This document shows positions 1 through 64,000 of a stretch of 64,000 nucleotides of DNA, piece by piece. The position numbers were made by a program, and so were the translations under genes. Within the stretch, counting starts at the first letter, position 1. Every line of letters starts with the position of its first letter. Source of the DNA: Fimbriiglobus ruber. Lineage in GTDB: Bacteria; Planctomycetota; Planctomycetia; Gemmatales; Gemmataceae. Location of the stretch: assembly GCF_002197845.1 (NCBI RefSeq), contig NZ_NIDE01000007.1:124001-188000 (forward strand). The letters are read 5' to 3'. A model generated the notes under the pieces. That model searched no databases. It was not told the DNA's origin and worked only from the letters and a program-made list of their open reading frames with translations.

Positions 1-450
1 GCCGGGGTGCCGGAGCTGAGCCAGGGCCTCGGCCTCGACCCGCGCCCGGGCCAGTTCGCGCCCGCCCGCGACCCGGAGCTGCTTGAGCGCCACGAACCGG
101 CCGAGCCGGGTTTGGCGGGCCTTGTACACGACCCCCATCCCGCCCTGGCCGAGGACGCCCTCGATCTCGTAGCCCGGGACGCTTGGCCAGTTCTCCGGGT
201 CCGCCAAATTGGGCCCGCGGGGGCGGCCCCGCGTATCCAGGGAAGGCGGCAAGTACGAAATGGACGACTGGCGCCGCAGGGCGATCAGGAGGCCGTCCGC
301 CGAATTGGCGGCCGCGTCGAACCGCTGGGCGACGGACTCGCACGTCGGGCACTCTTCGAGGTGGTCGGCCACCGCGTCGAGTTCGGCCGCCGGGAGGGTG
401 CCGCGGTGGAACGCGAGGAGCTGGGCTTCGGACGGGCAGGTGCGGAGCAC
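1..450 (-). CDS. Serine/threonine protein kinase, N-terminal part (cut by window start)
   Basis: Reading the minus strand from a GTG at 450 gives a protein starting [17 protein letters not shown], with the zinc-finger-like segment HLEECPTC (H-x3-C-x2-C) typical of anti-sigma (zf-HC2) modules, and then the kinase entry [20 protein letters not shown] (glycine loop) and VALKQL (ATP-binding lysine). The rest of the kinase lies outside the window. No ATG is available between the GTG and the divergent gene, so GTG is chosen; no clear ribosome binding site was seen. It is divergent from the ECF sigma gene at 631; kinases carrying an anti-sigma-like module beside an ECF gene are common in Gemmataceae, so a regulatory pair is inferred. 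Confidence 0.8.
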
Positions 451-630
451 GCGAGACTTCCCGAGTTCGGGTGCCGGATGCGAGCCGGCGGCGGCGCAGG
501 ACGACTGCCGGGGCCCTCTTGCTACCCGCCCGCCGACGACCTCGCTATCTTAACCTATCGGCAGTCTGTGACACCGCTTCATTCCACCCCCGTCAAATCC
601 CCGGGCAGAAGTCGCGCACGAGGAGGGGCC

Positions 631-1218
631 ATGAATCCGTCGGACCGACCCACCTCCGCGAGCTTGTTGGTGCGCATCCGGGACAAGGACGAGGAAGCGT
701 GGCGCCGGCTCGTCCACCTGTACGGGCCGCTGGTCGACCGCTGGTGCGGGCACCGCGGGGTCCGCGGGCAAGACGCCGACGACGTCCGCCAGGAAGTCTT
801 TCAGGCCGTCGCCACCGGGCTCGACGGGTTCCGCCGGGATCGGCCCGGCGACACGTTCCGCGGGTGGCTGCGCGGAATCACTCGATTCAAGCTGCTCGAC
901 CACTTCCGCCGCCGCCAGGCTCACCCCGAAGCCCAGGGCGGGACGGACGCCCACTTGCGCCTGCAACAACAGGTCGCCGACGAGGACCTCCCGGACGACA
1001 CCGCCGACGACCTCGGCGGGCTCTACCGCCGGGCGCTGGAGCTGGTCCGCGGCGAGTTCGAGCCCCAGACCTGGGACGCCTTCTGGCGGACCGCGGTCGA
1101 GGGCCAGAGCCCGACCGACATCGCGACCCAGCTCGGGGTGACCCCGGCCGCGATCCGCAAAGCCAAATCGCGGGTCCTCCTCCGGCTCCGCCAGGAGATC
1201 GGCGACCTGATCGCGTGA
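631..1218 (+). CDS. ECF RNA polymerase sigma factor
   Basis: 195 residues. Sigma region 2 is seen at about residues 25-90 (YGPLVDRWC, then DADDVRQEVF and FRGWLRGITRFKLLDHFRRR) and region 4 at about 150-190 (QSPTDIATQLGVTPAAIRKA then KSRVLLRLRQEIG, a helix-turn-helix). The ATG is preceded by a perfect AGGAGG at 621-626, which fixes this start against the longer upstream reading frame. It acts in the cytoplasm by directing RNA polymerase to a specific promoter set. It is divergent from the kinase at 1-450, whose N-terminus has an anti-sigma-like zinc motif; this suggests the kinase partner controls it. The short repeats around TGTCACAC on both sides of the gene may be target sites (inference). 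Confidence 0.9.
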   Translation: MNPSDRPTSASLLVRIRDKDEEAWRRLVHLYGPLVDRWCGHRGVRGQDADDVRQEVFQAVATGLDGFRRDRPGDTFRGWLRGITRFKLLDHFRRRQAHPEAQGGTDAHLRLQQQVADEDLPDDTADDLGGLYRRALELVRGEFEPQTWDAFWRTAVEGQSPTDIATQLGVTPAAIRKAKSRVLLRLRQEIGDLIA

Positions 1219-1626
1219 GCGATTCGACTTGATCGTCGGCTCGAAAAAACGGCTGTCACACGTCCGCGATCCTATCTCTGGGGACATGCGCCCGGAAACT
1301 CGCCGATTCCACGCGGGCGCCCCCCGAAACAGGATGTGGGCGGCCTCCGGGGACACCTGCCCGGACCTTCCACCCACGTCTCGTATCCCCTTGCTGACAC
1401 CTTCCAACATCGACTGCTGATATGTAAAACCGTTGTGCACGTCGTGCATTGATGAAGAAGTCTATTTGCAATTTGCAAATCGTTGAAATAAAAGCCGCGA
1501 CACATCCCGCTTCAAAATGCTGTCACACGCCTGCGATTCCACTTGCGTGAGGACTCCCGCCGCGATCGGTCCAGTCGGGCGGATGTGGCGGAGCGTCAGT
1601 TCGATCCCCCCAAAAGGAACCCCCCC
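1219..1626. other. Intergenic region with short repeats upstream of the giant surface gene
   Basis: No gene is visible. GCTGTCACACG occurs at 1252-1262 and again near 1519-1530, each followed by a similar [T/C]C[C/T]GCGAT tail, and the inverse TGTGACA occurs at about 569-575 upstream of the sigma gene. An A+T-rich stretch with tandem ATTTGCA (about 1464-1480) is the likely promoter area of the gene at 1627. Function of the repeats is unknown. Confidence 0.4.
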
Positions 1627-4600
1627 ATGTGGCTGAATCCGCTGCGCCGGCGCCTCGGTCTCCCCGCTCTGAACACGGGCTCGCTCGGGCGGGCTGCCGC
1701 CCGGCCCCGCGCCCCGCTCGGGCTCGAGCCCCTCGACGACCGGCTGACCCCGTCCGTCACCGTCACCACCATACTCGACGTGTCCTCCGTCATCCCGGGC
1801 GTGGTCTCGCTCCGCAACGCCGTCGCGATGGTCGACGCCGGCCAGGTGCCGGATAACACCATCGTCCTCCCCGCCAACGCGAACGCGTACTCGACCGCGA
1901 ACGCCGGTCCCCTGAACGTCACCCACGACCTGATCCTCCAGGGCGGGGGAGCCGGGACGACGACGATCGACGCGGGCGGCGCCAGCGGGGTGTTCCTCCT
2001 CGACTCGACCGCGGCCGACAATGTCCAGATCTCCGGGGTGACGATCCAGAACGGGGCGGCAGCCAATACCGGCGGGGCGTTCGACATGATCGCGTCGAGT
2101 GGTCAAGCCTCCACACTCTCGATCGACAACAGCGTGATCCGAAACAACGGGGCCGCCAACGGGGGCGGGGCCATCTACCTCAGTCAAGGAAACCTGACCC
2201 TGACGAACTCGGAGGTGAACGGGAATACGTCCACGACCGGGTCGGGCGGCGGCATCTTCTTGGCCGGTTTCGGAGCCGTCACGGTGGCCAACAGCCTGGT
2301 CTTGAACAACACCGCATCCACCTCGGGCGGGGGAGTCTACGCGGCGGCCGGCGGACTAAACATCACCGCCTCGCAGTTCAGCAGTAATACCGCGACGAAC
2401 GGGAACGGCGGCGCGGTGTTCGACGGCGGCACCACCCTGACCGTCTCGGGCAGCACCTTCGACCACAACAAGGCGTTTGTGAACGGCGGCGGGCTCGACA
2501 TCGAAACGACCGGGACCGGGGCCGCCGCGTCGTCGATCGTCGCTTCCACCATCTCGGACAACGCGAACACCCAGCTCATCAGCGGGCTCGGTGGACTCGG
2601 CGGCGGAATCGACTTCGGGAACACGGGGGCCTATACCGGCACGACAACCCTACAGAGTGACACGGTCACGGGAAACTCGGCCTTCTCCGCGGGTGGGCTG
2701 GGGATCGCCCACGGCGGGACCGTGAACGTCCAGAACACGATCGACGCCCTGAACACCGTGACGAACGCCGGCCCGGACTTCGCCAACACCAACGGACTTC
2801 ACTTCACCGACCTCGGTGGGAACATCATCGGGATCAACCTCACCGGTTTCTTCGGCGGCAGTTTCACGAACGTCAGCGACCAGATCGGAACGACGGCCAG
2901 CCCGATCAACCCCCTGCTCGGCACGCTGGCGAACAACGGCGGCCTGCTCGCCGGGCCGACGGGCACCCAGCAGACGGTGCAGACGGAACTGCCGCAGGTC
3001 GGCAGCCCGGCGATCAACAAGGGCGTGATGTCCAGTGCCCCGCCGCTCGACCAGCGCGGGTTCCTCCGCCCGGCAGCCGTCCTGCCAGTTGGCCCGGATG
3101 TCGGCGCCGTCGATTCGGGCGGTACGACCCCCCAGGTGTCGTCGACGGTGCCGGCGACCGGGGACGTGAACCCGTACGGGGTCGGGTTCGTCCCGGCCTC
3201 GTTCCCGACCGGCGGGGCCATCCAGCCGGGCGACCTCCTGGTGTCCAATTTCAACAACGCCGGCAACACGCAGGGGACCGGAACTACCCTCGTCCGGATC
3301 GCCCCCGGCGGCATCCCGGCGACCGTGTTTACGAGTACCCAGCCGGGCCTCGACGCGGCCCTCGGGTTCCTCAAGGCCGGGTACGTCCTGGTCGGCAACG
3401 TCCCCAACACCGACGGCCAGGGCACCCCGGGGGCCGGGGCCATCCAGGTCATCGACGCCAACGGCCATCTGGTTGCGACGCTGACCGATAGCGGCCTGCT
3501 CGACGGCCCGTGGGGACTAACCGTGGCCAACGACACCGGGACCACCGCCCAGGTGTTCGTGTCGAACGTCCTGAGCGGGACGGTCACCCGCCTCGACCTG
3601 GCGATCGGCAACGGGACCGTCACGGTCACCAACAAGACCCAGATTGGGGGCGGGTACGGAACCCTGGTCAACCCGAACGTGTTCGTCGCCGGGCCGGCCG
3701 GCCTCGCCTACGACCCGGCGTCCAACACACTCTACGTGGCGTCCGAGGTCGACGACGCGATCTATTCGATCGCCAACGCCTCGACCCTCGGGACGACGAC
3801 CGGGACGGGCACCCTAGTCGTCCAGGACAGCACCCACCTGCACGGCCCCCTCGATCTGCTTTTTGCTCCGAACGGCAACCTGATCGTGGCCAACGCGGAT
3901 TCGGTCAACGTCGACCCGAACCAGCCGAGTGAGGTCGTCGAATACACCGCCGCGGGACAATTCCTCGGCCAGTTCCCGATCGACCCAAACAACGGCGGCG
4001 CCTTCGGCCTCGGGTTGAATACCCCAGCGGGCGGCGGATTCCAGCTCGCCGCCGTCGATGACAACGGCCCGAATATTTCGCTGTGGGCGACGCAACCGCT
4101 GCCGGGCCGGCCGATCACCACTGGGCTCACCCCGCAGGTGTCGTCGACGGTGCCGGCGACCGGGGACGTGAACCCGTACGGGGTCGGGTTCGTCCCGTCG
4201 ACCTTCCCGACCGGCGGGGCCATTCAACCGGGCGACCTGCTGGTGTCCAACTTCAACAACGCGGGGAACACCCAGGGGACCGGGACCACCCTCGTCCGGA
4301 TCGCCCCCGGGGGCACCCCGGCCACCGTCTTCACGAGCACCCAGCCGGGCCTCGACGCGGCCCTCGGGTTCCTCAAGGCCGGGTACGTCCTGGTCGGCAA
4401 CGTCCCCAACACCGACGGCCAGGGCACCCCCGGGGCCGGGGCCATCCAGGTCATCGACGCCAACGGCAATCTGGTTGCGACGTTGACCGACCCCGCCCTC
4501 CTCGACGGCCCGTGGGGACTGACCGTGGCCAACGACACCGGGACCACCGCCCAGGTGTTCGTGTCGAACGTCCTGAGCGGGACGATCACCCGCCTCGACC

Positions 4601-7600
4601 TGGCGATCGCCAACGGGACCGTCACCGTCACCAGCAAGACCCAGATCGCGAGCGGGTACGGGACCCTGGTCAACCCGAGCGTGTTCGTCGCCGGGCCGGC
4701 CGGGCTGGCGTACAACGCGGCCACCGACACCCTGTACGTGGCGTCCGAGGTCGACGACGCGATCTATTCGATCGCCAACGCGTCGGCGGCCTCGACGGAC
4801 GCCGGCAAGGGCACCCTGGTGGTCCAGGATAGCACCCACTTGCACGGCCCCCTCGACCTCCTCCTGACCCCGGACGGGTACCTGACGGTGGCCAACGCCG
4901 ACTCGGTCAACGTCGACCCGAACCAGCCGAGCGAAATCGTTGAGTACACGACGGCCGGACAGTTCGTGACCCAGTTCTCGGTCGACCCGAACAACGGCGG
5001 GGCGTTCGGCCTCGGGGTCGACGTGCTGGCCGGCGGCGGCCTCCAGTTCGCCGCCGTCGACGACAACGGCCCGAACATTTCGTACTGGAGCAAGACCCCA
5101 CTCCCGGCCCGAACGGACGCCCTCACGCTGGCCGTCACCTCATCCATCCCGTCGGTCGTCGTGGGCGGCACGGTGTCGTTCTCGGTCACCGTCACGAACA
5201 CCGGGACCGCCGGCATCCCGGCCGACACATCCTCCGTCGCGGTCACGCTCTCGGCGGGTCTGACCACGACCGGCCCGCTGACGTTCACCCTCGGGACCCT
5301 GCCCGTCGGTCAGTCCGCCACGTTTACCGTGCAGGCCACCGCGACCGTGGCCGGCTTCCAGACGGTCAGCGCGACGCTCACGAGCCCGGACGTCGCGCCC
5401 GCGACCGTCGGCCCGATTACCGCGTCCGTCACGGTGACGCCGGCCGCCACCACCACCGCGGTCACAAGTTCGGTCACCCCGTCGGTGTTCGGCCAGGCGG
5501 TGACATTCACCGCGACGGTGACGTCGGCGGCGGGCACGCCCGGAGGAACGGTGACGTTCGCCGACGGCGCCATCACTCTGGGGACGACTACCCTGACGAA
5601 CGGGATCGCCACTCTGACGGTGTCCACGTTGCCCCCTGGCGCACAGACTGTCACCGCGGCTTACAGCGGTGCGGCGAACTTCGCCGTTAGCTCGGGCACG
5701 GTCGCCGAGACGGTCGCCCTGGATGCCAGCTCCGTCAGTGTGATCTCGTCCACCGACGGAACGTCGACCTACGGCCAGTCGGTGACGTTCACCGCAACGG
5801 TAACCGCCGCGGCGCCCGGGTCGGGCACGCCGACCGGCTCGGTGACCTTCACCGACGGTACGACCATCCTCGGGACGGCCGCCCTGACGAGCGGTGTCGC
5901 CACCCTGACCGCGACGATGCTCGGCACCGGCGGCCACACGATCACCGTCCAGTACAGCGGCGACACGGACTTTACGGCGAACACGGGGTCGGTGGCCCAG
6001 ACGGTGGCCCAGGACGGGACGACCCGGACGCTCACCGAATCGGTGAACACGTCGGTCTACGGCCAATCCGTGACCTTCACAGCGACCGTGGCGGCAACCA
6101 CCGGCGGCGCGAACGGACCGGGTGGGACGGTCACGTTCTTCGATACCGGCGCCCCTCTAGGTGGTGCCGTCACCCTGACGAGCGGTGTCGCCACACTGAC
6201 CACCGCGGCCCTCGGTGCTGGTACGCACGCGATTACCTACGCGTACAGCGGCGATACCAACTTCACCGCTGCCGCCGCGGGCACGCCGTCGGCCACCCTG
6301 ACTGTCACCCCGGCCCCCCTGACGGTGTCCGCCGACAACAAGACAGCGACGGTCGGGGCCGCCTTGCCGACGCTCACCTTCACCGTCAGCGGGTTGGTCA
6401 ACGGCGACGCCCCGTCGGTCGTTACTGGCATCACTCTCTCCACCACGGCGACCACCGGCAGTCCCGCCGGCCAGTACCCGATCGTGGTGTCCGGCGGGAT
6501 GGCGGCGAACTACACCCTCACGCTCGTCAACGGCACCCTCACCGAGACCCCCGCGACGCCGGTGACGCCGCCCGTAGTTCCGCCGGTGACGCCGCCCGTG
6601 GCGCCTCCAGTCACCCCACCCGTGACGCCACCCGCGGTCGTGCTGGTCGGTAGCCCACAATTCGCGGTCGGGGCGGACGCCGGCGGGTCGACGACGGTGA
6701 CCGAGTACAACGCGGACGGGACGGTCTTCAAGACCTTTAACCCGTTCCCCGGCACCACCGGCGGGATTCGGACCGCGGTCGGCGACTTCAACGGGGACGG
6801 CACCCCAGACGTGGTCGTCGGGACCGGCCCGGGGGCGGTGGCCGAAGTCGAGATCCTGGACGGCAAGACCGGAGCCGTCCTGTTCGACGTGAAACCGTTC
6901 GCCGACTTCACCGGCGGGGTCTACGTCGCCGCCGGGGACATTACCGGGGATGGCAAGGCGGACCTGGTCATTACCCCGGACACGTCCGGCGGCCCGCGGG
7001 TCGAGGTCTACCGCGGCGGCGACTTCGCCGAGATCGCGAATTTCTTCGGGATCAACGATCCGAACTTCCGCGGCGGAGCCCGTGCCGCGGTCGGCGACTT
7101 GAACGGAGACGGATTCGCCGACCTGGTCATCTCGGCCGGCGTCGGCGGCGGTCCACGGATCTCGATCTACGACGGGAAGGCCCTATCACAGGGGCAGACG
7201 GTGAACCTGGTGCCGGACTTCTTCCTGTTCGAGCCGAGCCTGCGGAACGGAGCATACGTGGCCGTCGGGGACGTGGACGGCGACGGGTTCGCGGACATCA
7301 TCGGCGGCGGCGGACCGGGTGGCGGCCCGCGGGTGCTGGTCGTGTCCGGGAAGGCCCTTCTCACCGAGGGGTCGACGGCCGCGATCGCGTCGCCGGTGGC
7401 GAACTTCTTCGCCGGGGACGTGAACAGCCGCGGCGGCATCCGGGTGGCGGCCAAGAACCTGGACGGGGACAAGGACGCGGACGTGGTAGTTGGGGCCGGG
7501 ACCGGAGCCGGGAGCCAAGTGACGGCGTACCTGGGCAAGAATCTGGCCGCCGGAACGAACCCGGTCGACTTCTCGTTCGACGCCTTCCCCGGGTTCACCG

Positions 7601-7620
7601 GCGGCGTGTTCGTCGGCTAA
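1627..7620 (+). CDS. Giant exported multi-domain surface protein (beta-helix, two beta-propellers, Ig-like and FG-GAP repeats)
   Basis: About 1997 residues. The start MWLNPLRRRLGLP is chosen because AAAAGGA (1612-1618) precedes it. Residues 33-43 read LEPLDDRLTPS, the N-terminal tag seen on many Gemmataceae exported proteins. In order: a right-handed beta-helix region (about 45-495, many N-NTA/GGGI turns); two NHL-like propeller modules nearly identical to each other (about 500-828 and 835-1163); a DUF11/CARDB-like domain (about 1164-1272); three Ig-like domains with TYGQSVTFTATV-type starts (about 1272-1562); an MBG domain (LTVSADNKTATVGAALPTLT); a Pro/Thr/Val hinge (about 1645-1672); and FG-GAP/VCBS repeats with calcium loops such as DFNGDGTPD, DLNGDGFAD and DVDGDGFAD. 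Probably a cell-surface adhesin or matrix protein; the substrate is unknown. It is followed by a strong terminator. Confidence 0.88.
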   Translation: MWLNPLRRRLGLPALNTGSLGRAAARPRAPLGLEPLDDRLTPSVTVTTILDVSSVIPGVVSLRNAVAMVDAGQVPDNTIVLPANANAYSTANAGPLNVTHDLILQGGGAGTTTIDAGGASGVFLLDSTAADNVQISGVTIQNGAAANTGGAFDMIASSGQASTLSIDNSVIRNNGAANGGGAIYLSQGNLTLTNSEVNGNTSTTGSGGGIFLAGFGAVTVANSLVLNNTASTSGGGVYAAAGGLNITASQFSSNTATNGNGGAVFDGGTTLTVSGSTFDHNKAFVNGGGLDIETTGTGAAASSIVASTISDNANTQLISGLGGLGGGIDFGNTGAYTGTTTLQSDTVTGNSAFSAGGLGIAHGGTVNVQNTIDALNTVTNAGPDFANTNGLHFTDLGGNIIGINLTGFFGGSFTNVSDQIGTTASPINPLLGTLANNGGLLAGPTGTQQTVQTELPQVGSPAINKGVMSSAPPLDQRGFLRPAAVLPVGPDVGAVDSGGTTPQVSSTVPATGDVNPYGVGFVPASFPTGGAIQPGDLLVSNFNNAGNTQGTGTTLVRIAPGGIPATVFTSTQPGLDAALGFLKAGYVLVGNVPNTDGQGTPGAGAIQVIDANGHLVATLTDSGLLDGPWGLTVANDTGTTAQVFVSNVLSGTVTRLDLAIGNGTVTVTNKTQIGGGYGTLVNPNVFVAGPAGLAYDPASNTLYVASEVDDAIYSIANASTLGTTTGTGTLVVQDSTHLHGPLDLLFAPNGNLIVANADSVNVDPNQPSEVVEYTAAGQFLGQFPIDPNNGGAFGLGLNTPAGGGFQLAAVDDNGPNISLWATQPLPGRPITTGLTPQVSSTVPATGDVNPYGVGFVPSTFPTGGAIQPGDLLVSNFNNAGNTQGTGTTLVRIAPGGTPATVFTSTQPGLDAALGFLKAGYVLVGNVPNTDGQGTPGAGAIQVIDANGNLVATLTDPALLDGPWGLTVANDTGTTAQVFVSNVLSGTITRLDLAIANGTVTVTSKTQIASGYGTLVNPSVFVAGPAGLAYNAATDTLYVASEVDDAIYSIANASAASTDAGKGTLVVQDSTHLHGPLDLLLTPDGYLTVANADSVNVDPNQPSEIVEYTTAGQFVTQFSVDPNNGGAFGLGVDVLAGGGLQFAAVDDNGPNISYWSKTPLPARTDALTLAVTSSIPSVVVGGTVSFSVTVTNTGTAGIPADTSSVAVTLSAGLTTTGPLTFTLGTLPVGQSATFTVQATATVAGFQTVSATLTSPDVAPATVGPITASVTVTPAATTTAVTSSVTPSVFGQAVTFTATVTSAAGTPGGTVTFADGAITLGTTTLTNGIATLTVSTLPPGAQTVTAAYSGAANFAVSSGTVAETVALDASSVSVISSTDGTSTYGQSVTFTATVTAAAPGSGTPTGSVTFTDGTTILGTAALTSGVATLTATMLGTGGHTITVQYSGDTDFTANTGSVAQTVAQDGTTRTLTESVNTSVYGQSVTFTATVAATTGGANGPGGTVTFFDTGAPLGGAVTLTSGVATLTTAALGAGTHAITYAYSGDTNFTAAAAGTPSATLTVTPAPLTVSADNKTATVGAALPTLTFTVSGLVNGDAPSVVTGITLSTTATTGSPAGQYPIVVSGGMAANYTLTLVNGTLTETPATPVTPPVVPPVTPPVAPPVTPPVTPPAVVLVGSPQFAVGADAGGSTTVTEYNADGTVFKTFNPFPGTTGGIRTAVGDFNGDGTPDVVVGTGPGAVAEVEILDGKTGAVLFDVKPFADFTGGVYVAAGDITGDGKADLVITPDTSGGPRVEVYRGGDFAEIANFFGINDPNFRGGARAAVGDLNGDGFADLVISAGVGGGPRISIYDGKALSQGQTVNLVPDFFLFEPSLRNGAYVAVGDVDGDGFADIIGGGGPGGGPRVLVVSGKALLTEGSTAAIASPVANFFAGDVNSRGGIRVAAKNLDGDKDADVVVGAGTGAGSQVTAYLGKNLAAGTNPVDFSFDAFPGFTGGVFVG
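3124..5097 (+). repeat. Internal ~1-kb tandem duplication encoding the two propeller modules
   Basis: The segment starting TPQVSSTVPATGDVNPYG at about 3127 recurs at about 4129, with the same order of blocks through DDNGPNIS (about 4056-4080 and 5056-5080). Long stretches are identical at nucleotide level (for example around GCCGGGTACGTCCTGGTCGG at about 3377 and 4379), so the duplication is recent or kept alike by recombination. Confidence 0.9.
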
Positions 7621-7639
7621 CTGAGAGGTTGCGAACGGA

Positions 7640-7685
7640 CCCTCCGGATTCGGGCGGGGACTTCTCCCCGCCCGAATCCGGAGGG
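7640..7685 (+). terminator. Perfect 21-bp stem terminator of the giant gene
   Basis: The arms 7640-7660 and 7665-7685 are exact reverse complements (CCCTCCGGATTCGGGCGGGG plus one base) with the loop CTTC, 19 bases after the stop codon. No long T tract follows, so it may end transcription or protect the mRNA 3' end. Confidence 0.75.
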
Positions 7686-7730
7686 TGTCATGCACTGTAT
7701 TCACCTCGTCTTGACCTCGTAGCCCATTAG

Positions 7731-8025
7731 AGCATTTTCACTACCAATCTGGCGACTGACCCGTGATCGTTGACCCTCAAGCGTTACGGCCGACCCCGCT
7801 TGCTTTCGGTCTTTACGCCGGAGGCGTTGCAGCAATTAGCCGGTGGTTGAGCGCAGCGACACCACCGGTTCACGGCGACCCCGATCGGGGTCGTGGGTTA
7901 TGGCCATCGCGAACCGGTGGTGTCGCTGCGCTCAACCACCGGCTAATCGCTGCAACGCCTCCAGCGTAAAGATCAGAACATTTCACTTCCAATCTGGCGG
8001 CTGACCCGTGATCGTCGGCCTCCAA
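7731..8025. repeat. Nested repeat: 60-bp inverted repeat inside a ~45-bp direct repeat
   Basis: Direct repeats around CCAATCTGGCG[A/G]CTGACC lie at 7736-7780 and 7980-8025. Between them sit inverted arms 7812-7871 and 7911-7970 (60 bases each, two mismatches), and the 39-base loop contains the perfect 18-base palindrome CGACCCCGATCGGGGTCG (7876-7893). A partial inverse of the outer repeat lies at about 8041-8055. No coding potential is evident. This looks like a small palindromic mobile or REP-like element; an RNA hairpin is also possible. Confidence 0.75.
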
Positions 8026-8109
8026 GATCAAGGTTGGGCCGCCAGACTGAGAGTAAAAGTACTCTAGTCTTCGGTTGTCGGGTAGGACCGCCGTTCTGAC
8101 GGGCGTGTA

Positions 8110-8964
8110 TTAAGCGGCGCCGCCGAGGAAGCCGCGGATGGCGGCCGCGATTTCGCCCGCGTGCGTTTCGAGCGCGAAGTGGCCCGTGTCGAGGAACCGC
8201 ACGTCGGCTGCCGGAATGTCGCGGCGGTACGCCTCGGCGCCGGCCGGTAGGAAGAACGGGTCGTGCTTGCCCCAGATCGCCAGGAGGGGCGGCCGCTTGG
8301 TGCGGAAATACTCCTGGAACTTCGGGTAGAGGGCGACGTTGCTGGCGTAGTTGAGGAAGAGATCGAGTTGAATCTCGTCGACGTCCGGCCGCGCCAGCAG
8401 AGCCGAGTCGAGGGTGTAAGACTCCGGGGCGACGAGCGTTTCGTCCGGTACGCCGTGTGTGTACTGCCACTTGACCGCTTCGGGCGTGAGGAAAGCCCGG
8501 ATCACTTCCCGGTTCGCGGCGGTCGGGTCGCGCCAGTACTTTTGGAGTGGATCCCAGTCCGCGCTCAAACCCTCTTCGTAAGCGTTGCCGTTCTGCGAAA
8601 TGATCGCGGTGACGCGCTCGGGCCGCGCCAGCGCGAGCCGGAAGCCGACCGGCGCGCCGTAGTCGAAGACGTACATCGCGTATCGCTTCAGGCCGACCAC
8701 GTCGGTGAATCCCTCGATGACTTTCGCCAGGTTGTCGAACGTGTACTGGAACTCGGATCGGGCGGGCACGTCCGTGAAGCCGAAGCCCGGGAGGTCGGGG
8801 GCGACGACGTGGAAGCGGTCCGCGAGCAACGGGATCAGGTTCCGGTACATGTGCGACGAGGTCGGGAAGCCGTGGAGTAACAGCACGGTGGGATGCTTGG
8901 GGTCGCCGGCTTCGCGGTAGAATACCTTGCGACCCTGAACGGCGGCGGTGCGGTAGTGGACCAT
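8110..8964 (-). CDS. Alpha/beta hydrolase (haloalkane dehalogenase/epoxide hydrolase-like)
   Basis: 284 residues. The oxyanion segment LLHGFPTSSHMYRNLIP is near residue 30, the nucleophile elbow reads VFDYGAPVG (aspartate nucleophile in place of G-x-S-x-G, as in haloalkane dehalogenases and epoxide hydrolases), the acid region is IWGKHDPFF, and the catalytic histidine is in LDTGHFALETH. The start follows TGGAGA. It is cytoplasmic (no signal peptide). It is divergent from a CGNR-type regulator with an inverted repeat between them, so local regulation is likely. The exact substrate cannot be read from the sequence. Confidence 0.85.
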   Translation of the reverse strand: MVHYRTAAVQGRKVFYREAGDPKHPTVLLLHGFPTSSHMYRNLIPLLADRFHVVAPDLPGFGFTDVPARSEFQYTFDNLAKVIEGFTDVVGLKRYAMYVFDYGAPVGFRLALARPERVTAIISQNGNAYEEGLSADWDPLQKYWRDPTAANREVIRAFLTPEAVKWQYTHGVPDETLVAPESYTLDSALLARPDVDEIQLDLFLNYASNVALYPKFQEYFRTKRPPLLAIWGKHDPFFLPAGAEAYRRDIPAADVRFLDTGHFALETHAGEIAAAIRGFLGGAA

Positions 8965-9017
8965 GTTTCGGTCTCCAGAATCAGAAAAGGACCAGTGATT
9001 GGAATCGACTTATAGTA

Positions 9018-9049
9018 ACCAGTAAATTGAACTGTAAAAGGTTACTGGT
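9018..9049. promoter_or_regulatory. Candidate operator between hydrolase and CGNR regulator
   Basis: ACCAGTAA (9018-9025) and TTACTGGT (9042-9049) form an exact inverted repeat with a 16-base spacer, and a further GGTAACC lies at 9054-9060. It sits in the A+T-richer divergent promoter region of the genes starting at 8964 and 9131, where the CGNR protein would be expected to bind. Binding is inferred. Confidence 0.5.
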
Positions 9050-9130
9050 GATCGGTAACCTGCTTACAGTGATTTTCCGTTTGTCTTGAATAGGCGGACC
9101 CGCTGGTCAGTCGTCTCGGGAAGTGTGACC

Positions 9131-9763
9131 ATGAGCACCACGCCTCGCCCGGAGGCCATATTCGTCGGCGACCACCTCGCGATGGACTTCCTCAACAGCA
9201 AGGCGATGCCCGCGGGCGAGTGGATCGAATGGCTCCGCGACGGGGCCGATCTCGTCGACTGGCTTGAGAAGTCCAGCGCGATTGATGCCGCGACCGCGTC
9301 AAAATTCCGGGCCGACCGCGCGAACGCCGGTGCGCTCGATGGCGTGGCTGAGGAAGCACGGACGTTACGTGAATGGTTCCGCGCCTTCGTCAGCAAATAT
9401 GTCGGGCGTCCCCTTCCACCCATCGCCGTCAAGGAATTGGCTCCGCTGAATCGCTTGCTTGCCCGCGGCGACAGTTATTCGCAAATCGAAGTGGCGGCCG
9501 CCGGCGATCACCCCGCACAGTGGCGTCGAATCCGCAGGTGGACGGCCCCCGACCAGTTATTGCAGCCCATAGCGGAAGCGATCGGCGATCTCGTGTCCCG
9601 TGAAGACTTCCGCCTGATCCGGGCGTGCGAGGGCTCCGCCTGTGTGCTCATGTTCCTGGACAAAACCAAGGGGCACGCCCGGCGGTGGTGCAGCATGGCC
9701 GTCTGCGGCAACCGCGCGAAAGCCGCCGCCCACCGCGCCCGCGCGACTGGCAAGCAGTCGTGA
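9131..9763 (+). CDS. CGNR zinc-finger / ABATE-domain transcriptional regulator
   Basis: 210 residues from ATG 9131 (MSTTPRPEAIFVGDHLAMDF), with GGGAAG just upstream. The N-terminal ABATE domain is recognisable by the F-x-G-x-x-LAMDFLN motif, and the C-terminal zinc finger by CEGSACVLMFLDKTKGHARR followed by WCSMAVCGNRAKAAAHRAR, which contains the family-naming CGNR and four zinc-ligand cysteines. Family members are DNA-binding regulators. Its divergent neighbour, the alpha/beta hydrolase, is the likely target, possibly in response to a small molecule bound by ABATE (inference). Confidence 0.9.
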   Translation: MSTTPRPEAIFVGDHLAMDFLNSKAMPAGEWIEWLRDGADLVDWLEKSSAIDAATASKFRADRANAGALDGVAEEARTLREWFRAFVSKYVGRPLPPIAVKELAPLNRLLARGDSYSQIEVAAAGDHPAQWRRIRRWTAPDQLLQPIAEAIGDLVSREDFRLIRACEGSACVLMFLDKTKGHARRWCSMAVCGNRAKAAAHRARATGKQS

Positions 9764-9868
9764 CGCACGAAGTGAGATTTGCCCGGTAACACCGCGGCCG
9801 CAATTCCGCTCAGCGTGGTAGGCCGGTCAGAATGCCGGCCGCAAGGCAATCACGCGGGGGGCGGTGAG

Positions 9869-10363
9869 ATGAAACGGTTCCTGAAATGCATGGCGGTGGT
9901 GGCCGGACTCGTGGCGGGTGGGGTCGCGCAAGCCCAACCCTGGCAGGGCGTTCCACCGAAGGGTGGACAGCCGACTCTGGTGGTCAACAACAGCGGCAAC
10001 GGGAAGGGAAACACGATCGATGTCGATCCGAAAGCCGGCGAGAAGGTGGTCATCAACAAAAGTGGCAACGGGAAGGGGAACACGATCGACGTGGCCCCGG
10101 ACGCGGGTGGCACGGTCTACGTCAACGCCAGCGGCAACGGGAAAGGGAACAAGATCGTCATCGAGGAAGCACCTGGGGAGCACGTCGTTATCCGGGGCAG
10201 CGGTAACGGGAAGAACAACAACATCGTGATCGAAAAAGTCCCGGGCCCGACACAACAGAAGCCCCTGGCGGCCATCGCCAACAAGGGCGCGACGGCCACG
10301 TTCAATCACCAGGTCGCTTCATCGTCGCAGCACGCGAGTGTGCCGCATGGCTCCCGCAGGTGA
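9869..10363 (+). CDS. Small secreted protein with SGNGKGN repeats
   Basis: 164 residues. MKRFLKCMAVVAGLVAGGVAQAQP is a signal peptide with probable cleavage after AQA. The mature part holds four repeats of about 23 residues (SGNGKGNTIDVDPKAGEKVV, SGNGKGNTIDVAPDAGGTVY, SGNGKGNKIVIEEAPGEHVV, SGNGKNNNIVIEKVPG). Alternation of G/N turns and short hydrophobic strands predicts a beta-solenoid or curli-like fold, but the curlin consensus is not matched exactly. The start is chosen at the signal peptide, after GGGGGGCGGTGAG. The function is not known; an extracellular or periplasmic structural role is inferred. Confidence 0.75.
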   Translation: MKRFLKCMAVVAGLVAGGVAQAQPWQGVPPKGGQPTLVVNNSGNGKGNTIDVDPKAGEKVVINKSGNGKGNTIDVAPDAGGTVYVNASGNGKGNKIVIEEAPGEHVVIRGSGNGKNNNIVIEKVPGPTQQKPLAAIANKGATATFNHQVASSSQHASVPHGSRR

Positions 10364-10655
10364 AAGCGGGCGTGAGCGATCGGTATCCGGAGCCCCTTCT
10401 TGCTTGAGGGACTCCGTCGTTTAATGAGGTCTCCTGGATAACATGAAATTCTGTCAGATAATGCAAGTCATTTAATCGTATTTTTCTAAAAAATCGCCAG
10501 CGGACTATTGCCCAACGGCCGCCACCACGCCCGCCCGTGTTGGAAGTGAATCCACAAAATGTCCCATCGATCTAGTCCACCGTCAATCTACCGAATTAGG
10601 ATGTCACTGGAGTCGTTTTTTGCGGATGATGGCCGCATCCACGGAGGGTGCGGTC
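10364..10655. other. Intergenic region, A+T-rich, no gene seen
   Basis: A weak hairpin (GGAGCCCCTTC / GAGGGACTCC, about 10389-10415) after the secreted gene may be its terminator. The rest, including the A+T-rich stretch 10440-10500, shows no coding potential and leads into the IS630 remnant. Confidence 0.4.
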
Positions 10656-11094
10656 ATGCAGAAGAAATACATCGTTCGTTTGTCGGATGCGGAACGGGCC
10701 ACCTTGACCGAGGTCGTCAAGAAACTCAACGGCTCCTCGCAGTAGGTCCGCCGTGCGCGGATCCTTCTCAAAGCCGATGCAGATGGTCCGGCCTGGACCG
10801 ACGCCCAGATCGCGGACGCGTTCGGCTGTCGCACCAAGACGGTCGAGAACATTCGTGAGCGCCTCGTGACGGCCGGGTTCGACCTCACGCTCCACGGCAA
10901 GCCCCCCGCGAAGCCGCGCCCCAAGGTACTCGACGGCGAGCAAGAAGCCCGGATCATTGCCTTGCGGCTGGGATCGCCCCCGAAAGGATTCGCCCACTGG
11001 ACGCTGCGACTGTTGGCGGAGAAGGTCGTGGAATTGGAGATCATGGAAGCGATCAGCCACGAAACCGTCCGTCAGACGCTCAAAAAAACTAGGC
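10656..11094 (+). pseudogene. IS630-family transposase remnant (N-terminal helix-turn-helix part)
   Basis: Starts MQKKYIVRLSDAERATLTEV and has the helix-turn-helix WTDAQIADAFGCRTKTVENI and the linker HETVRQTLKKT of IS630 transposases. Codon 30 (10743-10745) is TAG where an amino acid is expected (NGSSQ*VRRARILLKADADG), and the reading ends at about 11094 exactly where a different minus-strand transposase begins, so the DDE catalytic half is missing. Inactive. Confidence 0.85.
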
Positions 11095-11745
11095 CGGCAA
11101 ACTCAGCTGGTTGAGCTTAATTTCCAAGTCTTTCAAGTATCCCTGGAGATCGCGGCGGAACCGCTTCCGCTCGGCCCGCCGCTGCCGTCGCTCCTCCAAT
11201 GCGGCCCGCAACTGCTTCCACTGGGCCGGGTTCGCGCCTGCCAAGTCGGCCGCCGTCACCTTCTGGCGGCGGGTCGCCAACCCGGCCACCAACCGGGCCG
11301 AACCCCGCAGGACCAATGCCGGCGACGCTCCCTTCCGGCCGGTCGCCCGCCGCTCGTGGTACCGGTGGCTCCCGAACGCCTGTTCCAGGTCGTTGTTCGT
11401 CCGCGGCAGGTCCGGGGTGTCGTAACACGCGAACAGCCCGGGCCAATAACGTCGGCTCACTTTCACGAAGTGATCGACCCCCTTGGCCCGTTCACCGGCC
11501 GCCTTCCGGTGTCGCCGCATGGCCCCCAGGAGGCCCCCCCAACTTCGCCCGGATGACGGTCCCGGGGGTGTCCTCCAATCCCAGGATGTGGGCCGCCTGA
11601 TGGACCCAGGCGAACGCCGTCCGAACGGGGAGCCACAGGTCGAGGGTCGCTTCCAACCCCCGGTCGAGGATGCCTTTCCGCTTCCGGAGTTCGGTCGGAA
11701 CCCAGCAATTCCCGGCCGCTCGGGAAGGGAAACCCCCAGATTTCC
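11089..11745 (-). pseudogene. Frameshifted transposase C-terminal fragment
   Basis: Minus-strand reading gives KGILDRGLEATLDLWLPVRT through LEDTPGTVIRAKLGG, and then, after a one-base shift in a G-rich run near 11530-11545, MRRHRKAAGERAKGVDHFVK followed by LPRTNNDLEQAFGSHRYHER and a basic C-terminus ending at 11089. The NNDLEQ segment looks like the acidic-residue region of a DDE transposase, but the IS family is not identified. The N-terminus is lost at the edge of the IS4-like element at 11742. A second relic of the same transposase lies at 19074-19223. Confidence 0.7.
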
Positions 11746-13315
11746 TATCTTAACAATGCTTGATCATTTGAATCCACGTCCTCGCGTCCCCGGTCGCAGA
11801 AAAGCCTCTCGCGCGCGGGTCCGAGGGCTGTTCTCGACGACCGGTCCGTACCGCGGACCGCAAATGCGCGTCGCATTTCCCGTGACCTGAGCGCTCCCAT
11901 CTCCGAACGCACGTTACCCCTCCCCCGACGACGGCCCGGGGCCGTTAGCCGGTGTTGTGTGGGACTAACGGTGGGCACACGGAGCGGTCGGCGAGGGCTC
12001 GCAGGATGGCTCCCATCGAGGTCACCGCGAACAGCCGGAACACCGCCCGGATCTGATCCCACAAGCTCCGCTTGGTCCCGCACGCGGCCCACGCCGCCCG
12101 GAACGCCGGGCACCCGATCTGCTGGGCCTGATCGACCAGGAACGCCAGGATCATTAACACGGCCAGGACGACCGACAGGTGCTTCTTCCCGTGCCCGTAG
12201 TTGTGCTCGAACTGGTACCCCTGGTTCTTGAGCGTGTTAAACGTCTCGTTCTCGATCGTCCACCGGGCCCGCCCACCCCGCATGACGTCGTACACGGTGT
12301 CCGGCGTCAGCGGCTGATCGGTGATCCAACTGAACACCTGGAGGTCGCCGACCGCCGACCACTCCCAGTACTCGAGCACGCTCACCCGGGTGTCGGGGTT
12401 GGATTCATTCAACGATAGCCCGTGGTGGGACCGGTAATGGCGGACGATCCCGGTGTCGGAGTCCACGGTCGTGAGGATCGCGGTCCGGCCGGCCGCGTCG
12501 TCCGCGAACAGGGCGTCGAACAGGAACTTATGATCCCCGGGTTGGACGGTGATGAGGTACCCGGCCCGGGCCGCCCGCACGTCCCGCAGGTGAGGGGCAT
12601 TCGCGGCCAGGTCGTCCTCGACGAGGAGGACCGGCAACCGCGGGTGATCCCGGCGGAACGCCCGGAGCCATCGGCGGGTGGCATTCCGCTCGCCGTCGTT
12701 CTTCCGGTGCCCGTCCCCGTTGACGATCGGTTCGGGGGCCAGGGGGATGACCTCCTTGTGGTCGGGGTGGACGATGGCCGCCCCGAGCATCTGGTGGTAG
12801 TGGGTGACGACCCCCACCCGGTTCCTTTTGACCAGACACTCGGGGCAGTGAATGCCGTCGGACGTGGTCGCGAAATAATTCGTCCCGTCGACGGAGATCA
12901 GGTACTGCCCGCCGAGGTACCCGAACGTGTCCAGGACGTGATCCCGTTGGAGGCGGCGGAAGACGTCCCGGAAGGCCGGGCGGAGGGCGGCCGGGTCGAC
13001 CGGGTCGAGGAGATCCCGCATCTGGGTGTCGGACGGGACCCGGGTGATCCCGTACACGGTCCGGAAGTGGTCGTTCGGATCCCGCCGGCGGTGGTCGAAC
13101 GCGAGCAGGGACGGGTCCTTGAGGGAGAACATCGCGAACGCCGACAGGAGGGCGTCCCCGCGGGGGATGGTGGACGGCCCGGTGCGGGTCTCGGGAATCG
13201 CGTCGAACGTCGCCCGAACGAGGGGAAACAGGGCATCGGCCGTCAGATCGGCGCGGACCAGACGAGACGGGGATCCCATGACGTGCCTCCGACCGGAGGG
13301 CTGTTAAGATGGGAA
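11742..13315. mobile_element. Complete IS4-like insertion sequence, about 1.57 kb
   Basis: The ends match as inverted repeats: TTCCTATCTTAACA at 11742-11755 and TGTTAAGATGGGAA at 13302-13315 (one mismatch). It encloses one intact transposase gene on the minus strand. Its left end abuts the truncated transposase fragment, so it inserted into or recombined with an older element. No target-site duplication could be assigned. Confidence 0.75.
11945..13279 (-). CDS. IS4-like DDE transposase
   Basis: 444 residues, uninterrupted. Catalytic signatures: ISVDGTNYF (first Asp), LLVEDDLAAN (second Asp) and RARWTIENETFNTLKNQGYQ (Y/R-x-x-W-x-IENE glutamate motif), followed by the basic FEHNYGHGKKHLS typical of IS4-type enzymes. 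A possible zinc pair CPEC is at about residue 145. It would cut and join the element ends; the intact frame and near-matching terminal repeats suggest the element could still be mobile. The exact IS group is not assigned. Confidence 0.88.
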   Translation of the reverse strand: MGSPSRLVRADLTADALFPLVRATFDAIPETRTGPSTIPRGDALLSAFAMFSLKDPSLLAFDHRRRDPNDHFRTVYGITRVPSDTQMRDLLDPVDPAALRPAFRDVFRRLQRDHVLDTFGYLGGQYLISVDGTNYFATTSDGIHCPECLVKRNRVGVVTHYHQMLGAAIVHPDHKEVIPLAPEPIVNGDGHRKNDGERNATRRWLRAFRRDHPRLPVLLVEDDLAANAPHLRDVRAARAGYLITVQPGDHKFLFDALFADDAAGRTAILTTVDSDTGIVRHYRSHHGLSLNESNPDTRVSVLEYWEWSAVGDLQVFSWITDQPLTPDTVYDVMRGGRARWTIENETFNTLKNQGYQFEHNYGHGKKHLSVVLAVLMILAFLVDQAQQIGCPAFRAAWAACGTKRSLWDQIRAVFRLFAVTSMGAILRALADRSVCPPLVPHNTG

Positions 13316-13558
13316 GGGCTGGTAAGCATTCTCGACCCCGACATCACGACGAGAAAGGGCAAACAACGCGACAATACATGGCAAATGCAGCTGAACGGGA
13401 ATTGCTGGTTTGCGGCTGCCGTGCATGAACACGACGCGATAAGTCTGATTTCGGAGTTCGAGGGATGCCATCGGTCACCTCTGGGCAGGGACCAACGCGA
13501 ATGCGATGTGAGTGAGGGCTTTTCCCCATTTTTTCCCCAAGCTGGTTGGGGAAAGCAT
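13316..13558. other. Spacer between IS4-like element and tRNA-Leu, no gene seen
   Basis: No reading frame resembles a known family. The position beside a tRNA gene and next to stacked insertion sequences makes an old integration junction possible, but no integrase or duplicated tRNA end was found. Confidence 0.4.
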
Positions 13559-13591
13559 AAGGGCTTACGGCATTATTCGCCGTAAGCCCTT
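13559..13591 (-). terminator. Terminator hairpin downstream of tRNA-Leu
   Basis: AAGGGCTTACGG (13559-13570) and CCGTAAGCCCTT (13580-13591) form a perfect 12-bp stem with a 9-base loop, 12 bases beyond the 3' end of the minus-strand tRNA. Confidence 0.7.
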
Positions 13592-13603
13592 ATATTGCAA
13601 TAG

Positions 13604-13687
13604 TGCTGGAGACAGGACTTGAACCTGCACGCCCTTTCGGGCACCAGTCCCTCAAACTGGCGTGTCTGCCAATTCCACCACTCCAGC
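13604..13687 (-). tRNA. tRNA-Leu (anticodon GAG)
   Basis: 84 nt. The acceptor stem GCTGGAG/CTCCAGC is exact, the D-arm contains TGGTGGAATTGGCAGACACG, the anticodon stem CCAGT/ACTGG encloses TTGAGGG (anticodon GAG), a long variable arm TGCCCGAAAGGGCG shows it is class II, and GGTTCAAGTCC is the T-arm. CCA is not encoded. It lies 71 bases downstream of the AAA ATPase gene on the same strand and is followed by a hairpin. Confidence 0.95.
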
Positions 13688-13758
13688 TCGACTCAGCAAT
13701 TATGGCGAGTCGCCGTCACAGTTCAAGGGCGCGTTCGGGGCAAAAATCGCGCTTCCCG

Positions 13759-15366
13759 TTACGCGCACCCGTACCGCAATACCCCCCGCATTTGGTCGAG
13801 CGTCACCCGGCCGGACGGGTACAAGATGCGCCCCAGGCGGGTCAGGTTGCGGATCTGCCGGCCGTTCAGGGTGGCCTCGGCCAGTTCGCCGATCGTTCCC
13901 TCGGTGATCGTCATCCCGGCCGCCTCGAACATCGTCGTCCAGATCACGGCTCGGGCGGCCGCGTCCAGGTCGGGGTATTCCAACTTGAGCATCACCCGGC
14001 TGCGGACCGCGTGGTCGAGTACGTCGGCCCGGTTCGTGGTCAGGAACAGGATGCCCTGGTAGTAGTCGAGCAGCCGGAGGAAGCTGCCGACGATCGCCGA
14101 CCGCTCCAGGTCCTCGCCCCGCTGACTGAGAAAAATCTCGCACTCGTCGAACTGGAGGACCGCGTTCCACCGGGCCACCCGGTCGAACACCCGGTTCAAG
14201 TTCTCCTCCAGCTGTTGCACGTTGGTGCCGAGTTCGCCCAGTTCGAGGACGTACAGCGGCCGCTGTGTCTGCTCGGCGTACACCTCGGCCGTCAGCGTCT
14301 TGCCCACCCCCGGGTTGCCGGCCGCGAGGATCACCACGCCGCCGTGCTTGCCCTTGATCACGTCCCCGAACAGCCCCTCGACCGACGTGTTGAACACCCG
14401 CGACAGCACCGTCAACATCTCGGCCGGCAGGTGCAACTTGCCCATCGCCTCGGCGTCGTACTCGTACGGCCGGACGTCGTCCACGTCGACGTACACGTAC
14501 CCCTTGCCGTCCAGGCCGAACACCCGGACGAACGGCAGCCGGCTGATGCCGTCCTGCGTGTGCCCGAAGGGGGCGTAGTAGTTTCGCTGCTCCTCCGCCA
14601 CTTCTAGCTCGGCCTCGATCACACACTTCCGCGGCAGTTCTGGCGTGCCGAGCGCGCGGGACTCCGGCCCCGGCAGTCCCCGCTGGGACATCGCGACCAC
14701 CGGGCCGGACACCAGGACCACCTTCCCCCGCTCGCGGGCCAGCCGTTCGGAGCGCAGGAGCTTCAAGTTGAACTCACCCGGCGGGGTCTGGATGCCGCGG
14801 TAGCCGAAGTGGTTCAGCACCTGCATCACCGTCAGTTCCCGCTGAACGCCGCCGTCGTCCAGGAACAGGTCGGGGTAGACGTACCGGTTGAAGCCGAACG
14901 CGGTCTCGCACATCGACAGGGTGCCGTGGAGCAGGACGCCCTTGCTCAGGTGGCTGCCCTCGCGGTTGTCGTTCAGGAACTGGATGTTCAGGGTGACCGG
15001 ATACCAGCGGCCGTTCAGGAACATCTCGGCATTCGGGCTCTTGCCCCCGAGCATCGAAAACGTCGACCCGAACTCGACCGGGTTGGCGACGACCGTGTCG
15101 TACACGTACTCCCGCTGCGGGCCGCCGCCGCCGGACATGCCGTGGACGTGCATGACGATGACCGCCCGCTGGTTGGCGGACAGCCGGGAGTCGTCGAGGA
15201 GCGTTTTCAGACAGGCGTCCGGGAGTGCGCTGACCTCGGTCGTCACCGTCCCCTTCCCGGTCCCGCTGGTGACCAGCCGCCCGATCGTGTCCCGCTCGGC
15301 GTCCGTCAGGACGGCCCGGTCCATCGCGTGCCGGAGAATTTCCCGCCCGATCCGCAGCTTGCTCAT
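13759..15366 (-). CDS. AAA-family ATPase
   Basis: 535 residues from ATG 15366, preceded by GGGGGGAT. The N-terminal half (about 1-310) is not recognised. The C-terminal AAA module has Walker A AAGNPGVGKT, Walker B VLQFDECEIF, sensor-1 LFLTTNR and the arginine-finger region VRSRVMLKLEYPDL, followed by a small helical lid. Cytoplasmic, probably an ATP-driven remodeller or chaperone working as a ring; its client is unknown. The next gene on the strand is tRNA-Leu. Confidence 0.85.
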   Translation of the reverse strand: MSKLRIGREILRHAMDRAVLTDAERDTIGRLVTSGTGKGTVTTEVSALPDACLKTLLDDSRLSANQRAVIVMHVHGMSGGGGPQREYVYDTVVANPVEFGSTFSMLGGKSPNAEMFLNGRWYPVTLNIQFLNDNREGSHLSKGVLLHGTLSMCETAFGFNRYVYPDLFLDDGGVQRELTVMQVLNHFGYRGIQTPPGEFNLKLLRSERLARERGKVVLVSGPVVAMSQRGLPGPESRALGTPELPRKCVIEAELEVAEEQRNYYAPFGHTQDGISRLPFVRVFGLDGKGYVYVDVDDVRPYEYDAEAMGKLHLPAEMLTVLSRVFNTSVEGLFGDVIKGKHGGVVILAAGNPGVGKTLTAEVYAEQTQRPLYVLELGELGTNVQQLEENLNRVFDRVARWNAVLQFDECEIFLSQRGEDLERSAIVGSFLRLLDYYQGILFLTTNRADVLDHAVRSRVMLKLEYPDLDAAARAVIWTTMFEAAGMTITEGTIGELAEATLNGRQIRNLTRLGRILYPSGRVTLDQMRGVLRYGCA

Positions 15367-15639
15367 GAGTATCCCCCCCGGTCGTTTTTCGGGCGCGGCC
15401 GGGGCACCGGGCCGCGACTTCCATACCAATTCAGAGCCGCCGCCCGGAGCCCAGGTTCGCGGGTGTTCTGACAGCGAGAATGTGTTGTAACAGACGGGGC
15501 GAACCGATCAAAAGTCGGATGAAGCGGACGGGTTGGCTAGTGGTCTACCCCGTCGCCGTCCGTGGGAAATACACGGCCACCGGACGTACTCCGTAGCACC
15601 AGATACGCGACATTCGGGGATTCGTTGGCGCGCCGCCCG

Positions 15640-16335
15640 CTAGTACAGACACTTCCGGTTGGCTTTGTCCGCGTCGATCCATTCGCGGGCGCGCTTCCCG
15701 GCCACGTTCAAGCCGCGGACGTCGGCCTCCTTCAATTTCTTCGCTTCCACGAAGAGAGTATTTTCGACCGCTGCCTTGGAGACCTTGGTCCGCGCGATTC
15801 TGAGGACTTCCAGGTTCGGCAGGGCGACGATGATGGCGAGCGATTGGTCGGTGATCTGCGTGCCGTTCAGGTCGAGTTCGCGGAGGGAATCCATGCCCTT
15901 CAGGGCAGCCACGTCGCCGTCGGTCACGTCCGGGTTGGCCCACTGGAGAACAGCCACATTCCGGTTCGTCGCGAGCTGGGCGTACTCTTCGCGTTTCGCG
16001 CCGGTCAGTGTCAGCCGCGTTTCGGTGGTATTCGCCCCGTTAACTTCAACGGTCTTCTGCTCGACGACGGCCGTGTCCTGGATCGGGGGTGGGTTGATGA
16101 TGTTCGCGACCGGCGGCACCGCGCTGATCGCGATACCGAACAGCATAACCAGCATCGGCGCCGCGGCTTTGCGGAGATGGAACAGGGCGAATAGAAATGC
16201 GGCCCCGGGAATCAGGAGCGAGACGAGCCCCCAGACGGTACTCACGCCGAACGCACGAACGAGTAGCCACAAGCCACCGATTACGCCGATGGCGGTGCCG
16301 GCGATCATCAGGATGAAAGCGGTCTGGTCGTTCAT
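15640..16335 (-). CDS. Membrane protein with leucine-rich-repeat-like C-terminal domain
   Basis: 231 residues from ATG 16335 (MNDQTAFILMIAGTAIGVIG). Three hydrophobic segments lie at about 8-28, 33-51 and 60-82 (FILMIAGTAIGVIGGLWLLV, VSLLIPGAAFLFALF, MLVMLFGIAISAVPPVANII). The soluble C-terminal part has LRR-like units MDSLRELDLNGTQITDQSLA and LPNLEVLRIARTKVSKAAVE. Its function is unknown; an inner-membrane anchored binding domain is inferred. Confidence 0.65.
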   Translation of the reverse strand: MNDQTAFILMIAGTAIGVIGGLWLLVRAFGVSTVWGLVSLLIPGAAFLFALFHLRKAAAPMLVMLFGIAISAVPPVANIINPPPIQDTAVVEQKTVEVNGANTTETRLTLTGAKREEYAQLATNRNVAVLQWANPDVTDGDVAALKGMDSLRELDLNGTQITDQSLAIIVALPNLEVLRIARTKVSKAAVENTLFVEAKKLKEADVRGLNVAGKRAREWIDADKANRKCLY

Positions 16336-16454
16336 AATGAGAAGTTCCGTTCTCAGCGCGGTCCGACGTGTCGCCACACTATATACGCCGCCCAACTGGG
16401 CAGTTCTCGTGCTACACAGATTTTTCTGACATCTTCACGTGGAACATTAAACGG

Positions 16455-16485
16455 CCGGGGCCGCGGAGTCATCCCGCGGCCCCGG
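16455..16485 (-). terminator. GC-rich hairpin, possible terminator
   Basis: CCGGGGCCGCGG and CCGCGGCCCCGG form a perfect 12-bp stem with a 7-base loop, located 43 bases downstream of the small minus-strand gene at 16528-16821. Confidence 0.6.
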
Positions 16486-16527
16486 CGCTATCTCCGTTTA
16501 CTGCAGCACTGGGACGGCGCGACCGCC

Positions 16528-16821
16528 TTAATACCGCCACGACGCCTGCCGCCCGTCGATGTGCAGCAGGAATTCGGTGATCGGCCCACGACCGTTGAGC
16601 GGTTCCATCACCATGCCGACCGCCAGCTCGTCCCACGCCCGGCCCCAGGCGTCCATGTCGGCGTCCGCCTCCAACAGTTCACGTTCCCGATCAAACAGCG
16701 GGCGAATGGACTCGAAGCCCGGGGCCGGATCGAAGTCGCCCTCCCACCACGGCATGTCGCTGCCGGTGCGTGTGAGGGCGCCGAGCAGCACCCCATTGCG
16801 GACGATGCGGTAGTCCGGCAC
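16528..16821 (-). CDS. Small hypothetical protein
   Basis: 97 residues, MPDYRIVRNGVLLGALTRTG and a highly acidic, Trp-rich middle (MPWWEGDFDPAPGFE, ADADMDAWGRAWDEL) ending in LLHIDGRQASWRY. No signal peptide or membrane segment. Not recognised. It lies 42 bases downstream of the S46 peptidase stop on the same strand, so it may share its transcript, and is followed by a hairpin. Confidence 0.6.
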   Translation of the reverse strand: MPDYRIVRNGVLLGALTRTGSDMPWWEGDFDPAPGFESIRPLFDRERELLEADADMDAWGRAWDELAVGMVMEPLNGRGPITEFLLHIDGRQASWRY

Positions 16822-16863
16822 AAGCGCCTCCCTCGGCCCGGGGCTTCAACGCGAACGGCGGGG

Positions 16864-18957
16864 TTACTTCGCCTTCCCTTGCAGTTCGTCCGCCAGATCG
16901 CCGGCCTCGTACACCTTCCGCAGGGACTCGATGATCGCCCGGCTGTCCACCGAGACCGCGCGGGCTTGTTCCTGGTCGTAGATGAAATCGAGGACGAGCG
17001 ACTGGATGTTCCCGTCGAAGATGATCCCGACCACCTCGCCGGCCTTGTTGATGACCGGGCTGCCCGAGTTCCCGCCGATGATGTCGGCCGTGGAGACGAA
17101 GTTGAACGGCGTCTTGAGGTCGAGCTTGTCCTTCTTCTCGACCCACCGCTTGGGCAACTCGAACGGGTCCTTGTTGCCCTGGTCCTTGCTCCGCTCGTAC
17201 AGCCCGTCCATCGTGGTGAACGCGGGCACGTCCTTGCCGTCTTCCTTGAACCCCTTGACCGTGCCGAACGACAGGCGGAGGGTGAACGTGGCGTCCGGGT
17301 ACGTACTCGCGCCGTTCATCGCGTACCGCGCCTTGGCCAGCGCCGAATACGCCTGCCGCTTCGGCTCGTCCACCAGCGTCTCGAACTCCTTGCGGACTTC
17401 TCGGGACTTGGCGTCGACCAGCTGGGCCAGTTCGATCATCGGGTCGTGGGCCGCGTCGACCGCTTCCTTGCCGCCGGCGTACAACTTCTTGCGGAAGTCC
17501 ACGTCCTTGACCTTGGTGCCGCTCACCAGCTCGAACGCCCGCTCGCGCGGGGACTTGCCGGCTAACACCTTTTGCACGAGCGGGTCGCCCGCCCCGTAGG
17601 AGGTCGCCAGGAGCGTGAGGCTGTCGGCCAGCTTGAGCGTCTCGAAGTCGTCGTAGTGTGGCTCCTCCGAGAACAGGCGGAATTCGAGCGACGGCAACCG
17701 GGCCTCGGCGTACTCGCGGAGGCGGTCGCCGGCCGGCTTCGCCTTCTCCTCGGTGGCGCGGAGGAGGGTCCGGGCGATCCCGAAGAACCCGGAATTGAAG
17801 GCCGAGCCGTTTTCGAACAGGGTCACGTCTTTAATCAACTCCGCCCGCTTCTTCTCGGCCTTGGCGACCGCGTCGAACGCCACGGCCGCGTCGGCCGCGC
17901 CGTCGAACTTGCCCTGGGCGATGAACTCGCGGAGCCGCTTTTCTTCTTCCACCTTCCGGCCCATCAGCTTCGGGTCGAGCAATCCCTGGAGGCCGCCGAT
18001 CCGGGCCTTCCGGCTGTTCTTGATGCCGAAGAGTTCTTCCTCGCCGCGCTGGCGGTTCTGCGCGGTCCGCTCGGACCACGACCCGATCAGCACTTCCAGC
18101 CGGTTCAGCCGCTGGAGCAGGTACGGGTAGCCGGTGTCGCGGAGGTATTCGAGTTCGGCCACGGTGTTCTGCCGGTTGGTGCGGCCGGGGTGGCCGGAGA
18201 CGAAGATGAGTTCGTCTTCCTTGGACCCGGCCGGCGACCAAGTCAGGTAGTGTTCCGGCTTGACCGGCTTGTCGTCCTCGTAAACGCGGAAGAAGCAGAT
18301 GTCGAGGTCGAACCGCGGGTACTCGAAATTGTCCGGGTCGCCGCCGAAGAACGCGATGTCCTTTTCGGGTGCGAACACGAGGCGGATGTCGGTGTACTTC
18401 TTGAACACGTAGAGGTGGTACTGGCCGCCCGCGAACAGGGTGACGACGTCCGCCCGGACGCCCTTCTTCGGGTCCGCGTTGGCCTTCTCGATCTCGGCGA
18501 TCTTGGCCTGGCGGGCCTTGAACGCCTCGGCCGCGGGCAGACCCGGCGCGACCGCCGCGTTGACCTCGTCGGTCACGACCTTGATCGACTGGAGGACGTT
18601 CAGTTCGAGCGCCTTACACTTGATCTCCTCGGCCGGCGTCTTGGCCCGGAACCCGTCGCGGAGGTAGTTCTTCTCCGGCGTGCTGAGCTTCTGCAGGTCG
18701 TCCGCCCCGACGTGGTGGTTGGTCATCACCAACCCGGTCGCGGACACGAAGCTCCCGGACCCGCCGCTGTTGAACCGGACCGACGACTTCTGGACGTGGT
18801 CGAGCCACGCCTGCGTCGGGGTGAAGTTGTAGCGCTCTTTGAGGGCCTGGAGCGGGGGGGCGTTGAACAGCCACATCCCCTCGTCGCCGAACGTTGGTGG
18901 GGTAGACATCGTGGTGACGACCAGGACGGCCGCCGCGAGGCGGGTGTGCAGCGTCAT
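16864..18957 (-). CDS. S46-family dipeptidyl peptidase
   Basis: 697 residues, the usual length for S46 (DPP7/DPP11). A signal peptide covers about residues 1-24. Trypsin-like catalytic residues are visible: His in GLVMTNHHVGADD (81/82), Asp in AFFGGDPDNFEYPRFDLD (about 207-220) and Ser in IGGNSGSPV (631). These enzymes act in the periplasm and remove dipeptides from the N-terminus of peptides, feeding peptide uptake. The helical insert of the family lies between His and Ser. Residues that decide acidic or hydrophobic P1 preference cannot be assigned here. Confidence 0.93.
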   Translation of the reverse strand: MTLHTRLAAAVLVVTTMSTPPTFGDEGMWLFNAPPLQALKERYNFTPTQAWLDHVQKSSVRFNSGGSGSFVSATGLVMTNHHVGADDLQKLSTPEKNYLRDGFRAKTPAEEIKCKALELNVLQSIKVVTDEVNAAVAPGLPAAEAFKARQAKIAEIEKANADPKKGVRADVVTLFAGGQYHLYVFKKYTDIRLVFAPEKDIAFFGGDPDNFEYPRFDLDICFFRVYEDDKPVKPEHYLTWSPAGSKEDELIFVSGHPGRTNRQNTVAELEYLRDTGYPYLLQRLNRLEVLIGSWSERTAQNRQRGEEELFGIKNSRKARIGGLQGLLDPKLMGRKVEEEKRLREFIAQGKFDGAADAAVAFDAVAKAEKKRAELIKDVTLFENGSAFNSGFFGIARTLLRATEEKAKPAGDRLREYAEARLPSLEFRLFSEEPHYDDFETLKLADSLTLLATSYGAGDPLVQKVLAGKSPRERAFELVSGTKVKDVDFRKKLYAGGKEAVDAAHDPMIELAQLVDAKSREVRKEFETLVDEPKRQAYSALAKARYAMNGASTYPDATFTLRLSFGTVKGFKEDGKDVPAFTTMDGLYERSKDQGNKDPFELPKRWVEKKDKLDLKTPFNFVSTADIIGGNSGSPVINKAGEVVGIIFDGNIQSLVLDFIYDQEQARAVSVDSRAIIESLRKVYEAGDLADELQGKAK

Positions 18958-19073
18958 GGCTGACGTTCTCCTGAGTTGACCGGGCGCCGCGGCCTAGTCC
19001 GCCGGCCGCCCACGTCGTGGCGGACAGTATACGCGGGGGGCGAGGACGGGGTAGCGGGGGCGGCACAAGGTCG

Positions 19074-19223
19074 GTGCGCCACTTCGCCAAGGTCAGCCGG
19101 AGGGTCAACCGGAGTTATTGGCCGGGATTGTTCGCGTGCTGCGGCACCCCCGATCTCCCGCGGACGAACAACGACCGGGAGCAGGCGTTCGGGAGCCACC
19201 GATACCACGAACGGCTGGGCAAC
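19074..19223 (+). pseudogene. Transposase relic, same family as 11089-11745
   Basis: VRHFAKVSRR then SYWPGLFACCGTPDLPRTNN and DREQAFGSHRYHERLGN closely match the fragment at 11089-11520 (KVSRRYWPGLFACYDTPDLP..., FGSHRYHER). Four extra residues (VNRS) interrupt it and both ends are missing. The open frame runs on by chance into the ArsR gene. Confidence 0.8.
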
Positions 19224-19508
19224 TCGCCGCCGCCGCTCGCGAAAAGAGGGCGGCGAAGCCGGTGTAGCGGGAGGCCGAGGGAGCGCTTTTCCGTGAGCAA
19301 ATTTTGGCGGAAGGGTACGTACCAAAGCGAAGGGGGCGGTGAGCGTTTCTATCGGACTATCGGAGCCGAACTGGGGAAAACGGCTTTCGCTACGCTCCGA
19401 AGTAATAAAATGCTCGAACGTGTCGGTTTAAATTTGCTTCCCGGATACGGCTCCACGCCCTGGACTGTCGTCCGTAACGCGTTTTACGTGCCACAGGACT
19501 CGCGCGAA

Positions 19509-19817
19509 ATGATCGATTACGACAATGCGAAAGCCTGCGCCGACCTCCTCCAGGCGTTGGCGGAACCGACCCGGCTTCGGATCATCGAACTGCTCCTCAC
19601 GGGCAAGAAGAATGTCACCGAACTGGCCCGTGATCTGAACACCGAGATTGTCAACGTCTCCCATCACCTGAGCGTACTCCGCCATGCAGGGCTCGTTTCA
19701 AACGAGAAGCATGGAAGGCAGGTCGAATACTCTTTGCACCCGGAGTACTTCCCGGATGACGACGCTGCTTCGATGGACTTCGGCTGGTGCCGCGTTGATA
19801 TTCTCGCGCCGGAATGA
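19509..19817 (+). CDS. ArsR-family helix-turn-helix regulator
   Basis: 102 residues from ATG 19509 (MIDYDNAKACADLLQALAEP). The winged helix shows ALAEPTRLRIIELLLTGKKN, the recognition helix NVSHHLSVLRHAGLVSNEK and the wing GRQVEYSLHPEYF. The typical CVC metal site of ArsR/SmtB is absent; HH occurs in the recognition helix only. The frame extends upstream without a stop into a transposase relic; an in-frame ATG at 19410 (MLERVGLN) is an alternative start. Ribosome binding site weak (CAGGA). Its target is not apparent. Confidence 0.8.
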   Translation: MIDYDNAKACADLLQALAEPTRLRIIELLLTGKKNVTELARDLNTEIVNVSHHLSVLRHAGLVSNEKHGRQVEYSLHPEYFPDDDAASMDFGWCRVDILAPE

Positions 19818-20054
19818 CTCGGTTCGAGGAGGGGGAAGTGATCCGCTGGGCTCCGCGGCCAGTTGAGCCGAGAAAGACGGAACCAAGAATCAATATCTGA
19901 TTGCGACATGGCCGTGAATGTGCCGGTGGTGGGTCATTTTGCCCCCCCCGGCCGGATTCCGGTGCTTCCGCTTTTGGGGCTACACTCAGCGAATCTCGGT
20001 GCCGCCCTCGTGCGCCGGAACGCACGCTTGACTGCAGCCGGGGGAAAATAACGA

Positions 20055-20612
20055 ATGCCGAATGACGATCGCACCAAGATCATTTACAGCAGGACGCCGG
20101 AATCGGCGGCCATGTTGGCAAACGTCAAACGGGCGATGGCGATCACCGCCACACTTAACCGTTTGACGTTCAACGATGCGGACGAAATTCGGGCCTTGTT
20201 CAGCGAACTGATCGGTAAAAAGGTAGACGAGAGCTTTTTACTGATCCCTCCATTTTATACTGCCGGTGGGAACGAAATCCGCGTCGGGCGTAATGTCTTC
20301 GTAAATCAGAACTGCACTTTCTATGACCTCGGCGGCCTCGACATCGCGGACGATGTGATGATCGGGCCGAACGTGAGCATCATCACGGCGGGCCATCCCC
20401 TCGAACCTTCGCGGCGACGCGCCGCCACAATCGGGAGGCCCATCGTGATCGAGAAAGGCGTGTGGATCGCAGCCGGTGCGACCATCATCGGTGGCGTAAC
20501 AGTAGGCGCGAACTCGGTCGTCGCGGCGGGTTCGGTAGTCACCAAGGACGTTCCCCCGAATACTCTCGTCGGAGGAAATCCGGCGCGAGTGATTCGTTCG
20601 ATCGGCGACTAA
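20055..20612 (+). CDS. Sugar/maltose O-acetyltransferase-like hexapeptide protein
   Basis: 185 residues. After an N-terminal helical region come left-handed beta-helix turns (IRVGRNVFVNQNCTFYDLGG, LDIADDVMIGPNVSIITAGH, IVIEKGVWIAAGATIIGGVT, VGANSVVAAGSVVTKDVPPN) and the terminal NPARVIR motif shared by NodL/LacA/Maa acetyltransferases. The catalytic histidine is in TAGHPLEP. Uses acetyl-CoA; acceptor sugar unknown. A second member lies at 45647-46204. Confidence 0.9.
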   Translation: MPNDDRTKIIYSRTPESAAMLANVKRAMAITATLNRLTFNDADEIRALFSELIGKKVDESFLLIPPFYTAGGNEIRVGRNVFVNQNCTFYDLGGLDIADDVMIGPNVSIITAGHPLEPSRRRAATIGRPIVIEKGVWIAAGATIIGGVTVGANSVVAAGSVVTKDVPPNTLVGGNPARVIRSIGD

Positions 20613-20764
20613 GCGAACCTCCGCAATGGGTCGAAACTGGAACTTCAAACTGACCCACTATCGAATGGCACTTCCGTGCCCGAATGCTACACAGATAAAG
20701 TCTTTGTATCAGATGCTTCATTTTGTCCCTTGGTACGCAAAGCGGCCCGACCGACCGATCGCGG

Positions 20765-21374
20765 CTATGTCATCCGGGCGTAGATTTTCGGCCGGCGTTT
20801 GACCGCCCAGGGGTCCGACCGACCCGGGCGCGTTCCGATCCGGTGACCACCGATCGCTCGCAACAACGCCTCGACATGACGCCCCCACAAGTCCCCCTCA
20901 CCGACCTGGAGCCCCACCCGGAGCGCCTCCAACGCTTGCTTCGCCCCGGCGAAACGGATCTGCCGGGGCGAACACTCTCGGACCTGAGCGGCTTGGGCTA
21001 TCACCTGACGAATCACGTTGTACGCCAGAAGGTGGGCCCAGATCTCCCGCCGCATCATCTCCGGGGTGTGCCCGCGGAGATGAGCCATCCCGAGCGCCTG
21101 CTTGAGGTCGCGAATGTTCAACTCGAGCCGCCAGCGATGGTGATACAGATCGGGGTAACAAGAAGACATCGGGGTTGCCCTCGCCCGACAACCGCGTGAC
21201 CCGTTGGCGCGTGGACGACCTCGATGCTGACAGGATGTTGCCGTCGGACACCTCGGTGACCAAGGCGGCCAGCTGCAAAGGCCGCATTTTCTTCGATGCC
21301 AAGAGGTGTCGCGGGCAGACTTCGCGCCGAGCGTGCGAGAGCGCCACGAAAGTGCCATTCGCTACCGGGTTCAT
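20765..21374 (-). pseudogene. IS4-family transposase remnant
   Basis: The minus strand encodes LYHHRWRLELNIRDLKQALG, the Y-x2-R-x3-E-x6-K motif of IS4 transposases, then MAHLRGHTPEMMRREIWAHL and a C-terminus stopping at 20765. Upstream of about 21150 the frame no longer makes transposase-like sequence (residues with IS4 character shift to another frame near NPDVFLLP), so the N-terminal half is frameshifted and truncated. Confidence 0.75.
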
Positions 21375-21666
21375 GTATCAGTACAAGACAAGTGGCGGGT
21401 CGGTCAATTCTGTCGCGCGATCCTTTCTTGGGCCGCGGCGGTGTTGACCTCGGTCGGCGTCGTAGTCGTGTCGCTGCCCTGCAGCGGATCTTGACTTCGG
21501 CGCGACAAAATCCTGGCCCACTCGATCATGGCTGTCATCTTGCGAAGATCCGAATCGTTTTCGCAGGCGGTTAGCATAAAGTGAAACCGGTTGGGGAGTC
21601 AGATGTTGGGCATCGGGCATAAAAGAGCAATAGCCGTGCCGCTCCGGCGTCAAATAGAGGTGGGAA
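21375..21666. other. Intergenic region, no gene seen
   Basis: Follows the degraded transposase. No family-like reading in any frame and no clear repeat; probably remains of the element plus the promoter area of the VOC gene. Confidence 0.3.
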
Positions 21667-22053
21667 ATGCGAGTTGAGAGTCTCGATCATCTGGTTCTGA
21701 CGGTCAGAAATGTCGAAACCGCGCTCGCGTTTTACGCCACCGTCCTCGGGATGCGGGTGGAGACGTTCGGGGCGGGCCGCAAGGCATTGGTATTCGGGTC
21801 GCAGAAAATCAACCTGCACCAAGCCGGGCACGAGTTTGAACCGAAGGCCGCGGTCCCGACGCCCGGCTCGGCCGACCTGTGCTTTCTCACCACCGAGCCG
21901 ATCGGCCGGGTTTTGGATCACTTTCGACTCGCGGGAGTGGCCGTGGTCGAGGGGCCGGTGGAGAGGACCGGGGCGACGGGGCCGATCCGGTCCGTGTACG
22001 TCCGCGACCCGGACGGCAACCTGATCGAGGTGTCGAACACGCGGGCCTCGTAG
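21667..22053 (+). CDS. VOC-family (glyoxalase/dioxygenase fold) protein
   Basis: 128 residues, a full single-domain VOC protein made of two beta-alpha-beta-beta-beta halves. MRVESLDHLVLTVRNVETAL carries the first metal-site histidine (LDHLVLTV), ALVFGSQKINLHQAGHEFEP the middle strand histidine, and VYVRDPDGNLIEVSN the terminal glutamate. GGTGGGA lies before the ATG. Resembles the bleomycin-resistance/virulence-type subgroup; substrate not known. Cytoplasmic. Confidence 0.88.
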   Translation: MRVESLDHLVLTVRNVETALAFYATVLGMRVETFGAGRKALVFGSQKINLHQAGHEFEPKAAVPTPGSADLCFLTTEPIGRVLDHFRLAGVAVVEGPVERTGATGPIRSVYVRDPDGNLIEVSNTRAS

Positions 22054-22394
22054 AGTCGACCGGGGCGTGGCCACTCACCCCGGCCGGGCCCGCATTGCCA
22101 GGTCCGCGACCCGCCGCAACTCGTCCGCACTCGCCCCGCTCGCCGTCTGAACCGCCGCCCGATTTCCCGCGAGCGGAACGTCGCCCCCGGATCGGCCAGG
22201 GCACGTCGGGTGGGGCACCGTTCGCCAGTACATTAGTTACTGAAAACAGGAAGACGCGGATGACCCGCGTAAATGCGTCAGAAAATTGAGCCGACCGCTG
22301 GCGTGGCCGGCTGGCATCGGGTAATGTTGTCTCTCGTACTCGCTCCCGTCTTTCGATTCAGATCCATTTTCTCGCTCAGTCGGAGACTCGCATT
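22054..22394. other. Intergenic region with a possible minus-strand gene relic
   Basis: From about 22212 to the TGA at 22075-22077 the minus strand reads GGDVPLAGNRAAVQTASGAS then ADELRRVADLAMRARPG, which looks protein-like but has no start and is not recognised. The 100 bases before 22395 resemble the leaders of the two downstream DUF1559 copies (GCCGG[G]CTGGCAT[C/T]GGGTA...). Confidence 0.3.
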
Positions 22395-23321
22395 ATGGTT
22401 GCGTTGCGCAACGACTCTCGGCGTGCGTTCACGCTGATCGAACTGCTGGTAGTGATCGCGATCATCGCGATCCTGATCGGTCTGCTCCTGCCGGCCGTGC
22501 AGAAGGTCCGCGAGGCCGCCGCCCGGACCAAGTGCAGTAACAACCTCAAGCAATTCGGCCTGGCCATGCACGGGTACCACGACGTGAACGGACGGCTCGT
22601 GTACGGGAGCAACTGGAGCCCGCGTACGAGTTGGGTTCCGCCCCTGTGGCCGTACATCGAGCAGACGGCCCTGGCCGGCCAGTACAACTACACGGTCGGG
22701 TTCTACCAGCCGCCGAACGGCGGCCCGACCAGCGCGATCACCAACCTGGTGTGCGCCCAAGTCAACACGTACTTCTGCCCGTCCGACCGCGGCGGCCCGG
22801 CCTACTGGGAGGGGGATCCCTATTACCGGTCCCGCGGGAACTACGTCGTCAACTGGGGGAACGTGACCGACCCCGGGCCGAACCCGCCCAGTTCCACGCT
22901 GATCGGACCGTTCTCGTACACCGACGGGTCGACTACGCCCCGGTCGACCAGGATCACCGACATCACCGACGGCACCTCGAACACGTTGCTCATGTCCGAG
23001 GTCATCATGGCCCAGAATACCGCGTATGACATCCGGGGCGACTTCATCAACAACGACCGCGGGTGTTTTCATTTTTCGACCATTAACACCCCGAACAATT
23101 CCGTCCCCGACGCCCTCGTCTTCTGGTCGGCCCCGACGGACCCGGCGATGCCGTCGGTCTCGTCCGGCAACGCCACGAATGCCGCCCGGAGTCGGCACAC
23201 CGGCGGGGTCAACACGACCATGTGCGACGCGAGCGTCCGGTTCTTTGCGAACAGCACGGCCACGGGCGTGTGGACGCTGCTGGGGTCGATGAGCGACGGC
23301 CAGGTCATCCCCTCCTTTTGA
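22395..23321 (+). CDS. DUF1559 type II secretion-like pseudopilin, copy 1
   Basis: 308 residues. [20 protein letters not shown] is a type III (prepilin) signal with the cleavage/methylation site before FTLIE and the hydrophobic helix after it; [20 protein letters not shown]-type sequence (here [20 protein letters not shown]) marks DUF1559, ending with the family motif [15 protein letters not shown] near the C-terminus. Such proteins are exported to the inner membrane/periplasm and are hugely expanded in planctomycetes; the role is unknown. CGGAGA lies before the ATG. It is followed after 16 bases by a lipoprotein gene. Confidence 0.93.
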   Translation: MVALRNDSRRAFTLIELLVVIAIIAILIGLLLPAVQKVREAAARTKCSNNLKQFGLAMHGYHDVNGRLVYGSNWSPRTSWVPPLWPYIEQTALAGQYNYTVGFYQPPNGGPTSAITNLVCAQVNTYFCPSDRGGPAYWEGDPYYRSRGNYVVNWGNVTDPGPNPPSSTLIGPFSYTDGSTTPRSTRITDITDGTSNTLLMSEVIMAQNTAYDIRGDFINNDRGCFHFSTINTPNNSVPDALVFWSAPTDPAMPSVSSGNATNAARSRHTGGVNTTMCDASVRFFANSTATGVWTLLGSMSDGQVIPSF

Positions 23322-23337
23322 CCGACGGGAGCCTTTC

Positions 23338-23739
23338 ATGCGAACGGTTCGAGCAACGGCCGTCTTTCTGGTGGCCGCCGGGTGGCTCGCCGGGTGCGGC
23401 GGACCCGGGACCGGGGACGTGTCCGGGACGGTGGCCTACGACGGCAAGCCCGTCGACCTGGGTTCCATCACGTTCATCCCCGCGGACGGCAACGGGCCGA
23501 CCACCGGCGGGACGATCACGGGCGGGAAATACGCCGTCGCGAACGTCCCGACCGGGGCCGCGAAGGTCCGGATCAACGGCGCCAAGGTGACCGGGAAGAA
23601 GAAGATGTACGACGGCCCGGACAGCCCGGTGGTGACGACCTCCACCGAGATGCTGCCGGCCAAGTACCACGACGCGACCGAGCTGAAATTCGACGTCAAA
23701 GCCGGTTCCCAGACGAAAGACTTCGACCTGGCCAAATAG
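23338..23739 (+). CDS. Small lipoprotein downstream of DUF1559 gene
   Basis: 133 residues. The N-terminus MRTVRATAVFLVAAGWLAGC is a lipoprotein signal with lipobox LAGC. The mature domain (VSGTVAYDGKPVDLGSITFI ... GGTITGGKYAVANVPTGAAK) is the carboxypeptidase-regulatory/transthyretin-like beta-sandwich often encoded next to DUF1559 genes in planctomycetes. GGGAG precedes the start and the spacing of 16 bases implies an operon with the DUF1559 gene. Followed by a hairpin. Confidence 0.88.
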   Translation: MRTVRATAVFLVAAGWLAGCGGPGTGDVSGTVAYDGKPVDLGSITFIPADGNGPTTGGTITGGKYAVANVPTGAAKVRINGAKVTGKKKMYDGPDSPVVTTSTEMLPAKYHDATELKFDVKAGSQTKDFDLAK

Positions 23740-23748
23740 CACGTCTCC

Positions 23749-23773
23749 CCGGGCACCCCGAGTGGGTGCCCGG
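23749..23773 (+). terminator. Terminator of DUF1559-lipoprotein operon
   Basis: CCGGGCACCC and GGGTGCCCGG form a perfect 10-bp stem with a 5-base loop, 10 bases after the lipoprotein stop. A copy follows the second DUF1559 gene at 25086-25109. Confidence 0.75.
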
Positions 23774-24117
23774 ATTCCTGTCGCACCTCTGCCGAACCGC
23801 ACATCTCGCCGCGATTCCGTCCTTTGATGACGGCAATAGCCCTTCGTCGGCTGCCGACAGCGGGGACAGCGCGTGTTGGCCCGGACCGCACGCGACACCA
23901 ACGATCGGGCACCGCACGCTTGGCTGTGCTATACTGGGATGCCGTTTTGGCGCATGTGATGATCAGTCATGAACATGAGACGCGAATGAGACTTGCAAGT
24001 CCTCATCGCTTCGGGGTCGCAAACGACTGGTGAGCCGGGCTGCCATTGGGTATTGTGACCAAAGCCCACCACGTTCTCACTTCTGATAGATTGAAGTCGC
24101 TCGCCCGGAGATTTTTC

Positions 24118-25044
24118 ATGGTCGTTGTGTCCAAAAGCCCCCGGCGTGCGTTCACGCTCATCGAGTTGCTGGTGGTGATCGCGATCATCGCCATTCTGAT
24201 CGGTCTGCTTCTCCCCGCCGTGCAGAAGGTCCGCGAGGCCGCCGCCCGGACCAAGTGCAGTAACAACCTCAAGCAGTTCGGTCTGGCCATGCACGGGTAT
24301 CACGACGTGAACAACCGGTTCGTGTACGGGAGCAACTGGAATCCCCGGACGAGCTGGGTTCCGCCCCTGTGGCCGTACATCGAGCAGACGGCCCTGGCCA
24401 ACCAGTACAACTACACGCTCGGGTTCTACCAGCCGCCGAACGGCGGCCCGACCAGCGCGATCACTAACCTGATCGCCACCCAAGTCAACACGTACTTCTG
24501 CCCGTCCGACCGCGGCAGCCCGGCCTACTGGGAGGGCGACCCCTACTACCGGTCCCGCGGGAACTACGTCGTCAACTGGGGGAACGTGACCGACCCCGGG
24601 TCGAACCCGCCCAGTTCCGCGCTGATCGGGCCGTTCTCGTACACCGACGGGTCGTCCATCCCGCGGCCCACCAAAATTCTCGACATCACCGACGGCACCT
24701 CGAACACCCTCATGATGTCCGAAGTCATCATGCCGCCCGACACGCTCGCCGACAGCCGGGGGGATATCATCAACAACGACCACGGGTGCTTCAATTTCAT
24801 GACCGCCAACACCCCGAACAGTTCCGTCCCCGACGCCCTTTACTACTGGGCGGCGTCGACCGACCCGCTGACGCCGTCGACCCAGTCCGGGAGCGCGTCG
24901 ATCGCCGCCCGCAGCCGGCACACCGGCGGGGTCAACGCCAACATGTGCGACGCGAGCGTCCGATTTTTCGCGAACAGTATCGCCAGCGGCACCTGGCAGC
25001 TGCTCGGGCCGATGAGCGACGGCCAGGTCATCCCCTCGTTCTGA
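24118..25044 (+). CDS. DUF1559 pseudopilin, copy 2
   Basis: 308 residues from ATG 24118 ([20 protein letters not shown]), with GGAG 24107-24110; an upstream in-frame ATG is not needed. It is nearly identical to copies 1 and 3 in the prepilin helix, the [14 protein letters not shown] block, the GGPTSAIT block (shared with copy 1) and the C-terminal [12 protein letters not shown] and [14 protein letters not shown]. Differences cluster in surface loops between about residues 60-120 and 210-260. Confidence 0.93.
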
Positions 25045-25080
25045 CCGGCGGGAGCCTTTCCTGCGAACCAAATAACACGT
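25045..25080 (+). pseudogene. Deletion scar of a second lipoprotein gene
   Basis: After copy 2 the sequence GGGAGCCTTTCCTGCGAAC corresponds to GGGAGCCTTTCATGCGAAC at the lipoprotein start (23338), then jumps directly to CAAATAACACG, matching CAAATAGCACG at the lipoprotein stop. Relative to copy 1, bases equivalent to 23346-23732 (387 bases, 129 codons) are missing and the ATG is CTG, leaving a four-codon scar L-R-T-K-stop. Confidence 0.85.
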
Positions 25081-25085
25081 CTCCC

Positions 25086-25109
25086 CGGGCACCCCTGAGT
25101 GGGTGCCCG
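25086..25109 (+). terminator. Terminator after DUF1559 copy 2
   Basis: CGGGCACCC and GGGTGCCCG pair over a 6-base loop; it is the duplicate of the hairpin at 23749-23773. Confidence 0.7.
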
Positions 25110-25441
25110 AATTCCCATCACACCTTTGCCGAACGTCACACATCGCCGCGGATTTCGTTCTCCGAGATTGTCATCGCCACTCGTTGGTGCCCGACAACGG
25201 TCCGACATCGTACTCGCCCGGGCAGGATGCGACGTCTACAGCCGCGCACATCGCGGGGCCGCGGACCATTTTCGCGTAGGTGTCGATCAGCCATGAACAT
25301 GAGACGCGAATGAGACTTGCGATCACTCGGCGATCCGGGACCGCAAACGACTGGTGAGTCGGGCTGCCTTTGGGTATTGTGACCAAAGCCTACTACGCTC
25401 TCATTTTTAATAGATCGAAGTCGCCCGCCCGGAGATTTTTC

Positions 25442-26368
25442 ATGGTCGTTGTGTCCAAAAGCTCCCGGCGTGCGTTCACGCTGATCGAACTGCTGGTGGT
25501 GATCGCCATCATCGCCATTCTGATCGGGTTGCTCCTGCCGGCCGTGCAGAAGGTCCGCGAGGCCGCCGCCCGGACCAAGTGTTCGAACAACCTCAAGCAG
25601 TTCGGCCTGGCGATGCACGGGTACCACGACGTGAACAACCGGTTCGTGTACGGGAGCATTTGGTCGCCGCGGACGAGTTGGGTTCCGCCCCTGTGGCCGT
25701 ACATCGAGCAGACGGCCCTGGCTAACCAGTACAACCCCACCGTCGGATTCTGGCAGCCGCCGAACAGCGACGCGAACAGTTCGATCGCCAACCTGGTGGC
25801 GGCCCAGGTGACCACGTACTTCTGCCCGTCCGACCGCGGCGCTCCAGCCTACTGGCAGGGCGACGCCTACTACCGGTCCCGCGGGAACTACGTCGTCAAC
25901 TGGGGGAACGTGACCGACCCCGGGTCGAACCCGCCCAGTTCCGCGCTGATCGGACCCTTCTCGTACACCGACGGGTCGACCAACCCGCGGCCCACCAAAA
26001 TTCTCGACATCACCGACGGCACCTCGAACACCCTCATGATGTCCGAAGTCATCATGGCCCCCAACGCGCTGTACGACAGCCGGGGTGACATCATCAACAA
26101 CGACCGCGGGTGCTTCAACTTCATGACCCTCAACACCCCGAACAGTTCCGTCCCGGACGCCCTCGAACTCTACGCGGCGTCGACGGACCCGATGATGCCG
26201 TCGACCCAGTCCGGGAACGCGTCGATCGCCGCCCGGAGCCGGCACACCGGCGGGGTCAACGCCAACATGTGCGACGCGAGCGTCCGGTTCTTCGCGAACA
26301 GTATCGCCAGCGGCACCTGGCAGTTGCTCGGGCCGATGAGCGACGGCCAGGTCATCCCCTCGTTCTGA
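25442..26368 (+). CDS. DUF1559 pseudopilin, copy 3
   Basis: 308 residues from ATG 25442 ([20 protein letters not shown]), GGAG upstream. Same architecture as copy 2 and almost the same leader sequence; it differs in [20 protein letters not shown] and in the [14 protein letters not shown] region. No lipoprotein gene or scar and no copy of the terminator follow it. Confidence 0.93.
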
Positions 26369-26821
26369 TCAGCTGAGACAATCCGCTGCACCGGCACACG
26401 GTCGTGATGAAGATTGTGGCCGGGTTGCACAACCGGATGTTTGGGTAAGGCAAGCGAGCCCGGCACCGTGGTAGTATCGACGAATGCCAATGCCATGTTG
26501 TGTCGTGAAACGCGGGAACGTGATCGGAAGCTCTGCGACGACTGCTCACGCCTGACCGGGCCAAACTTGCACTACTACTCTGCCCGCCACGAGGAGTGGC
26601 GGGCGTTCCGCGAAGGCGGCGGCATGGTCCGGGAATGAGAAAACGTCGAGTCGTTTAAAGGGCGATGATCCGGATCGCCGATCATACGTTTTCACCGGCA
26701 TCACTTTCTCACTGATTGCCACGCAGGTCAGGTCGTTGGCGGTTGCGGGGGAACGGCGACGCAGGGCAGAGTCGGAGGATGGGGAGTGAGCCAATAGCTC
26801 GGATATAAAGGGGGTGCCTCA
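26369..26821. other. Intergenic region with one weak small reading frame
   Basis: Between DUF1559 copy 3 and the secreted protein. Apart from the possible 47-residue gene at 26495-26638 no gene, repeat or hairpin of note is seen. Confidence 0.4.
26495..26638 (+). CDS. Possible small Cys-containing protein
   Basis: 47 residues from ATG 26495, MLCRETRERDRKLCDDCSRL then TGPNLHYYSARHEEWRAFRE. The CDDC pair and charged composition look protein-like (zinc-ribbon-like or a C-terminal gene relic), but no ribosome binding site or homologous family is recognised. Confidence 0.25.
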   Translation: MLCRETRERDRKLCDDCSRLTGPNLHYYSARHEEWRAFREGGGMVRE

Positions 26822-27325
26822 ATGAGGTACACAATCCTGGCGGGCGTCGTCGCCCTGATGGCTGCGGCTCCGGTCGCGAAGGCTCAATCTCCGGCGAAGG
26901 AGACGGGCACCGTGAGCTGGCAATATTACTCGGGCCACACCGCCGTCGGCGGTCCGGTCCGGCCGGTGGAGGCGAAGGCGAATATCCGCTGCTCCGTCAT
27001 CTCCTCGGACGGGGACGGCGAGTGGGTCTGCCTGCATGTGGGCGCGGTCCCCAGGTCCACGTTGCCCGACAACACGAGCGCGGACGCCTGTCACCCACTC
27101 GGAAAGGACGTGAAGCCGTTCAAACTGACCAATCCGGCCCTGTTGCCCGATAACGACACGACGCATTTGGTTGTTTTCGTCAGCGGCAACGCCGAGTCGC
27201 CGTACAAGTTGGTGGTCAAAAAGGACGGAAACATCAGCTTTGAAACGGTCCGCCCCACCTTCGCTGGCGACACGAGCATGTCCGGAGCCGCGTCGGTGTG
27301 CTGGTACGTGTCCAAGAAAAAATAA
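26822..27325 (+). CDS. Secreted hypothetical protein
   Basis: 167 residues. MRYTILAGVVALMAAAPVAKAQS is a signal peptide with cleavage after AKA. The mature part is a beta-rich domain with four cysteines (IRCSVIS, EWVCLHV, ADACHPL, SVCWYVSKKK) that could form two disulfides in the periplasm. GGGGG precedes the ATG. Not recognised. Convergent with the sigma-propeller gene. Confidence 0.75.
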   Translation: MRYTILAGVVALMAAAPVAKAQSPAKETGTVSWQYYSGHTAVGGPVRPVEAKANIRCSVISSDGDGEWVCLHVGAVPRSTLPDNTSADACHPLGKDVKPFKLTNPALLPDNDTTHLVVFVSGNAESPYKLVVKKDGNISFETVRPTFAGDTSMSGAASVCWYVSKKK

Positions 27326-27512
27326 GACAAGTCGAACCGGCGGTTTGCAGCGAAGGGATTTCGTATCGGCAGCAAGAAATGAACTCACCGTGGCTAGCAT
27401 GGTGAGCTCGTTGAACACTTTCTCGTTATTGCGTCAGGCTGTGGTGCGAAGCAACCTGCCAGTCGGCCTCTCCTTCCCGATAGGTTCTCGTTATCCGGTC
27501 TGTCAGGTTCGG

Positions 27513-29678
27513 TTACTTGCCCTCTTTGGCTTCCTTAACCTTCGCTTGCTCCAAGTGAATCTCTGCTTCCAGGCGCATCGCTTTCACCTTGAGAACGGTT
27601 GCGGCGGTTCCTCGTGCGGACTTCACCCTCTCCTCGGTCCACGTCTCGTAATCCTTCATCGCGTCCACGAACTTCTTGTGGAGCGTGATGCGCTCCGACT
27701 CCTTCTCGGCGGCATCCAGTTCCGCCTTGAGGAGTTGCAGTCGTGCTTCTAAAACCGGTTCAAAAGATACGCGCCCGCTTTGGTACAGGTGGGTGGCCTG
27801 GTCCGCCATTTCCTTCAAGGTGGCAATCCGCTCCTTCTGGAGTTCCTTGATCTTCTTGGCTGACTCTTCTATCTGTTCCTTGCGTGACGGTTCCTTGTCG
27901 TCCTTCGCCGCGGGCGGCTTGACCCGCCAGCCAACGTTCATCAGCAGACTCCCCTTGACCGACCGGACCACGACCGCGTTTTTCCCGTCCGGGTCCGCCG
28001 CGACGACCCGCGACTCGGTTTTCTTCATCTCCTCCGGGCTGAGGATGCGAACGGTCCCGATCACGTACACGATCCGCTTCCCGTCCGGTGACCAATCCCA
28101 CGACGTGACTTCCGCGGTCGCCGGAATGCCTTCGACCACTTTCGCGACAGGCATTAGGATCGGCTTGCCCACGTCGAACACCGAAAGCTTACCGTCGATC
28201 AAGCAGAGCACCCGCCTCATATCAGGCGAGAATTTCCCGGACTGGACGAACCCGTCGGACTTGATGACGTCTGCCTCCGGAGATCCGTTCCGGTTCACCA
28301 GGCGGATCGTTTTGGGTTGCCAGAATTCACCCGCGCCCACGACCGTCGCCAGGAAAACCTTACCGTCCCGCGACCAATCGGTGACGATCGAATCGCCGAA
28401 TCCGGCCTCATTTTTCAGCGTTTTCTTGTTCACGTCCGCGACAGAATGCCGGACCCCGCGCTGCCCTGGAGCGCCGGTACTCGTGTACAACTCGGTCCCG
28501 TCCGGCGACCAGCAGAACTGGTTGAAGCCGATCTTTCCGGGCAGCGTCACCGACGAGCGGTCGGCGTCCGCGCCCAAGTCGCGAACGCGCAGGTCCACGG
28601 CCGTGTCCTCTTTCCTGGCCCAGTACGCGATCGAGTGGCCGTCCGGGGACACGACCGCGCTACCGGCTGCCGACCCGGGGGCGAACTTGTACGCCCGCTC
28701 GTTTTTCCCGTCCGCGTCGACGGCGTAGAGTACGTCCCCCTCGCTGAAGTAGATCCGCCCCGGACTCTCCGCCCGCGGCCCGGCGTCGGCCTTCGCGGCC
28801 GGCCCGTCGCGGGGCGCCGGCTCCTCGGCCCGCGCGGACCAGAGCGCCCCGCCGGCCGCGCCGGCCACCGCCAGCACGACGCCGACCGATATCACCTTGA
28901 GTTTGTCGAACAGCATGGCTCGAAGCTCCAATCGGGATAGTTCCAGAACCCACGCCGGGGCAGTGTTTGCGATGGCGGCCCCCGTCGCCGCTTCGACCAG
29001 ATCTGATGGCACCGTGCCGGCCGGGGCCGCCTGTCCGAGCAGGGCGGCCACCCCGCCGGCGCCGAGCGCCACGCCGCGTTTCCGCAGGCGGTCGGCCAGC
29101 ACCTTCCGGGCTTTCGCCAGCCGGCTCGAAATCGTGCCCGCGGGGATTCCCAGCCGGCCCGCCGCGTCCGCCCGACTCGTTCCGTCCAGTTCGCAGACGA
29201 TCACGACCGCCCGGAGGTGGTCGGGCAACCGGGCGATCTCGTCGTCGAGGATTTGCAGGGCGTCCGCGTCCGGGTGTGTCGGCGGCGGGCGGTCCGCGTG
29301 GTCGCGGAGGTCGGCCGTCGGGGTTTCGCGCTTTGCCCGCCGGCCAGCCATCGTTCGCGCCCTCAGCGCGGTGTGGTACGCGACCCGGTACAGGAAACCG
29401 CCGACGGACGCCCCCTGGCGGACGGCCGCGGCTTTCCGCGCCAGGACCAGGAACACGGCCTGGAATGCGTCCTCGGCCACATGAACGTCCCCGGTGACGC
29501 GGCGGCAAACGGCCAGCACCCGCGGCCCATGTCGGCGGACCAGGACGGCGAAGGCGTCCGCGTCGCGGGTGGCCACGAACCGGGCGAGGAGGTCTTCGTC
29601 CGCCGGAGCGAGTGAGTCGCCCCGGCCGGCGATCTGCCGGAGCCGGTCCCCGATCGCGTTCCGCACCTCGATCCCCAT
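27513..29678 (-). CDS. ECF sigma factor fused to a membrane-anchored WD40/PD40 beta-propeller
   Basis: 721 residues from ATG 29678, with GAGGGACGGG upstream. Sigma region 2 (about 25-95: HVAEDAFQAVFLVLARKA, FLYRVAYHTALRAR) and region 4 (about 130-195: LPDHLRAVVIVCELDGTSRA, GIPAGTISSRLAKARKVLADR) are complete. A single membrane helix follows at about 258-280 (VISVGVVLAVAGAAGGALW), then a TolB/PD40-like propeller (SPDGHSIAYWARK, WSPDGTELYTST, WSPDGKRIVYV) and a Lys/Glu-rich coiled coil to the C-terminus. The topology would put DNA-binding regions inside and the propeller outside the inner membrane, so the sensor may control the sigma factor directly. Known planctomycete architecture; ligand unknown. 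Confidence 0.9.
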   Translation of the reverse strand: MGIEVRNAIGDRLRQIAGRGDSLAPADEDLLARFVATRDADAFAVLVRRHGPRVLAVCRRVTGDVHVAEDAFQAVFLVLARKAAAVRQGASVGGFLYRVAYHTALRARTMAGRRAKRETPTADLRDHADRPPPTHPDADALQILDDEIARLPDHLRAVVIVCELDGTSRADAAGRLGIPAGTISSRLAKARKVLADRLRKRGVALGAGGVAALLGQAAPAGTVPSDLVEAATGAAIANTAPAWVLELSRLELRAMLFDKLKVISVGVVLAVAGAAGGALWSARAEEPAPRDGPAAKADAGPRAESPGRIYFSEGDVLYAVDADGKNERAYKFAPGSAAGSAVVSPDGHSIAYWARKEDTAVDLRVRDLGADADRSSVTLPGKIGFNQFCWSPDGTELYTSTGAPGQRGVRHSVADVNKKTLKNEAGFGDSIVTDWSRDGKVFLATVVGAGEFWQPKTIRLVNRNGSPEADVIKSDGFVQSGKFSPDMRRVLCLIDGKLSVFDVGKPILMPVAKVVEGIPATAEVTSWDWSPDGKRIVYVIGTVRILSPEEMKKTESRVVAADPDGKNAVVVRSVKGSLLMNVGWRVKPPAAKDDKEPSRKEQIEESAKKIKELQKERIATLKEMADQATHLYQSGRVSFEPVLEARLQLLKAELDAAEKESERITLHKKFVDAMKDYETWTEERVKSARGTAATVLKVKAMRLEAEIHLEQAKVKEAKEGK

Positions 29679-30157
29679 TCCCGTCCCTCGGCCCGCCGCG
29701 GTTGGTTCCCCGCCTCCAAGGTAATCCACGCCCCCCGGCCGGCGCGTCGCGGAAAAACGAAAAATCGCCCGATATGCGGGTGCGGTATGGCTTTTCGCTT
29801 ATACGTTTGAAAACGGGCGATCAATCGAGAAGTGTCCGGCCGTCACCCTGAATCGGGTGGAAGTGCATGGCAAACTGGTCCCCCGAGCGAATCGGCCCTT
29901 CCTTCAACCTCAGACTAACCCCGTAACCGGGTAGGAGGAGAGCCGTGCCCGGCCGCCGTTCGCGATGCGGAGGTGACCTTCGGGGCCATGAAACCTGGGT
30001 CCGAGGGAATTTCTGCGCTTTTTGCGCCTTTTATCGTGTTTGTTGACGGTGGACGGATCAAGACATCCCTGCGCGGGAAAGTAGTCGGACCCGAGGATCG
30101 CATTTCGTCGTCGTGCATCAACTTGCACACCCGGGCAGGGGCGGTTTGTGCGCGGTC
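29679..30157. other. Intergenic region, no gene seen
   Basis: Upstream of the sigma-propeller gene. No convincing reading frame, repeat or RNA structure was found; the Gly/Arg-rich and A+T-mixed stretch 29900-30150 probably contains only promoter sequence. Confidence 0.35.
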
Positions 30158-30313
30158 TTAATTGGCTTTTTCGGCGGGGTGAACCCGGATTTCGATTCGC
30201 TGCCCGAGGGCGTTCAGCAATCGGAAGAGGCGGTCGAGCGTGTACCCTTGGATGCGCCCGCGAATTAGGGCTGACACCTTGGGCTGGTCCAGTTTGAAAG
30301 GGGAAGCGTTCAC
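30158..30313 (-). pseudogene. XRE/HigA-type antitoxin remnant
   Basis: The minus strand ending with TAA at 30158-30160 reads KLDQPKVSALIRGRIQGYTL then DRLFRLLNALGQRIEIRVHP, the second half of the helix-turn-helix and C-terminus of HigA-like antitoxins. The first helices (normally before LDQPKVSAL) are replaced by VNASPF and a TAG lies just upstream, so the gene is truncated; a GTG at 30313 is the only possible start. No HigB toxin is left beside it. Confidence 0.7.
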
Positions 30314-30468
30314 GAAAATCTGTTGAACCAGCTAAAATCCGGCGTGTCTTTCGTTGTGTCGGCAGAAATTAACTGGCCTCGATAATCCCCGATGGGCGAT
30401 ACAATATATTTTCTGATTTAGCCAGGAGCGGCAGGGGAGCCGATCCAACTGTCCGGGACCAAACTCCC

Positions 30469-31032
30469 ATGCTTAACTATAAATTTAATTTTCAGAAGAC
30501 GCTTCAAGCCTCCGCAGTGATCCTTGGCGATCACCACGGCCGCATGGAGTACATCCGTCTCCTCAAGCTCCTTTACATCGCGGATCGGGAGCTTCTCGCG
30601 GAAACCGGTCGTACCCTGACCGGAGATCATGCCGTTGCGATGAAGCGGGGGCCTGTTCTGAGCGCGGTGTACGAGCTTGTCAAGAATCAGGGCGCAGCCG
30701 ATCAAGTCAAAGCATGGAGTGACGCTGTCCACAGGGATGGTTACGAGGTTGTTCTAAGCGGAGATGTCGGCATTACTCGGCTCACAAAAGCTGAAGCAAA
30801 AAAACTGCACGACGTATGTAATCGTTTCCGGGACACAGACAGTGAAGGCCTATCTGATTTGACTCATGAGTTCCAAGAATGGTCAGATGTTTTCGACACC
30901 AGAAATCCTAATTCGTGCTATCCAATCAGATGGGAGTCTGCGCTTGCGGCCCAAGGAGCAGCCGATTTGATTGAGGAAGCAGAAAACGCCCTTCGTGAGC
31001 AGGAGCTGGCGGATACGGCCTTCGGAGGATAG
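30469..31032 (+). CDS. Panacea-domain (DUF4065/SocA-like) antitoxin
   Basis: 187 residues. The Panacea core is seen at about 15-130: HGRMEYIRLLKLLYIADREL, then TGDHAVAMKRGPVLSAVYEL and LTKAEAKKLHDVCNRF, followed by an acidic C-terminal region. Panacea domains are the antitoxin half of diverse toxin-antitoxin and phage-defence pairs (PanAT) and include the adaptor SocA. The gene is lower in G+C and uses more A/T-ending codons than its neighbours, suggesting transfer. Its stop is followed three bases later by the GTG of a second gene, with GGAGG (31024-31028) inside its own 3' end, so the pair is translationally coupled. Confidence 0.85.
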   Translation: MLNYKFNFQKTLQASAVILGDHHGRMEYIRLLKLLYIADRELLAETGRTLTGDHAVAMKRGPVLSAVYELVKNQGAADQVKAWSDAVHRDGYEVVLSGDVGITRLTKAEAKKLHDVCNRFRDTDSEGLSDLTHEFQEWSDVFDTRNPNSCYPIRWESALAAQGAADLIEEAENALREQELADTAFGG

Positions 31033-31181
31033 GCCGTGCTGCTTGGCGACAGCTTCGTTTTTCGATCTGGTATTGACGGCCATCACCTGTGGGTGGTGGT
31101 ATCTGACCCACTTCAGAATAGCAATGAAGTTCTCATCGTAAACCTCACCACGGTGCGAGGACGCAAGTTCGAGGATTTAAC

Positions 31182-32816
31182 GTAGCTGTCTATTCTGTAC
31201 AGCTGAGGGGCCTTTCCGGATGTGCCCGTGGCCGCTAATTTTCCGTCATGGGGGATGAGCAGCTCAAACAGGACGTTCGGCAGGGCAAGGTGTCACCCGA
31301 ACACCTGGTCGACCTGATCGTGTCCCTCCAAGCCGAACTCCTGGCCGCTCGCCAACGCATCCGCGAACTTGAGCAACACCTCCCCACCCCGCCGACCGCC
31401 AAACTCGATCAACCGTTCTCCATGCGGGCCGAAGAGCAACGACAACACGCCCGTTCGAACAAGCCCCAGAAAAGGAAGAAGCCGAAGCGACACGGGCGGG
31501 TCACGACCGCGGACAAGATCGCTCGCGCGGAACGCACCGAGAAGGTGTTCCCGGCCGGCATCCCGCCCGCCGACTGCCGCCGGTCTCACGTCCGCCCGGT
31601 GTGGCGGTTCGAGAGCGGGCGTGCGGTCCTGGTCGCGTACGAGATCTATCGCGGACCCAAGAACCAGTACGGTCAGATCCCCGGGGTGTTCGGCCGCAGT
31701 GAATTCGCGGTCGAGATCGTCGTCGCGATCGCATTCCTGGTCCATGGCGTCGGCCTGTCGTTCGACAAAGTGTGCCAGGTGCTGACGTTCTTCCAACAAC
31801 TCCGGCTGCCGAAGTCCCAAGCCGACGCCTTGCTCCGCCAGTTGTCGCGGCACTGGGAGAAGGAGTTCGACACCCTGTGTACCCTGTTGGCCCACGCGGC
31901 CGTCGTCCACGCGGACGAGACCCGGTGGAGTCTGAACAGCGTGTGGGCATTCCTGTCCGAACAGGCCCGGGTGTTGCTGTTCGGGGTTCACAAGGATGCC
32001 GGGACGCTCAAGACCATTCTCGATCCGGAGACGTTCGAGGGTGTTCTGGTGAGCGACGACGCGGCCGTGTACGCGACTTTCACGATCGCGCAAAAGTGCT
32101 GGGCGCACCTCCTCCGCAAGGCGATTAAGCTGACCCTGCAGGAACCCGACCACGAGGGCTACCGGACGTTCACCGACCGGTTGCTGGAGATCTACCGGGC
32201 GGCGTGCCGGGCACGGGACGACGGCCGGTTGAGCGATGCCGGCCGGACCGCCCGGGTCGAGGGTCTGGAACAGCGGGTGTACGACCTGTGTTCGGCCCAG
32301 TGGCTGGCCGACGAACCGCCGGGCGACGGATGCCGGAATGACTACCGCCTGCTGGTCAATGAACTGATGCGGTTGATGCTGGCCAAGGAATTGTTCCCGT
32401 TCGTAACGGCCCCGGCGGTGACGCAACCGAACGGTGCAACGGCCCCGGTCGCGGGGACGAACAACGAAGCCGAGCGGACCCTCCGGGGTTCGGCGGACGC
32501 GCGGAAGACGGGTCGGACGAGTAAGACCCCGGCCGGCGCGCGGCGGCGGACGATCCTGATGAGCGTACTGGAATCGCTGCGGTTGTACTTGACGGAGTGG
32601 ACGTTGGCGAGCGTGATCGCGGAAGTGACGCGGTGGATGGAGGCAGGGCGAAGTTGCTTCGAAGATCTCCTGATCAAACTGAAGATTCCACGCCCGGAAG
32701 ACTCGATCCTGGATCGCATCTTTCCCAAGGTCGAAATGGCTACCTCGTAGAAGCGGGCACGCGTCTGAACTGGGAAATTCTCAGGCCGTTCCCGTACGTA
32801 CAGAATAGACAGCTAC
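31182..32816. mobile_element. Complete IS66-family element (1635 bp) with target duplication
   Basis: The termini are perfect 19-bp inverted repeats, GTAGCTGTCTATTCTGTAC (31182-31200 and its complement at 32798-32816). The host sequence GATTTAAC is present on both sides (31174-31181 and 32817-32824), an 8-bp target-site duplication as expected for IS66. It carries only the transposase gene, without tnpA/tnpB, like the ISBst12-type branch. The intact ends and duplication show a recent insertion. Confidence 0.95.
31248..32750 (+). CDS. IS66-family transposase (TnpC-type)
   Basis: 500 residues. An N-terminal coiled coil (LIVSLQAELLAARQRIRELE) is followed by the zinc-binding region around GIPPADCRRSHVRP, and the DDE catalytic core: VVHADETRWSLN (Asp), GVLVSDDAAVYATF (Asp) and GTNNEAERTLRGSADARKTG (Glu). 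Length and motif order match IS66 TnpC. The frame is complete, so the element is probably active or recently so. It interrupts the Panacea toxin partner gene. Confidence 0.95.
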   Translation: MGDEQLKQDVRQGKVSPEHLVDLIVSLQAELLAARQRIRELEQHLPTPPTAKLDQPFSMRAEEQRQHARSNKPQKRKKPKRHGRVTTADKIARAERTEKVFPAGIPPADCRRSHVRPVWRFESGRAVLVAYEIYRGPKNQYGQIPGVFGRSEFAVEIVVAIAFLVHGVGLSFDKVCQVLTFFQQLRLPKSQADALLRQLSRHWEKEFDTLCTLLAHAAVVHADETRWSLNSVWAFLSEQARVLLFGVHKDAGTLKTILDPETFEGVLVSDDAAVYATFTIAQKCWAHLLRKAIKLTLQEPDHEGYRTFTDRLLEIYRAACRARDDGRLSDAGRTARVEGLEQRVYDLCSAQWLADEPPGDGCRNDYRLLVNELMRLMLAKELFPFVTAPAVTQPNGATAPVAGTNNEAERTLRGSADARKTGRTSKTPAGARRRTILMSVLESLRLYLTEWTLASVIAEVTRWMEAGRSCFEDLLIKLKIPRPEDSILDRIFPKVEMATS

Positions 32817-33240
32817 GATTTAACTTGCGTCTTCAAACCAGGAGAGCATGAGTGGATAGCAAACGATTCTTACGTTTCCTTTATTAATGCTCGTTCTCAC
32901 GATTACGCATATTTGGCACGGCTGGGTAACGGCACTACAGTTAAAATGTATGCTACATTCGCGGGACCGCTCCTTCAGCGTATTCACAAAGCTGCATTTG
33001 TGACCCCAAATCTAGAAACGGGTTATATCAAATTGCTCCAGGATCAGGGTTTTATCTGAAGGCTTTTTTGGGCACCGTCGAATTATAGCTTGGCAAAAGT
33101 TCTTACCACAAGAAGATCTGTCCCGTCCGGCCTCACCGCGTCGCGCCGTCCCACCCCCGTTGCCATCGCATCGCCGCCTCGCGAGAATTGCCGTACCTCT
33201 TCGCCGCCCCCGAATCCCCGCCGCCTCCACGGACTTCACC

Positions 33241-35790
33241 ATGATCCGATGCGCCTTCGCCGGTGCCGTCGCGCTGTTCTGCCTTGCCGCGACGGCCGCC
33301 GGTGCCGAGCCGTTCCACCCCGACCCGCTGTCCGTCCGGCGGCACGACGCCGGGTATCGGTACCCGCAGGACGGGTGGACGGTCCTCCACATCGAGGGCG
33401 AGCCCTACGAGCGCGGCTACCAGCACGGCAAGCTGCTGGCCAAGGAGATCGAGACGTACATCGGCGTCCTGTCCGAGCACCGGGCGACCAAGAACCCGGC
33501 CGAATACTGGGACCTGTACCGCGAACTCGTGGGCGGCCTCTACCTCGGGCGATTCGACCGCGAATACCTGGAGGAAATGAAGGGGATCGCCGAAGGGGCG
33601 GCCGCGGGCGGGGCCAAGGTCGGCGGTCGCGCGGTCGACCTGACCGACATCGCCGGCGTCAACCTGTGGGTCGAACTCGCCTGCCTGGGCGACGCCCTGC
33701 GGGCCACCCCGACCGGCGTCGAAGAACTCACGGGCGCGAAGCCGGCCCCGAAGTTCCCGCCGCCGCCGCAGGAACACCACTGCTCGGCGTTCGCGGCCAC
33801 CGGCCCGGCGACCGCCGACGGCAAGATCGTGTTCGGCCACATCACCATGTGGAACGTCCACCAGGCGTCCCACTTCTTCGTCTGGCTCGACGTCAAGCCG
33901 GCGAAGGGGCACCGCGTCGTCATGCAGACGTTCCCCGGCGGCATCTACTCCGGCACGGACTACTACATCAGCTCGTCCGGCCTGATGATGACCGAAACCA
34001 CCATCGCCCAGACCCGGTTCGAGACCGCCGGCACACCGCTCGCGTCCCGGGCCCGACGGGGGCTCCAGTACGCCAACACTATTGATGAATTGGTGAAAAC
34101 GCTGGTCGAGAAGAATAACGGGCTTTACACGAACGAATGGCTCATCGGCGACGCGAACACCAACGAAATCGCCGTCCTCGAACAAGGCACCCACGCCTAC
34201 CGCCTGCGGCGCAGCTCCAAAAACGAATGGCTCATTCCCGGCGTCGAGGGGTTCTACTGGGGGTGCAACAACGCGAAAGACCTGCAAGTCCGCCTGGAGA
34301 CGGTGCAAACGGTGAGCGGTCGGCCGGAAGACGTGTCGTGGCGGCCGGTCGACCGGGACTTGAGCTGGTTGACACTCTACAAGCAGCACCGCGGCAAGAT
34401 CGACGCCGACTTCGGCAAACTCGCGTACTCCAACCCGCCGCTCGCGAAACTCCACTCGCTCGACGCCAAGGTCACGACCACGGCGCTGGCGAAAGACCTC
34501 AAAGCCCACGCCCTACAGGGGCCGCCTTACGGCCGGGTGTGGGAACCGCCGGCGGCGCTGAAGGAGAAGTACCGGATCATCCGCCCACTCGTGCCGAACG
34601 ACTGGACCGTGCTGACGACGGCCGCGCCTGCGAAGGCCGACCGGGTGGCTGCCGACCTCGGTGGGCGCCTGCCGACCGACACGCCCTCCGCCACCCCGAC
34701 GGTCGCCGCGTGGCACGGCACCCTGCTGCCCAAGACCGACGCGGACGTCTGGTTGACCGCCGGGTTCGCCCGGTACGAACGGATCGTCGCCACCGAGAAC
34801 GCCCTGCGGAAGCGGTCGAACGGCAGGCTGTCCGCCCAAGACCGCCACGAACTCGACCTCCTGCTGTTCCGCTATCGCAGTGATTACCTGTCGGCACGGG
34901 CGGCCCGACCGGAGTGGCGGACGGGCGGCAGCCCGCCGCCGGCCCTGGATGCGGAATTCGACCGCGCCCGGTGGCACCGCGAGCAGACCGGGTACGGGGT
35001 GCTGACCCTGCACGCCCTGCGGGGCTACCTCGGGGCCGAGTCGTTCGACCGGGCGATGGACGCCTTCGGCCGGGCGAACGCCGGGAAGGAAGTGACCGTG
35101 AAAGCCTTCACGACCGCGCTGGACGACCGGATTGGCAACAAGGTCTCGACCGGGTGGCTGGCCCGCTGGGTCGCCGACAAGGGCACGACCGCGGGCAAGG
35201 ACGTGGCCGGGTGGCTGGCGAAATGGGGCGACTCGCCGGAGGTCGGCGGCGCGGTGTTCTCGACCTCGCGCTGGCTCAACGAACCGGAGGCGGCCGTGAT
35301 CGTGTACGGCACGGCCGGTGACGTGGCCGCCACCCGCGCGGCGGCGACCGCACTGCAAACAGCAGTCCGGCTCGGGCACGGCAACATGATCGTCCCGACG
35401 AAAGCGGACACGGAGGTGACCGACGCGGACCTGAAGGACCGGCACGTCGTGTTGATCGGCCGGCCGGCGGTGAACAGCCTCTCGAAGCGGTTCGCCACGG
35501 CGCTGCCGGTGACGTTCGGACCCGGTTCATTCCAGGTCGGCCAGAGTACATTTGCCAACGAGAGTACGGCCGTCGTCGCAGCCGGGACGAACCCGCTCTC
35601 GCCGCGGCACTCGGTGGTTCTCGTCGCCGGGTTGTCGGCGGAGGCGACTTACCGCGTTGCCGACCAGGCGAACTTCCTGCCCGCGGAAGCGGCCGTGTTC
35701 CTCGACGGCGGCCGGTCGCGGCAGTTCGTCGTCACCCGGCCGAAACCGGCCGCAGCCGACGCGCCGGCCGCCACGAACCGGGCCAAGTAA
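33241..35790 (+). CDS. C45-type Ntn-hydrolase with M1-like C-terminal region
   Basis: 849 residues. MIRCAFAGAVALFCLAATAAGAE is a signal peptide, the reason for choosing ATG 33241, although no clear ribosome binding site is seen. HGKLLAKEIETYIGVL and HHCSAFAATGPATADGKIVF (Cys about residue 181, expected N-terminal nucleophile after self-cleavage) followed by GHITMWN are the hallmarks of the C45/acyl-transferase and phospholipase-B-like Ntn fold; TNEWLIGDANTNEIAVLE is the downstream core strand. From about 570 the protein resembles the helical end of M1 aminopeptidases (GYGVLTLHALRGYLGAESFD) without a zinc-binding HExxH. Secreted hydrolase or amidase; substrate unknown. Confidence 0.8.
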   Translation: MIRCAFAGAVALFCLAATAAGAEPFHPDPLSVRRHDAGYRYPQDGWTVLHIEGEPYERGYQHGKLLAKEIETYIGVLSEHRATKNPAEYWDLYRELVGGLYLGRFDREYLEEMKGIAEGAAAGGAKVGGRAVDLTDIAGVNLWVELACLGDALRATPTGVEELTGAKPAPKFPPPPQEHHCSAFAATGPATADGKIVFGHITMWNVHQASHFFVWLDVKPAKGHRVVMQTFPGGIYSGTDYYISSSGLMMTETTIAQTRFETAGTPLASRARRGLQYANTIDELVKTLVEKNNGLYTNEWLIGDANTNEIAVLEQGTHAYRLRRSSKNEWLIPGVEGFYWGCNNAKDLQVRLETVQTVSGRPEDVSWRPVDRDLSWLTLYKQHRGKIDADFGKLAYSNPPLAKLHSLDAKVTTTALAKDLKAHALQGPPYGRVWEPPAALKEKYRIIRPLVPNDWTVLTTAAPAKADRVAADLGGRLPTDTPSATPTVAAWHGTLLPKTDADVWLTAGFARYERIVATENALRKRSNGRLSAQDRHELDLLLFRYRSDYLSARAARPEWRTGGSPPPALDAEFDRARWHREQTGYGVLTLHALRGYLGAESFDRAMDAFGRANAGKEVTVKAFTTALDDRIGNKVSTGWLARWVADKGTTAGKDVAGWLAKWGDSPEVGGAVFSTSRWLNEPEAAVIVYGTAGDVAATRAAATALQTAVRLGHGNMIVPTKADTEVTDADLKDRHVVLIGRPAVNSLSKRFATALPVTFGPGSFQVGQSTFANESTAVVAAGTNPLSPRHSVVLVAGLSAEATYRVADQANFLPAEAAVFLDGGRSRQFVVTRPKPAAADAPAATNRAK

Positions 35791-35797
35791 CACTCTA

Positions 35798-35876
35798 TGT
35801 GGGGGGCACGTTCCCAACGTGCCCGAGGAGTGGGGTACGTGTGGGTATACGGGCACGTTGGAAACGTACCCCCACA
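35798..35876. repeat. Inverted repeat (28/27-base arms)
   Basis: The left arm 35798-35825 contains GCACGTTCCCAACGTGCCCG and the right arm 35850-35876 is its near-complement (three differences), with a 24-base spacer. It starts eight bases after the C45 gene stop and may end transcription or be a REP-like element; the remaining 280 bases up to 36160 contain no gene. Confidence 0.6.
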
Positions 35877-36159
35877 ATCGTTGGGAACATCCCGCCTGCG
35901 TGGACGCCGCGCCTCAATCGCATTCCGGGTCGTCGTGGGGGCTCCCGGCGGCAAAACGCGAACCCGTCGCCCCCCCTCATATCTCACCGACTATTCGCAT
36001 GAAATTCTCGTGAACTCGGACGGGTGGCGCGGGGAACTGGCGGCGGAGTAAGTGGGCGGCCTACAATCGCTTGCCGATCGGCGGGCCGGGTACGAAGGTA
36101 ACGGGGACCACCGGCGCCGGTGGCGGGCTCTTTCTCACAGCACCGTAGAGGATCACACG

Positions 36160-36945
36160 ATGCGCACACTCCTCGGGTTCGCCCTCGCGATCGCCGCCGC
36201 AGGACCGGCCGCGGCCGGGGTCCAGACGAAGGACGTCGAGTACACGTACGAAGGGGTCACGTTCAAGGGTCAACTCGCGTGGGACGACGCGACGGCCGGC
36301 AAGCGGCCCGGCGTCCTCGTCGTCCACGAGTGGTGGGGGCTGGACGACTACGCCAAGATGCGGGCCCACGAACTCGCCAAGCTGGGCTACGTCGCCTTCG
36401 CGTGCGACATGTACGGGGTCGGGAAACTGGCCAAGCACCCGGAGGACGCCGGGAAGATGGCGACCGAAGTCCGGAATAACGTCGCGGTGTGGCAGGGGCG
36501 GGCCAAGGCCGCTCTGAAGGTACTGGCCGACGACGAGCACGTGGACGCCAGCAAATTGGCCGCGATGGGCTACTGCTTCGGCGGGTCGACCGCCCTGGAA
36601 CTGGCGTACTCCGGCGCCGACCTGAAGGCCGTCGTCACGTTCCACGCCGCCCTGCCGACCCCGACGCCGGAACAGGCCAAGGCGATCAAGGCCAAGATCC
36701 TGGTCTGCCACGGGGCGGACGACAAGTTCATCAAGCAGGAGTCGATCGACAAGTTCAAGGCCGCCCTCGCCGACGCGAAGGTGGACCTGAAGTTCGAGGC
36801 GTACCCCGGAGCCGTTCACAGCTTTACGGTGAAGGGGGCGGACGCCCACATGCTCCCCGGCATGGCGTACAACGCCGAGGCGGACAAGAAGTCGTGGCAG
36901 GCTATGCAGGACCTGTTCGCGGAAACGCTCGGCGGGAAGAAGTAA
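36160..36945 (+). CDS. Secreted dienelactone hydrolase family protein
   Basis: 261 residues. MRTLLGFALAIAAAGPAAAG is a signal peptide; AGAGGA lies upstream. The dienelactone-hydrolase alpha/beta fold shows LVVHEWWGLDDY (the family Glu in HEWWG), the nucleophile elbow GYCFGGS with catalytic Cys, the acid in HGADDKF and His in AVHSFTVKG. Export to the periplasm is unusual for classical enzymes but common for planctomycete members. Hydrolyses ester or lactone bonds; substrate unknown. Followed by a hairpin. Confidence 0.9.
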   Translation: MRTLLGFALAIAAAGPAAAGVQTKDVEYTYEGVTFKGQLAWDDATAGKRPGVLVVHEWWGLDDYAKMRAHELAKLGYVAFACDMYGVGKLAKHPEDAGKMATEVRNNVAVWQGRAKAALKVLADDEHVDASKLAAMGYCFGGSTALELAYSGADLKAVVTFHAALPTPTPEQAKAIKAKILVCHGADDKFIKQESIDKFKAALADAKVDLKFEAYPGAVHSFTVKGADAHMLPGMAYNAEADKKSWQAMQDLFAETLGGKK

Positions 36946-36962
36946 GCGACAGTGATTCTCCT

Positions 36963-36990
36963 CGGAGTCCTGGCGAAAGCCGGGACTCCG
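36963..36990 (+). terminator. Terminator after dienelactone hydrolase
   Basis: CGGAGTCCTGGC and GCCGGGACTCCG pair around a GAAA loop (one wobble), 17 bases beyond the stop codon. Confidence 0.65.
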
Positions 36991-37006
36991 GATCATCTCC
37001 CAACAC

Positions 37007-37150
37007 TCACATCACTTCCACACATCGTCGGTGAGTGGTGAGTGCCGCAGCCACTTCCGCCGGGGTTTGGAACCGATCGCCCGGATTCCGCGCGAGCATC
37101 CGGTCGACCGCCGCGGCCAACCCCGAGGGATGCCCGGGCGGATCCGTGAG
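37007..37150 (-). pseudogene. Serine/threonine kinase C-terminal relic
   Basis: The minus strand reads GLAAAVDRMLARNPGDRFQT PAEVAAALTTH, matching the kinase at 39534-40778 (ELAAAVDRMLARNPGDRFQA PAEAAAAL). Only the last part of a kinase domain is present. The flank CTCACATCACTTCCACACAT (about 37005-37024) resembles CTCACATCACTTCCATACAT (about 39496-39515) beside the intact kinase, so this is a partial duplicate. Confidence 0.75.
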
Positions 37151-37237
37151 ACCGGTGGGGCGTCGGTTATACTCGGAACTGCCCGCCAAAATCTACAGGC
37201 ACACCCGTCGCGCAGGTGGACAAGTCTTTCCCTGCGT

Positions 37238-37310
37238 GTTGTTGCGGCCCGTTGGAAACGGGCCGCAACAACTGATGCCGCCCGCCCGAGCCGGAAGGCT
37301 CGGGCGGGCG
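37238..37310. terminator. Two adjacent strong hairpins, terminator of the lipoprotein gene
   Basis: Hairpin A, 37238-37272, has a 16-bp perfect stem (GTTGTTGCGGCCCGTT) and a 3-base loop. Hairpin B, 37279-37310, has a 14-bp perfect stem (CGCCCGCCCGAGCC) and a GGAA loop. They follow the minus-strand gene that stops at 37343. No T tract is present. Confidence 0.65.
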
Positions 37311-37342
37311 TTCGGAGGATCATCTCGCGGATCGTGAACGGG

Positions 37343-39247
37343 TTACGACGGACCCATGGGGCTGGTGTCCTTCTTCCAGGCGTCCGGCGTCACGATGCGG
37401 CCGCGGGGCGTCAGATACGATTCGGCCGTCGTCGGGAGGTCGGCTAGACCCCGGATGAACGGCGGCAAGGCGGCCCGGCTGTAAAGTCGATAATCCGGAT
37501 TTCCAGTGCTGCGGGTTGAACTATCTGGGTCGTCGCTACCGGGCCGGGTCGTGGCGGCGTCTTCCCAAAGGATCGCGTCCCCCTTGATCAACTTCAAGCG
37601 TGCGTGGCGCTCCTTGTAAGTCATAATACTCGGCAAGCCACGGTCTTGAAGGTCGTTGGCCGCGTACCTGCGCGTGGGGCCGTCGAGGTCAACGGTCGCC
37701 ACCAGCGAAACGGCCGCGGTCTTGGCCGGGCGGTACCCGATCACCCGGACCAGTTTCTCCAGAGCCGCGTAGGTCTCGTCCCGCCGCGGGGGTTCGACGC
37801 CCGCCACGTCGATCTTGATCGCGTCCCCCGGCTTGAGTGTGAACACGCCCGGCCGCGACTCCGCGTTCGGGTCAACTTGTTTGGCGGTCGGGTGCGGCAG
37901 GTCGAACGCGGTGAGCACGAGATCCCGCTCGTTCCGCGGCGGGACCAGCGCCCACACCTGCCGGCCGACCGGCTTCGCCCACACCGCCCGGCTGTACTTC
38001 CACACCGGAAGGGCCACTCCGATTTCGTAGAGCGTGTCGTGCGCGAACACGTGTCGGGAGTCGGCCCACCCGATCTCGGGTTGGCGGCCGGCGGCGTACG
38101 GGTGGAGGTCGGTCATCCGGGTGGTGCCGGTCGCCCCGGACTCGAGGTCCAGGGTAACGACCCGCCCTTCCCCGACACACGCGAGCGCCCCTGCGTTCGG
38201 GCGGAACGCGAAAATCGTGTAGGTCGGGATTTCGGGAACCCCGCGGGTACCGACGATCGTGCCCGTGGTCGCGGAGTAGAGAGCGACCCCGGTCGACACC
38301 TGGACGGCCACGGCCGTTCCATCCGGGGAGACGGCCGGGACGCACGGGACGGCGTCGAACCACCCGACCCGGGCGAGTGTGTCCGCCGCCCACACCTCGA
38401 ACCGCCCGGCGGCCGTGATGGTGGCGACGCGATTCCCGCCCACGAACCCGCCCCACGTCAGGGTCGTTTGGGCCGGCGAGTGGTCCGGGTCGACGAACCA
38501 CCGCTGAATTTTCGGCGCCTGGCCGGCGGCCAGGGTCCAGAGTTCGATACGGGCCCCCATCATGTCGCCGGACCGGGCACGTTCCCGACGGAGGAGAACC
38601 TGTCGGCCGTCCGGGTGGATGTCGAGCGGCACGCAGTCGCCGTCGAGTGACCACTGGCCCGTCGTTTGCCCGGTGCTCAGGTCGCACCAAATCAGATGAT
38701 TGGTGAACTGCGTCGGGGTCGTCTTGGTCAGTACGGCGACCGCCCTACCGGCGGACGGGCTCACGACAACGCCGGTCGTCCGCGTCTCGGCCGTGCCGTA
38801 CCCGTTGAACCAGACGGGCTTGGCGGGTTGTTCGGCCGGGGCGGCCGCGAACTTCCACGGCCACGCCCCGCCGTCCGCCGGGAGTTTGAGGTACGCCGAG
38901 TCGGACTTGCTCCCACCGATCGCTTTCTTCCAGAGAGGCTGTCCGCCGCCGGCCGACGGTCCGGCCGTGGCCCGTCCACCACCGGGGGTTCCGCCGGGCT
39001 GCGGCTTTTCTTGCGCCGGGGGGGCCGTCTTCCCGGGCGCGCCGGCTTCGGCCGGTTGGGGCACGGCGGGAGTCGGTAACGGCGAGGGGGCAGCGGGTTT
39101 GGCGGCCTCGGCCACCACCTGGCCGTCCGCCGGCGCGTCGCCCGCGGCGACCGGTTGCTCGCCCGTCCCGGCTTTCTGCCCGCAGCCCGACGCCACCGCG
39201 CAGGCCAGACCCACCGACAAACACGCGAATCGACTGGCGAACCGCAT
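37343..39247 (-). CDS. Large lipoprotein with WD40/quinoprotein-like repeats
   Basis: 634 residues. MRFASRFACLSVGLACAVAS GC is a lipoprotein signal (Cys 22). A low-complexity Pro/Ala/Gly linker (about 25-105) is followed by propeller-like strands (TGVVVSPSAGRAVAVLTK, LDIHPDGRQVLLRRER, VSPDGTAVAVQVSTGVAL, FRPNAGALACVGEGRVVTLD) to about 430 and a C-terminal domain with TLKPGDAIKIDVAGVEPPRR. Predicted anchored in a membrane facing the periplasm. The role is unknown; two hairpins follow it and it lies upstream of a kinase relic and downstream of an intact kinase on the same strand. Confidence 0.75.
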   Translation of the reverse strand: MRFASRFACLSVGLACAVASGCGQKAGTGEQPVAAGDAPADGQVVAEAAKPAAPSPLPTPAVPQPAEAGAPGKTAPPAQEKPQPGGTPGGGRATAGPSAGGGQPLWKKAIGGSKSDSAYLKLPADGGAWPWKFAAAPAEQPAKPVWFNGYGTAETRTTGVVVSPSAGRAVAVLTKTTPTQFTNHLIWCDLSTGQTTGQWSLDGDCVPLDIHPDGRQVLLRRERARSGDMMGARIELWTLAAGQAPKIQRWFVDPDHSPAQTTLTWGGFVGGNRVATITAAGRFEVWAADTLARVGWFDAVPCVPAVSPDGTAVAVQVSTGVALYSATTGTIVGTRGVPEIPTYTIFAFRPNAGALACVGEGRVVTLDLESGATGTTRMTDLHPYAAGRQPEIGWADSRHVFAHDTLYEIGVALPVWKYSRAVWAKPVGRQVWALVPPRNERDLVLTAFDLPHPTAKQVDPNAESRPGVFTLKPGDAIKIDVAGVEPPRRDETYAALEKLVRVIGYRPAKTAAVSLVATVDLDGPTRRYAANDLQDRGLPSIMTYKERHARLKLIKGDAILWEDAATTRPGSDDPDSSTRSTGNPDYRLYSRAALPPFIRGLADLPTTAESYLTPRGRIVTPDAWKKDTSPMGPS

Positions 39248-39533
39248 GACGCACCTCGTACAAGCGACTGAACCGTCCGCCGCAACTGTAGTGCGCGATT
39301 CAGAGTTGCGCTAAGCGGAGGAAACATCCCGCGTCGGGCGCGTCGTTCGGGCCGGCTTAATTTGTTGTGAAATACGGAGATACATTCAGTCGGAGCCGTC
39401 GTGGATTTGACCCGGAGGAGGTACGGGACAGTTGGGGCCGTGTCGTCATCCCTGGGGCCGGGGCGGGGTCGGGGCGACGCTCTCACCCGTCTCTACTCAC
39501 ATCACTTCCATACATCGTTGTCCGGTGACTCCT
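39248..39533. other. Intergenic region between kinase and lipoprotein genes
   Basis: No gene. Holds the promoter area of the lipoprotein gene and the CTCACATCACTTCCATACAT segment shared with the kinase relic flank at about 37005. Confidence 0.4.
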
Positions 39534-40778
39534 TCAATCCCGCGGGTCGGCGACCCACGCGCGAACAGCCGGCCCCGCGACAAGCACAACGGGCGTCCGC
39601 ACCTCTGCCGCCGCGGACATCTGGGGCGGGGCAACCCACGGGATCGCGGGTACGGCCGACCCGTGCCCGGCCATCGTGTCCGGCAGTAGATCCGCGGTCT
39701 CGGCCGGGCCGACCCGCTCCTGCGTAAACAGGGCGTGCGGAAAGTGGGCGTCCGGGACCGCGTGCGGGGCGAGAGCCGCGGCTGCTTCCGCCGGGGCTTG
39801 GAACCGGTCGCCCGGGTTCCGCGCGAGCATCCGATCGACCGCTGCGGCCAACTCCGGCGGGATGTCTGGGCGGGCCCGCGAGACCGGTGGGGCGTCGCTC
39901 GTTTGCTTCTTGACGAGCTTGGCCTGGGTTCCGAGGTCCGGGAACGGCGGGTGCCCGACGAGCAAGAAATAGAGCGTCCCGCCGAGCGCGTAAATGTCCG
40001 CGCGGGTGTCGACCGCGTGGCTGTCGGCCGCCTGCTCGGGGGCCAGGTAGTCGGCCGTGCCCAGGACCAGGTTCCGGGACGTACTCCGCGTCAGCTCGTC
40101 GTCGGCCTCGCCGCGGACGACGCCCAGGTCGAGGATCTTGACCACCCCGCGGCGGTCGACCAACAGGTTCGCCGGCTTGATGTCCCGGTGGACGAGGCCG
40201 GCCTCGGCCGCCCGCTGGAGCCCGAGGGCGACGTGCCGCCCGCAGTGGGCCGCCGTCCCCGGGGCCATCAGCCCGTGCCGGGCGACGGCCGCCTGCAGGG
40301 TCACCCCGTCGACGAACTCCATCACCATAAATGGCGGGGCGGCGTCCACGTCCAAATCGATCACGGGCACGATGTTCGGGTGGGCGAGGCCGGCCGCCGC
40401 CCGGGCCTCCCGCGCGAACCGGGCCCGGGCGACCGGGTTCCGGGCGAGGGAGGCGTTCAAGACCTTGATCGCCACCTTGTGACCGCCGGTCGGGTGTTCC
40501 GCGAGGTAGACCTGCCCCATCCCCCCGGCCCCGATCTTATCCAACAGCTGGTATCCACCGACCGAAAAGCCCTTCCACTTGCCGGCCCCGAGCCGGTCGG
40601 CCTGGAACCGGGTCAGGAGGCCGTCGGCGACCATCCGGTCGAGCAGCGCGGCCGGGGCGGCGCCGGCCGCTCCGGAGCGGCGGACGGCCCACAGGAACGA
40701 GGCGAATCGGCGGCGGTCGAGCAGGCTGCTCCGGCGGACGACGCCGACCAGGTCGCGGAGAGTCGCGGGCTTGGGCAT
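39534..40778 (-). CDS. Serine/threonine protein kinase
   Basis: 414 residues from ATG 40778 (MPKPATLRDLVGVVRRSSLL); an upstream in-frame ATG at 40937 gives an unlikely basic extension. An N-terminal helical module (LLDRMVADGLLTRFQADRLG) common on planctomycete kinases precedes the kinase domain: LDKIGAGGMGQVYLAEH (glycine loop), VAIKVLN (Lys), LVHRDIKPANLLVDRRG (catalytic loop), ILDLGVVR (DLG in place of DFG), GTADYLAPEQ (activation segment) and DRMLARNPGDRF. The Asp residues needed for catalysis are present. No membrane helix or sensor domain is evident after the kinase; the C-terminal 90 residues are Ala/Pro/Val-rich. Targets unknown. Confidence 0.92.
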   Translation of the reverse strand: MPKPATLRDLVGVVRRSSLLDRRRFASFLWAVRRSGAAGAAPAALLDRMVADGLLTRFQADRLGAGKWKGFSVGGYQLLDKIGAGGMGQVYLAEHPTGGHKVAIKVLNASLARNPVARARFAREARAAAGLAHPNIVPVIDLDVDAAPPFMVMEFVDGVTLQAAVARHGLMAPGTAAHCGRHVALGLQRAAEAGLVHRDIKPANLLVDRRGVVKILDLGVVRGEADDELTRSTSRNLVLGTADYLAPEQAADSHAVDTRADIYALGGTLYFLLVGHPPFPDLGTQAKLVKKQTSDAPPVSRARPDIPPELAAAVDRMLARNPGDRFQAPAEAAAALAPHAVPDAHFPHALFTQERVGPAETADLLPDTMAGHGSAVPAIPWVAPPQMSAAAEVRTPVVLVAGPAVRAWVADPRD

Positions 40779-41019
40779 GAGTGAATCGACCGGGCGCTTC
40801 CGGGTGGGCAACGTGAGAGAAGGCAGACCGGGTCGTGTACCCGGCCGGGCCCGAGTGTATCGTAGAACACGATTGTTCAGGCGCCAGGCGGTCCGCCGCT
40901 GGGAAAAACCGACAAAACCGTGCCGATCGGCCCGCAAATTGCGCGACGTGTTCTACGGTTCCAGCGGACAGATTCTTTCGCTCCCGCGGTCAAACCGGCG
41001 GGGACAGGTGAGGCACGTC

Positions 41020-41619
41020 ATGATCCGCATCCGAACCGAGGGCGACTCCGGCCGCCGCCGGCGGGCCGGAACGGCCGCCGTCGAAATGGCCGTGGTCATG
41101 AATTTCGTCATGGTCCCGCTCATGATCGGGATCTGGGAGATGGGCCGGATGGTCCAGCTCCAAATGATCGTCGCCAACGCCGCCCGCGAAGGCGCCCGGC
41201 TGGCGGCCCAGTCCCTGATCGTGAACCAGACCGGGAGCCCGACCCAGATCTACGCGAGCGTCAACCCGACGGGCAACCAAACCACGCAGACCCCGAATGT
41301 GAAGGCTGCCGTCATGCAGTCGCTGTACGGGGCCGGCCTCACCACCCTGACCTACAACGGGACGAGCGATGACGTCAGCGTGACCTTCCAGTTCCTGGAC
41401 GGGACGACGAGCAACACCGACCCCTATCAAGGGACCAAGAACCAGACGTTCTCGGTGACCGTGACTATCGCGAACACGCCCGGCGGGGCGCAATCGCTGG
41501 ACAAGGTGAAGTGGATCAAGTTCGGGATCGTGAACCCGACCTCGATCGGCTACACGGTCACGTGGAAGTGCCTGGTCGACGACGCGTTCGTCGTGAACCC
41601 CACGATCCCGACCTATTAA
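41020..41619 (+). CDS. TadE-family pilus assembly pseudopilin-like protein (first)
   Basis: 199 residues from ATG 41020; GGTGAGG lies upstream. The TadE motif is clear: RRRRAGTAAVEMAVVMNFVM (Glu after the hydrophobic start), VPLMIGIWEMGRMVQLQMIV ANAAREGARLA. A single N-terminal membrane helix and a beta-rich exported domain follow. First gene of a three-gene cluster (spacings 23 and 56 bases) with TadE and TadG types, the minor pilins of Tad/Flp pili, but the Tad secretion ATPase and Flp pilin are not in this window. Confidence 0.88.
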   Translation: MIRIRTEGDSGRRRRAGTAAVEMAVVMNFVMVPLMIGIWEMGRMVQLQMIVANAAREGARLAAQSLIVNQTGSPTQIYASVNPTGNQTTQTPNVKAAVMQSLYGAGLTTLTYNGTSDDVSVTFQFLDGTTSNTDPYQGTKNQTFSVTVTIANTPGGAQSLDKVKWIKFGIVNPTSIGYTVTWKCLVDDAFVVNPTIPTY

Positions 41620-41642
41620 CCGTTCGCAACCCGAAGGCCGCC

Positions 41643-42200
41643 ATGAAGATTGCCACCCGACCGCGCCCCGGCGCCCGCCGCGGGGTCACAATCGTCGAAC
41701 TCGCGCTGCTCCTGAGCATTTTCCTGATGTTCCTGTTCGGAGCGTTCGAGTACTGCCGGTACCTGTTCGTACTCCAGGTCACGGCCAACGCGGCCCGGGA
41801 CGGGGCTCGGTACGCGGCGGTCAACGTCAACAACGCCACCACGGCCTGGCAAACGGCCACCCAGGACACGTCGTCGCCCTACTCGGCGTCCCGGCCGGCG
41901 TTCAACGTACCGCCCGTGACGACCGAGTCCACCAACGTCATGGGCGGCGTGAATCAGATGTTCGTGAGCGGGACGTTGAGAATCCGCGTCTACCCGTGCG
42001 ACCCGACCAGTCTGTACGCGTCCCCGATCGTGATCACCCCGCTGTCGCAGACGTCGACCGGAACCTGGAACAACGCCTCGTTCGGCGTGCCGATCGCGTG
42101 CCAGATTACCGCCACGTTCCAGCCGATGTTCCCGAACCTGTTGTATTCGAGTCAGATGACGAACATCAGCATCATCGCGACCACGAACAGCGAGGGGTAA
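41643..42200 (+). CDS. TadE-family protein (second)
   Basis: 185 residues from ATG 41643. RPGARRGVTIVELALLLSIF LMFLFGAFEYCRYLFVLQVT ANAARDGARYAA is the TadE transmembrane region with its conserved Glu. The rest is a Thr/Ser/Asn-rich exported domain. Located between the first TadE gene and TadG in one likely operon. Confidence 0.88.
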   Translation: MKIATRPRPGARRGVTIVELALLLSIFLMFLFGAFEYCRYLFVLQVTANAARDGARYAAVNVNNATTAWQTATQDTSSPYSASRPAFNVPPVTTESTNVMGGVNQMFVSGTLRIRVYPCDPTSLYASPIVITPLSQTSTGTWNNASFGVPIACQITATFQPMFPNLLYSSQMTNISIIATTNSEG

Positions 42201-42256
42201 CCGCCCCCGACCCGACCCGTTATTCGTTTCGGTACCGCTACCCGAGTGATACGACC

Positions 42257-45200
42257 ATGAAGACCCGATCGCGCGCCCGGGCCCGCCGCGGGACAATTGT
42301 CCCGATGCTCGCGGTGTTCATCACCTCGCTCTTCGCGTTCGTCGCGCTGGCCGTCGACCTGGGCATCCTCACGGTCGCCCGGTCCAACTGCCAGAACGCG
42401 GCGGACGCGGCGGCGCTGAGCGGCGCCCGGACCCTGGACAACAAGCCGACCAGTGTCAACAACAACGCCGCCGCGGCCATGAACAACGCCGTCTACACGA
42501 TCGCCGGGAACGGCAGCGTGTCCGGGAATTCGCTCCTCAATACCGGGTTCGCCACGTCGAACGTCACGAGCGTTCAAGTCGGCCTTTACACGTACAGCTC
42601 GACCGCTGGCCAGTTCAGTGCCTCGGGCTGGTCGACGGCGTACGTCCCCAGCGGTGGCGGACAGCCGAGTACGACCGCCGCGCCAGCCACCGACGCGAAC
42701 GGGAACCCGGCCGGGTCGTGGACGGCGGTGCAGGTGGCCGTCCAGGGCTCCCAGCCGACGTTCTTCGGCAAAATCTTCGGCACCTCGAGTCTGTCCACCA
42801 ACGCGGTGGCCGTCGCCGTCCACCGCCCGCGGGACATCGCGATGAGCCTTGACTTTACCGGCTCGATGGGCTTCGGCTCCCTGATCTCGACCGCGCAATA
42901 TTACAGTAACGCGAACCAGGTCATGAATGACCCGAACGCGGTTTATCCGCAGTTCAGCAACTACTACCGCTACACGGCCTACCAAACCTCGGACCCGACC
43001 GCGAGCCAGACGGGCGCGGCGAGTACCCGGCCCCACCCGTTCCGAAACACGACCGTCATCACCAACCCGTCCGCGTCGAGCCCGGGCCAGGTTTACTCGC
43101 CGGCGAACCTGACGATCACGACACCGAACGGCCCACCGATCGTTCAGGACTTTTTCTACGACCCGTCGAACATCTCGAGCCCGACGACGTCGGTGGCCAC
43201 GACGACCATGTCGAACCTCGTGAATGCGTTCCAAAACTGGAGCCCGACGCAAACGTCCGCCGGAACTCCGGACTCGTACATCGGGCCGACGTTCACCTAC
43301 GGCGGGTATAATGCGTTCGATACGACCGGGACGAGTGGTCCCCTTCCCGCCCCGGACAACTTCCAGGACCAGAGCGACCTGACCGGCATTCCGTACGTGG
43401 GTGACAAGTTCCCGCGGAAGGCCGGTGCGATGCCACCGACCGGTGCCCTGACTGCGTCATACACGTGGGACGTGACCAAGCCCAACGGGGCCGCGGTGAC
43501 GCTCGCCGAGTACCTGGGGTGGACGGCCGCGTATTCGAGCGGGAGTTCGCTCCCGAGTACGATCCCGACGATCGCCTCGGGGCGCTCCTGGACCAACTTC
43601 CGGGACGCCAACTGGGAAACGTACGGCTACGACATGAACGTGAGCGACTACTACACGAACGTCGTTAAACCCGGCACCACCGACCCGCGGACCACCGTCC
43701 CGACGAACACGGTCGGCGGCAAGGCCGGCCAGGTCCAGGTCACCCCCGGCCAGTTCCAGGGGTATTCGATGGGCCCGCAATACTGGGGCAAGACGTTCAT
43801 GATCTGGCCGCCCGACCCGCGGACACCGTCCGGCAACCCGGGCGGCTTCGGCCAGGCGAACCCGACCGGGTACGTCCCCGGCGACTGGCGCCTCCGGTAC
43901 TTCTACAACTCGTCCGGCGGGACGTTGGCCAACCCGATCAACCCGAAGGTCGTCAATGCGAGCACCAGCACCGGGGCCTGGTACCCGTCCACCGCGCCCA
44001 AGACCAACTACGCGGCCGTACTCAAGTGGATCAAGTCCGGTCCGATGGTCCTCCCGCCGAACCTCCGATCCGGTCGGGTGCTGTACTACAGCTCGATCCC
44101 CGACACCACGACCAGTTCGGGGGGCGATAGCTCGGCCGTCGCGGCCGACAAAAAATTCTGGCAGGACTACATTGATTTTGTTCTGACGAATAGCGCCGGA
44201 CAATACCTCGGGGACTACGAAACCGCCGGGTGGCCCGATGGCGTCACGCCGAGCGTCTCGACGACGACCCTGACGGCCTACAAGACCGACCCGGTGCCGT
44301 ACATGAATTACATGGATAACCCGTGCCGCCCTCGCGGGCAAGGGTGGTTCGGACCCATGACTATGATGGCCTTTTTGGAATGCGGCCAGAATCACACCGG
44401 TGGCTTGTGGTCCGGGACGACCCACCAGGCCCAATGTTGGCAGCTCAAAGTGGGCGTGAATTCGGTCATCTCGGACGTGCGGAACAACCACCCGAACGAC
44501 TTCTTCGGACTGGCGTTCTTTACGGCAACGTGTTACAAGTCGCTCATCGTTCCGAGCGGGCAAGATTACACGACTTTGTCGAACGCGCTGTTTTTCCCTC
44601 GCTCAATCATGACCCAGATTCCGACGAACCCGAACATCGAGATCTCCGCGTACACCTCGACCGGCGAGAATACAACAATCAACAGTGGCTACAACCTGTA
44701 CGGCGACATTCCGAATGCGCAATCCTCGACCGACTGGAATAGTGGGATGTGCATGGCGTTCAACCTGCTATCGCCCAATCCGACGGCCAGCCAGGACGGG
44801 GTTAATTACACCACCGCCGCGAGTGTTGCCAACCGCCAGGGCCGACGCGGGGCATCGAAGATCGTCGTGTTCGAAACTGACGGCATTCCAAACTTTATCG
44901 GTACCTGGAACTATAAATCTCAAGGATACAACAGCTATTACGCCTTTGGCTCCACCGGCTCAGGTCAGAACACACCGAGCCTGGCGGCCGCCCCCGCCGT
45001 TACGATTGTCAAACAACTCGTCGCGCAAGTGTCCAGTAGCAGCAGCAGTGGAACCAGCGGGTATTCGCTGCCGAACACTCCGGCCCGGGTGTACACGATC
45101 GGTTACGGGGACATTTTCAGCGACACCGTGAATAACGCAAACACGACGGCTCTGTCGGGGTTGCTCAGTATTCAGCAAGCCGGCAATACGTCCGCGGCGA

Positions 45201-45322
45201 CTGACACCACTATCCCGACGTATCAGATTATTACGGGGGATTACAACACGCGGATCAGCAACCTTCAGAACGGGTTGTCCCGGATCTTCCAAAGCGGCGT
45301 CCAGGTGACACTGATTCAGTGA
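42257..45322 (+). CDS. TadG-like protein with split VWA domain
   Basis: 1021 residues from ATG 42257. The N-terminus RRGTIVPMLAVFITSLFAFV ALAVDLGILTVARSNCQNAA DAAALSGA is the TadG/Flp signature with the DAAALSGA box. A VWA (MIDAS) start RDIAMSLDFTGSMGFGS is at about residue 192, and the second part VVFETDGIPNF at about 868; the ~650 residues between form a large insertion. The mature protein is exported and rich in Thr, Ser, Asn and Tyr. Probably an adhesive or assembly component at the cell surface. Metal-ion adhesion is inferred from the DxTGS motif. Confidence 0.85.
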   Translation: MKTRSRARARRGTIVPMLAVFITSLFAFVALAVDLGILTVARSNCQNAADAAALSGARTLDNKPTSVNNNAAAAMNNAVYTIAGNGSVSGNSLLNTGFATSNVTSVQVGLYTYSSTAGQFSASGWSTAYVPSGGGQPSTTAAPATDANGNPAGSWTAVQVAVQGSQPTFFGKIFGTSSLSTNAVAVAVHRPRDIAMSLDFTGSMGFGSLISTAQYYSNANQVMNDPNAVYPQFSNYYRYTAYQTSDPTASQTGAASTRPHPFRNTTVITNPSASSPGQVYSPANLTITTPNGPPIVQDFFYDPSNISSPTTSVATTTMSNLVNAFQNWSPTQTSAGTPDSYIGPTFTYGGYNAFDTTGTSGPLPAPDNFQDQSDLTGIPYVGDKFPRKAGAMPPTGALTASYTWDVTKPNGAAVTLAEYLGWTAAYSSGSSLPSTIPTIASGRSWTNFRDANWETYGYDMNVSDYYTNVVKPGTTDPRTTVPTNTVGGKAGQVQVTPGQFQGYSMGPQYWGKTFMIWPPDPRTPSGNPGGFGQANPTGYVPGDWRLRYFYNSSGGTLANPINPKVVNASTSTGAWYPSTAPKTNYAAVLKWIKSGPMVLPPNLRSGRVLYYSSIPDTTTSSGGDSSAVAADKKFWQDYIDFVLTNSAGQYLGDYETAGWPDGVTPSVSTTTLTAYKTDPVPYMNYMDNPCRPRGQGWFGPMTMMAFLECGQNHTGGLWSGTTHQAQCWQLKVGVNSVISDVRNNHPNDFFGLAFFTATCYKSLIVPSGQDYTTLSNALFFPRSIMTQIPTNPNIEISAYTSTGENTTINSGYNLYGDIPNAQSSTDWNSGMCMAFNLLSPNPTASQDGVNYTTAASVANRQGRRGASKIVVFETDGIPNFIGTWNYKSQGYNSYYAFGSTGSGQNTPSLAAAPAVTIVKQLVAQVSSSSSSGTSGYSLPNTPARVYTIGYGDIFSDTVNNANTTALSGLLSIQQAGNTSAATDTTIPTYQIITGDYNTRISNLQNGLSRIFQSGVQVTLIQ

Positions 45323-45385
45323 ACCTGGGCCACACTCAGTCTACCCGGCAAGTCGTCCACTGATTGCCGAGTTTCATGAACGTCA

Positions 45386-45418
45386 GGAAGGGCCACCCGA
45401 GTAACGGGTGGCCCTTCC
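45386..45418 (+). terminator. Terminator of the TadE-TadE-TadG operon
   Basis: GGAAGGGCCACCCG and CGGGTGGCCCTTCC form a perfect 14-bp stem with loop AGTAA, 63 bases after the TadG stop. Confidence 0.75.
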
Positions 45419-45646
45419 GCATTTATGATACCTCTGACCGCCGGCTTACGCGGTAACATGTGGGGCGCGGTTTGTACTCCTATCGAGTCTGGCGTGAGCC
45501 TGCGTTGGCAGGTAGCGAGAGACCATTTTCATAAATATCCCGCGTTTCGGCGCAGAACTTTCACAAAGCTCCCGTGACAAACCGCCCGCGAGAACGGTGG
45601 GCGAAGCGTTTTCCGGAACGACCGGCGTCCGATTCACGGAGATTCC
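45419..45646. other. Intergenic region before acetyltransferase
   Basis: No gene seen. Ends with ACGGAGA (45636-45642), the ribosome binding site of the acetyltransferase at 45647. Confidence 0.3.
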
Positions 45647-46204
45647 ATGCGAAGCGAAACCGAAAAGATGCTCGCCGGCGAGCTGTACGACCCACTCGAC
45701 GCGGATTTGGTCCACGCCCGCGACCGGGCGCGGGATCTTTGTCAAGACTTGAACGCCACCCGCGAGCGCGACCAGGAGAGCCGCCGGCGCATCCTGACGG
45801 AACTCTTCGGCCGCGGCGGGGACTCGGTCTGGATGCAGCCGCCGTTCTTCTGCGACTACGGCTCGAACATCCTGCTCGGCGAGCGCGTGTTCTTCAACTT
45901 CCAGTGCGTCGTCCTGGACGTCTGCCGGGTCACGATCGGGGACTTCACCCTGTTCGGCCCGGCCGTCCAGATCTACACCGCCACCCACCCGATGAACGCC
46001 GAACTGCGGCGGAAGCAGGAGTTCGCCAAGCGGGTTGTCATCGGGTCGGACGTGTGGGTCGGGGGCGGGGCGATCATCTGCCCAGGGGTGACGATCGGCT
46101 CGAAAGCCGTCATCGGGGCTGGGAGCGTCGTGACCCGCGACATTCCCGACCGGGTGTTCGCCGCTGGCAACCCGTGCCGGGTCATCCGGGAAATCACGGA
46201 GTAA
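45647..46204 (+). CDS. Maltose/galactoside O-acetyltransferase-like protein
   Basis: 185 residues. MRSETEKMLAGELYDPLDAD LVHARDRARDLC is the family N-terminal helical region (Mac domain), followed by hexapeptide turns (NILLGERVFFNFQCVVLDVC, VTIGDFTLFGPAVQIYTATH, VVIGSDVWVGGGAIICPGVT, IGSKAVIGAGSVVTRDIPDR) and NPCRVIREI. The catalytic His is in TATHPMNAE. Uses acetyl-CoA to acetylate a sugar hydroxyl. Longer N-terminal match to Maa than the relative at 20055. Confidence 0.93.
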   Translation: MRSETEKMLAGELYDPLDADLVHARDRARDLCQDLNATRERDQESRRRILTELFGRGGDSVWMQPPFFCDYGSNILLGERVFFNFQCVVLDVCRVTIGDFTLFGPAVQIYTATHPMNAELRRKQEFAKRVVIGSDVWVGGGAIICPGVTIGSKAVIGAGSVVTRDIPDRVFAAGNPCRVIREITE

Positions 46205-46266
46205 GAATTTAGCCACAGAGTTCACATAGAGCACAGAGGAGAGAATGGTCTGTGGCTAAAATTCTT
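46203..46266. repeat. Inverted repeat after acetyltransferase
   Basis: AAGAATTTAGCCACAGA (46203-46219) and TCTGTGGCTAAAATTCTT (46249-46266) are complementary apart from one base; the loop contains TTCACATAGAGCACAGAGG. Possible terminator, or the TAGCCACAGAG repeat class common in planctomycetes. Confidence 0.55.
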
Positions 46267-46327
46267 CGGCGCGCATTCTCCGCCGTTCGCCTAAACTGGT
46301 AACGGGCTTCCACTCCGGAGAACTATC

Positions 46328-47002
46328 GTGTCCACACTGCCGTTCGCAATGATGGGGTTGGACTCGACCCGGGTCGCGCAGCTCGCGGTGAATGTACTGG
46401 CGGTCGCGGGCGGATTCCTGGTCGGGTACATTGCGACGCTGATCGGCGCGAAGGTGCTGGACAAGTACCTCACCGCGGGAAAAACCCCGCTGCCGCTCCA
46501 CAAGGTCGCGCGGTTGCTCGGTGGCGCGATCGTCGCACTCCTCGTCGCCCTGGTCGTGTTCGGCGAAGGCGGGGGCGGACTCGGGAGCGGAACCGGCGAG
46601 GGGAAAGAGAAAGTCGAGGGAACGGGGGTTGGGGAAGGCACCGGCCAAACGGTGTCGGTTCCGGCACCGAAAGTCGACACGCCCACGCCGACACCACCCC
46701 CGAAAACCACGCAGCTCAAAGAAGCGGACAAAGTTTACGACGTGATTCGCGTAACGGTACTGGGTGGCGAAGACGTGAAGGAATTGAAATTTTATCGGGT
46801 CGACGACGATGCGGTTCCGAAGACGCTGAAAGAACTCCAGGACGCGGTGAAAACCCGGCAGCAGGCTGCTACAAAGCCAGTGGCGATCGCGTACCAGTTC
46901 GCCCCGAACGGGTTGGCCGGGAAAGACACCCCCGGAACCCTGCGCTTGCTCGCCTTCGCCCAACACGAGGGCCTGGCGGTCGTCCCGCCGGGCGAGAAAT
47001 AG
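46328..47002 (+). CDS. Membrane protein with acidic/Pro-rich linker
   Basis: 224 residues from GTG 46328, preceded by CGGAGAA (spacing 6). Two hydrophobic segments (about 16-42 LAVNVLAVAGGFLVGYIATL; 60-80 LLGGAIVALLVALVVFG) are followed by a Gly/Glu linker with TPTPTPPPKTT and a C-terminal alpha/beta domain (KVYDVIRVTVLGGEDVKELK FYRVDDDAVPKTLKELQDAV). Not recognised. It is 44 bases upstream of the GTPase gene on the same strand, so a functional pair is likely. Confidence 0.7.
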   Translation: MSTLPFAMMGLDSTRVAQLAVNVLAVAGGFLVGYIATLIGAKVLDKYLTAGKTPLPLHKVARLLGGAIVALLVALVVFGEGGGGLGSGTGEGKEKVEGTGVGEGTGQTVSVPAPKVDTPTPTPPPKTTQLKEADKVYDVIRVTVLGGEDVKELKFYRVDDDAVPKTLKELQDAVKTRQQAATKPVAIAYQFAPNGLAGKDTPGTLRLLAFAQHEGLAVVPPGEK

Positions 47003-47046
47003 CCGGCGACCCGCCACCCGAGAAGGACGCCGCGCCGCCCGCGCTC

Positions 47047-49560
47047 ATGTCAACCCCCTCACCTACGTTCGTCGCCGGGTCCGCCGCTCCTCCGCCCCGG
47101 GTGGTGTTTTTCGGCCCGTCGTTCTCCGGCAAGTCCACCCTGATCCGCATCTTCGTCCACGCCGCCGCGGCTTCCCCCGAACAGGACGCGATCGTCCTCA
47201 CCCCGGCCGCCGCATCGGCCGCCATCGTGAGCGGCGAATCGGTCCCGTACCTGATCCGCGTCGACGACCCCGGGGTCGGCCCGCCCGGGAAGTTCGTGAT
47301 TTGCGACAGCGACGGGCGGACGGCCGAGGAGTTGCTCGCCCGGCCGGACGTGTTCGACCGTAGAGCCAGCGGAGGCGCGCTGGCGACGGCCGTCCGCGCG
47401 GCCGACGCCCTGGTCCTGGTCGTGGCCGCCGACGCGTCGCCTCAAGCCGTGGGTCAGACGTTCGAGAGCTTCCGCCAGTTCCTCGGGGGGTTGGAGCGGG
47501 GCCGCACGTTCGGCCGCGTCGTCGGCGGGTTGCCCGTTTTCCTCACCCTGACCAAGTGCGACGAGCTGCACTCGTCGGGAGACGCACCGACCGACTGGCT
47601 GGCCCGCGTCGACGTGCGTAAGGACGAGATCCGGAAGCGGTTCGTCGTCGATTTCGGCGACGAACTCGTGACCGAGGCGGAGCCGGACGAAGAACCCACG
47701 GATGACCCGTTCCTGCCGTTCGGCAGCATCGACCTTCACGTCGCAGCGACCGCGACCCGCGTGCCCGACGGCCCCGCGTTCGCCGCACATTCGGACCCGG
47801 GCGGGACGTTCGGGGTGGCCGACCTGGTCCGGGACTCGCTCACGGCCGGGCGAGCGTACCGAGACCGGGCTACCGGCGCCGCCCGGCGGCTCAAGTGGAC
47901 GGTGCGGGGCGCCGGTGCCGTCCTCGCCACCATGCTGATCGGGCTGACGGGACTGGTCGCGGCCAGCGGGTTCGCGGGCGACCCCCTCGCGGACCGCGTC
48001 CGCGCGTATGAGGCGAGCGAGCCGCCACCCGCGGTGCGCCTGTCGGACGCCCAGTACGCGCGGTTCCGTCACGAACTGCAGGCGGTCCGCGTCAACCCGC
48101 GGTTCGATGCCTTGCCTACCGATTTAAAAGACTTCGTCACGACACGGCTGAGCGAGTTCGATGCGTACAAGGAATACCGCGGCCGGTTCCGTCCCCCGCG
48201 GCTCGGCCCCGCCGAGGTGCGGTCGACCGAGCAGGCCGACCGACTCGCGGCCGACCTGACGACCGCCCTCGCCCCGCCGCCCGAGTACGCAGAGGCGTGG
48301 GCCGAGACCGACGCGGTACGGCTGTGGTGGAAGTGGCAGGCCGATCTGGTGCTGGTGCGCGAAGCCGCGGGCCGATTACAAGACTGGTATAGCGGACTGA
48401 TCCGGCGGGCCAATCAACTCCTCCTCACCGACAAGCCGCCCGACCCGGCGTGGCGGGCGGAAGTCGGCGGACTGTTCAAGTCGGCCGTCGCGCCGCCGTT
48501 CGCGCCGACCGCCGAGATCGAGCAATCGCTGGCTGTCCCGATAGTGCGGGGGCGAAAACTGACCTACGCCCCGGCGTTCGCGGCCGACCGAGTCGTCCGG
48601 TCCGCCACCGACTGGGCCGACGCTCGCGACCGCCTCACCCACCTGCGCGACCTCGCCGACGCGCTCGGGCTGATCGCCGGCCCGGGCGCCCCGTTCGCCG
48701 TTCTGGAGTTGCCCGAGCCCACACCCGACGGAAATGGCTCGCGCGAACTCGCGGCCGCCCGCCTCGCCGCCCTCCGCGTCGCGTTCCCGCCCCCAGCCTA
48801 CCCAGGCGACGACTACCCCGAATGGGTCACGGACGCCTTCCCGGACCCGGTCCGCAAGCTTCTGGACACGCGGCTGGCGGGGACATTCGACGTCGGCGCC
48901 CGCCACGCCCGGGTCGTGGTCGCGCAGTTGTTGAACGGCGCAGAGGATCGGACGCGGGCGGCCGACCAGATCGCGCGGGACGACGGGCTCAAGGCGTGGA
49001 GCCGGCTGCTCGGCCTACTCCGCAAGTGGACCGCCCCGCCAGCCACCCCTGTCGTTGACCCGGTCCGGGAGTTGGTCGAATTTCTCAAACGCGACCGGTT
49101 CGACCTCGATCTCCGCTCCGTCGTCGTCACCCTGCCGGACGACTTGCTGGAACAGCGGCCGGAACCGCGGGGGTCGTTCGTGGTCACACACACACCGGCG
49201 GGTGGGGCACCCCGCGAATACAAATTCCGCGTTGAAGGCGACGGCCGGCGCGAACACGCGGCGACGGCCTTCACGTTCGTCCCGGACGGTCCCTCGGCCG
49301 CAATCCCGTACCGCTCCGGCGACGGACTGACGGCCGCGCTCGGCCTCCGGGCGGGTGGCCGGGAGTATCGATTGGTCTGGTCTGGCGGCCGGTCCGCGGT
49401 ATACCAGTTCGATCGGTTATGGGCGCCGCCCAAGGTGGAAAAGGTCGGTCCGCTACCGGTGCCCGAGCCGGCCCCCGGAGTGCGACTGGTCGTGCCCCCG
49501 CCGGGCACGCTGCCTGCGATCCCGGCGCTGCTGCCGGACTCGGCGGCGAGCGGGCGTTGA
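47047..49560 (+). CDS. P-loop GTPase-like membrane protein resembling IcmF/TssM
   Basis: 837 residues. Walker A GPSFSGKST is at residues 23-31, FVICDSDGRT could be the switch/Walker B region (about 90), and VFLTLTKCDELHSSGD gives the T/N-K-x-D base-recognition motif at about 169. A single membrane helix lies at about 288-310 (GAGAVLATMLIGLTGLVAAS), and the remaining 500 residues have no recognised domain (several Trp-rich helices, then beta strands). The order GTPase-helix-extracytoplasmic region resembles IcmF/TssM of type VI secretion but the other Tss genes are absent. It pairs with the membrane protein just upstream. Confidence 0.65.
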   Translation: MSTPSPTFVAGSAAPPPRVVFFGPSFSGKSTLIRIFVHAAAASPEQDAIVLTPAAASAAIVSGESVPYLIRVDDPGVGPPGKFVICDSDGRTAEELLARPDVFDRRASGGALATAVRAADALVLVVAADASPQAVGQTFESFRQFLGGLERGRTFGRVVGGLPVFLTLTKCDELHSSGDAPTDWLARVDVRKDEIRKRFVVDFGDELVTEAEPDEEPTDDPFLPFGSIDLHVAATATRVPDGPAFAAHSDPGGTFGVADLVRDSLTAGRAYRDRATGAARRLKWTVRGAGAVLATMLIGLTGLVAASGFAGDPLADRVRAYEASEPPPAVRLSDAQYARFRHELQAVRVNPRFDALPTDLKDFVTTRLSEFDAYKEYRGRFRPPRLGPAEVRSTEQADRLAADLTTALAPPPEYAEAWAETDAVRLWWKWQADLVLVREAAGRLQDWYSGLIRRANQLLLTDKPPDPAWRAEVGGLFKSAVAPPFAPTAEIEQSLAVPIVRGRKLTYAPAFAADRVVRSATDWADARDRLTHLRDLADALGLIAGPGAPFAVLELPEPTPDGNGSRELAAARLAALRVAFPPPAYPGDDYPEWVTDAFPDPVRKLLDTRLAGTFDVGARHARVVVAQLLNGAEDRTRAADQIARDDGLKAWSRLLGLLRKWTAPPATPVVDPVRELVEFLKRDRFDLDLRSVVVTLPDDLLEQRPEPRGSFVVTHTPAGGAPREYKFRVEGDGRREHAATAFTFVPDGPSAAIPYRSGDGLTAALGLRAGGREYRLVWSGGRSAVYQFDRLWAPPKVEKVGPLPVPEPAPGVRLVVPPPGTLPAIPALLPDSAASGR

Positions 49561-49574
49561 TGTTCGCGTTTGCA

Positions 49575-49728
49575 GGCGAGCGGGGGACGTAAGTCCCCTG
49601 ATTCTCGATGACAAGCCCGTACCCCAAAAACTGTCTCATGTTCACGGCGACAGATCACAGGATGTGGCGGCGATCAGCGATAGCAGGACGGTCCCCAAAA
49701 ATCAGGGGACTCACGTCCCCCGCTCGCC
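49575..49728. repeat. 29-bp inverted repeat element with ~96-base spacer
   Basis: GGCGAGCGGGGGACGTAAGT CCCCTGATT (49575-49603) is reverse-complementary to 49700-49728 with one mismatch. The spacer has no evident gene. It lies between the GTPase and metF genes; possible miniature inverted-repeat element. Confidence 0.6.
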
Positions 49729-49813
49729 CGGTTCGCACGTAACGGCGTAACACGGACTTTCTCTGCCGACCGAGATCGGTCGTTGTGTGGATTTCAGGTG
49801 AGGCGACAGACTC

Positions 49814-50722
49814 ATGCACATACAAGATATTTTCCGCGAACACCCGACCACGTTCAGCTTCGAGTTCTTCCCGCCGAAGACGGACGAGGCGTCGGAGGAG
49901 TTGTTCCACAATGTCGCCCGGCTCCAGCAGCTCAAGCCGTCGTTCGTTTCGGTGACTTACGGTGCCGGCGGGTCGACGCGGGACCGGACCCACGATCTCA
50001 TCATCCGCATCCAGCGGGAAACGGACTTAACCGCCGTCTCTCACCTCACCTGCGTCTGCCACACGCTCGACGAGATGACCGCGATCCTCGACCGGTACGC
50101 CGGGTCCGGGATCGAAAATGTCCTCGCGCTCGGCGGCGACTTACCCCGCGACCGCGCGAACTACGACCGCGCGCGGGACGCCTTCCAGTATGCGGACGGC
50201 CTGGTCGGGTTCGTCCGGTCGCGGACGAACGCCCCGGACCGCCGCGGGTTCGGCATCGGCGTCGCGGGCTTCCCCGAGGGGCACCCGGGCACCCCGAACC
50301 GGCTCAAGGAAATGGACTACCTGAAACGGAAAGTCGACGCCGGGGCCGACTACATTTGCACCCAACTATTCTTCGACAACCGGGACTTCTACGACTTCCG
50401 CGAGCGGTGCGAGCTGGCCGGGATCAAGGTTCCGATCGTGGCCGGGATCATGCCGGTCGCGTCGAAGGCGGGGATGGTCCGGATGGCTGACCTGGCTGCC
50501 GGCGCGCGGTTCCCGGCCAAACTCCTCCGCGCCGTCGAGCGGTGCGGAAAGGACGACGCGGCAGTCGCCCGAGTCGGCGTCCACTGGGCGACCGAGCAGT
50601 GCCTCGACCTGCTCGAAAACCGCGTCCGTGGCATCCACTTTTACACCCTGAACAAGTCCGACGCGACCCGCCAGATCTACGACAACCTCGGCGTCGTGGA
50701 CTCGGTCGCCCTCCGGGCGTAA
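49814..50722 (+). CDS. metF: 5,10-Methylenetetrahydrofolate reductase
   Basis: 302 residues, full length for bacterial MetF. It catalyses NAD(P)H-dependent reduction of methylene-THF to methyl-THF, the methyl source for methionine, using FAD in a TIM barrel. Seen: TFSFEFFPPKTDEASEELFH (catalytic Glu region), SVTYGAGGSTRDRTHDL, HLTCVCHTLDEM, NVLALGGDLPRD (FAD-binding GGD), GAGFPEGHP-type VAGFPEGHPGTPNR and DYICTQLFFDNRDFYDFRERC, GIMPV. AGGTGAGG precedes the ATG. No regulatory RNA was found upstream. Confidence 0.97.
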   Translation: MHIQDIFREHPTTFSFEFFPPKTDEASEELFHNVARLQQLKPSFVSVTYGAGGSTRDRTHDLIIRIQRETDLTAVSHLTCVCHTLDEMTAILDRYAGSGIENVLALGGDLPRDRANYDRARDAFQYADGLVGFVRSRTNAPDRRGFGIGVAGFPEGHPGTPNRLKEMDYLKRKVDAGADYICTQLFFDNRDFYDFRERCELAGIKVPIVAGIMPVASKAGMVRMADLAAGARFPAKLLRAVERCGKDDAAVARVGVHWATEQCLDLLENRVRGIHFYTLNKSDATRQIYDNLGVVDSVALRA

Positions 50723-51183
50723 GGACTTTCGAAGCAATACTTTATCCATCCTGACTGCCTCGATAACTGTGGCGATCCGCTGGTCCTAAAACCGGGGTTT
50801 CCGCGCAATAAATGCAAAAAATACTTCGCGTCGCCATGGTTCGGCAGTCGCGGAGACGCGCCGGCCCTAAAACGGGGGTTTCAGCGCAATAAATGCAAAA
50901 AATGCACCACGGCGCCACGACGAGTTCAACAGGTTGGTTGGAGTGGGTCAGTTATCAACTGCCGAACGCCAAAGGGCGCTGATTCGTTCAGGGTCGCGTC
51001 TACGTTGGGTCGCTCACGTCCGCCGCTAAATCGCTGGTGGCCCATCTACTCTTCCACCTCTCTTCGCGCCAGCGCCTCGGACGGGTTGGCGGTTCCCACT
51101 CCGGAAGTTGCCGCGCGTTCGATCCCGACACGCCAGCGGCCTTACAATGTCTGTGTTGTGCCCGCAGACCCGGAGTTTTTCGC
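50723..51183. other. Intergenic region with a direct repeat, no gene seen
   Basis: Contains the direct repeat listed separately (50785-50903) and A+T-richer sequence before panB. GGAG at about 51172-51175 serves as the panB ribosome binding site. No gene or riboswitch was recognised. Confidence 0.4.
50785..50903 (+). repeat. Imperfect direct repeat of 38 bases
   Basis: CCTAAAACCGGGGTTTCCGC GCAATAAATGCAAAAAAT (50785-50822) and CCTAAAACGGGGGTTTCAGC GCAATAAATGCAAAAAAT (50866-50903) differ at two positions, with a 43-base spacer. Two copies only, so not a CRISPR array. Confidence 0.75.
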
Positions 51184-51993
51184 ATGAGTCAGCCGTCCGC
51201 CGTGTCCCGCCCTGTTACCGTGCCCGAGTTCCGCGCCGCGAAGGGCCGCGCGGAGAAGTTGACCGTCGTGACGGCCTACGACTGTACGGCGGCCAAGCTC
51301 GTGGACGCCGCCGGGGTGGACGCGATTCTGGTGGGCGACTCGCTCGGCACGGTGGTCCAGGGGCACCCGAACACGCTCCCGGTCACGCTGGCCCAGATGG
51401 TCTACCACACGTCTCTCGTGGTCCGCGGAACGGCGCGGGCGCTGGTGGTCGCCGACCTGCCGTTCCTGACGTACCAGGTCAGCCCCCGACAGGCTGTTAA
51501 AAACGCGGGCAAGTTGTTGAAGCAGGGCGGCGCCGCGGCGGTCAAAATGGAGGGGGGCGAGCGGACGGCCGAGGCGATCGCGGCCTGCGTCCGGGCGGAC
51601 GTGCCGGTCATGGGGCACGTCGGCCTGACGCCGCAGTCGGTGAACCGGTTCGGCGGGTTCAAGGTCCAGCGGGACGCCGAACACATCCTGGCCGATGCCC
51701 GGGCGATCGAGCAGGCCGGGGCGTTCGCGCTGGTGATCGAGTGCGTCCCGTCCGACCTGGCCGCCCGGATCACCGCGGCCGTGTCGATCCCGACCATTGG
51801 CATCGGCGCCGGCCCCCACTGCGACGGCCAGGTGCTGGTTTACCACGACCTGCTCGGCCTGTTCGACGGGTTCCGGCCGAAGTTCGTGAAGCGGTACGCC
51901 GAACTCGGCGAGGCGACGCGGGCGGCCGTCCGGGCGTACTGCGCGGAAGTCCGCAAGGGCACGTTCCCCGGGCCGGAACACGAGTTCAAGTGA
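51184..51993 (+). CDS. panB: 3-Methyl-2-oxobutanoate hydroxymethyltransferase
   Basis: 269 residues. First committed step of pantothenate (CoA) synthesis: methylene-THF plus 2-oxoisovalerate gives ketopantoate. TIM-barrel motifs are intact: VVTAYDCTAAKLVDAAGVDA ILVGDSLGTVVQGHPNTLPV (metal-binding Asp and GDSLG), LVVADLPFLTY, AAAVKMEGG, VMGHVGLTPQSV, PTIGIGAGPHCDGQVLVYHD LLGLF. GGAG lies nine bases before the ATG at 51184. No panC or panD is adjacent. Together with metF upstream it uses the one-carbon pool. Confidence 0.98.
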   Translation: MSQPSAVSRPVTVPEFRAAKGRAEKLTVVTAYDCTAAKLVDAAGVDAILVGDSLGTVVQGHPNTLPVTLAQMVYHTSLVVRGTARALVVADLPFLTYQVSPRQAVKNAGKLLKQGGAAAVKMEGGERTAEAIAACVRADVPVMGHVGLTPQSVNRFGGFKVQRDAEHILADARAIEQAGAFALVIECVPSDLAARITAAVSIPTIGIGAGPHCDGQVLVYHDLLGLFDGFRPKFVKRYAELGEATRAAVRAYCAEVRKGTFPGPEHEFK

Positions 51994-52040
51994 GCCGAAC
52001 CGGCGGGTACAATCGCGCTGAGGTCCGGGAGGGTTCGCGA

Positions 52041-52649
52041 ATGAAAGCAGTCATCGCCGAGATGCCAGGCCGCTGGCTTCAGGAGCGGCGCAACTCCGAC
52101 GCCGCCAGGTGGGACGAGGTGTGGGACGGGGTGCTGCATATGCCGCCGATGCCGAACTTGATGCACCAGTATTTCGGGGCCGTACTGGTTGCGTATCTTC
52201 ACTATCGCTGGGCCAGACCGCTTGGCAACATGGTGATACCCGAAGTCAACCTGACTCCGTCTGACGAGCCGGACTGGACGGCGAACTACCGCGTCCCGGA
52301 CCTCCTCCTTCTGACCCCGGATCGCTTCGGGATCATGCGGGCCAGTTACTGCGCCGGAGCACCACTGGTGGTCGTCGAGATCCGGTCGCCGGGGGACGAG
52401 ACGTATGACAAACTCCCCTTTTACGCGGCTCTGGGCGTACCCGAGGTGTGGGTGTTCGACCGGGACACGAAAGCCCCCGAGATCCGCGCCCTGGTTTCCG
52501 GACCGGCCTACCACCTCGCGGCCGCCGGTCCGGACGGGTGGGTGCGGAGCCCGGCGACCGGGATCGCGTTCCGGCAGGACCGGCCGGGCCGGGTGTGGGT
52601 CCGGGTCGGCGACGATGCCGCGACCGCGGAAGAGTTGCCGCAAGAGTGA
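52041..52649 (+). CDS. Uma2-family restriction-endonuclease-fold protein, copy 1
   Basis: 202 residues. The DUF820/Uma2 core shows the N-terminal RWDEVWDGVLHMPPMPNLMH, the Asp at residue 87 (NYRVPDLLLL), and E113 in [32 protein letters not shown]. These are predicted PD-(D/E)XK nuclease-fold proteins expanded in planctomycetes and cyanobacteria; in this copy the ExK lysine is Arg (EIR), so enzymatic activity is uncertain. Ribosome binding site GGGAGGG upstream. First of three tandem copies. Confidence 0.9.
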   Translation: MKAVIAEMPGRWLQERRNSDAARWDEVWDGVLHMPPMPNLMHQYFGAVLVAYLHYRWARPLGNMVIPEVNLTPSDEPDWTANYRVPDLLLLTPDRFGIMRASYCAGAPLVVVEIRSPGDETYDKLPFYAALGVPEVWVFDRDTKAPEIRALVSGPAYHLAAAGPDGWVRSPATGIAFRQDRPGRVWVRVGDDAATAEELPQE

Positions 52650-52698
52650 GCAGAGAAGGGGCGGACTCCGTAAACGCCGCGTCTACACGGGTGAATCG

Positions 52699-53307
52699 AT
52701 GAAAGCGGTCATCGCCGAGATGCCAGCCCGCTGGCTGCAGGAGCGGCGCAATTCCGACGCCGCCCAATGGGACGAGATGTGGGACGGGGTGCTGCATATG
52801 CCGCCGATGCCGAACGAGATGCATCAGGATTTCGAGGGCGCCCTGGCCGCATACCTTCGCTACCGTTGGGCGCGGCCCTCCGGCAACAAGGTATTCGCCC
52901 AGATCAACCTGGCTCCGCCCGATGAACCAAACTGGACGGCAAACTACCGCGTTCCGGACCTGCTCCTCCTCTCTCCGGACCGCTTCGGGATCAGGCGAGG
53001 GAGTCACTGGGCCGGAGCGCCACTGGTGGTGGTGGAGGTGCGGTCGCCGGGTGACGAGACGGACGACAAGCTGCCGTTCTACGCCGCCTTGGGCGTACCC
53101 GAGGTGTGGGTGTTCGATCGGGACACGAAAGCCCCCGAGGTCCGCGTCCTTGTTCCGGGGCCGGTGTATCAAATCGTGCCGACGGGTTCGGACGGGTGGG
53201 TGCGGAGCCCGGCGACCGGGATCGCGTTCCGGCAAGACCGGCCGGGCCAGGTGTGGGTCCAGGTCGGCGACGACGCCGCGACGGCGGAGGAACTGCCGGA
53301 AGAGTAA
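52699..53307 (+). CDS. Uma2-family protein, copy 2
   Basis: 202 residues from ATG 52699, in a leader CACGGGTGAATCGATGAAAG also present at copy 3. Same motifs as copy 1 ([30 protein letters not shown]) and very high similarity to copy 1; differs in QINLAPPDEPNW and RRGSHWAG. Predicted nuclease fold, metal ligands partly kept. Confidence 0.9.
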   Translation: MKAVIAEMPARWLQERRNSDAAQWDEMWDGVLHMPPMPNEMHQDFEGALAAYLRYRWARPSGNKVFAQINLAPPDEPNWTANYRVPDLLLLSPDRFGIRRGSHWAGAPLVVVEVRSPGDETDDKLPFYAALGVPEVWVFDRDTKAPEVRVLVPGPVYQIVPTGSDGWVRSPATGIAFRQDRPGQVWVQVGDDAATAEELPEE

Positions 53308-53352
53308 ACGAAAAGAGGAGAGGCTTCGCGGAATCTATACACGGGTGAATCG

Positions 53353-53958
53353 ATGAAAGCGGTCATCGCCGAGATGCCAGCCCACTGGCTCCGGGAATGG
53401 CGCAACTCCGACGCGGCTCGATGGGACGAAGTGTGGAACGGGGTGCTACACATACCGCCGATGCCGAACGGGATGCACCAGGAATTCGCGCTCGATCTCG
53501 CCGCTTATCTCAAATACCGGTGGGGCAAGCCGAACCGCGGGCTCGTTCGCCAGGAAGCCAATCTGACGACGCCGGAAGACGAGGCCGACTGGACGCACAA
53601 CTACCGCATCCCGGACATCGTTCTGGTCTCCTCTGACCGCCTCCACATCGACAAGAACGAATATCTGGCCGGTGCGCCGCTGGTCGTAGTCGAGATCCGG
53701 TCGCCGGGGGACGAGACATACGACAAACTCCCCTTTTACGCGGCCCTGGGTGTGCCCGAGGTGTGGGTGTTCGACCGCGACACGAAAACCCCCGAGGTGC
53801 GTATCCTCGTCCCCGGGCCGGCGTACCATCTGGTGGCAACCGGCTCAGACGGGTGGGTGCGGAGCCCGGCGAGCGGGGTCGCGTTCCGACAGGACCGGCC
53901 GGGCCGGGTGTGGGTTCGGGTCGGGGACGCGACCGCGGAGGAGTTGCCGGAAGAGTAA
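53353..53958 (+). CDS. Uma2-family protein, copy 3
   Basis: 201 residues from ATG 53353. Motifs [34 protein letters not shown] and [18 protein letters not shown]. It is the most diverged copy in the first 100 residues ([20 protein letters not shown]). The three copies are separated by only 45-50 bases and probably arose by tandem duplication; the transaldolase gene follows after 142 bases. Confidence 0.9.
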
Positions 53959-54100
53959 AATCACGCAACTGTCGATAACCGTCGCGGTCCATGTCGTCCG
54001 CTTATATTTACGCGACTTGAAGACACCCGACTGGGTGACTCGCCCCTCCGCGTCCCTATCATTTCCCCTGGTACGCCATTACCTTTTGGAGACAGGCACC

Positions 54101-55147
54101 ATGACCCCGCTGCAATCCATCGTCGCCGCCGGGACGAAGCTGTGGCTCGACAGCGTGGACCCCGACGAGATCGCGCGGAACCGCGCGCTCGGGGCCACCG
54201 GCGCGACATCCAACCCGATCATCATCGCCGACCTCGTCAAGACCGGCCGGTTCGACAACGACATCATCGGGTTCGCCAAGTCCGGACTGGACGACACGGC
54301 GACCGCGTGGGCCGTCACCGACAAGCTCGTCAAGGCCGCCCAGGAAGTGTTCCTCCCCGTCTGGCAGGAAACCAAGGGCGACAACGGATGGGTCAGCTTC
54401 GAACTCGACCCGCTGCTCGAAGACACCGCGTCGACCATGCCGGTGGCCGAGCGGTCCAAGCACTACATCGAACTCGGCAAGAAGTGGGCGGCCGGCCACC
54501 ACAACCGGATGATCAAAGTCCCGGCCACCCCGGGCGGGCTCGGCGCGCTGGAGGAACTCGTCGCGGCCGGCGTGGCCGTGAACGTGACGCTGATTTTCAG
54601 CGAGCGGCAGTACAAGATCGCCCGCGACGCCTGCTACCGCGGCGCCCAGCGGCGGACCGACAAGCAGAATGTGAAGACCGTGTACAGCATCTTCGTGAGC
54701 CGGCTCGACGTGTACACCGAGAAGGCGATCCCGACCCTGATCCCGGCCGCCCAGGGGCAGGTCGGCATCGTGAACGCCAAGCGGATCTGGGCGCTCAACA
54801 AGCAGTTCTGGGCAGACAAGGGGCTGGCGCTCAAGCAGGAAATGATCTTCGCCAGCACCGGCACGAAGAAGAAGGAAGACCCGCCCTGGAAGTACGTTGA
54901 GTCGTTCGCCGGGTCGGACATCGAGACGAACCCGCCGGCCACCAACAAGGCGGTCCAGGAGAGCGGCCGGACGTTCACCGCGCACGTCCACGAACTCCCG
55001 CCTGCCGACGTCCTGGCGGATATCGACGCCAAGGTGGACATGAAGAAGCTGGAAGAAACGCTGATGGCCGAAGGGCTGGAGAAGTTCGCCGACCCGCAAA
55101 AGGCGCTGCTCAAGCTGGTCGCAGACAAGCGGGCGAAGCTGGCGTAA
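54101..55147 (+). CDS. tal: Transaldolase
   Basis: 348 residues from ATG 54101, with TTTGGAGACA upstream. Non-oxidative pentose phosphate pathway: interconverts sedoheptulose-7-P plus glyceraldehyde-3-P with erythrose-4-P plus fructose-6-P. The TIM barrel shows [32 protein letters not shown], the Schiff-base lysine in [44 protein letters not shown] and [16 protein letters not shown]. It belongs to the long-form transaldolases related to TalB but with a planctomycete-type C-terminus. Cytoplasmic. Confidence 0.92.
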
Positions 55148-55238
55148 GCGAGTGACAGAGGGCGGAGCGGCTCAAGGAGTTCAACCCGGAGCCGCCCGCC
55201 AATGACAGTCCGTGAGTCCGGGGTTTGGGGGCTCACTG

Positions 55239-55694
55239 ATGGACACCGAGTACCTGGGTGTCAATCTTGACTTCTGGGACAATACCGTCGGAGCATTCGA
55301 GCCCGCGAAGATTCTTCGTCAGCTTCGGATCACTTTCCCCCAGACCGAAATCGATTCGACGGATCGTCATCGGTCCCTGCTCTTGCGCGAACAGGAATTG
55401 TGGACACAAAACGTCCACGAGCCAGAACTTCGTGAGAAACTAATCCGGCAGTCGTGGGGTACGTACCAGAGTAACGGGCCATCGTATCACTTCGCAGTCC
55501 CATTTCCGTCGGGTCATAAGGTCTTCGGCAGGGTGAGCCGACTGACTCTAGGATTTGACTTGCCGGCCGGATTGCCACCCGAATGCCGCGACCAACTGCT
55601 CGCCTTTCTGCAATCGCTTCAAATGGGTGAGCCTACACTGGAAAGCTACGAAGAAGACGATTCGGACAGCGCATCCGATCCACGACGAGCGTAG
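55239..55694 (+). CDS. Hypothetical protein
   Basis: 151 residues from ATG 55239 (MDTEYLGVNLDFWDNTVGAF); an in-frame GTG at 55212 is an alternative. Cytoplasmic, acidic C-terminus (LESYEEDDSDSASDP). No recognised motif; a Trp/Tyr-rich middle (LWTQNVHEPELREKLIRQSW GTYQSN). Lower G+C than its neighbours. Lies between tal and the Rpn-type gene. Confidence 0.6.
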   Translation: MDTEYLGVNLDFWDNTVGAFEPAKILRQLRITFPQTEIDSTDRHRSLLLREQELWTQNVHEPELREKLIRQSWGTYQSNGPSYHFAVPFPSGHKVFGRVSRLTLGFDLPAGLPPECRDQLLAFLQSLQMGEPTLESYEEDDSDSASDPRRA

Positions 55695-55808
55695 GCGGTT
55701 CGGAGCCTGTTATCCCGTTGGTGAGTAGGCAAGCGGGTTCGCGATTGTCGCGCGACATGCCGGTCTGATGGCACTTGGCTACCGAGCAAAGAATGGTTGG
55801 CACCCACC

Positions 55809-56759
55809 GTGACCCATCCGTACGACGCGACCAGCAAGGACCTGCTCGACGCCGATCCGGCTGGGTGGGTGCAGTTCTTGACCGAGAAGCCGCCCGCCGG
55901 ACCGGTTGAGGTGATCGACGCCGACCTGTCGACGGTTTCCGCCGAGGCGGACAAGGTGATCCGGGTGAACGGGCCGGACCCGTGGCTGCTTCACCTGGAG
56001 TTCCAGGCGAACGCCGACCGCTGGCTCGTACCCCGCGTGCTGAAGTACAATGCGATGCTGTACGAGAAGCACGAGTTGGCCGTGGCGTCGGTCGTGCTCC
56101 TGATGCGGCAGGCTGCGAACATGCCGGCGGTGACTGGGTCGTGGGCAGTTCCGAACCCGCTCGGCTCCCCGTGGGCGTTCGGGTATCGGGTCATCCGGGT
56201 GTGGGAGCGGCCGCCGGACGAGTTCCTGACCGGTCCCCTGGCTCTGCTCCCGTTCGCCCCGATCGCGGCCGTCGACCGGACCGGCTTGCCGGCTGTCGTC
56301 GACCGCATGCGTGCGCGGCTGGGATCTGAGGTCGCCCGCCCGCTGGTGGCGAAGCTTTGGGCGTGTACGAACGTGCTGATGGGCTTACGGTACGAGAACG
56401 AATTCGTGGACCGTCTTCTGGAGGGAGTACTTCAGATGGAAGAATCGACGACCTATCAGGCCATACTGGCCCGCGGCGAAGTTCGGGGGGAAGCTCGCGG
56501 GCTCGCTCTGGGAGAGGCCCGTGGCGAGGCTCGGGGGATTGCTTTGGGAGAAGCCCGCGGAATTGCTCAGGGCGAGACAAAGGGGCGGCTCGCCGAGGTA
56601 CGGGCGCTCATCTTCCGATTGGGGAAGCGACGGTTCGGGCCGCCACCGGCCGCGGCCGTCGCGGCCATTGAAGCGATCGTTGACCTGAGCCGCCTCGAAA
56701 ACATTGCCGAGCGGCTCGTCGACGCCCCGGGCTGGGACGACTTGTTCATCGTCACATAA
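55809..56759 (+). CDS. Rpn-type recombination-promoting nuclease / transposase-like protein
   Basis: 316 residues from GTG 55809 (VTHPYDATSKDLLDADPAGW); TTG 55797 is an alternative. The PD-(D/E)XK-like N-terminal part has PYDATSKDLLDADPAGWVQF, ADKVIRVNGPDPWLLHLEFQ ANADR and VLLMRQAANMP. Residues about 222-262 consist of GEARG-type repeats (GEARGLALGEARGEARGIAL), characteristic of Rpn proteins, and a coiled/helical C-terminus follows. Members are predicted DNA endonucleases that promote recombination. The C-terminal repeat region is coding, not DNA-level. Confidence 0.85.
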   Translation: MTHPYDATSKDLLDADPAGWVQFLTEKPPAGPVEVIDADLSTVSAEADKVIRVNGPDPWLLHLEFQANADRWLVPRVLKYNAMLYEKHELAVASVVLLMRQAANMPAVTGSWAVPNPLGSPWAFGYRVIRVWERPPDEFLTGPLALLPFAPIAAVDRTGLPAVVDRMRARLGSEVARPLVAKLWACTNVLMGLRYENEFVDRLLEGVLQMEESTTYQAILARGEVRGEARGLALGEARGEARGIALGEARGIAQGETKGRLAEVRALIFRLGKRRFGPPPAAAVAAIEAIVDLSRLENIAERLVDAPGWDDLFIVT

Positions 56760-56812
56760 ACCAGAAGCACGTCAGTAATCGGGAGATCACCCAGGGAAAG
56801 GTCGCGAACGAT

Positions 56813-58021
56813 ATGCCCGTTGATACCACCGCCGCCGTCGAACGCCTGATGCAATTCCTCGCCGTCCCCGGGATCACCGGCGAGGAGGCGGGGATCGCGA
56901 AGGAGATCCAGCGGGCGCTCAAGGCGGCCGGCGTTCCGGCCAAGGCCGTGGCGTTCGACGACGCCCACGCGCGCATCCCCCTGCCCACCCAGACCGGCAA
57001 CCTGATCGTCAAGCTCCCCGGCACGCTCAAGGGCGCCCCGCGGCTGCTGTTCATGACGCACATGGACACGGTCCCCCTCTGCGCCGGGGCGAAGCCGAAG
57101 CTGGTGGGGAAACAGATCGTCAACGACGCCAGCGGGGCGGCCCTGGGCGGGGACAACCGGACCGGGTGTGCGGTCCTCGTCACGCTGGCCGCCGAACTGC
57201 TCGCCCGCGGCCTACCCCACCCGCCGCTCACCCTCCTCTTCACCGTCCGCGAGGAGAGCGGCCTGTTCGGCGCCCGGCACCTCGACCCGGCCGCCCTCGC
57301 CGGTCCGGACGGCGGGCCGGTCATGGGCTTCAACTTCGACGGCCGGGCGGCGGCCGACGTGATCGTCGGGGCGGTCGGGGCGGATAGGTGGGAAGTCGAG
57401 ATCCACGGCAAGGCCGCCCACGCCGGCGTCGCCCCAGAGAAAGGCGTGTCCGCGACCATGATCCTCGCCCTCGCCCTGGCGGAAGTCCGCGCGGGCGGGT
57501 GGTTCGGCAAGGTCGTGAAGGACGGCAGCGAGGGAACGAGTAACGTCGGCCCGGTCGGCGGAGCCGACGGCCGGTGCGCCGGGGACGCCACCAACGTCGT
57601 CACCGACTACGTCCACGTGAAGGGCGAGAGCCGCAGTCACGACCCGAAGTTCGTCCGCCAGATCACCACGGCTTACAAGGACGCGTTCGCCAACGCAGCG
57701 GCGGCCGTCGTGGACCACGAGGGGAAGCCCGGGAAGGTGAAGTTCACCACCCGCGCGGACTACCACCCGTTCCGCATCAAGGATAACACCCCGGTCGTGG
57801 CCCGCGCCTCGGCCGCCGTCAGCAAGCTGGGCATGACCCCGAACCTGCGGACGACCAACGGCGGGCTCGACGCGAACTGGATGGTCAAGCACGGCATCCC
57901 GACCGTCACCTTCGGGGCCGGCCAAAACGACATCCACACGGTCAAGGAGTGGGTCGATCTGCCCGAATTCGAGAAGGCTCTCGAACTGGCGGTCGAGTTA
58001 GCGACGGGGACGGCGAAGTAG
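56813..58021 (+). CDS. M20-family metallopeptidase (peptidase T-like)
   Basis: 402 residues. Cleaves small peptides or deacylates amino acids with a dinuclear zinc centre. Ligands and catalytic residues: LFMTHMDTVPLC (His about 83), GGDNRTGCAVLV (bridging Asp), TVREESGLFGARHL (catalytic Glu pair), GFNFDGRAA (Asp) and TFGAGQNDIHTVKEWVDLPE (His). The inserted dimerisation domain contains AAHAGVAPEKG (His-Ala-Gly). Cytoplasmic. Close to PepT-type tripeptidases; substrate not fixed. Confidence 0.92.
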   Translation: MPVDTTAAVERLMQFLAVPGITGEEAGIAKEIQRALKAAGVPAKAVAFDDAHARIPLPTQTGNLIVKLPGTLKGAPRLLFMTHMDTVPLCAGAKPKLVGKQIVNDASGAALGGDNRTGCAVLVTLAAELLARGLPHPPLTLLFTVREESGLFGARHLDPAALAGPDGGPVMGFNFDGRAAADVIVGAVGADRWEVEIHGKAAHAGVAPEKGVSATMILALALAEVRAGGWFGKVVKDGSEGTSNVGPVGGADGRCAGDATNVVTDYVHVKGESRSHDPKFVRQITTAYKDAFANAAAAVVDHEGKPGKVKFTTRADYHPFRIKDNTPVVARASAAVSKLGMTPNLRTTNGGLDANWMVKHGIPTVTFGAGQNDIHTVKEWVDLPEFEKALELAVELATGTAK

Positions 58022-58123
58022 CCGTTACGAACGAACGCACACATCGCGGTTCCCGTCGCCGGCCATCGGCCGGAGGTCGGTACGAGCGACATGTCGTGGC
58101 GGGAATCGGTGTGACAAGTCACG

Positions 58124-58708
58124 TTAGCCCTGGCGAGCCGGCAACGCGCCCGACCGGACCCACTTGATCACCCAGCACCCGGGCGCGTGGTCGACACACG
58201 TGCGGCAGTGCGCGAGGGCCAGCGCGTTGTCGCACCCGGCTTCTTCGAGGGCGTCGGCGAGGATCGGGAGGCGGTCGTACGCTCGCTCCGCAACCACACT
58301 GTCGGCGAGGCTTAAGACCGCGTTGGTGCGCCACACCGGGTCGAAGGGCGGAAAGACGGTCGTGACAGCCGAGAGGTGCTTGGCGAATGCAATCCCACGG
58401 CGATATACGACCACATCTGTCGTATCGATATCGTGGTACCAGATGTAGTCAATTTCCACGCGAACGGAACAAAGTATAATGTCTGGCCGACCCCGGTCGT
58501 CGGTAAAGAATTCGACGACCCCACGACGCAAATCGGTCAACCAGATGCTACCGTCTTTGTTCGCTTTTTGCCCACTCACGAGAATCGTCTCGACAGTCGG
58601 ATCTGGCGACAAGGTATACGCGAACTGGAAGTAGGGTGTCCGACTGAAGCCGGAATTGACGTATAGCCGGAATACGGACGAATGGTTGGTCTCCTGGTAT
58701 CGCAACAT
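58124..58708 (-). CDS. Hypothetical protein with Gemmata-type ALADALEEAGC C-terminus
   Basis: 194 residues. The N-terminal 140 residues are not recognised (PDIILCSVRVEIDYIWYHDI). The C-terminus DRLPILADALEEAGCDNALA LAHCRTCVDHAPGCWVIKWV matches the LADALEEAGC...H-x3-GCW module found at the end of TIGR02996-type proteins in Gemmataceae. Cysteines suggest metal binding (inference). Lower G+C than neighbours. Confidence 0.6.
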   Translation of the reverse strand: MLRYQETNHSSVFRLYVNSGFSRTPYFQFAYTLSPDPTVETILVSGQKANKDGSIWLTDLRRGVVEFFTDDRGRPDIILCSVRVEIDYIWYHDIDTTDVVVYRRGIAFAKHLSAVTTVFPPFDPVWRTNAVLSLADSVVAERAYDRLPILADALEEAGCDNALALAHCRTCVDHAPGCWVIKWVRSGALPARQG

Positions 58709-58920
58709 TCGCGAGTTTCCGTTTCAGGACGCCGAAGGCCGCACCCCGGCACGCGCTCGGCTGCCGGACAGGTCTCCATCACTTTAACCGCATCGCCCAC
58801 CGGCCGCCGAGTTCGGACGGCGAAAGGCTGCCAGTCCGGGTCTGGGTCGAGCCGCCCTCCGGGCGTATGATGTCGGCGTAACTGCTCCCGTCATTCCGTG
58901 ACTCTCCCGAGGGCGTGCCC

Positions 58921-59475
58921 GTGTCGTTGTCCCGTGCCGTGACGGTCGGACTCTTTTCCGTGGCCCTGGCGATGGCCGCCCGAGCCGCCGACTCGAAGCC
59001 CGAGGTGGTGAAGTTCGGCAAGCTGTCGGCTACCGCGCCGGCCGAGTGGAAGAGCGAGAAGCCGGCGAACCGGCTGCGGTCGAATCAGTTCAAGGTGCTA
59101 TCGGGGATGGAGGGCGTGCCGGACGCGGAAGTGTACGTGATGCCGGACAGCGACCCGAACCCGGACAAGAGCTTCCCGCGCTGGAAGGCGTCGTTCGTCC
59201 CGCCCGACGGGAAGACGATCGACGACATCGCCAAGGTGACGAAGTTCGAGATCCCCGGGGCCAAGGTTCAGGTCCTCGACATCACCGGCACGTGGAAGTT
59301 CAAGGAACGCCCGTTCGACCCGAAGTCGAAGGAAGAACTCCGGCCCGAATACCGCGTCGTGTGGGTGATCGTGGAGACCAAGGACGAAGCCGCACACCTG
59401 CGGATCAGCGGCCCGGCCGCGGTCGTCGATAAGCACTACCCGGCGTTCGAGAAGTGGATCAAGAGCGCGAAGTAA
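58921..59475 (+). CDS. Secreted hypothetical protein
   Basis: 184 residues from GTG 58921 (GAGGG at 58909-58913 gives normal spacing; GTG 58915 would be too close). The signal peptide VSLSRAVTVGLFSVALAMAA RAAD ends at ARA. The mature domain (VVKFGKLSATAPAEWKSEKP, VLDITGTWKFKERPFDPKS, RVVWVIVETKDEAAHLRISG) is a beta-sandwich seen often in planctomycetes, with no assigned function. Periplasmic by prediction. Confidence 0.75.
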   Translation: MSLSRAVTVGLFSVALAMAARAADSKPEVVKFGKLSATAPAEWKSEKPANRLRSNQFKVLSGMEGVPDAEVYVMPDSDPNPDKSFPRWKASFVPPDGKTIDDIAKVTKFEIPGAKVQVLDITGTWKFKERPFDPKSKEELRPEYRVVWVIVETKDEAAHLRISGPAAVVDKHYPAFEKWIKSAK

Positions 59476-59653
59476 AAGGAGTGGGGCCGGGTAAACTTCT
59501 CCTCGGCCCGATTTCGCTGCGGGGTGCGGAAGGTGTAGCCGGCGCCGTTGCAAGTGGCGCTCCCACGGGTAGATCGGTCGGCTCGTGAGGTTCGACGCGA
59601 CGGAGCGGAGTACACCGATGGCCCGAATTCATGAACCGATGCGGGCGCGGAAA

Positions 59654-62600
59654 TCAGGGCGATTTATCACGATCGGCGGCTTCGACCGCCACTCGCAATT
59701 CTTTCCCCTGCACAAGAGTGACCGTCTTTCTCGCGAGGATACTCTGGGTAATAGCTCCGGGTCTACCCTCGGTCCGCTTTGAGGCACCGTAAACTTGTAC
59801 TTCGTATTTACCGGCTGGCAGATCGTCGGCCGCGTAACTCTTGCCGTCGGTTGCCAGAGTCGCCTGATACGATTGGGACGGCCCACTAAATTGGACACCG
59901 CCGACCTCCGGGAACGTTGTGCGGTCGATCGTTACGATCATCCGGGCCGGGGCCGGCAATTTGATCACAAGACCGGTCCGCTCGGCGGCGGCCATCCGCT
60001 CGATGTGGTCTAACCGCCCAAAGACGACTCCCTCGCCCCAATAAACCAGCTCGACCCGTGTGTCGTCCGACACGCCGCGGAATTCGAACGTGCCGTCGGC
60101 CGATGTCGTCACACGTTGGAATTGAAGCACGTGGGCGGCCGACGCGAGCTGCCCCGATAGGATCCACTCCCGGTCGAACGGGAACGCCGCCCGATTCGCC
60201 GGCCGGTCCTCTGCCGCGATGAGGCGGAGTTCGGCGCCCCGGATTCCGGTGCCTCGGTGGTCGACCAACTTGCCGCGGACCGTCAGCAACTTGGCCGGAT
60301 TCTCGGGCGCGAGCCGGATTTCGACGGCTTGAGCCTTTGCCCCCGTCTCTGCCACGACTCGCCGCAGAACCTGACGTCGGTAGCCGGTCGCCGTCACACC
60401 CACCTGGAGGGGCGCGCCCGCAGTCAGTTCTTTCAATTGAAATCGGCCGTCGGATGGGGCGAACGTTTCCCCGGGTTCGATGTGACTGCCGCCAAAACTG
60501 GGGGTCGTGTCGTCCGGCCGTCCGTCGGGCGTGAACGTCAGACACACGATAAACCGCGGGACCGGTTTGCCCGTCACCGCGTCCACCACGCGGCCCCGGA
60601 TCATGCCCTGAGCCGTCATCGTCACGACCACTTCGTCGCGGCCGTCGAGGGGCAGAGTCTGGTTCGCGAGTTCGGAATAACCGTCCGCCGTGAACGTGAA
60701 CGGTGCGGTGGCGGGCAGCGAGTCGAACCGGAACCGCCCCTCGGCGTCCGTGCGACCGGAAGCGCCGACGTCGCCCGGCCCATAACTTCCACCGGCGAAG
60801 TAAACGTTGACTTTGGGAAGCGGCTTGCCGGCCGGGTCTACGACCCGGCCCGAGATGTTGTGGCCGGGGTCGAGCGTCACGTCGGCCCGGGTCGGCTGAG
60901 TCGCCGGGCCGGGTTTGAACGCGACAGCCCGGGGTGCGAATCCCTTGGCCCGGACCGTCAACTCGTGACCAATTGACTCGTAGACGTTGTCGAGCAGAAA
61001 TACGCCTTTCGCGTCCGTGGTGGTCCGTCGGGTTTCATCCGAAGATCGGCCCCCGTTGACAATCTCCGCCCCGGCGACAGGCCGGCCCTGGCGGTCGGTT
61101 ACGACCCCGCGCACCGAACCGCCGTGCGGTCTCGGTTTCAATGTGACGTCCGGTAGAGTCACCGTCGCGCCCGCCACGCCCAGGCGAACGGACTGGGGGG
61201 TGGCGATGTAATCCAGTTTGCTGAAGGACAGTTGCAGAGTGCCCAGCGGTAGGAATTCGAGATGGTACCGCCCCTCGGTGTCGGTCGTCACGTAATTGAG
61301 TTCGTTGGCCTGGTGATAATCGCTCGGGCGGGCACCGACCCCCACCCCGACCACCGGGCGACCGACCGTGTCCAGAACCCGGCCCTTGACGTCGGCCCCC
61401 GGTGGTAGCCGCAATTCCACAGCGGCCACCCGCCCGTCACTCAGGTTGATGTCCTGCGCCGTGGTCGCGTAGCCCTTCGCTCCCGCGGCGACATTCCAGA
61501 TTTCCGGCGTGAGCGCCGGCACCTCGACTTCCCCACTGAGATCGGTGGCGTGCTCACGGTCGTGGTCGCTCCATCCCAGGCGGACCCGCGCCCCGGGAAT
61601 GGGCGTACCTGTGGCCTCGGACAACACTTTGACGCGGAGCTTTACGCCAGGTCGCATCCGCAAGACCACGGGGGGCAGACTCTGTGCCGCCGGGACGGTC
61701 ACGACTGTCCAATAGAGGCTCTGCGAACGGGAACTCAGGTTGCCGTCGAACGCCGCCAGGTCGTACTTCCCGGGTGCTACGCTGTCGAATGTGAATTCGC
61801 CTTTGTCGTTCGTGGTCACCCGTCGCGGCGAGACCGGTAGACTGTACGCCCCATTGGGTCGAAACAGTAGACGCACGTCCGCCTTGGCCACCGGCCGGTC
61901 GCCGGCGTCGGTGACGACCCGGCCGGTGACCTTACCGGTCGCCGCGGGTTCGGCCGGCTTGCCTGCCGCAACCGGTGGCGGTTGTTCTTTGGAAGGGGGC
62001 GGCGCGGGGGGCGTGTCCTGGCCCCGGGCGTCCGAAACACCCTGGAAGCCGACCGAACTGACGACCAGGAACGAGAATGCGAGGGCCGCCACGACTCCGA
62101 GGCGTTGCGTGCGCGGCAGGCGGATGGCTTTGTTCCGGCGGTCGTGCAGCAAGCCGACGACGCGGGCTTCCAGATTGTGGTGGCGCGGTAACATCGTCAG
62201 GTACCCTTCCAGGTTTGGGACGGGGTGACAGAGTTGGGCGACGGTTAGCAGCGTCTCCGCGTAGTCCGGGGCCTCCGCGGACGCCAGGACGTGGTTGTCG
62301 CAAACGTCCTCGCGGGCCTGGTCCAACTTCCGGTCGAGTAGGTGGACCAGGGGGTGAACCCAGTAGAGGGCGACGGCCAGGCGCTGGAGCAACCGGGTCC
62401 AAGGGTCGTGGCGAACGACGTGGGCACATTCGTGGACGAGAATCTCGCGGAGTTGCCGCGGTGTGCATTGGTCGGGCAGAGCCGCGGGAAGGATCACGCG
62501 GGGGGAGAACAACCCCGCCACCAACGGGCTGCGCACGTCGGGGGAGAGGTAGACGTCGGGCAGGCGCGCGGGCGACAGCGTCCGGGCGACCACCGCCAGT

Positions 62601-63250
62601 TCCGCGGCCCAGTACTCGGCGTCCAACGGACTCAGCCGGCGGCAGAGCCGACGGACCCGTAGACAGCCGTAGGAAAGACGCGCGAGCAGGTAAACACTAC
62701 CCAACGCCCAAATGCCCAGAAAAACAACGGCAACGGCGTGAAGCGGGTTTGGAGTCGCGACCGGGACGTCAGCGAGCGGAAGTGATTCTTCCGCGACGGG
62801 AGTGGGGACAGTGACTGCGGCGAGAACGTCTACGCCCACCCCGGGACTGGCGAACGCGCGCTCCGACGGAATTGGTTCTACTCGCTCGGGCGTAGACAAA
62901 GCGGGTGCCGATTCGTCACGCCCGATCGCTCGCCGTGTGCCGACGGGTGCGGGCTGTTGGGGTGAAGTCGCGGGAGCATCGGGTACTCGATCGCGGGAGG
63001 AAGGGGCACCGTCTCCCGGAAGTACGGCGATTCGCCACGGCGCCCGCGGGCCGATCGCGACCCAGACCGGCGCGAGAAGGACGCCGACCAGAGCCGCACC
63101 CCACAGGGCACTGCGCAGGGCAGCCCGGTGGCGGATCAAGAGGTATTCCGCGGCCCAGACCAGCGCGACCAGCGCGGTGACGACCCCGAGTACCTGGAGG
63201 ACGCCGAACAGGATCGAATCGCCGGGGTACCAGTCGGAGAGCGGGTTCAT
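59654..63250 (-). CDS. BlaR1-like M56 metallopeptidase with carboxypeptidase-regulatory repeats
   Basis: 1198 residues from ATG 63250. Four membrane helices lie at about 14-39, 46-68, 175-196 and 385-404. The M56 zinc motif HECAH is at 273-277 (LVHECAHVVRHDPWTRLLQR), followed by LYWVHPLVHLLDRKLDQARE. After a Pro-rich linker come about eight CarboxypepD_reg-type Ig-like domains (VTGRVVTDAGDRPVAKADVR, VKGRVLDTVGRPVVGVGVGA, VRGVVTDRQGRPVAGAEIVN, ISGRVVDPAGKPLPKVNVYF, IRGRVVDAVTGKPVPRFIVC) facing outward. The gene overlaps blaI by 4 bases (ATGA), so the pair is co-transcribed; the peptidase would cut the BlaI repressor. Here the sensor domain is the Ig-like repeats rather than a penicillin-binding domain. 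Confidence 0.92.
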   Translation of the reverse strand: MNPLSDWYPGDSILFGVLQVLGVVTALVALVWAAEYLLIRHRAALRSALWGAALVGVLLAPVWVAIGPRAPWRIAVLPGDGAPSSRDRVPDAPATSPQQPAPVGTRRAIGRDESAPALSTPERVEPIPSERAFASPGVGVDVLAAVTVPTPVAEESLPLADVPVATPNPLHAVAVVFLGIWALGSVYLLARLSYGCLRVRRLCRRLSPLDAEYWAAELAVVARTLSPARLPDVYLSPDVRSPLVAGLFSPRVILPAALPDQCTPRQLREILVHECAHVVRHDPWTRLLQRLAVALYWVHPLVHLLDRKLDQAREDVCDNHVLASAEAPDYAETLLTVAQLCHPVPNLEGYLTMLPRHHNLEARVVGLLHDRRNKAIRLPRTQRLGVVAALAFSFLVVSSVGFQGVSDARGQDTPPAPPPSKEQPPPVAAGKPAEPAATGKVTGRVVTDAGDRPVAKADVRLLFRPNGAYSLPVSPRRVTTNDKGEFTFDSVAPGKYDLAAFDGNLSSRSQSLYWTVVTVPAAQSLPPVVLRMRPGVKLRVKVLSEATGTPIPGARVRLGWSDHDREHATDLSGEVEVPALTPEIWNVAAGAKGYATTAQDINLSDGRVAAVELRLPPGADVKGRVLDTVGRPVVGVGVGARPSDYHQANELNYVTTDTEGRYHLEFLPLGTLQLSFSKLDYIATPQSVRLGVAGATVTLPDVTLKPRPHGGSVRGVVTDRQGRPVAGAEIVNGGRSSDETRRTTTDAKGVFLLDNVYESIGHELTVRAKGFAPRAVAFKPGPATQPTRADVTLDPGHNISGRVVDPAGKPLPKVNVYFAGGSYGPGDVGASGRTDAEGRFRFDSLPATAPFTFTADGYSELANQTLPLDGRDEVVVTMTAQGMIRGRVVDAVTGKPVPRFIVCLTFTPDGRPDDTTPSFGGSHIEPGETFAPSDGRFQLKELTAGAPLQVGVTATGYRRQVLRRVVAETGAKAQAVEIRLAPENPAKLLTVRGKLVDHRGTGIRGAELRLIAAEDRPANRAAFPFDREWILSGQLASAAHVLQFQRVTTSADGTFEFRGVSDDTRVELVYWGEGVVFGRLDHIERMAAAERTGLVIKLPAPARMIVTIDRTTFPEVGGVQFSGPSQSYQATLATDGKSYAADDLPAGKYEVQVYGASKRTEGRPGAITQSILARKTVTLVQGKELRVAVEAADRDKSP

Positions 63251-63651
63251 GACTTTTTCCCCCGGGTTCGTGCCTCGTCGATGAGTTTGCGAATCCGTTT
63301 GGCTTCGTCGTCGGAAACGCCGCGCCCTTCCAGAAGTGCCAGGACCAACGCCTCGGCCGAGCCGGCGAAGGCAGCGTCGACGAGCCGGTGAACCACGGTC
63401 CCGAGCGTCGACTTGCGCGGGACGGCGGCCGCGTAATAGTGCGTCTGCCCGTCCGCCCGGCGGGTCAGCCAGCCCTTCTTTTCCAGGCGGTCCATGAGAG
63501 TGAGGACAGTGTTGCGGGCCACGGACCGGCGCTTCGACAGGACGGACCAAACGTCCGTCACGGTCACTTCGGGGCTGTCCCAGGCGATGTGCATGATTTC
63601 GAGCTGCGCCTCGGACAGCGCTGGCAGCCCGTCGGAATCCGGTTTCGCCAT
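63247..63651 (-). CDS. BlaI/MecI/CopY-family repressor
   Basis: 134 residues from ATG 63651; AGAAGGG lies 11-16 bases upstream, while GTG 63660 would be too close. The winged helix shows LSEAQLEIMHIAWDSPEVTV TDVWSVLSKRRSVARNTVLT LMDRLEKKGWLTRRADGQTHYYAA, with the dimerisation helix in the C-terminal part. It represses its own operon until the M56 peptidase cleaves it. Operator candidates lie just upstream at 63690-63728. Typical length for the family (120-140). Confidence 0.95.
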   Translation of the reverse strand: MAKPDSDGLPALSEAQLEIMHIAWDSPEVTVTDVWSVLSKRRSVARNTVLTLMDRLEKKGWLTRRADGQTHYYAAAVPRKSTLGTVVHRLVDAAFAGSAEALVLALLEGRGVSDDEAKRIRKLIDEARTRGKKS

Positions 63652-63689
63652 CGCGTTCACACCCTTCTAATCGACCCGTGTGGCAGGCG

Positions 63690-63728
63690 TCCTACAGGTG
63701 TAGGATGAAATTACCGACGAGTGTAGGA
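63690..63728 (-). promoter_or_regulatory. BlaI-type operator, palindrome plus half-site
   Basis: TCCTACAGGTGTAGGA (63690-63705) is a perfect palindrome with the TACA/TGTA core of BlaI/MecI operators, and TGTAGGA recurs as a half-site at 63722-63728. It lies 39-77 bases upstream of the blaI start, in the promoter region of the operon. Confidence 0.75.
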
Positions 63729-63801
63729 GGTGTCAAGCGTAATGGCATTTCGGCGGAGGGTCGGAGTTCGCCGCGCCCCCTCCCATCGACGACGAACTCG
63801 C

Positions 63802-64000
63802 TCAGAGGGAGCCTTCCGCGTTCGAGGAACTTCCGCGTCCGAGTAGCACCGCAGCGGCATCCCATATCTGCGGGTCAGATTCTTTCCGTGGGGGTAGACG
63901 TTCGCTCGCGGTCTGGCGATCCACGTCCGGGGAGTCGGGGTCGGCGCCCGCGGCGAGCAGAAGCTCGATCATCGGAATGTCTAAATTCCACGCCGCCCGG
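63802..64000 (-). CDS. Ankyrin-repeat protein, C-terminal part (runs off the window)
   Basis: The minus strand up to the TGA at 63802-63804 reads AAWNLDIPMIELLLAAGADP DSPDVDRQTASERL, a typical ankyrin repeat (IELLLAAGADP), then a C-terminal tail DPQIWDAAAVLLGRGSSSNA EGSL. The rest is outside the window. Function unknown; protein-protein interaction inferred. Confidence 0.75.
   Translation of the reverse strand, partial: RAAWNLDIPMIELLLAAGADPDSPDVDRQTASERLPPRKESDPQIWDAAAVLLGRGSSSNAEGSL

What the first reader, a model, noticed from the sequence alone, without database searches (positions are those of the whole stretch)
46328..49560. Two-gene membrane system with an IcmF/TssM-like GTPase outside a type VI locus
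A membrane protein with a soluble C-terminal domain precedes a protein with GPSFSGKST and TKCD motifs, one membrane helix and a 500-residue unexplained part. No other secretion genes are adjacent. Such an orphan pair could be a planctomycete-specific transport or envelope machine.
Basis: partly seen in the sequence, partly recalled or inferred. Interest (0 to 1): 0.6.

Follow-up and report, generated by a model that had tools for sequence, protein, structure and literature searches.

The report
GTPase module of a proton-driven motor
Two neighbouring membrane-protein genes in a planctomycete turn out to be the separated half of a conserved four-gene set that looks like a proton-powered envelope motor of the Tol/Exb kind, fitted with a built-in GTP switch not seen in the known motors of that kind.

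Summary
A (46328-47002) and B (47047-49560) are real genes. B has a GTPase domain, one membrane helix and a ~530-residue extracytoplasmic part. B is a true GTPase by sequence and predicted fold, but nearest SRbeta/MglA/Arf/Rag, not TssM; no IcmF domain reaches its cut-off. The pair is not an orphan. In most Gemmatales it closes a conserved operon, lepA-lepB-lepB-ybgC-Q-R-A-B(-metF). Q is a MotA/TolQ/ExbB channel protein. R is TolR/ExbD-like with an invariant aspartate in its membrane helix. In this genome the operon is split: Q-R lies on another contig, A-B-metF in the window. Eight of nine genomes without adjacent A-B or B carry B elsewhere, so the four genes are kept together by selection. 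Best explanation: a Gemmatales-specific, proton-motive-force-driven envelope motor derived from a tol-type operon, with A and B where TolA and TolB-Pal would be, and B's GTPase acting as a cytoplasmic switch, as MglA does for myxobacterial AglRQS. System membership is well supported; envelope function and switch are inferred. The GTPase is degenerate in some lineages, which argues for a regulatory role.

The parts
46328..47002 (+). gene A: 224-aa inner-membrane protein, two helices, periplasmic C-terminal domain
   Evidence: homologue lies between R and B in most relatives
46364..46564 (+). A residues 13-79: two-helix membrane hairpin; positive charges in the short loop suggest the loop is cytoplasmic
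   Evidence: model and hydropathy/charge count
46571..46720 (+). A residues 82-131: Gly-rich then Pro-rich linker, predicted disordered
   Evidence: low pLDDT
46739..46984 (+). A residues 138-219: soluble alpha/beta domain, weakly similar to the C-terminal domain of R
   Evidence: profile comparison score 26.5 against at most 18.9 in 40 shuffles
47047..49560 (+). gene B: 837-aa GTPase with one membrane helix and a large extracytoplasmic part
47098..47796 (+). B residues 18-250: cytoplasmic GTPase domain
   Evidence: model and Foldseek to SRbeta, MglA, Gtr/Rag, Arf; Pfam MMR_HSR1/DO-GTPase2 in relatives
47113..47139 (+). G1 / Walker A motif GPSFSGKST
   Evidence: sequence; intact in 38 of 43 profile-matched B proteins found next to Q-R-A
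47305..47316 (+). G3 motif DSDG (DCDG in most relatives)
47551..47562 (+). G4 motif TKCD
47902..47958 (+). B transmembrane helix (residues 286-304), basic residues on the N-terminal side (N-in)
   Evidence: helix 257-304 in model
47983..49089 (+). B residues 313-681: extracytoplasmic helical region, no named family
   Evidence: no Pfam/NCBIfam match
49096..49380 (+). B residues 684-778: C-terminal beta-sandwich, absent from a lineage with ~525-aa B proteins
49814..50722 (+). metF (methylenetetrahydrofolate reductase): conserved downstream neighbour of A-B, not part of the machine; marks the moved segment
   Evidence: PF02219; B-metF order also in L004, L032, L033, L043

Best explanation
A and B are two subunits of a four-subunit inner-membrane machine whose other two subunits, Q and R, are encoded elsewhere in this genome. 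SHOWN: Q belongs to the MotA/TolQ/ExbB channel family. R is a single-helix protein with an invariant aspartate in a PLID membrane motif, as in TolR/ExbD. The ancestral order in Gemmatales is ybgC-Q-R-A-B, behind lepA-lepB-lepB. The four genes persist together when the operon breaks. B has a GTPase domain, one membrane helix and a ~530-residue part on the other side. INFERRED: Q and R form a proton-driven 5:2-type motor. A (two helices, linker, periplasmic domain) and B (through its membrane helix) sit on it and carry its movement into the periplasm, in the place that TolA and then TolB-Pal hold in the tol operon. GTP binding by B's cytoplasmic domain switches or recruits the motor, as the separate GTPase MglA does for the myxobacterial AglRQS motor. 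The likely job is Tol-like work on the envelope (outer membrane or cell wall, perhaps at the bud) in bacteria that lack FtsZ.
For: Operon: ybgC-Q-R-A-B in dozens of loci; A follows R in 56 of 61 loci with room, B follows A in 43 of 53. Genus mate has lepB-lepB-ybgC-Q-R-A-B-metF intact; own genome has lepA..lepB-lepB-ybgC-Q-R on contig C4 and A-B-metF in the window. Different genomes break the set at different points (Q|R-A-B, Q-R|A-B, Q-R-A|B), yet B is still present elsewhere in 8 of 9. Same-genome test: 33 of 36 Gemmatales genomes have this Q type; 29 of those have a clear B; none of the 3 without a clear Q has one. Q = PF01618 at 1.3e-11, best NCBIfam resemblance TolQ. R: ExbD is the commonest Pfam match, best 9.5e-5, Asp18 in 55 of 55. 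Upstream gene is a YbgC/FadM thioesterase over cut-off. GTPase fold, with MglA and the membrane-anchored SRbeta among the best hits. Distances of Q, R, A and B co-vary, r 0.84-0.90, more than with the thioesterase, 0.75-0.81. [quoted passage not shown]
Against: Neither A nor B shows the conserved His (SHLS motif) that TolA/TonB use to bind the motor (motif from PMC12204202). R's periplasmic domain is not recognisable as ExbD/TolR by profile; only the membrane helix aligns. The GTPase motifs are lost in some lineages, so GTP cannot be essential everywhere. The own-genome Q copy carries a one-base frameshift near its start. No experiment or complex model supports physical association. Some genomes with Q have no B detectable by profile (G016, G024).
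Confidence: 0.6

Rival explanations
1. B is a divergent TssM/IcmF and the pair is a relic or variant of the type VI or type IVB membrane complex, acting as a secretion-system scaffold.
For: Same coarse order (GTPase, membrane helix, helical periplasmic part, C-terminal beta domain); whole-length profile comparison with 14 real TssM gives E 5.9e-10, far above column-shuffled (score at most 27) and reversed (24) controls.
Against: That score comes mainly from the GTPase domain; single TssM proteins match B's GTPase no better than other GTPases. The membrane-plus-helical part scores 41.1 against up to 39.1 in 20 block shuffles. PF06761 and PF06744 are not met and PF14331 is not met at its cut-off. 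No TssM among the 50 best structure hits. A is not DotU-like; a TssK, DotU and IcmF_N set is encoded elsewhere in this genome. The pair travels with a TolQ/TolR-type motor.
Confidence: 0.12
2. Q-R-A-B is an energised transport system linked to protein export or lipid traffic (neighbours: two signal peptidases, a thioesterase), with B's large periplasmic part as cargo receptor and the GTPase as gate, rather than a force-transmitting Tol-like machine.
For: lepB-lepB-ybgC lie directly upstream in many genomes; SRbeta, a targeting GTPase anchored in a membrane, is the top fold match.
Against: lepA-lepB and ybgC-tolQ-tolR are each old bacterial gene orders (lepA-lepB from own knowledge; ybgC-tol from PMC12204202), so their juxtaposition need not mean shared function. 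No transporter or cargo-binding domain recognised.
Confidence: 0.2
3. A-B in the window no longer works with Q-R in this genome: the operon broke, Q is frameshifted, and A-B is decaying or has a new job.
For: A-B-metF sits on another contig than Q-R; Q shows a one-base shortfall in a C run.
Against: A and B keep intact frames and motifs; the same split is stable in Limnoglobus roseus and relatives. A one-base difference in a homopolymer is also a common sequencing error.
Confidence: 0.08

Closest known systems
Tol-Pal system (ybgC-tolQ-tolR-tolA-tolB-pal)
   Same: ybgC-Q-R gene order; Q is a TolQ-family protein; R has the membrane aspartate; downstream genes encode membrane-anchored proteins reaching into the periplasm.
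   Different: No TolA, TolB or Pal domain in the set; no SHLS-type conserved His in the helices of A or B; Q is short (~180 aa) with a short loop; B carries a cytoplasmic GTPase.
AglRQS-MglA gliding motor of Myxococcus
   Same: A TolQ/TolR-type motor working with a Ras-like GTPase; MglA is one of the best fold matches of B's GTPase.
   Different: Here the GTPase is part of a membrane-spanning subunit encoded with the motor; no Glt/Agl accessory genes were seen next to it.
vWA force transducers beside TolQ/TolR-like motors in the PVC group (PMC12204202)
   Same: Alternative partner proteins for 5:2-type motors, also in planctomycetes.
   Different: Those have vWA domains and, in one class, an SHLS helix; A and B have neither; no GTPase is mentioned in that paper.
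TssM/IcmF of type VI and IVB secretion
   Same: GTPase plus membrane helix plus large periplasmic helical/beta part.
   Different: No IcmF Pfam domain met; one membrane helix after the GTPase and none before it; associated with a TolQR-type motor, not with TssL/TssJ.
DO-GTPase2 (PF19993) and MMR_HSR1 (PF01926) GTPases
   Same: Best Pfam matches of the B family's GTPase domain.
   Different: Matches are modest and concern the GTPase domain; the rest of B has no named family.

Membership tests
TssM/IcmF | IcmF-related N-terminal domain PF14331 | tested here: not met
   Not found in B; 2 of 26 relatives at best 2.7e-4
TssM/IcmF | Middle (PF06761) and C-terminal (PF06744) domains | tested here: not met
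   No match in B or among the top families of 26 relatives; profile comparison of the parts gives nothing clearly above controls
TssM/IcmF | Encoded with TssL/DotU and other T6SS genes | tested here: not met
   None recognised among neighbours in the window or in the recurring neighbour families of relatives; TssK, DotU and IcmF_N lie together elsewhere in the genome
TRAFAC-type GTPase | G1, G3, G4 motifs and GTPase fold | tested here: met
   Motifs; MMR_HSR1 1.8e-6 in a relative; Foldseek to SRbeta, MglA, Rag, Arf with probability 1.00
TRAFAC-type GTPase | GTP binding and hydrolysis | not testable with these tools
   needs protein
Dynamin-like GTPase | Dynamin_N domain and assembly stalk | tested here: not met
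   Dynamin_N in 3 of 26 at best 0.0062; no dynamin among the top 50 fold hits; weak profile hits to the dynamin G domain only
TolQ/ExbB/MotA-TolR/ExbD motor operon | MotA_ExbB domain in Q | tested here: met
   PF01618, 44.7 bits against cut-off 22.9
TolQ/ExbB/MotA-TolR/ExbD motor operon | Single-helix partner with proton-binding Asp | tested here: met
   One helix in 55 of 55 R proteins, Asp18 invariant; ExbD Pfam below cut-off
TolQ/ExbB/MotA-TolR/ExbD motor operon | ExbD/TolR periplasmic domain in R | tested here: inconclusive
   Only the helix aligns with ExbD profiles
Tol-Pal | TolA or TonB SHLS/His motor-binding helix in A or B | tested here: not met
   No His above 80% in the membrane columns
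Tol-Pal | tolB and pal in the operon or genome | tested here: inconclusive
   Not seen in the operon; rest of the genome not searched
Zorya or other defence system | PADLOC models | tested here: not met
   Only weak hits (best 0.0053) to unrelated models
5:2 rotary motor | Pentamer-dimer assembly and proton-driven rotation | not testable with these tools
   inferred from family

The most novel reading that the evidence does not exclude
Gemmatales have replaced the TolA-TolB-Pal half of the tol operon with a two-protein transducer, one of whose subunits carries its own GTPase, giving a proton-driven envelope motor under direct GTP control, used by FtsZ-less budding bacteria to move the outer membrane or wall.
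Probability: 0.35. Interest if true: 0.78.

Novelty: new variant of a known kind. Interest (0 to 1): 0.6.

Why it matters
Proton-driven TolQR/ExbBD-type motors power outer-membrane work, gliding and nutrient import, and a 2025 survey states that many of the envelope systems they energise remain to be found (PMC12204202). This set would add a partner that links the motor to GTP on the cytoplasmic side within one polypeptide. It is close to universal in Gemmatales, bacteria that lack FtsZ (PMC5147048) and whose division and envelope mechanics are poorly understood. It gives four named genes to delete and tag.

Tried and rejected
TssM/IcmF membership: rejected as a family assignment after Pfam, profile comparison with 14 real TssM and shuffled, reversed and other-GTPase controls. 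Dynamin: only weak G-domain hits. Defence system: nothing convincing in PADLOC. Plasmid carriage: none. A as an ExbD/TolR protein: no profile match; only a modest link to R's own C-terminal domain. Foldseek of A against PDB gave nothing significant. First genome-contig scan with B found nothing and the B alignment was too diverse to use as a scan query; the conserved Q was used instead. The 15 weak hits of the B profile outside the order are mostly P-loop-length matches and were discarded.

Full report
OBSERVATION. Gene A (46328-47002, GTG start, 224 aa) and gene B (47047-49560, 837 aa) are present as described. Codon use marks both as coding. The window lies in a 12.36 Mb, 20-contig genome, contig C7:124001-188000. 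Neither protein matches Pfam or NCBIfam at a useful level, and B has no sequence match in the PDB. tblastn of B finds it in 31 of 59 relatives, nearly all in the same family.

B IS A REAL GTPASE. The alignment of the B family keeps G1, G3 and G4. Scanned one by one, 21 of 26 members match MMR_HSR1 (best 1.8e-6), 17 match DO-GTPase2 (best 9.4e-7), and only 2 match IcmF-related_N (best 2.7e-4). An AlphaFold2 model of B from 38 sequences has mean pLDDT 88.8. It shows a GTPase domain (about 18-250), a long helix containing the membrane segment (257-304), a helical extracytoplasmic region (313-681) and a beta-sandwich (684-778). Foldseek against the PDB gives SRbeta, MglA, Gtr/Rag and Arf at the top.

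IT IS NOT AN ORPHAN PAIR. In relatives the genes in front of A-B recur in fixed order: lepA, two signal peptidases, a YbgC/FadM thioesterase, Q, R, A, B, sometimes followed by metF. Q matches MotA/TolQ/ExbB (PF01618, 1.3e-11). R matches ExbD weakly but as the commonest family (12 of 16 members, best 9.5e-5); it has one membrane helix, with Asp18 invariant in 55 of 55. The ybgC-tolQ-tolR order is that of the proteobacterial tol operon (PMC12204202), so A and B stand where tolA and tolB-pal stand there. The SHLS motif that TolA and TonB use to bind the motor (PMC12204202) is absent: no conserved His in the helices of A or B.

IN THIS GENOME THE OPERON IS SPLIT. A search of the window's own genome with Q of a genus mate finds one place, contig C4 near 1,195,100-1,195,640. 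The region (L061) carries lepA, lepB, lepB, ybgC, Q and R and then a glutamyl-tRNA-synthetase-like gene, with no A or B. The genus mate (L032/L062, a Fimbriiglobus MAG) has lepB-lepB-ybgC-Q-R-A-B-metF in one piece. So A-B-metF in the window is the detached end of that operon.

CONSERVATION. A scan of 84,980 species genomes with the Q profile returned 74 loci; 71 of them (L062-L132) carry a Q of this type, in records labelled or consistent with Gemmatales or other planctomycetes, a few labels being evidently wrong. R was found in 70 of the 71. Where R has at least 900 bases behind it, A follows in 56 of 61 (one further locus had too little room to tell); where A has room behind it, B follows in 43 of 53. 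In four of the other ten (L105, L107, L110, L121) a large single-helix protein without a Walker A motif stands in the B position; I judge these as B-like by eye only. Nine genomes in which A-B or B was not next to Q-R were searched: eight have B elsewhere. Break points differ: Q | R-A-B (L079 and its other contig, seen as L037), Q-R | A-B (window genome, Limnoglobus roseus) and Q-R-A | B (Zavarzinella formosa). In 36 Gemmatales genomes searched for both, 33 have this Q type (149-293 bits, against at most 37 bits in other orders of the class). Of these 33, 29 have a clear B, two have a weak match and two none; none of the three without a clear Q has a clear B. Outside the order, 293 planctomycete genomes give only weak, mostly P-loop-length hits. 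Pairwise distances of Q, R, A and B correlate at 0.84-0.90, and with the thioesterase at 0.75-0.81.

IS B A TSSM? Whole-length profile comparison of B with 14 real TssM gives E 5.9e-10, well above shuffled and reversed controls. Dissected, the signal is the GTPase domain (score 72) and, weakly, the membrane helix with what follows (41). Single TssM proteins score 37-59 against B's GTPase profile, while HflX-, MnmE- or Era-, Obg- and dynamin-type proteins of the same genome reach 50-59 (names of these by sequence inspection). The membrane-plus-helical part scores 41.1 against up to 39.1 in 20 block shuffles. So the resemblance is one of layout, and membership is not supported. The genome has a separate TssK, DotU, IcmF_N cluster on contig C14.

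GENE A. The model (mean pLDDT 81) shows a two-helix hairpin, a disordered Gly/Pro linker and a confident alpha/beta domain. Basic residues lie in the hairpin loop, so the C-terminal domain is likely periplasmic. That domain aligns over 81 columns with the C-terminal domain of R, score 26.5 against at most 18.9 in 40 shuffles and 12.4 reversed. Common origin of the two domains is possible, not shown. No PDB fold match was significant.

MECHANISM. Shown: family of Q, membrane aspartate of R, gene order, co-inheritance, predicted GTPase fold of B. Inferred: Q and R form a proton-driven motor of the 5:2 kind; A and B attach to it and carry its movement outward; GTP on B switches or recruits it. 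[quoted passage not shown] The loss of Walker A in 5 of the 43 profile-matched B proteins, with the membrane and outer parts retained, suggests that GTP has a regulatory and dispensable role, while the outer part is the core function. The envelope task is not known; Tol-like work on the outer membrane or wall is my preferred guess, given the tol-like gene order and the absence of FtsZ in planctomycetes (PMC5147048).

NOVELTY. I found no paper describing a GTPase-bearing partner of a TolQR-type motor in planctomycetes (open-licence papers only). The motor belongs to a known kind; the partner pair is a new variant.

LIMITS. No complex was modelled. TolB, Pal and TolA were not searched genome-wide. 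The own-genome Q has a one-base frameshift in a C run, which may be a sequencing error. Start codons in relatives were chosen by script. MAG incompleteness affects absence claims. The name Fimbriiglobus for the window's genome is inferred from its genus mate.

Noticed in passing
L061:8556-9286 (genome contig C4, near 1,195,056-1,195,786): The window genome's own TolQ-like gene is frameshifted by one base in a C run near its start; either sequencing error or decay.
   Followed up: partly
L236 (genome contig C14:698000-708500): A small TssK (in two reading frames), DotU/TssL and IcmF_N-only set with no further T6SS gene in the ~10.5 kb stretch read; the IcmF-like protein is ~555 aa. Possible reduced T6SS-like membrane complex.
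   Followed up: partly
L105:6413-7894, L107:3991-5799, L110:7867-9906, L121:11775-13688; L114, L116, L123-L125: Proteins in the B position that lack the Walker A motif but keep the membrane helix: GTPase domain degenerate in several lineages.
   Followed up: partly
window:41020-45322: TadE, TadE and a 1005-aa TadG-like protein in a row, with no other Tad pilus gene recognised close by.
   Followed up: no
window:22395-26368: Three similar ~308-aa pseudopilin-like proteins (N-terminal [31 protein letters not shown]) in tandem.
   Followed up: no
window:52041-53958: Three tandem ~200-aa paralogues ([10 protein letters not shown]..) that look like Uma2/DUF820-type nuclease-fold proteins.
   Followed up: no
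L071, L077, L119, L121: Public MAG records labelled Bacteroidales, Singulisphaera or Kuenenia carry this Gemmatales operon: mislabelled or contaminated bins.
   Followed up: no
L048:7195-9569 (also L117): B gene split into two overlapping reading frames (539 and 270 aa) in a Gemmatales MAG; real fission or frameshift.
   Followed up: no
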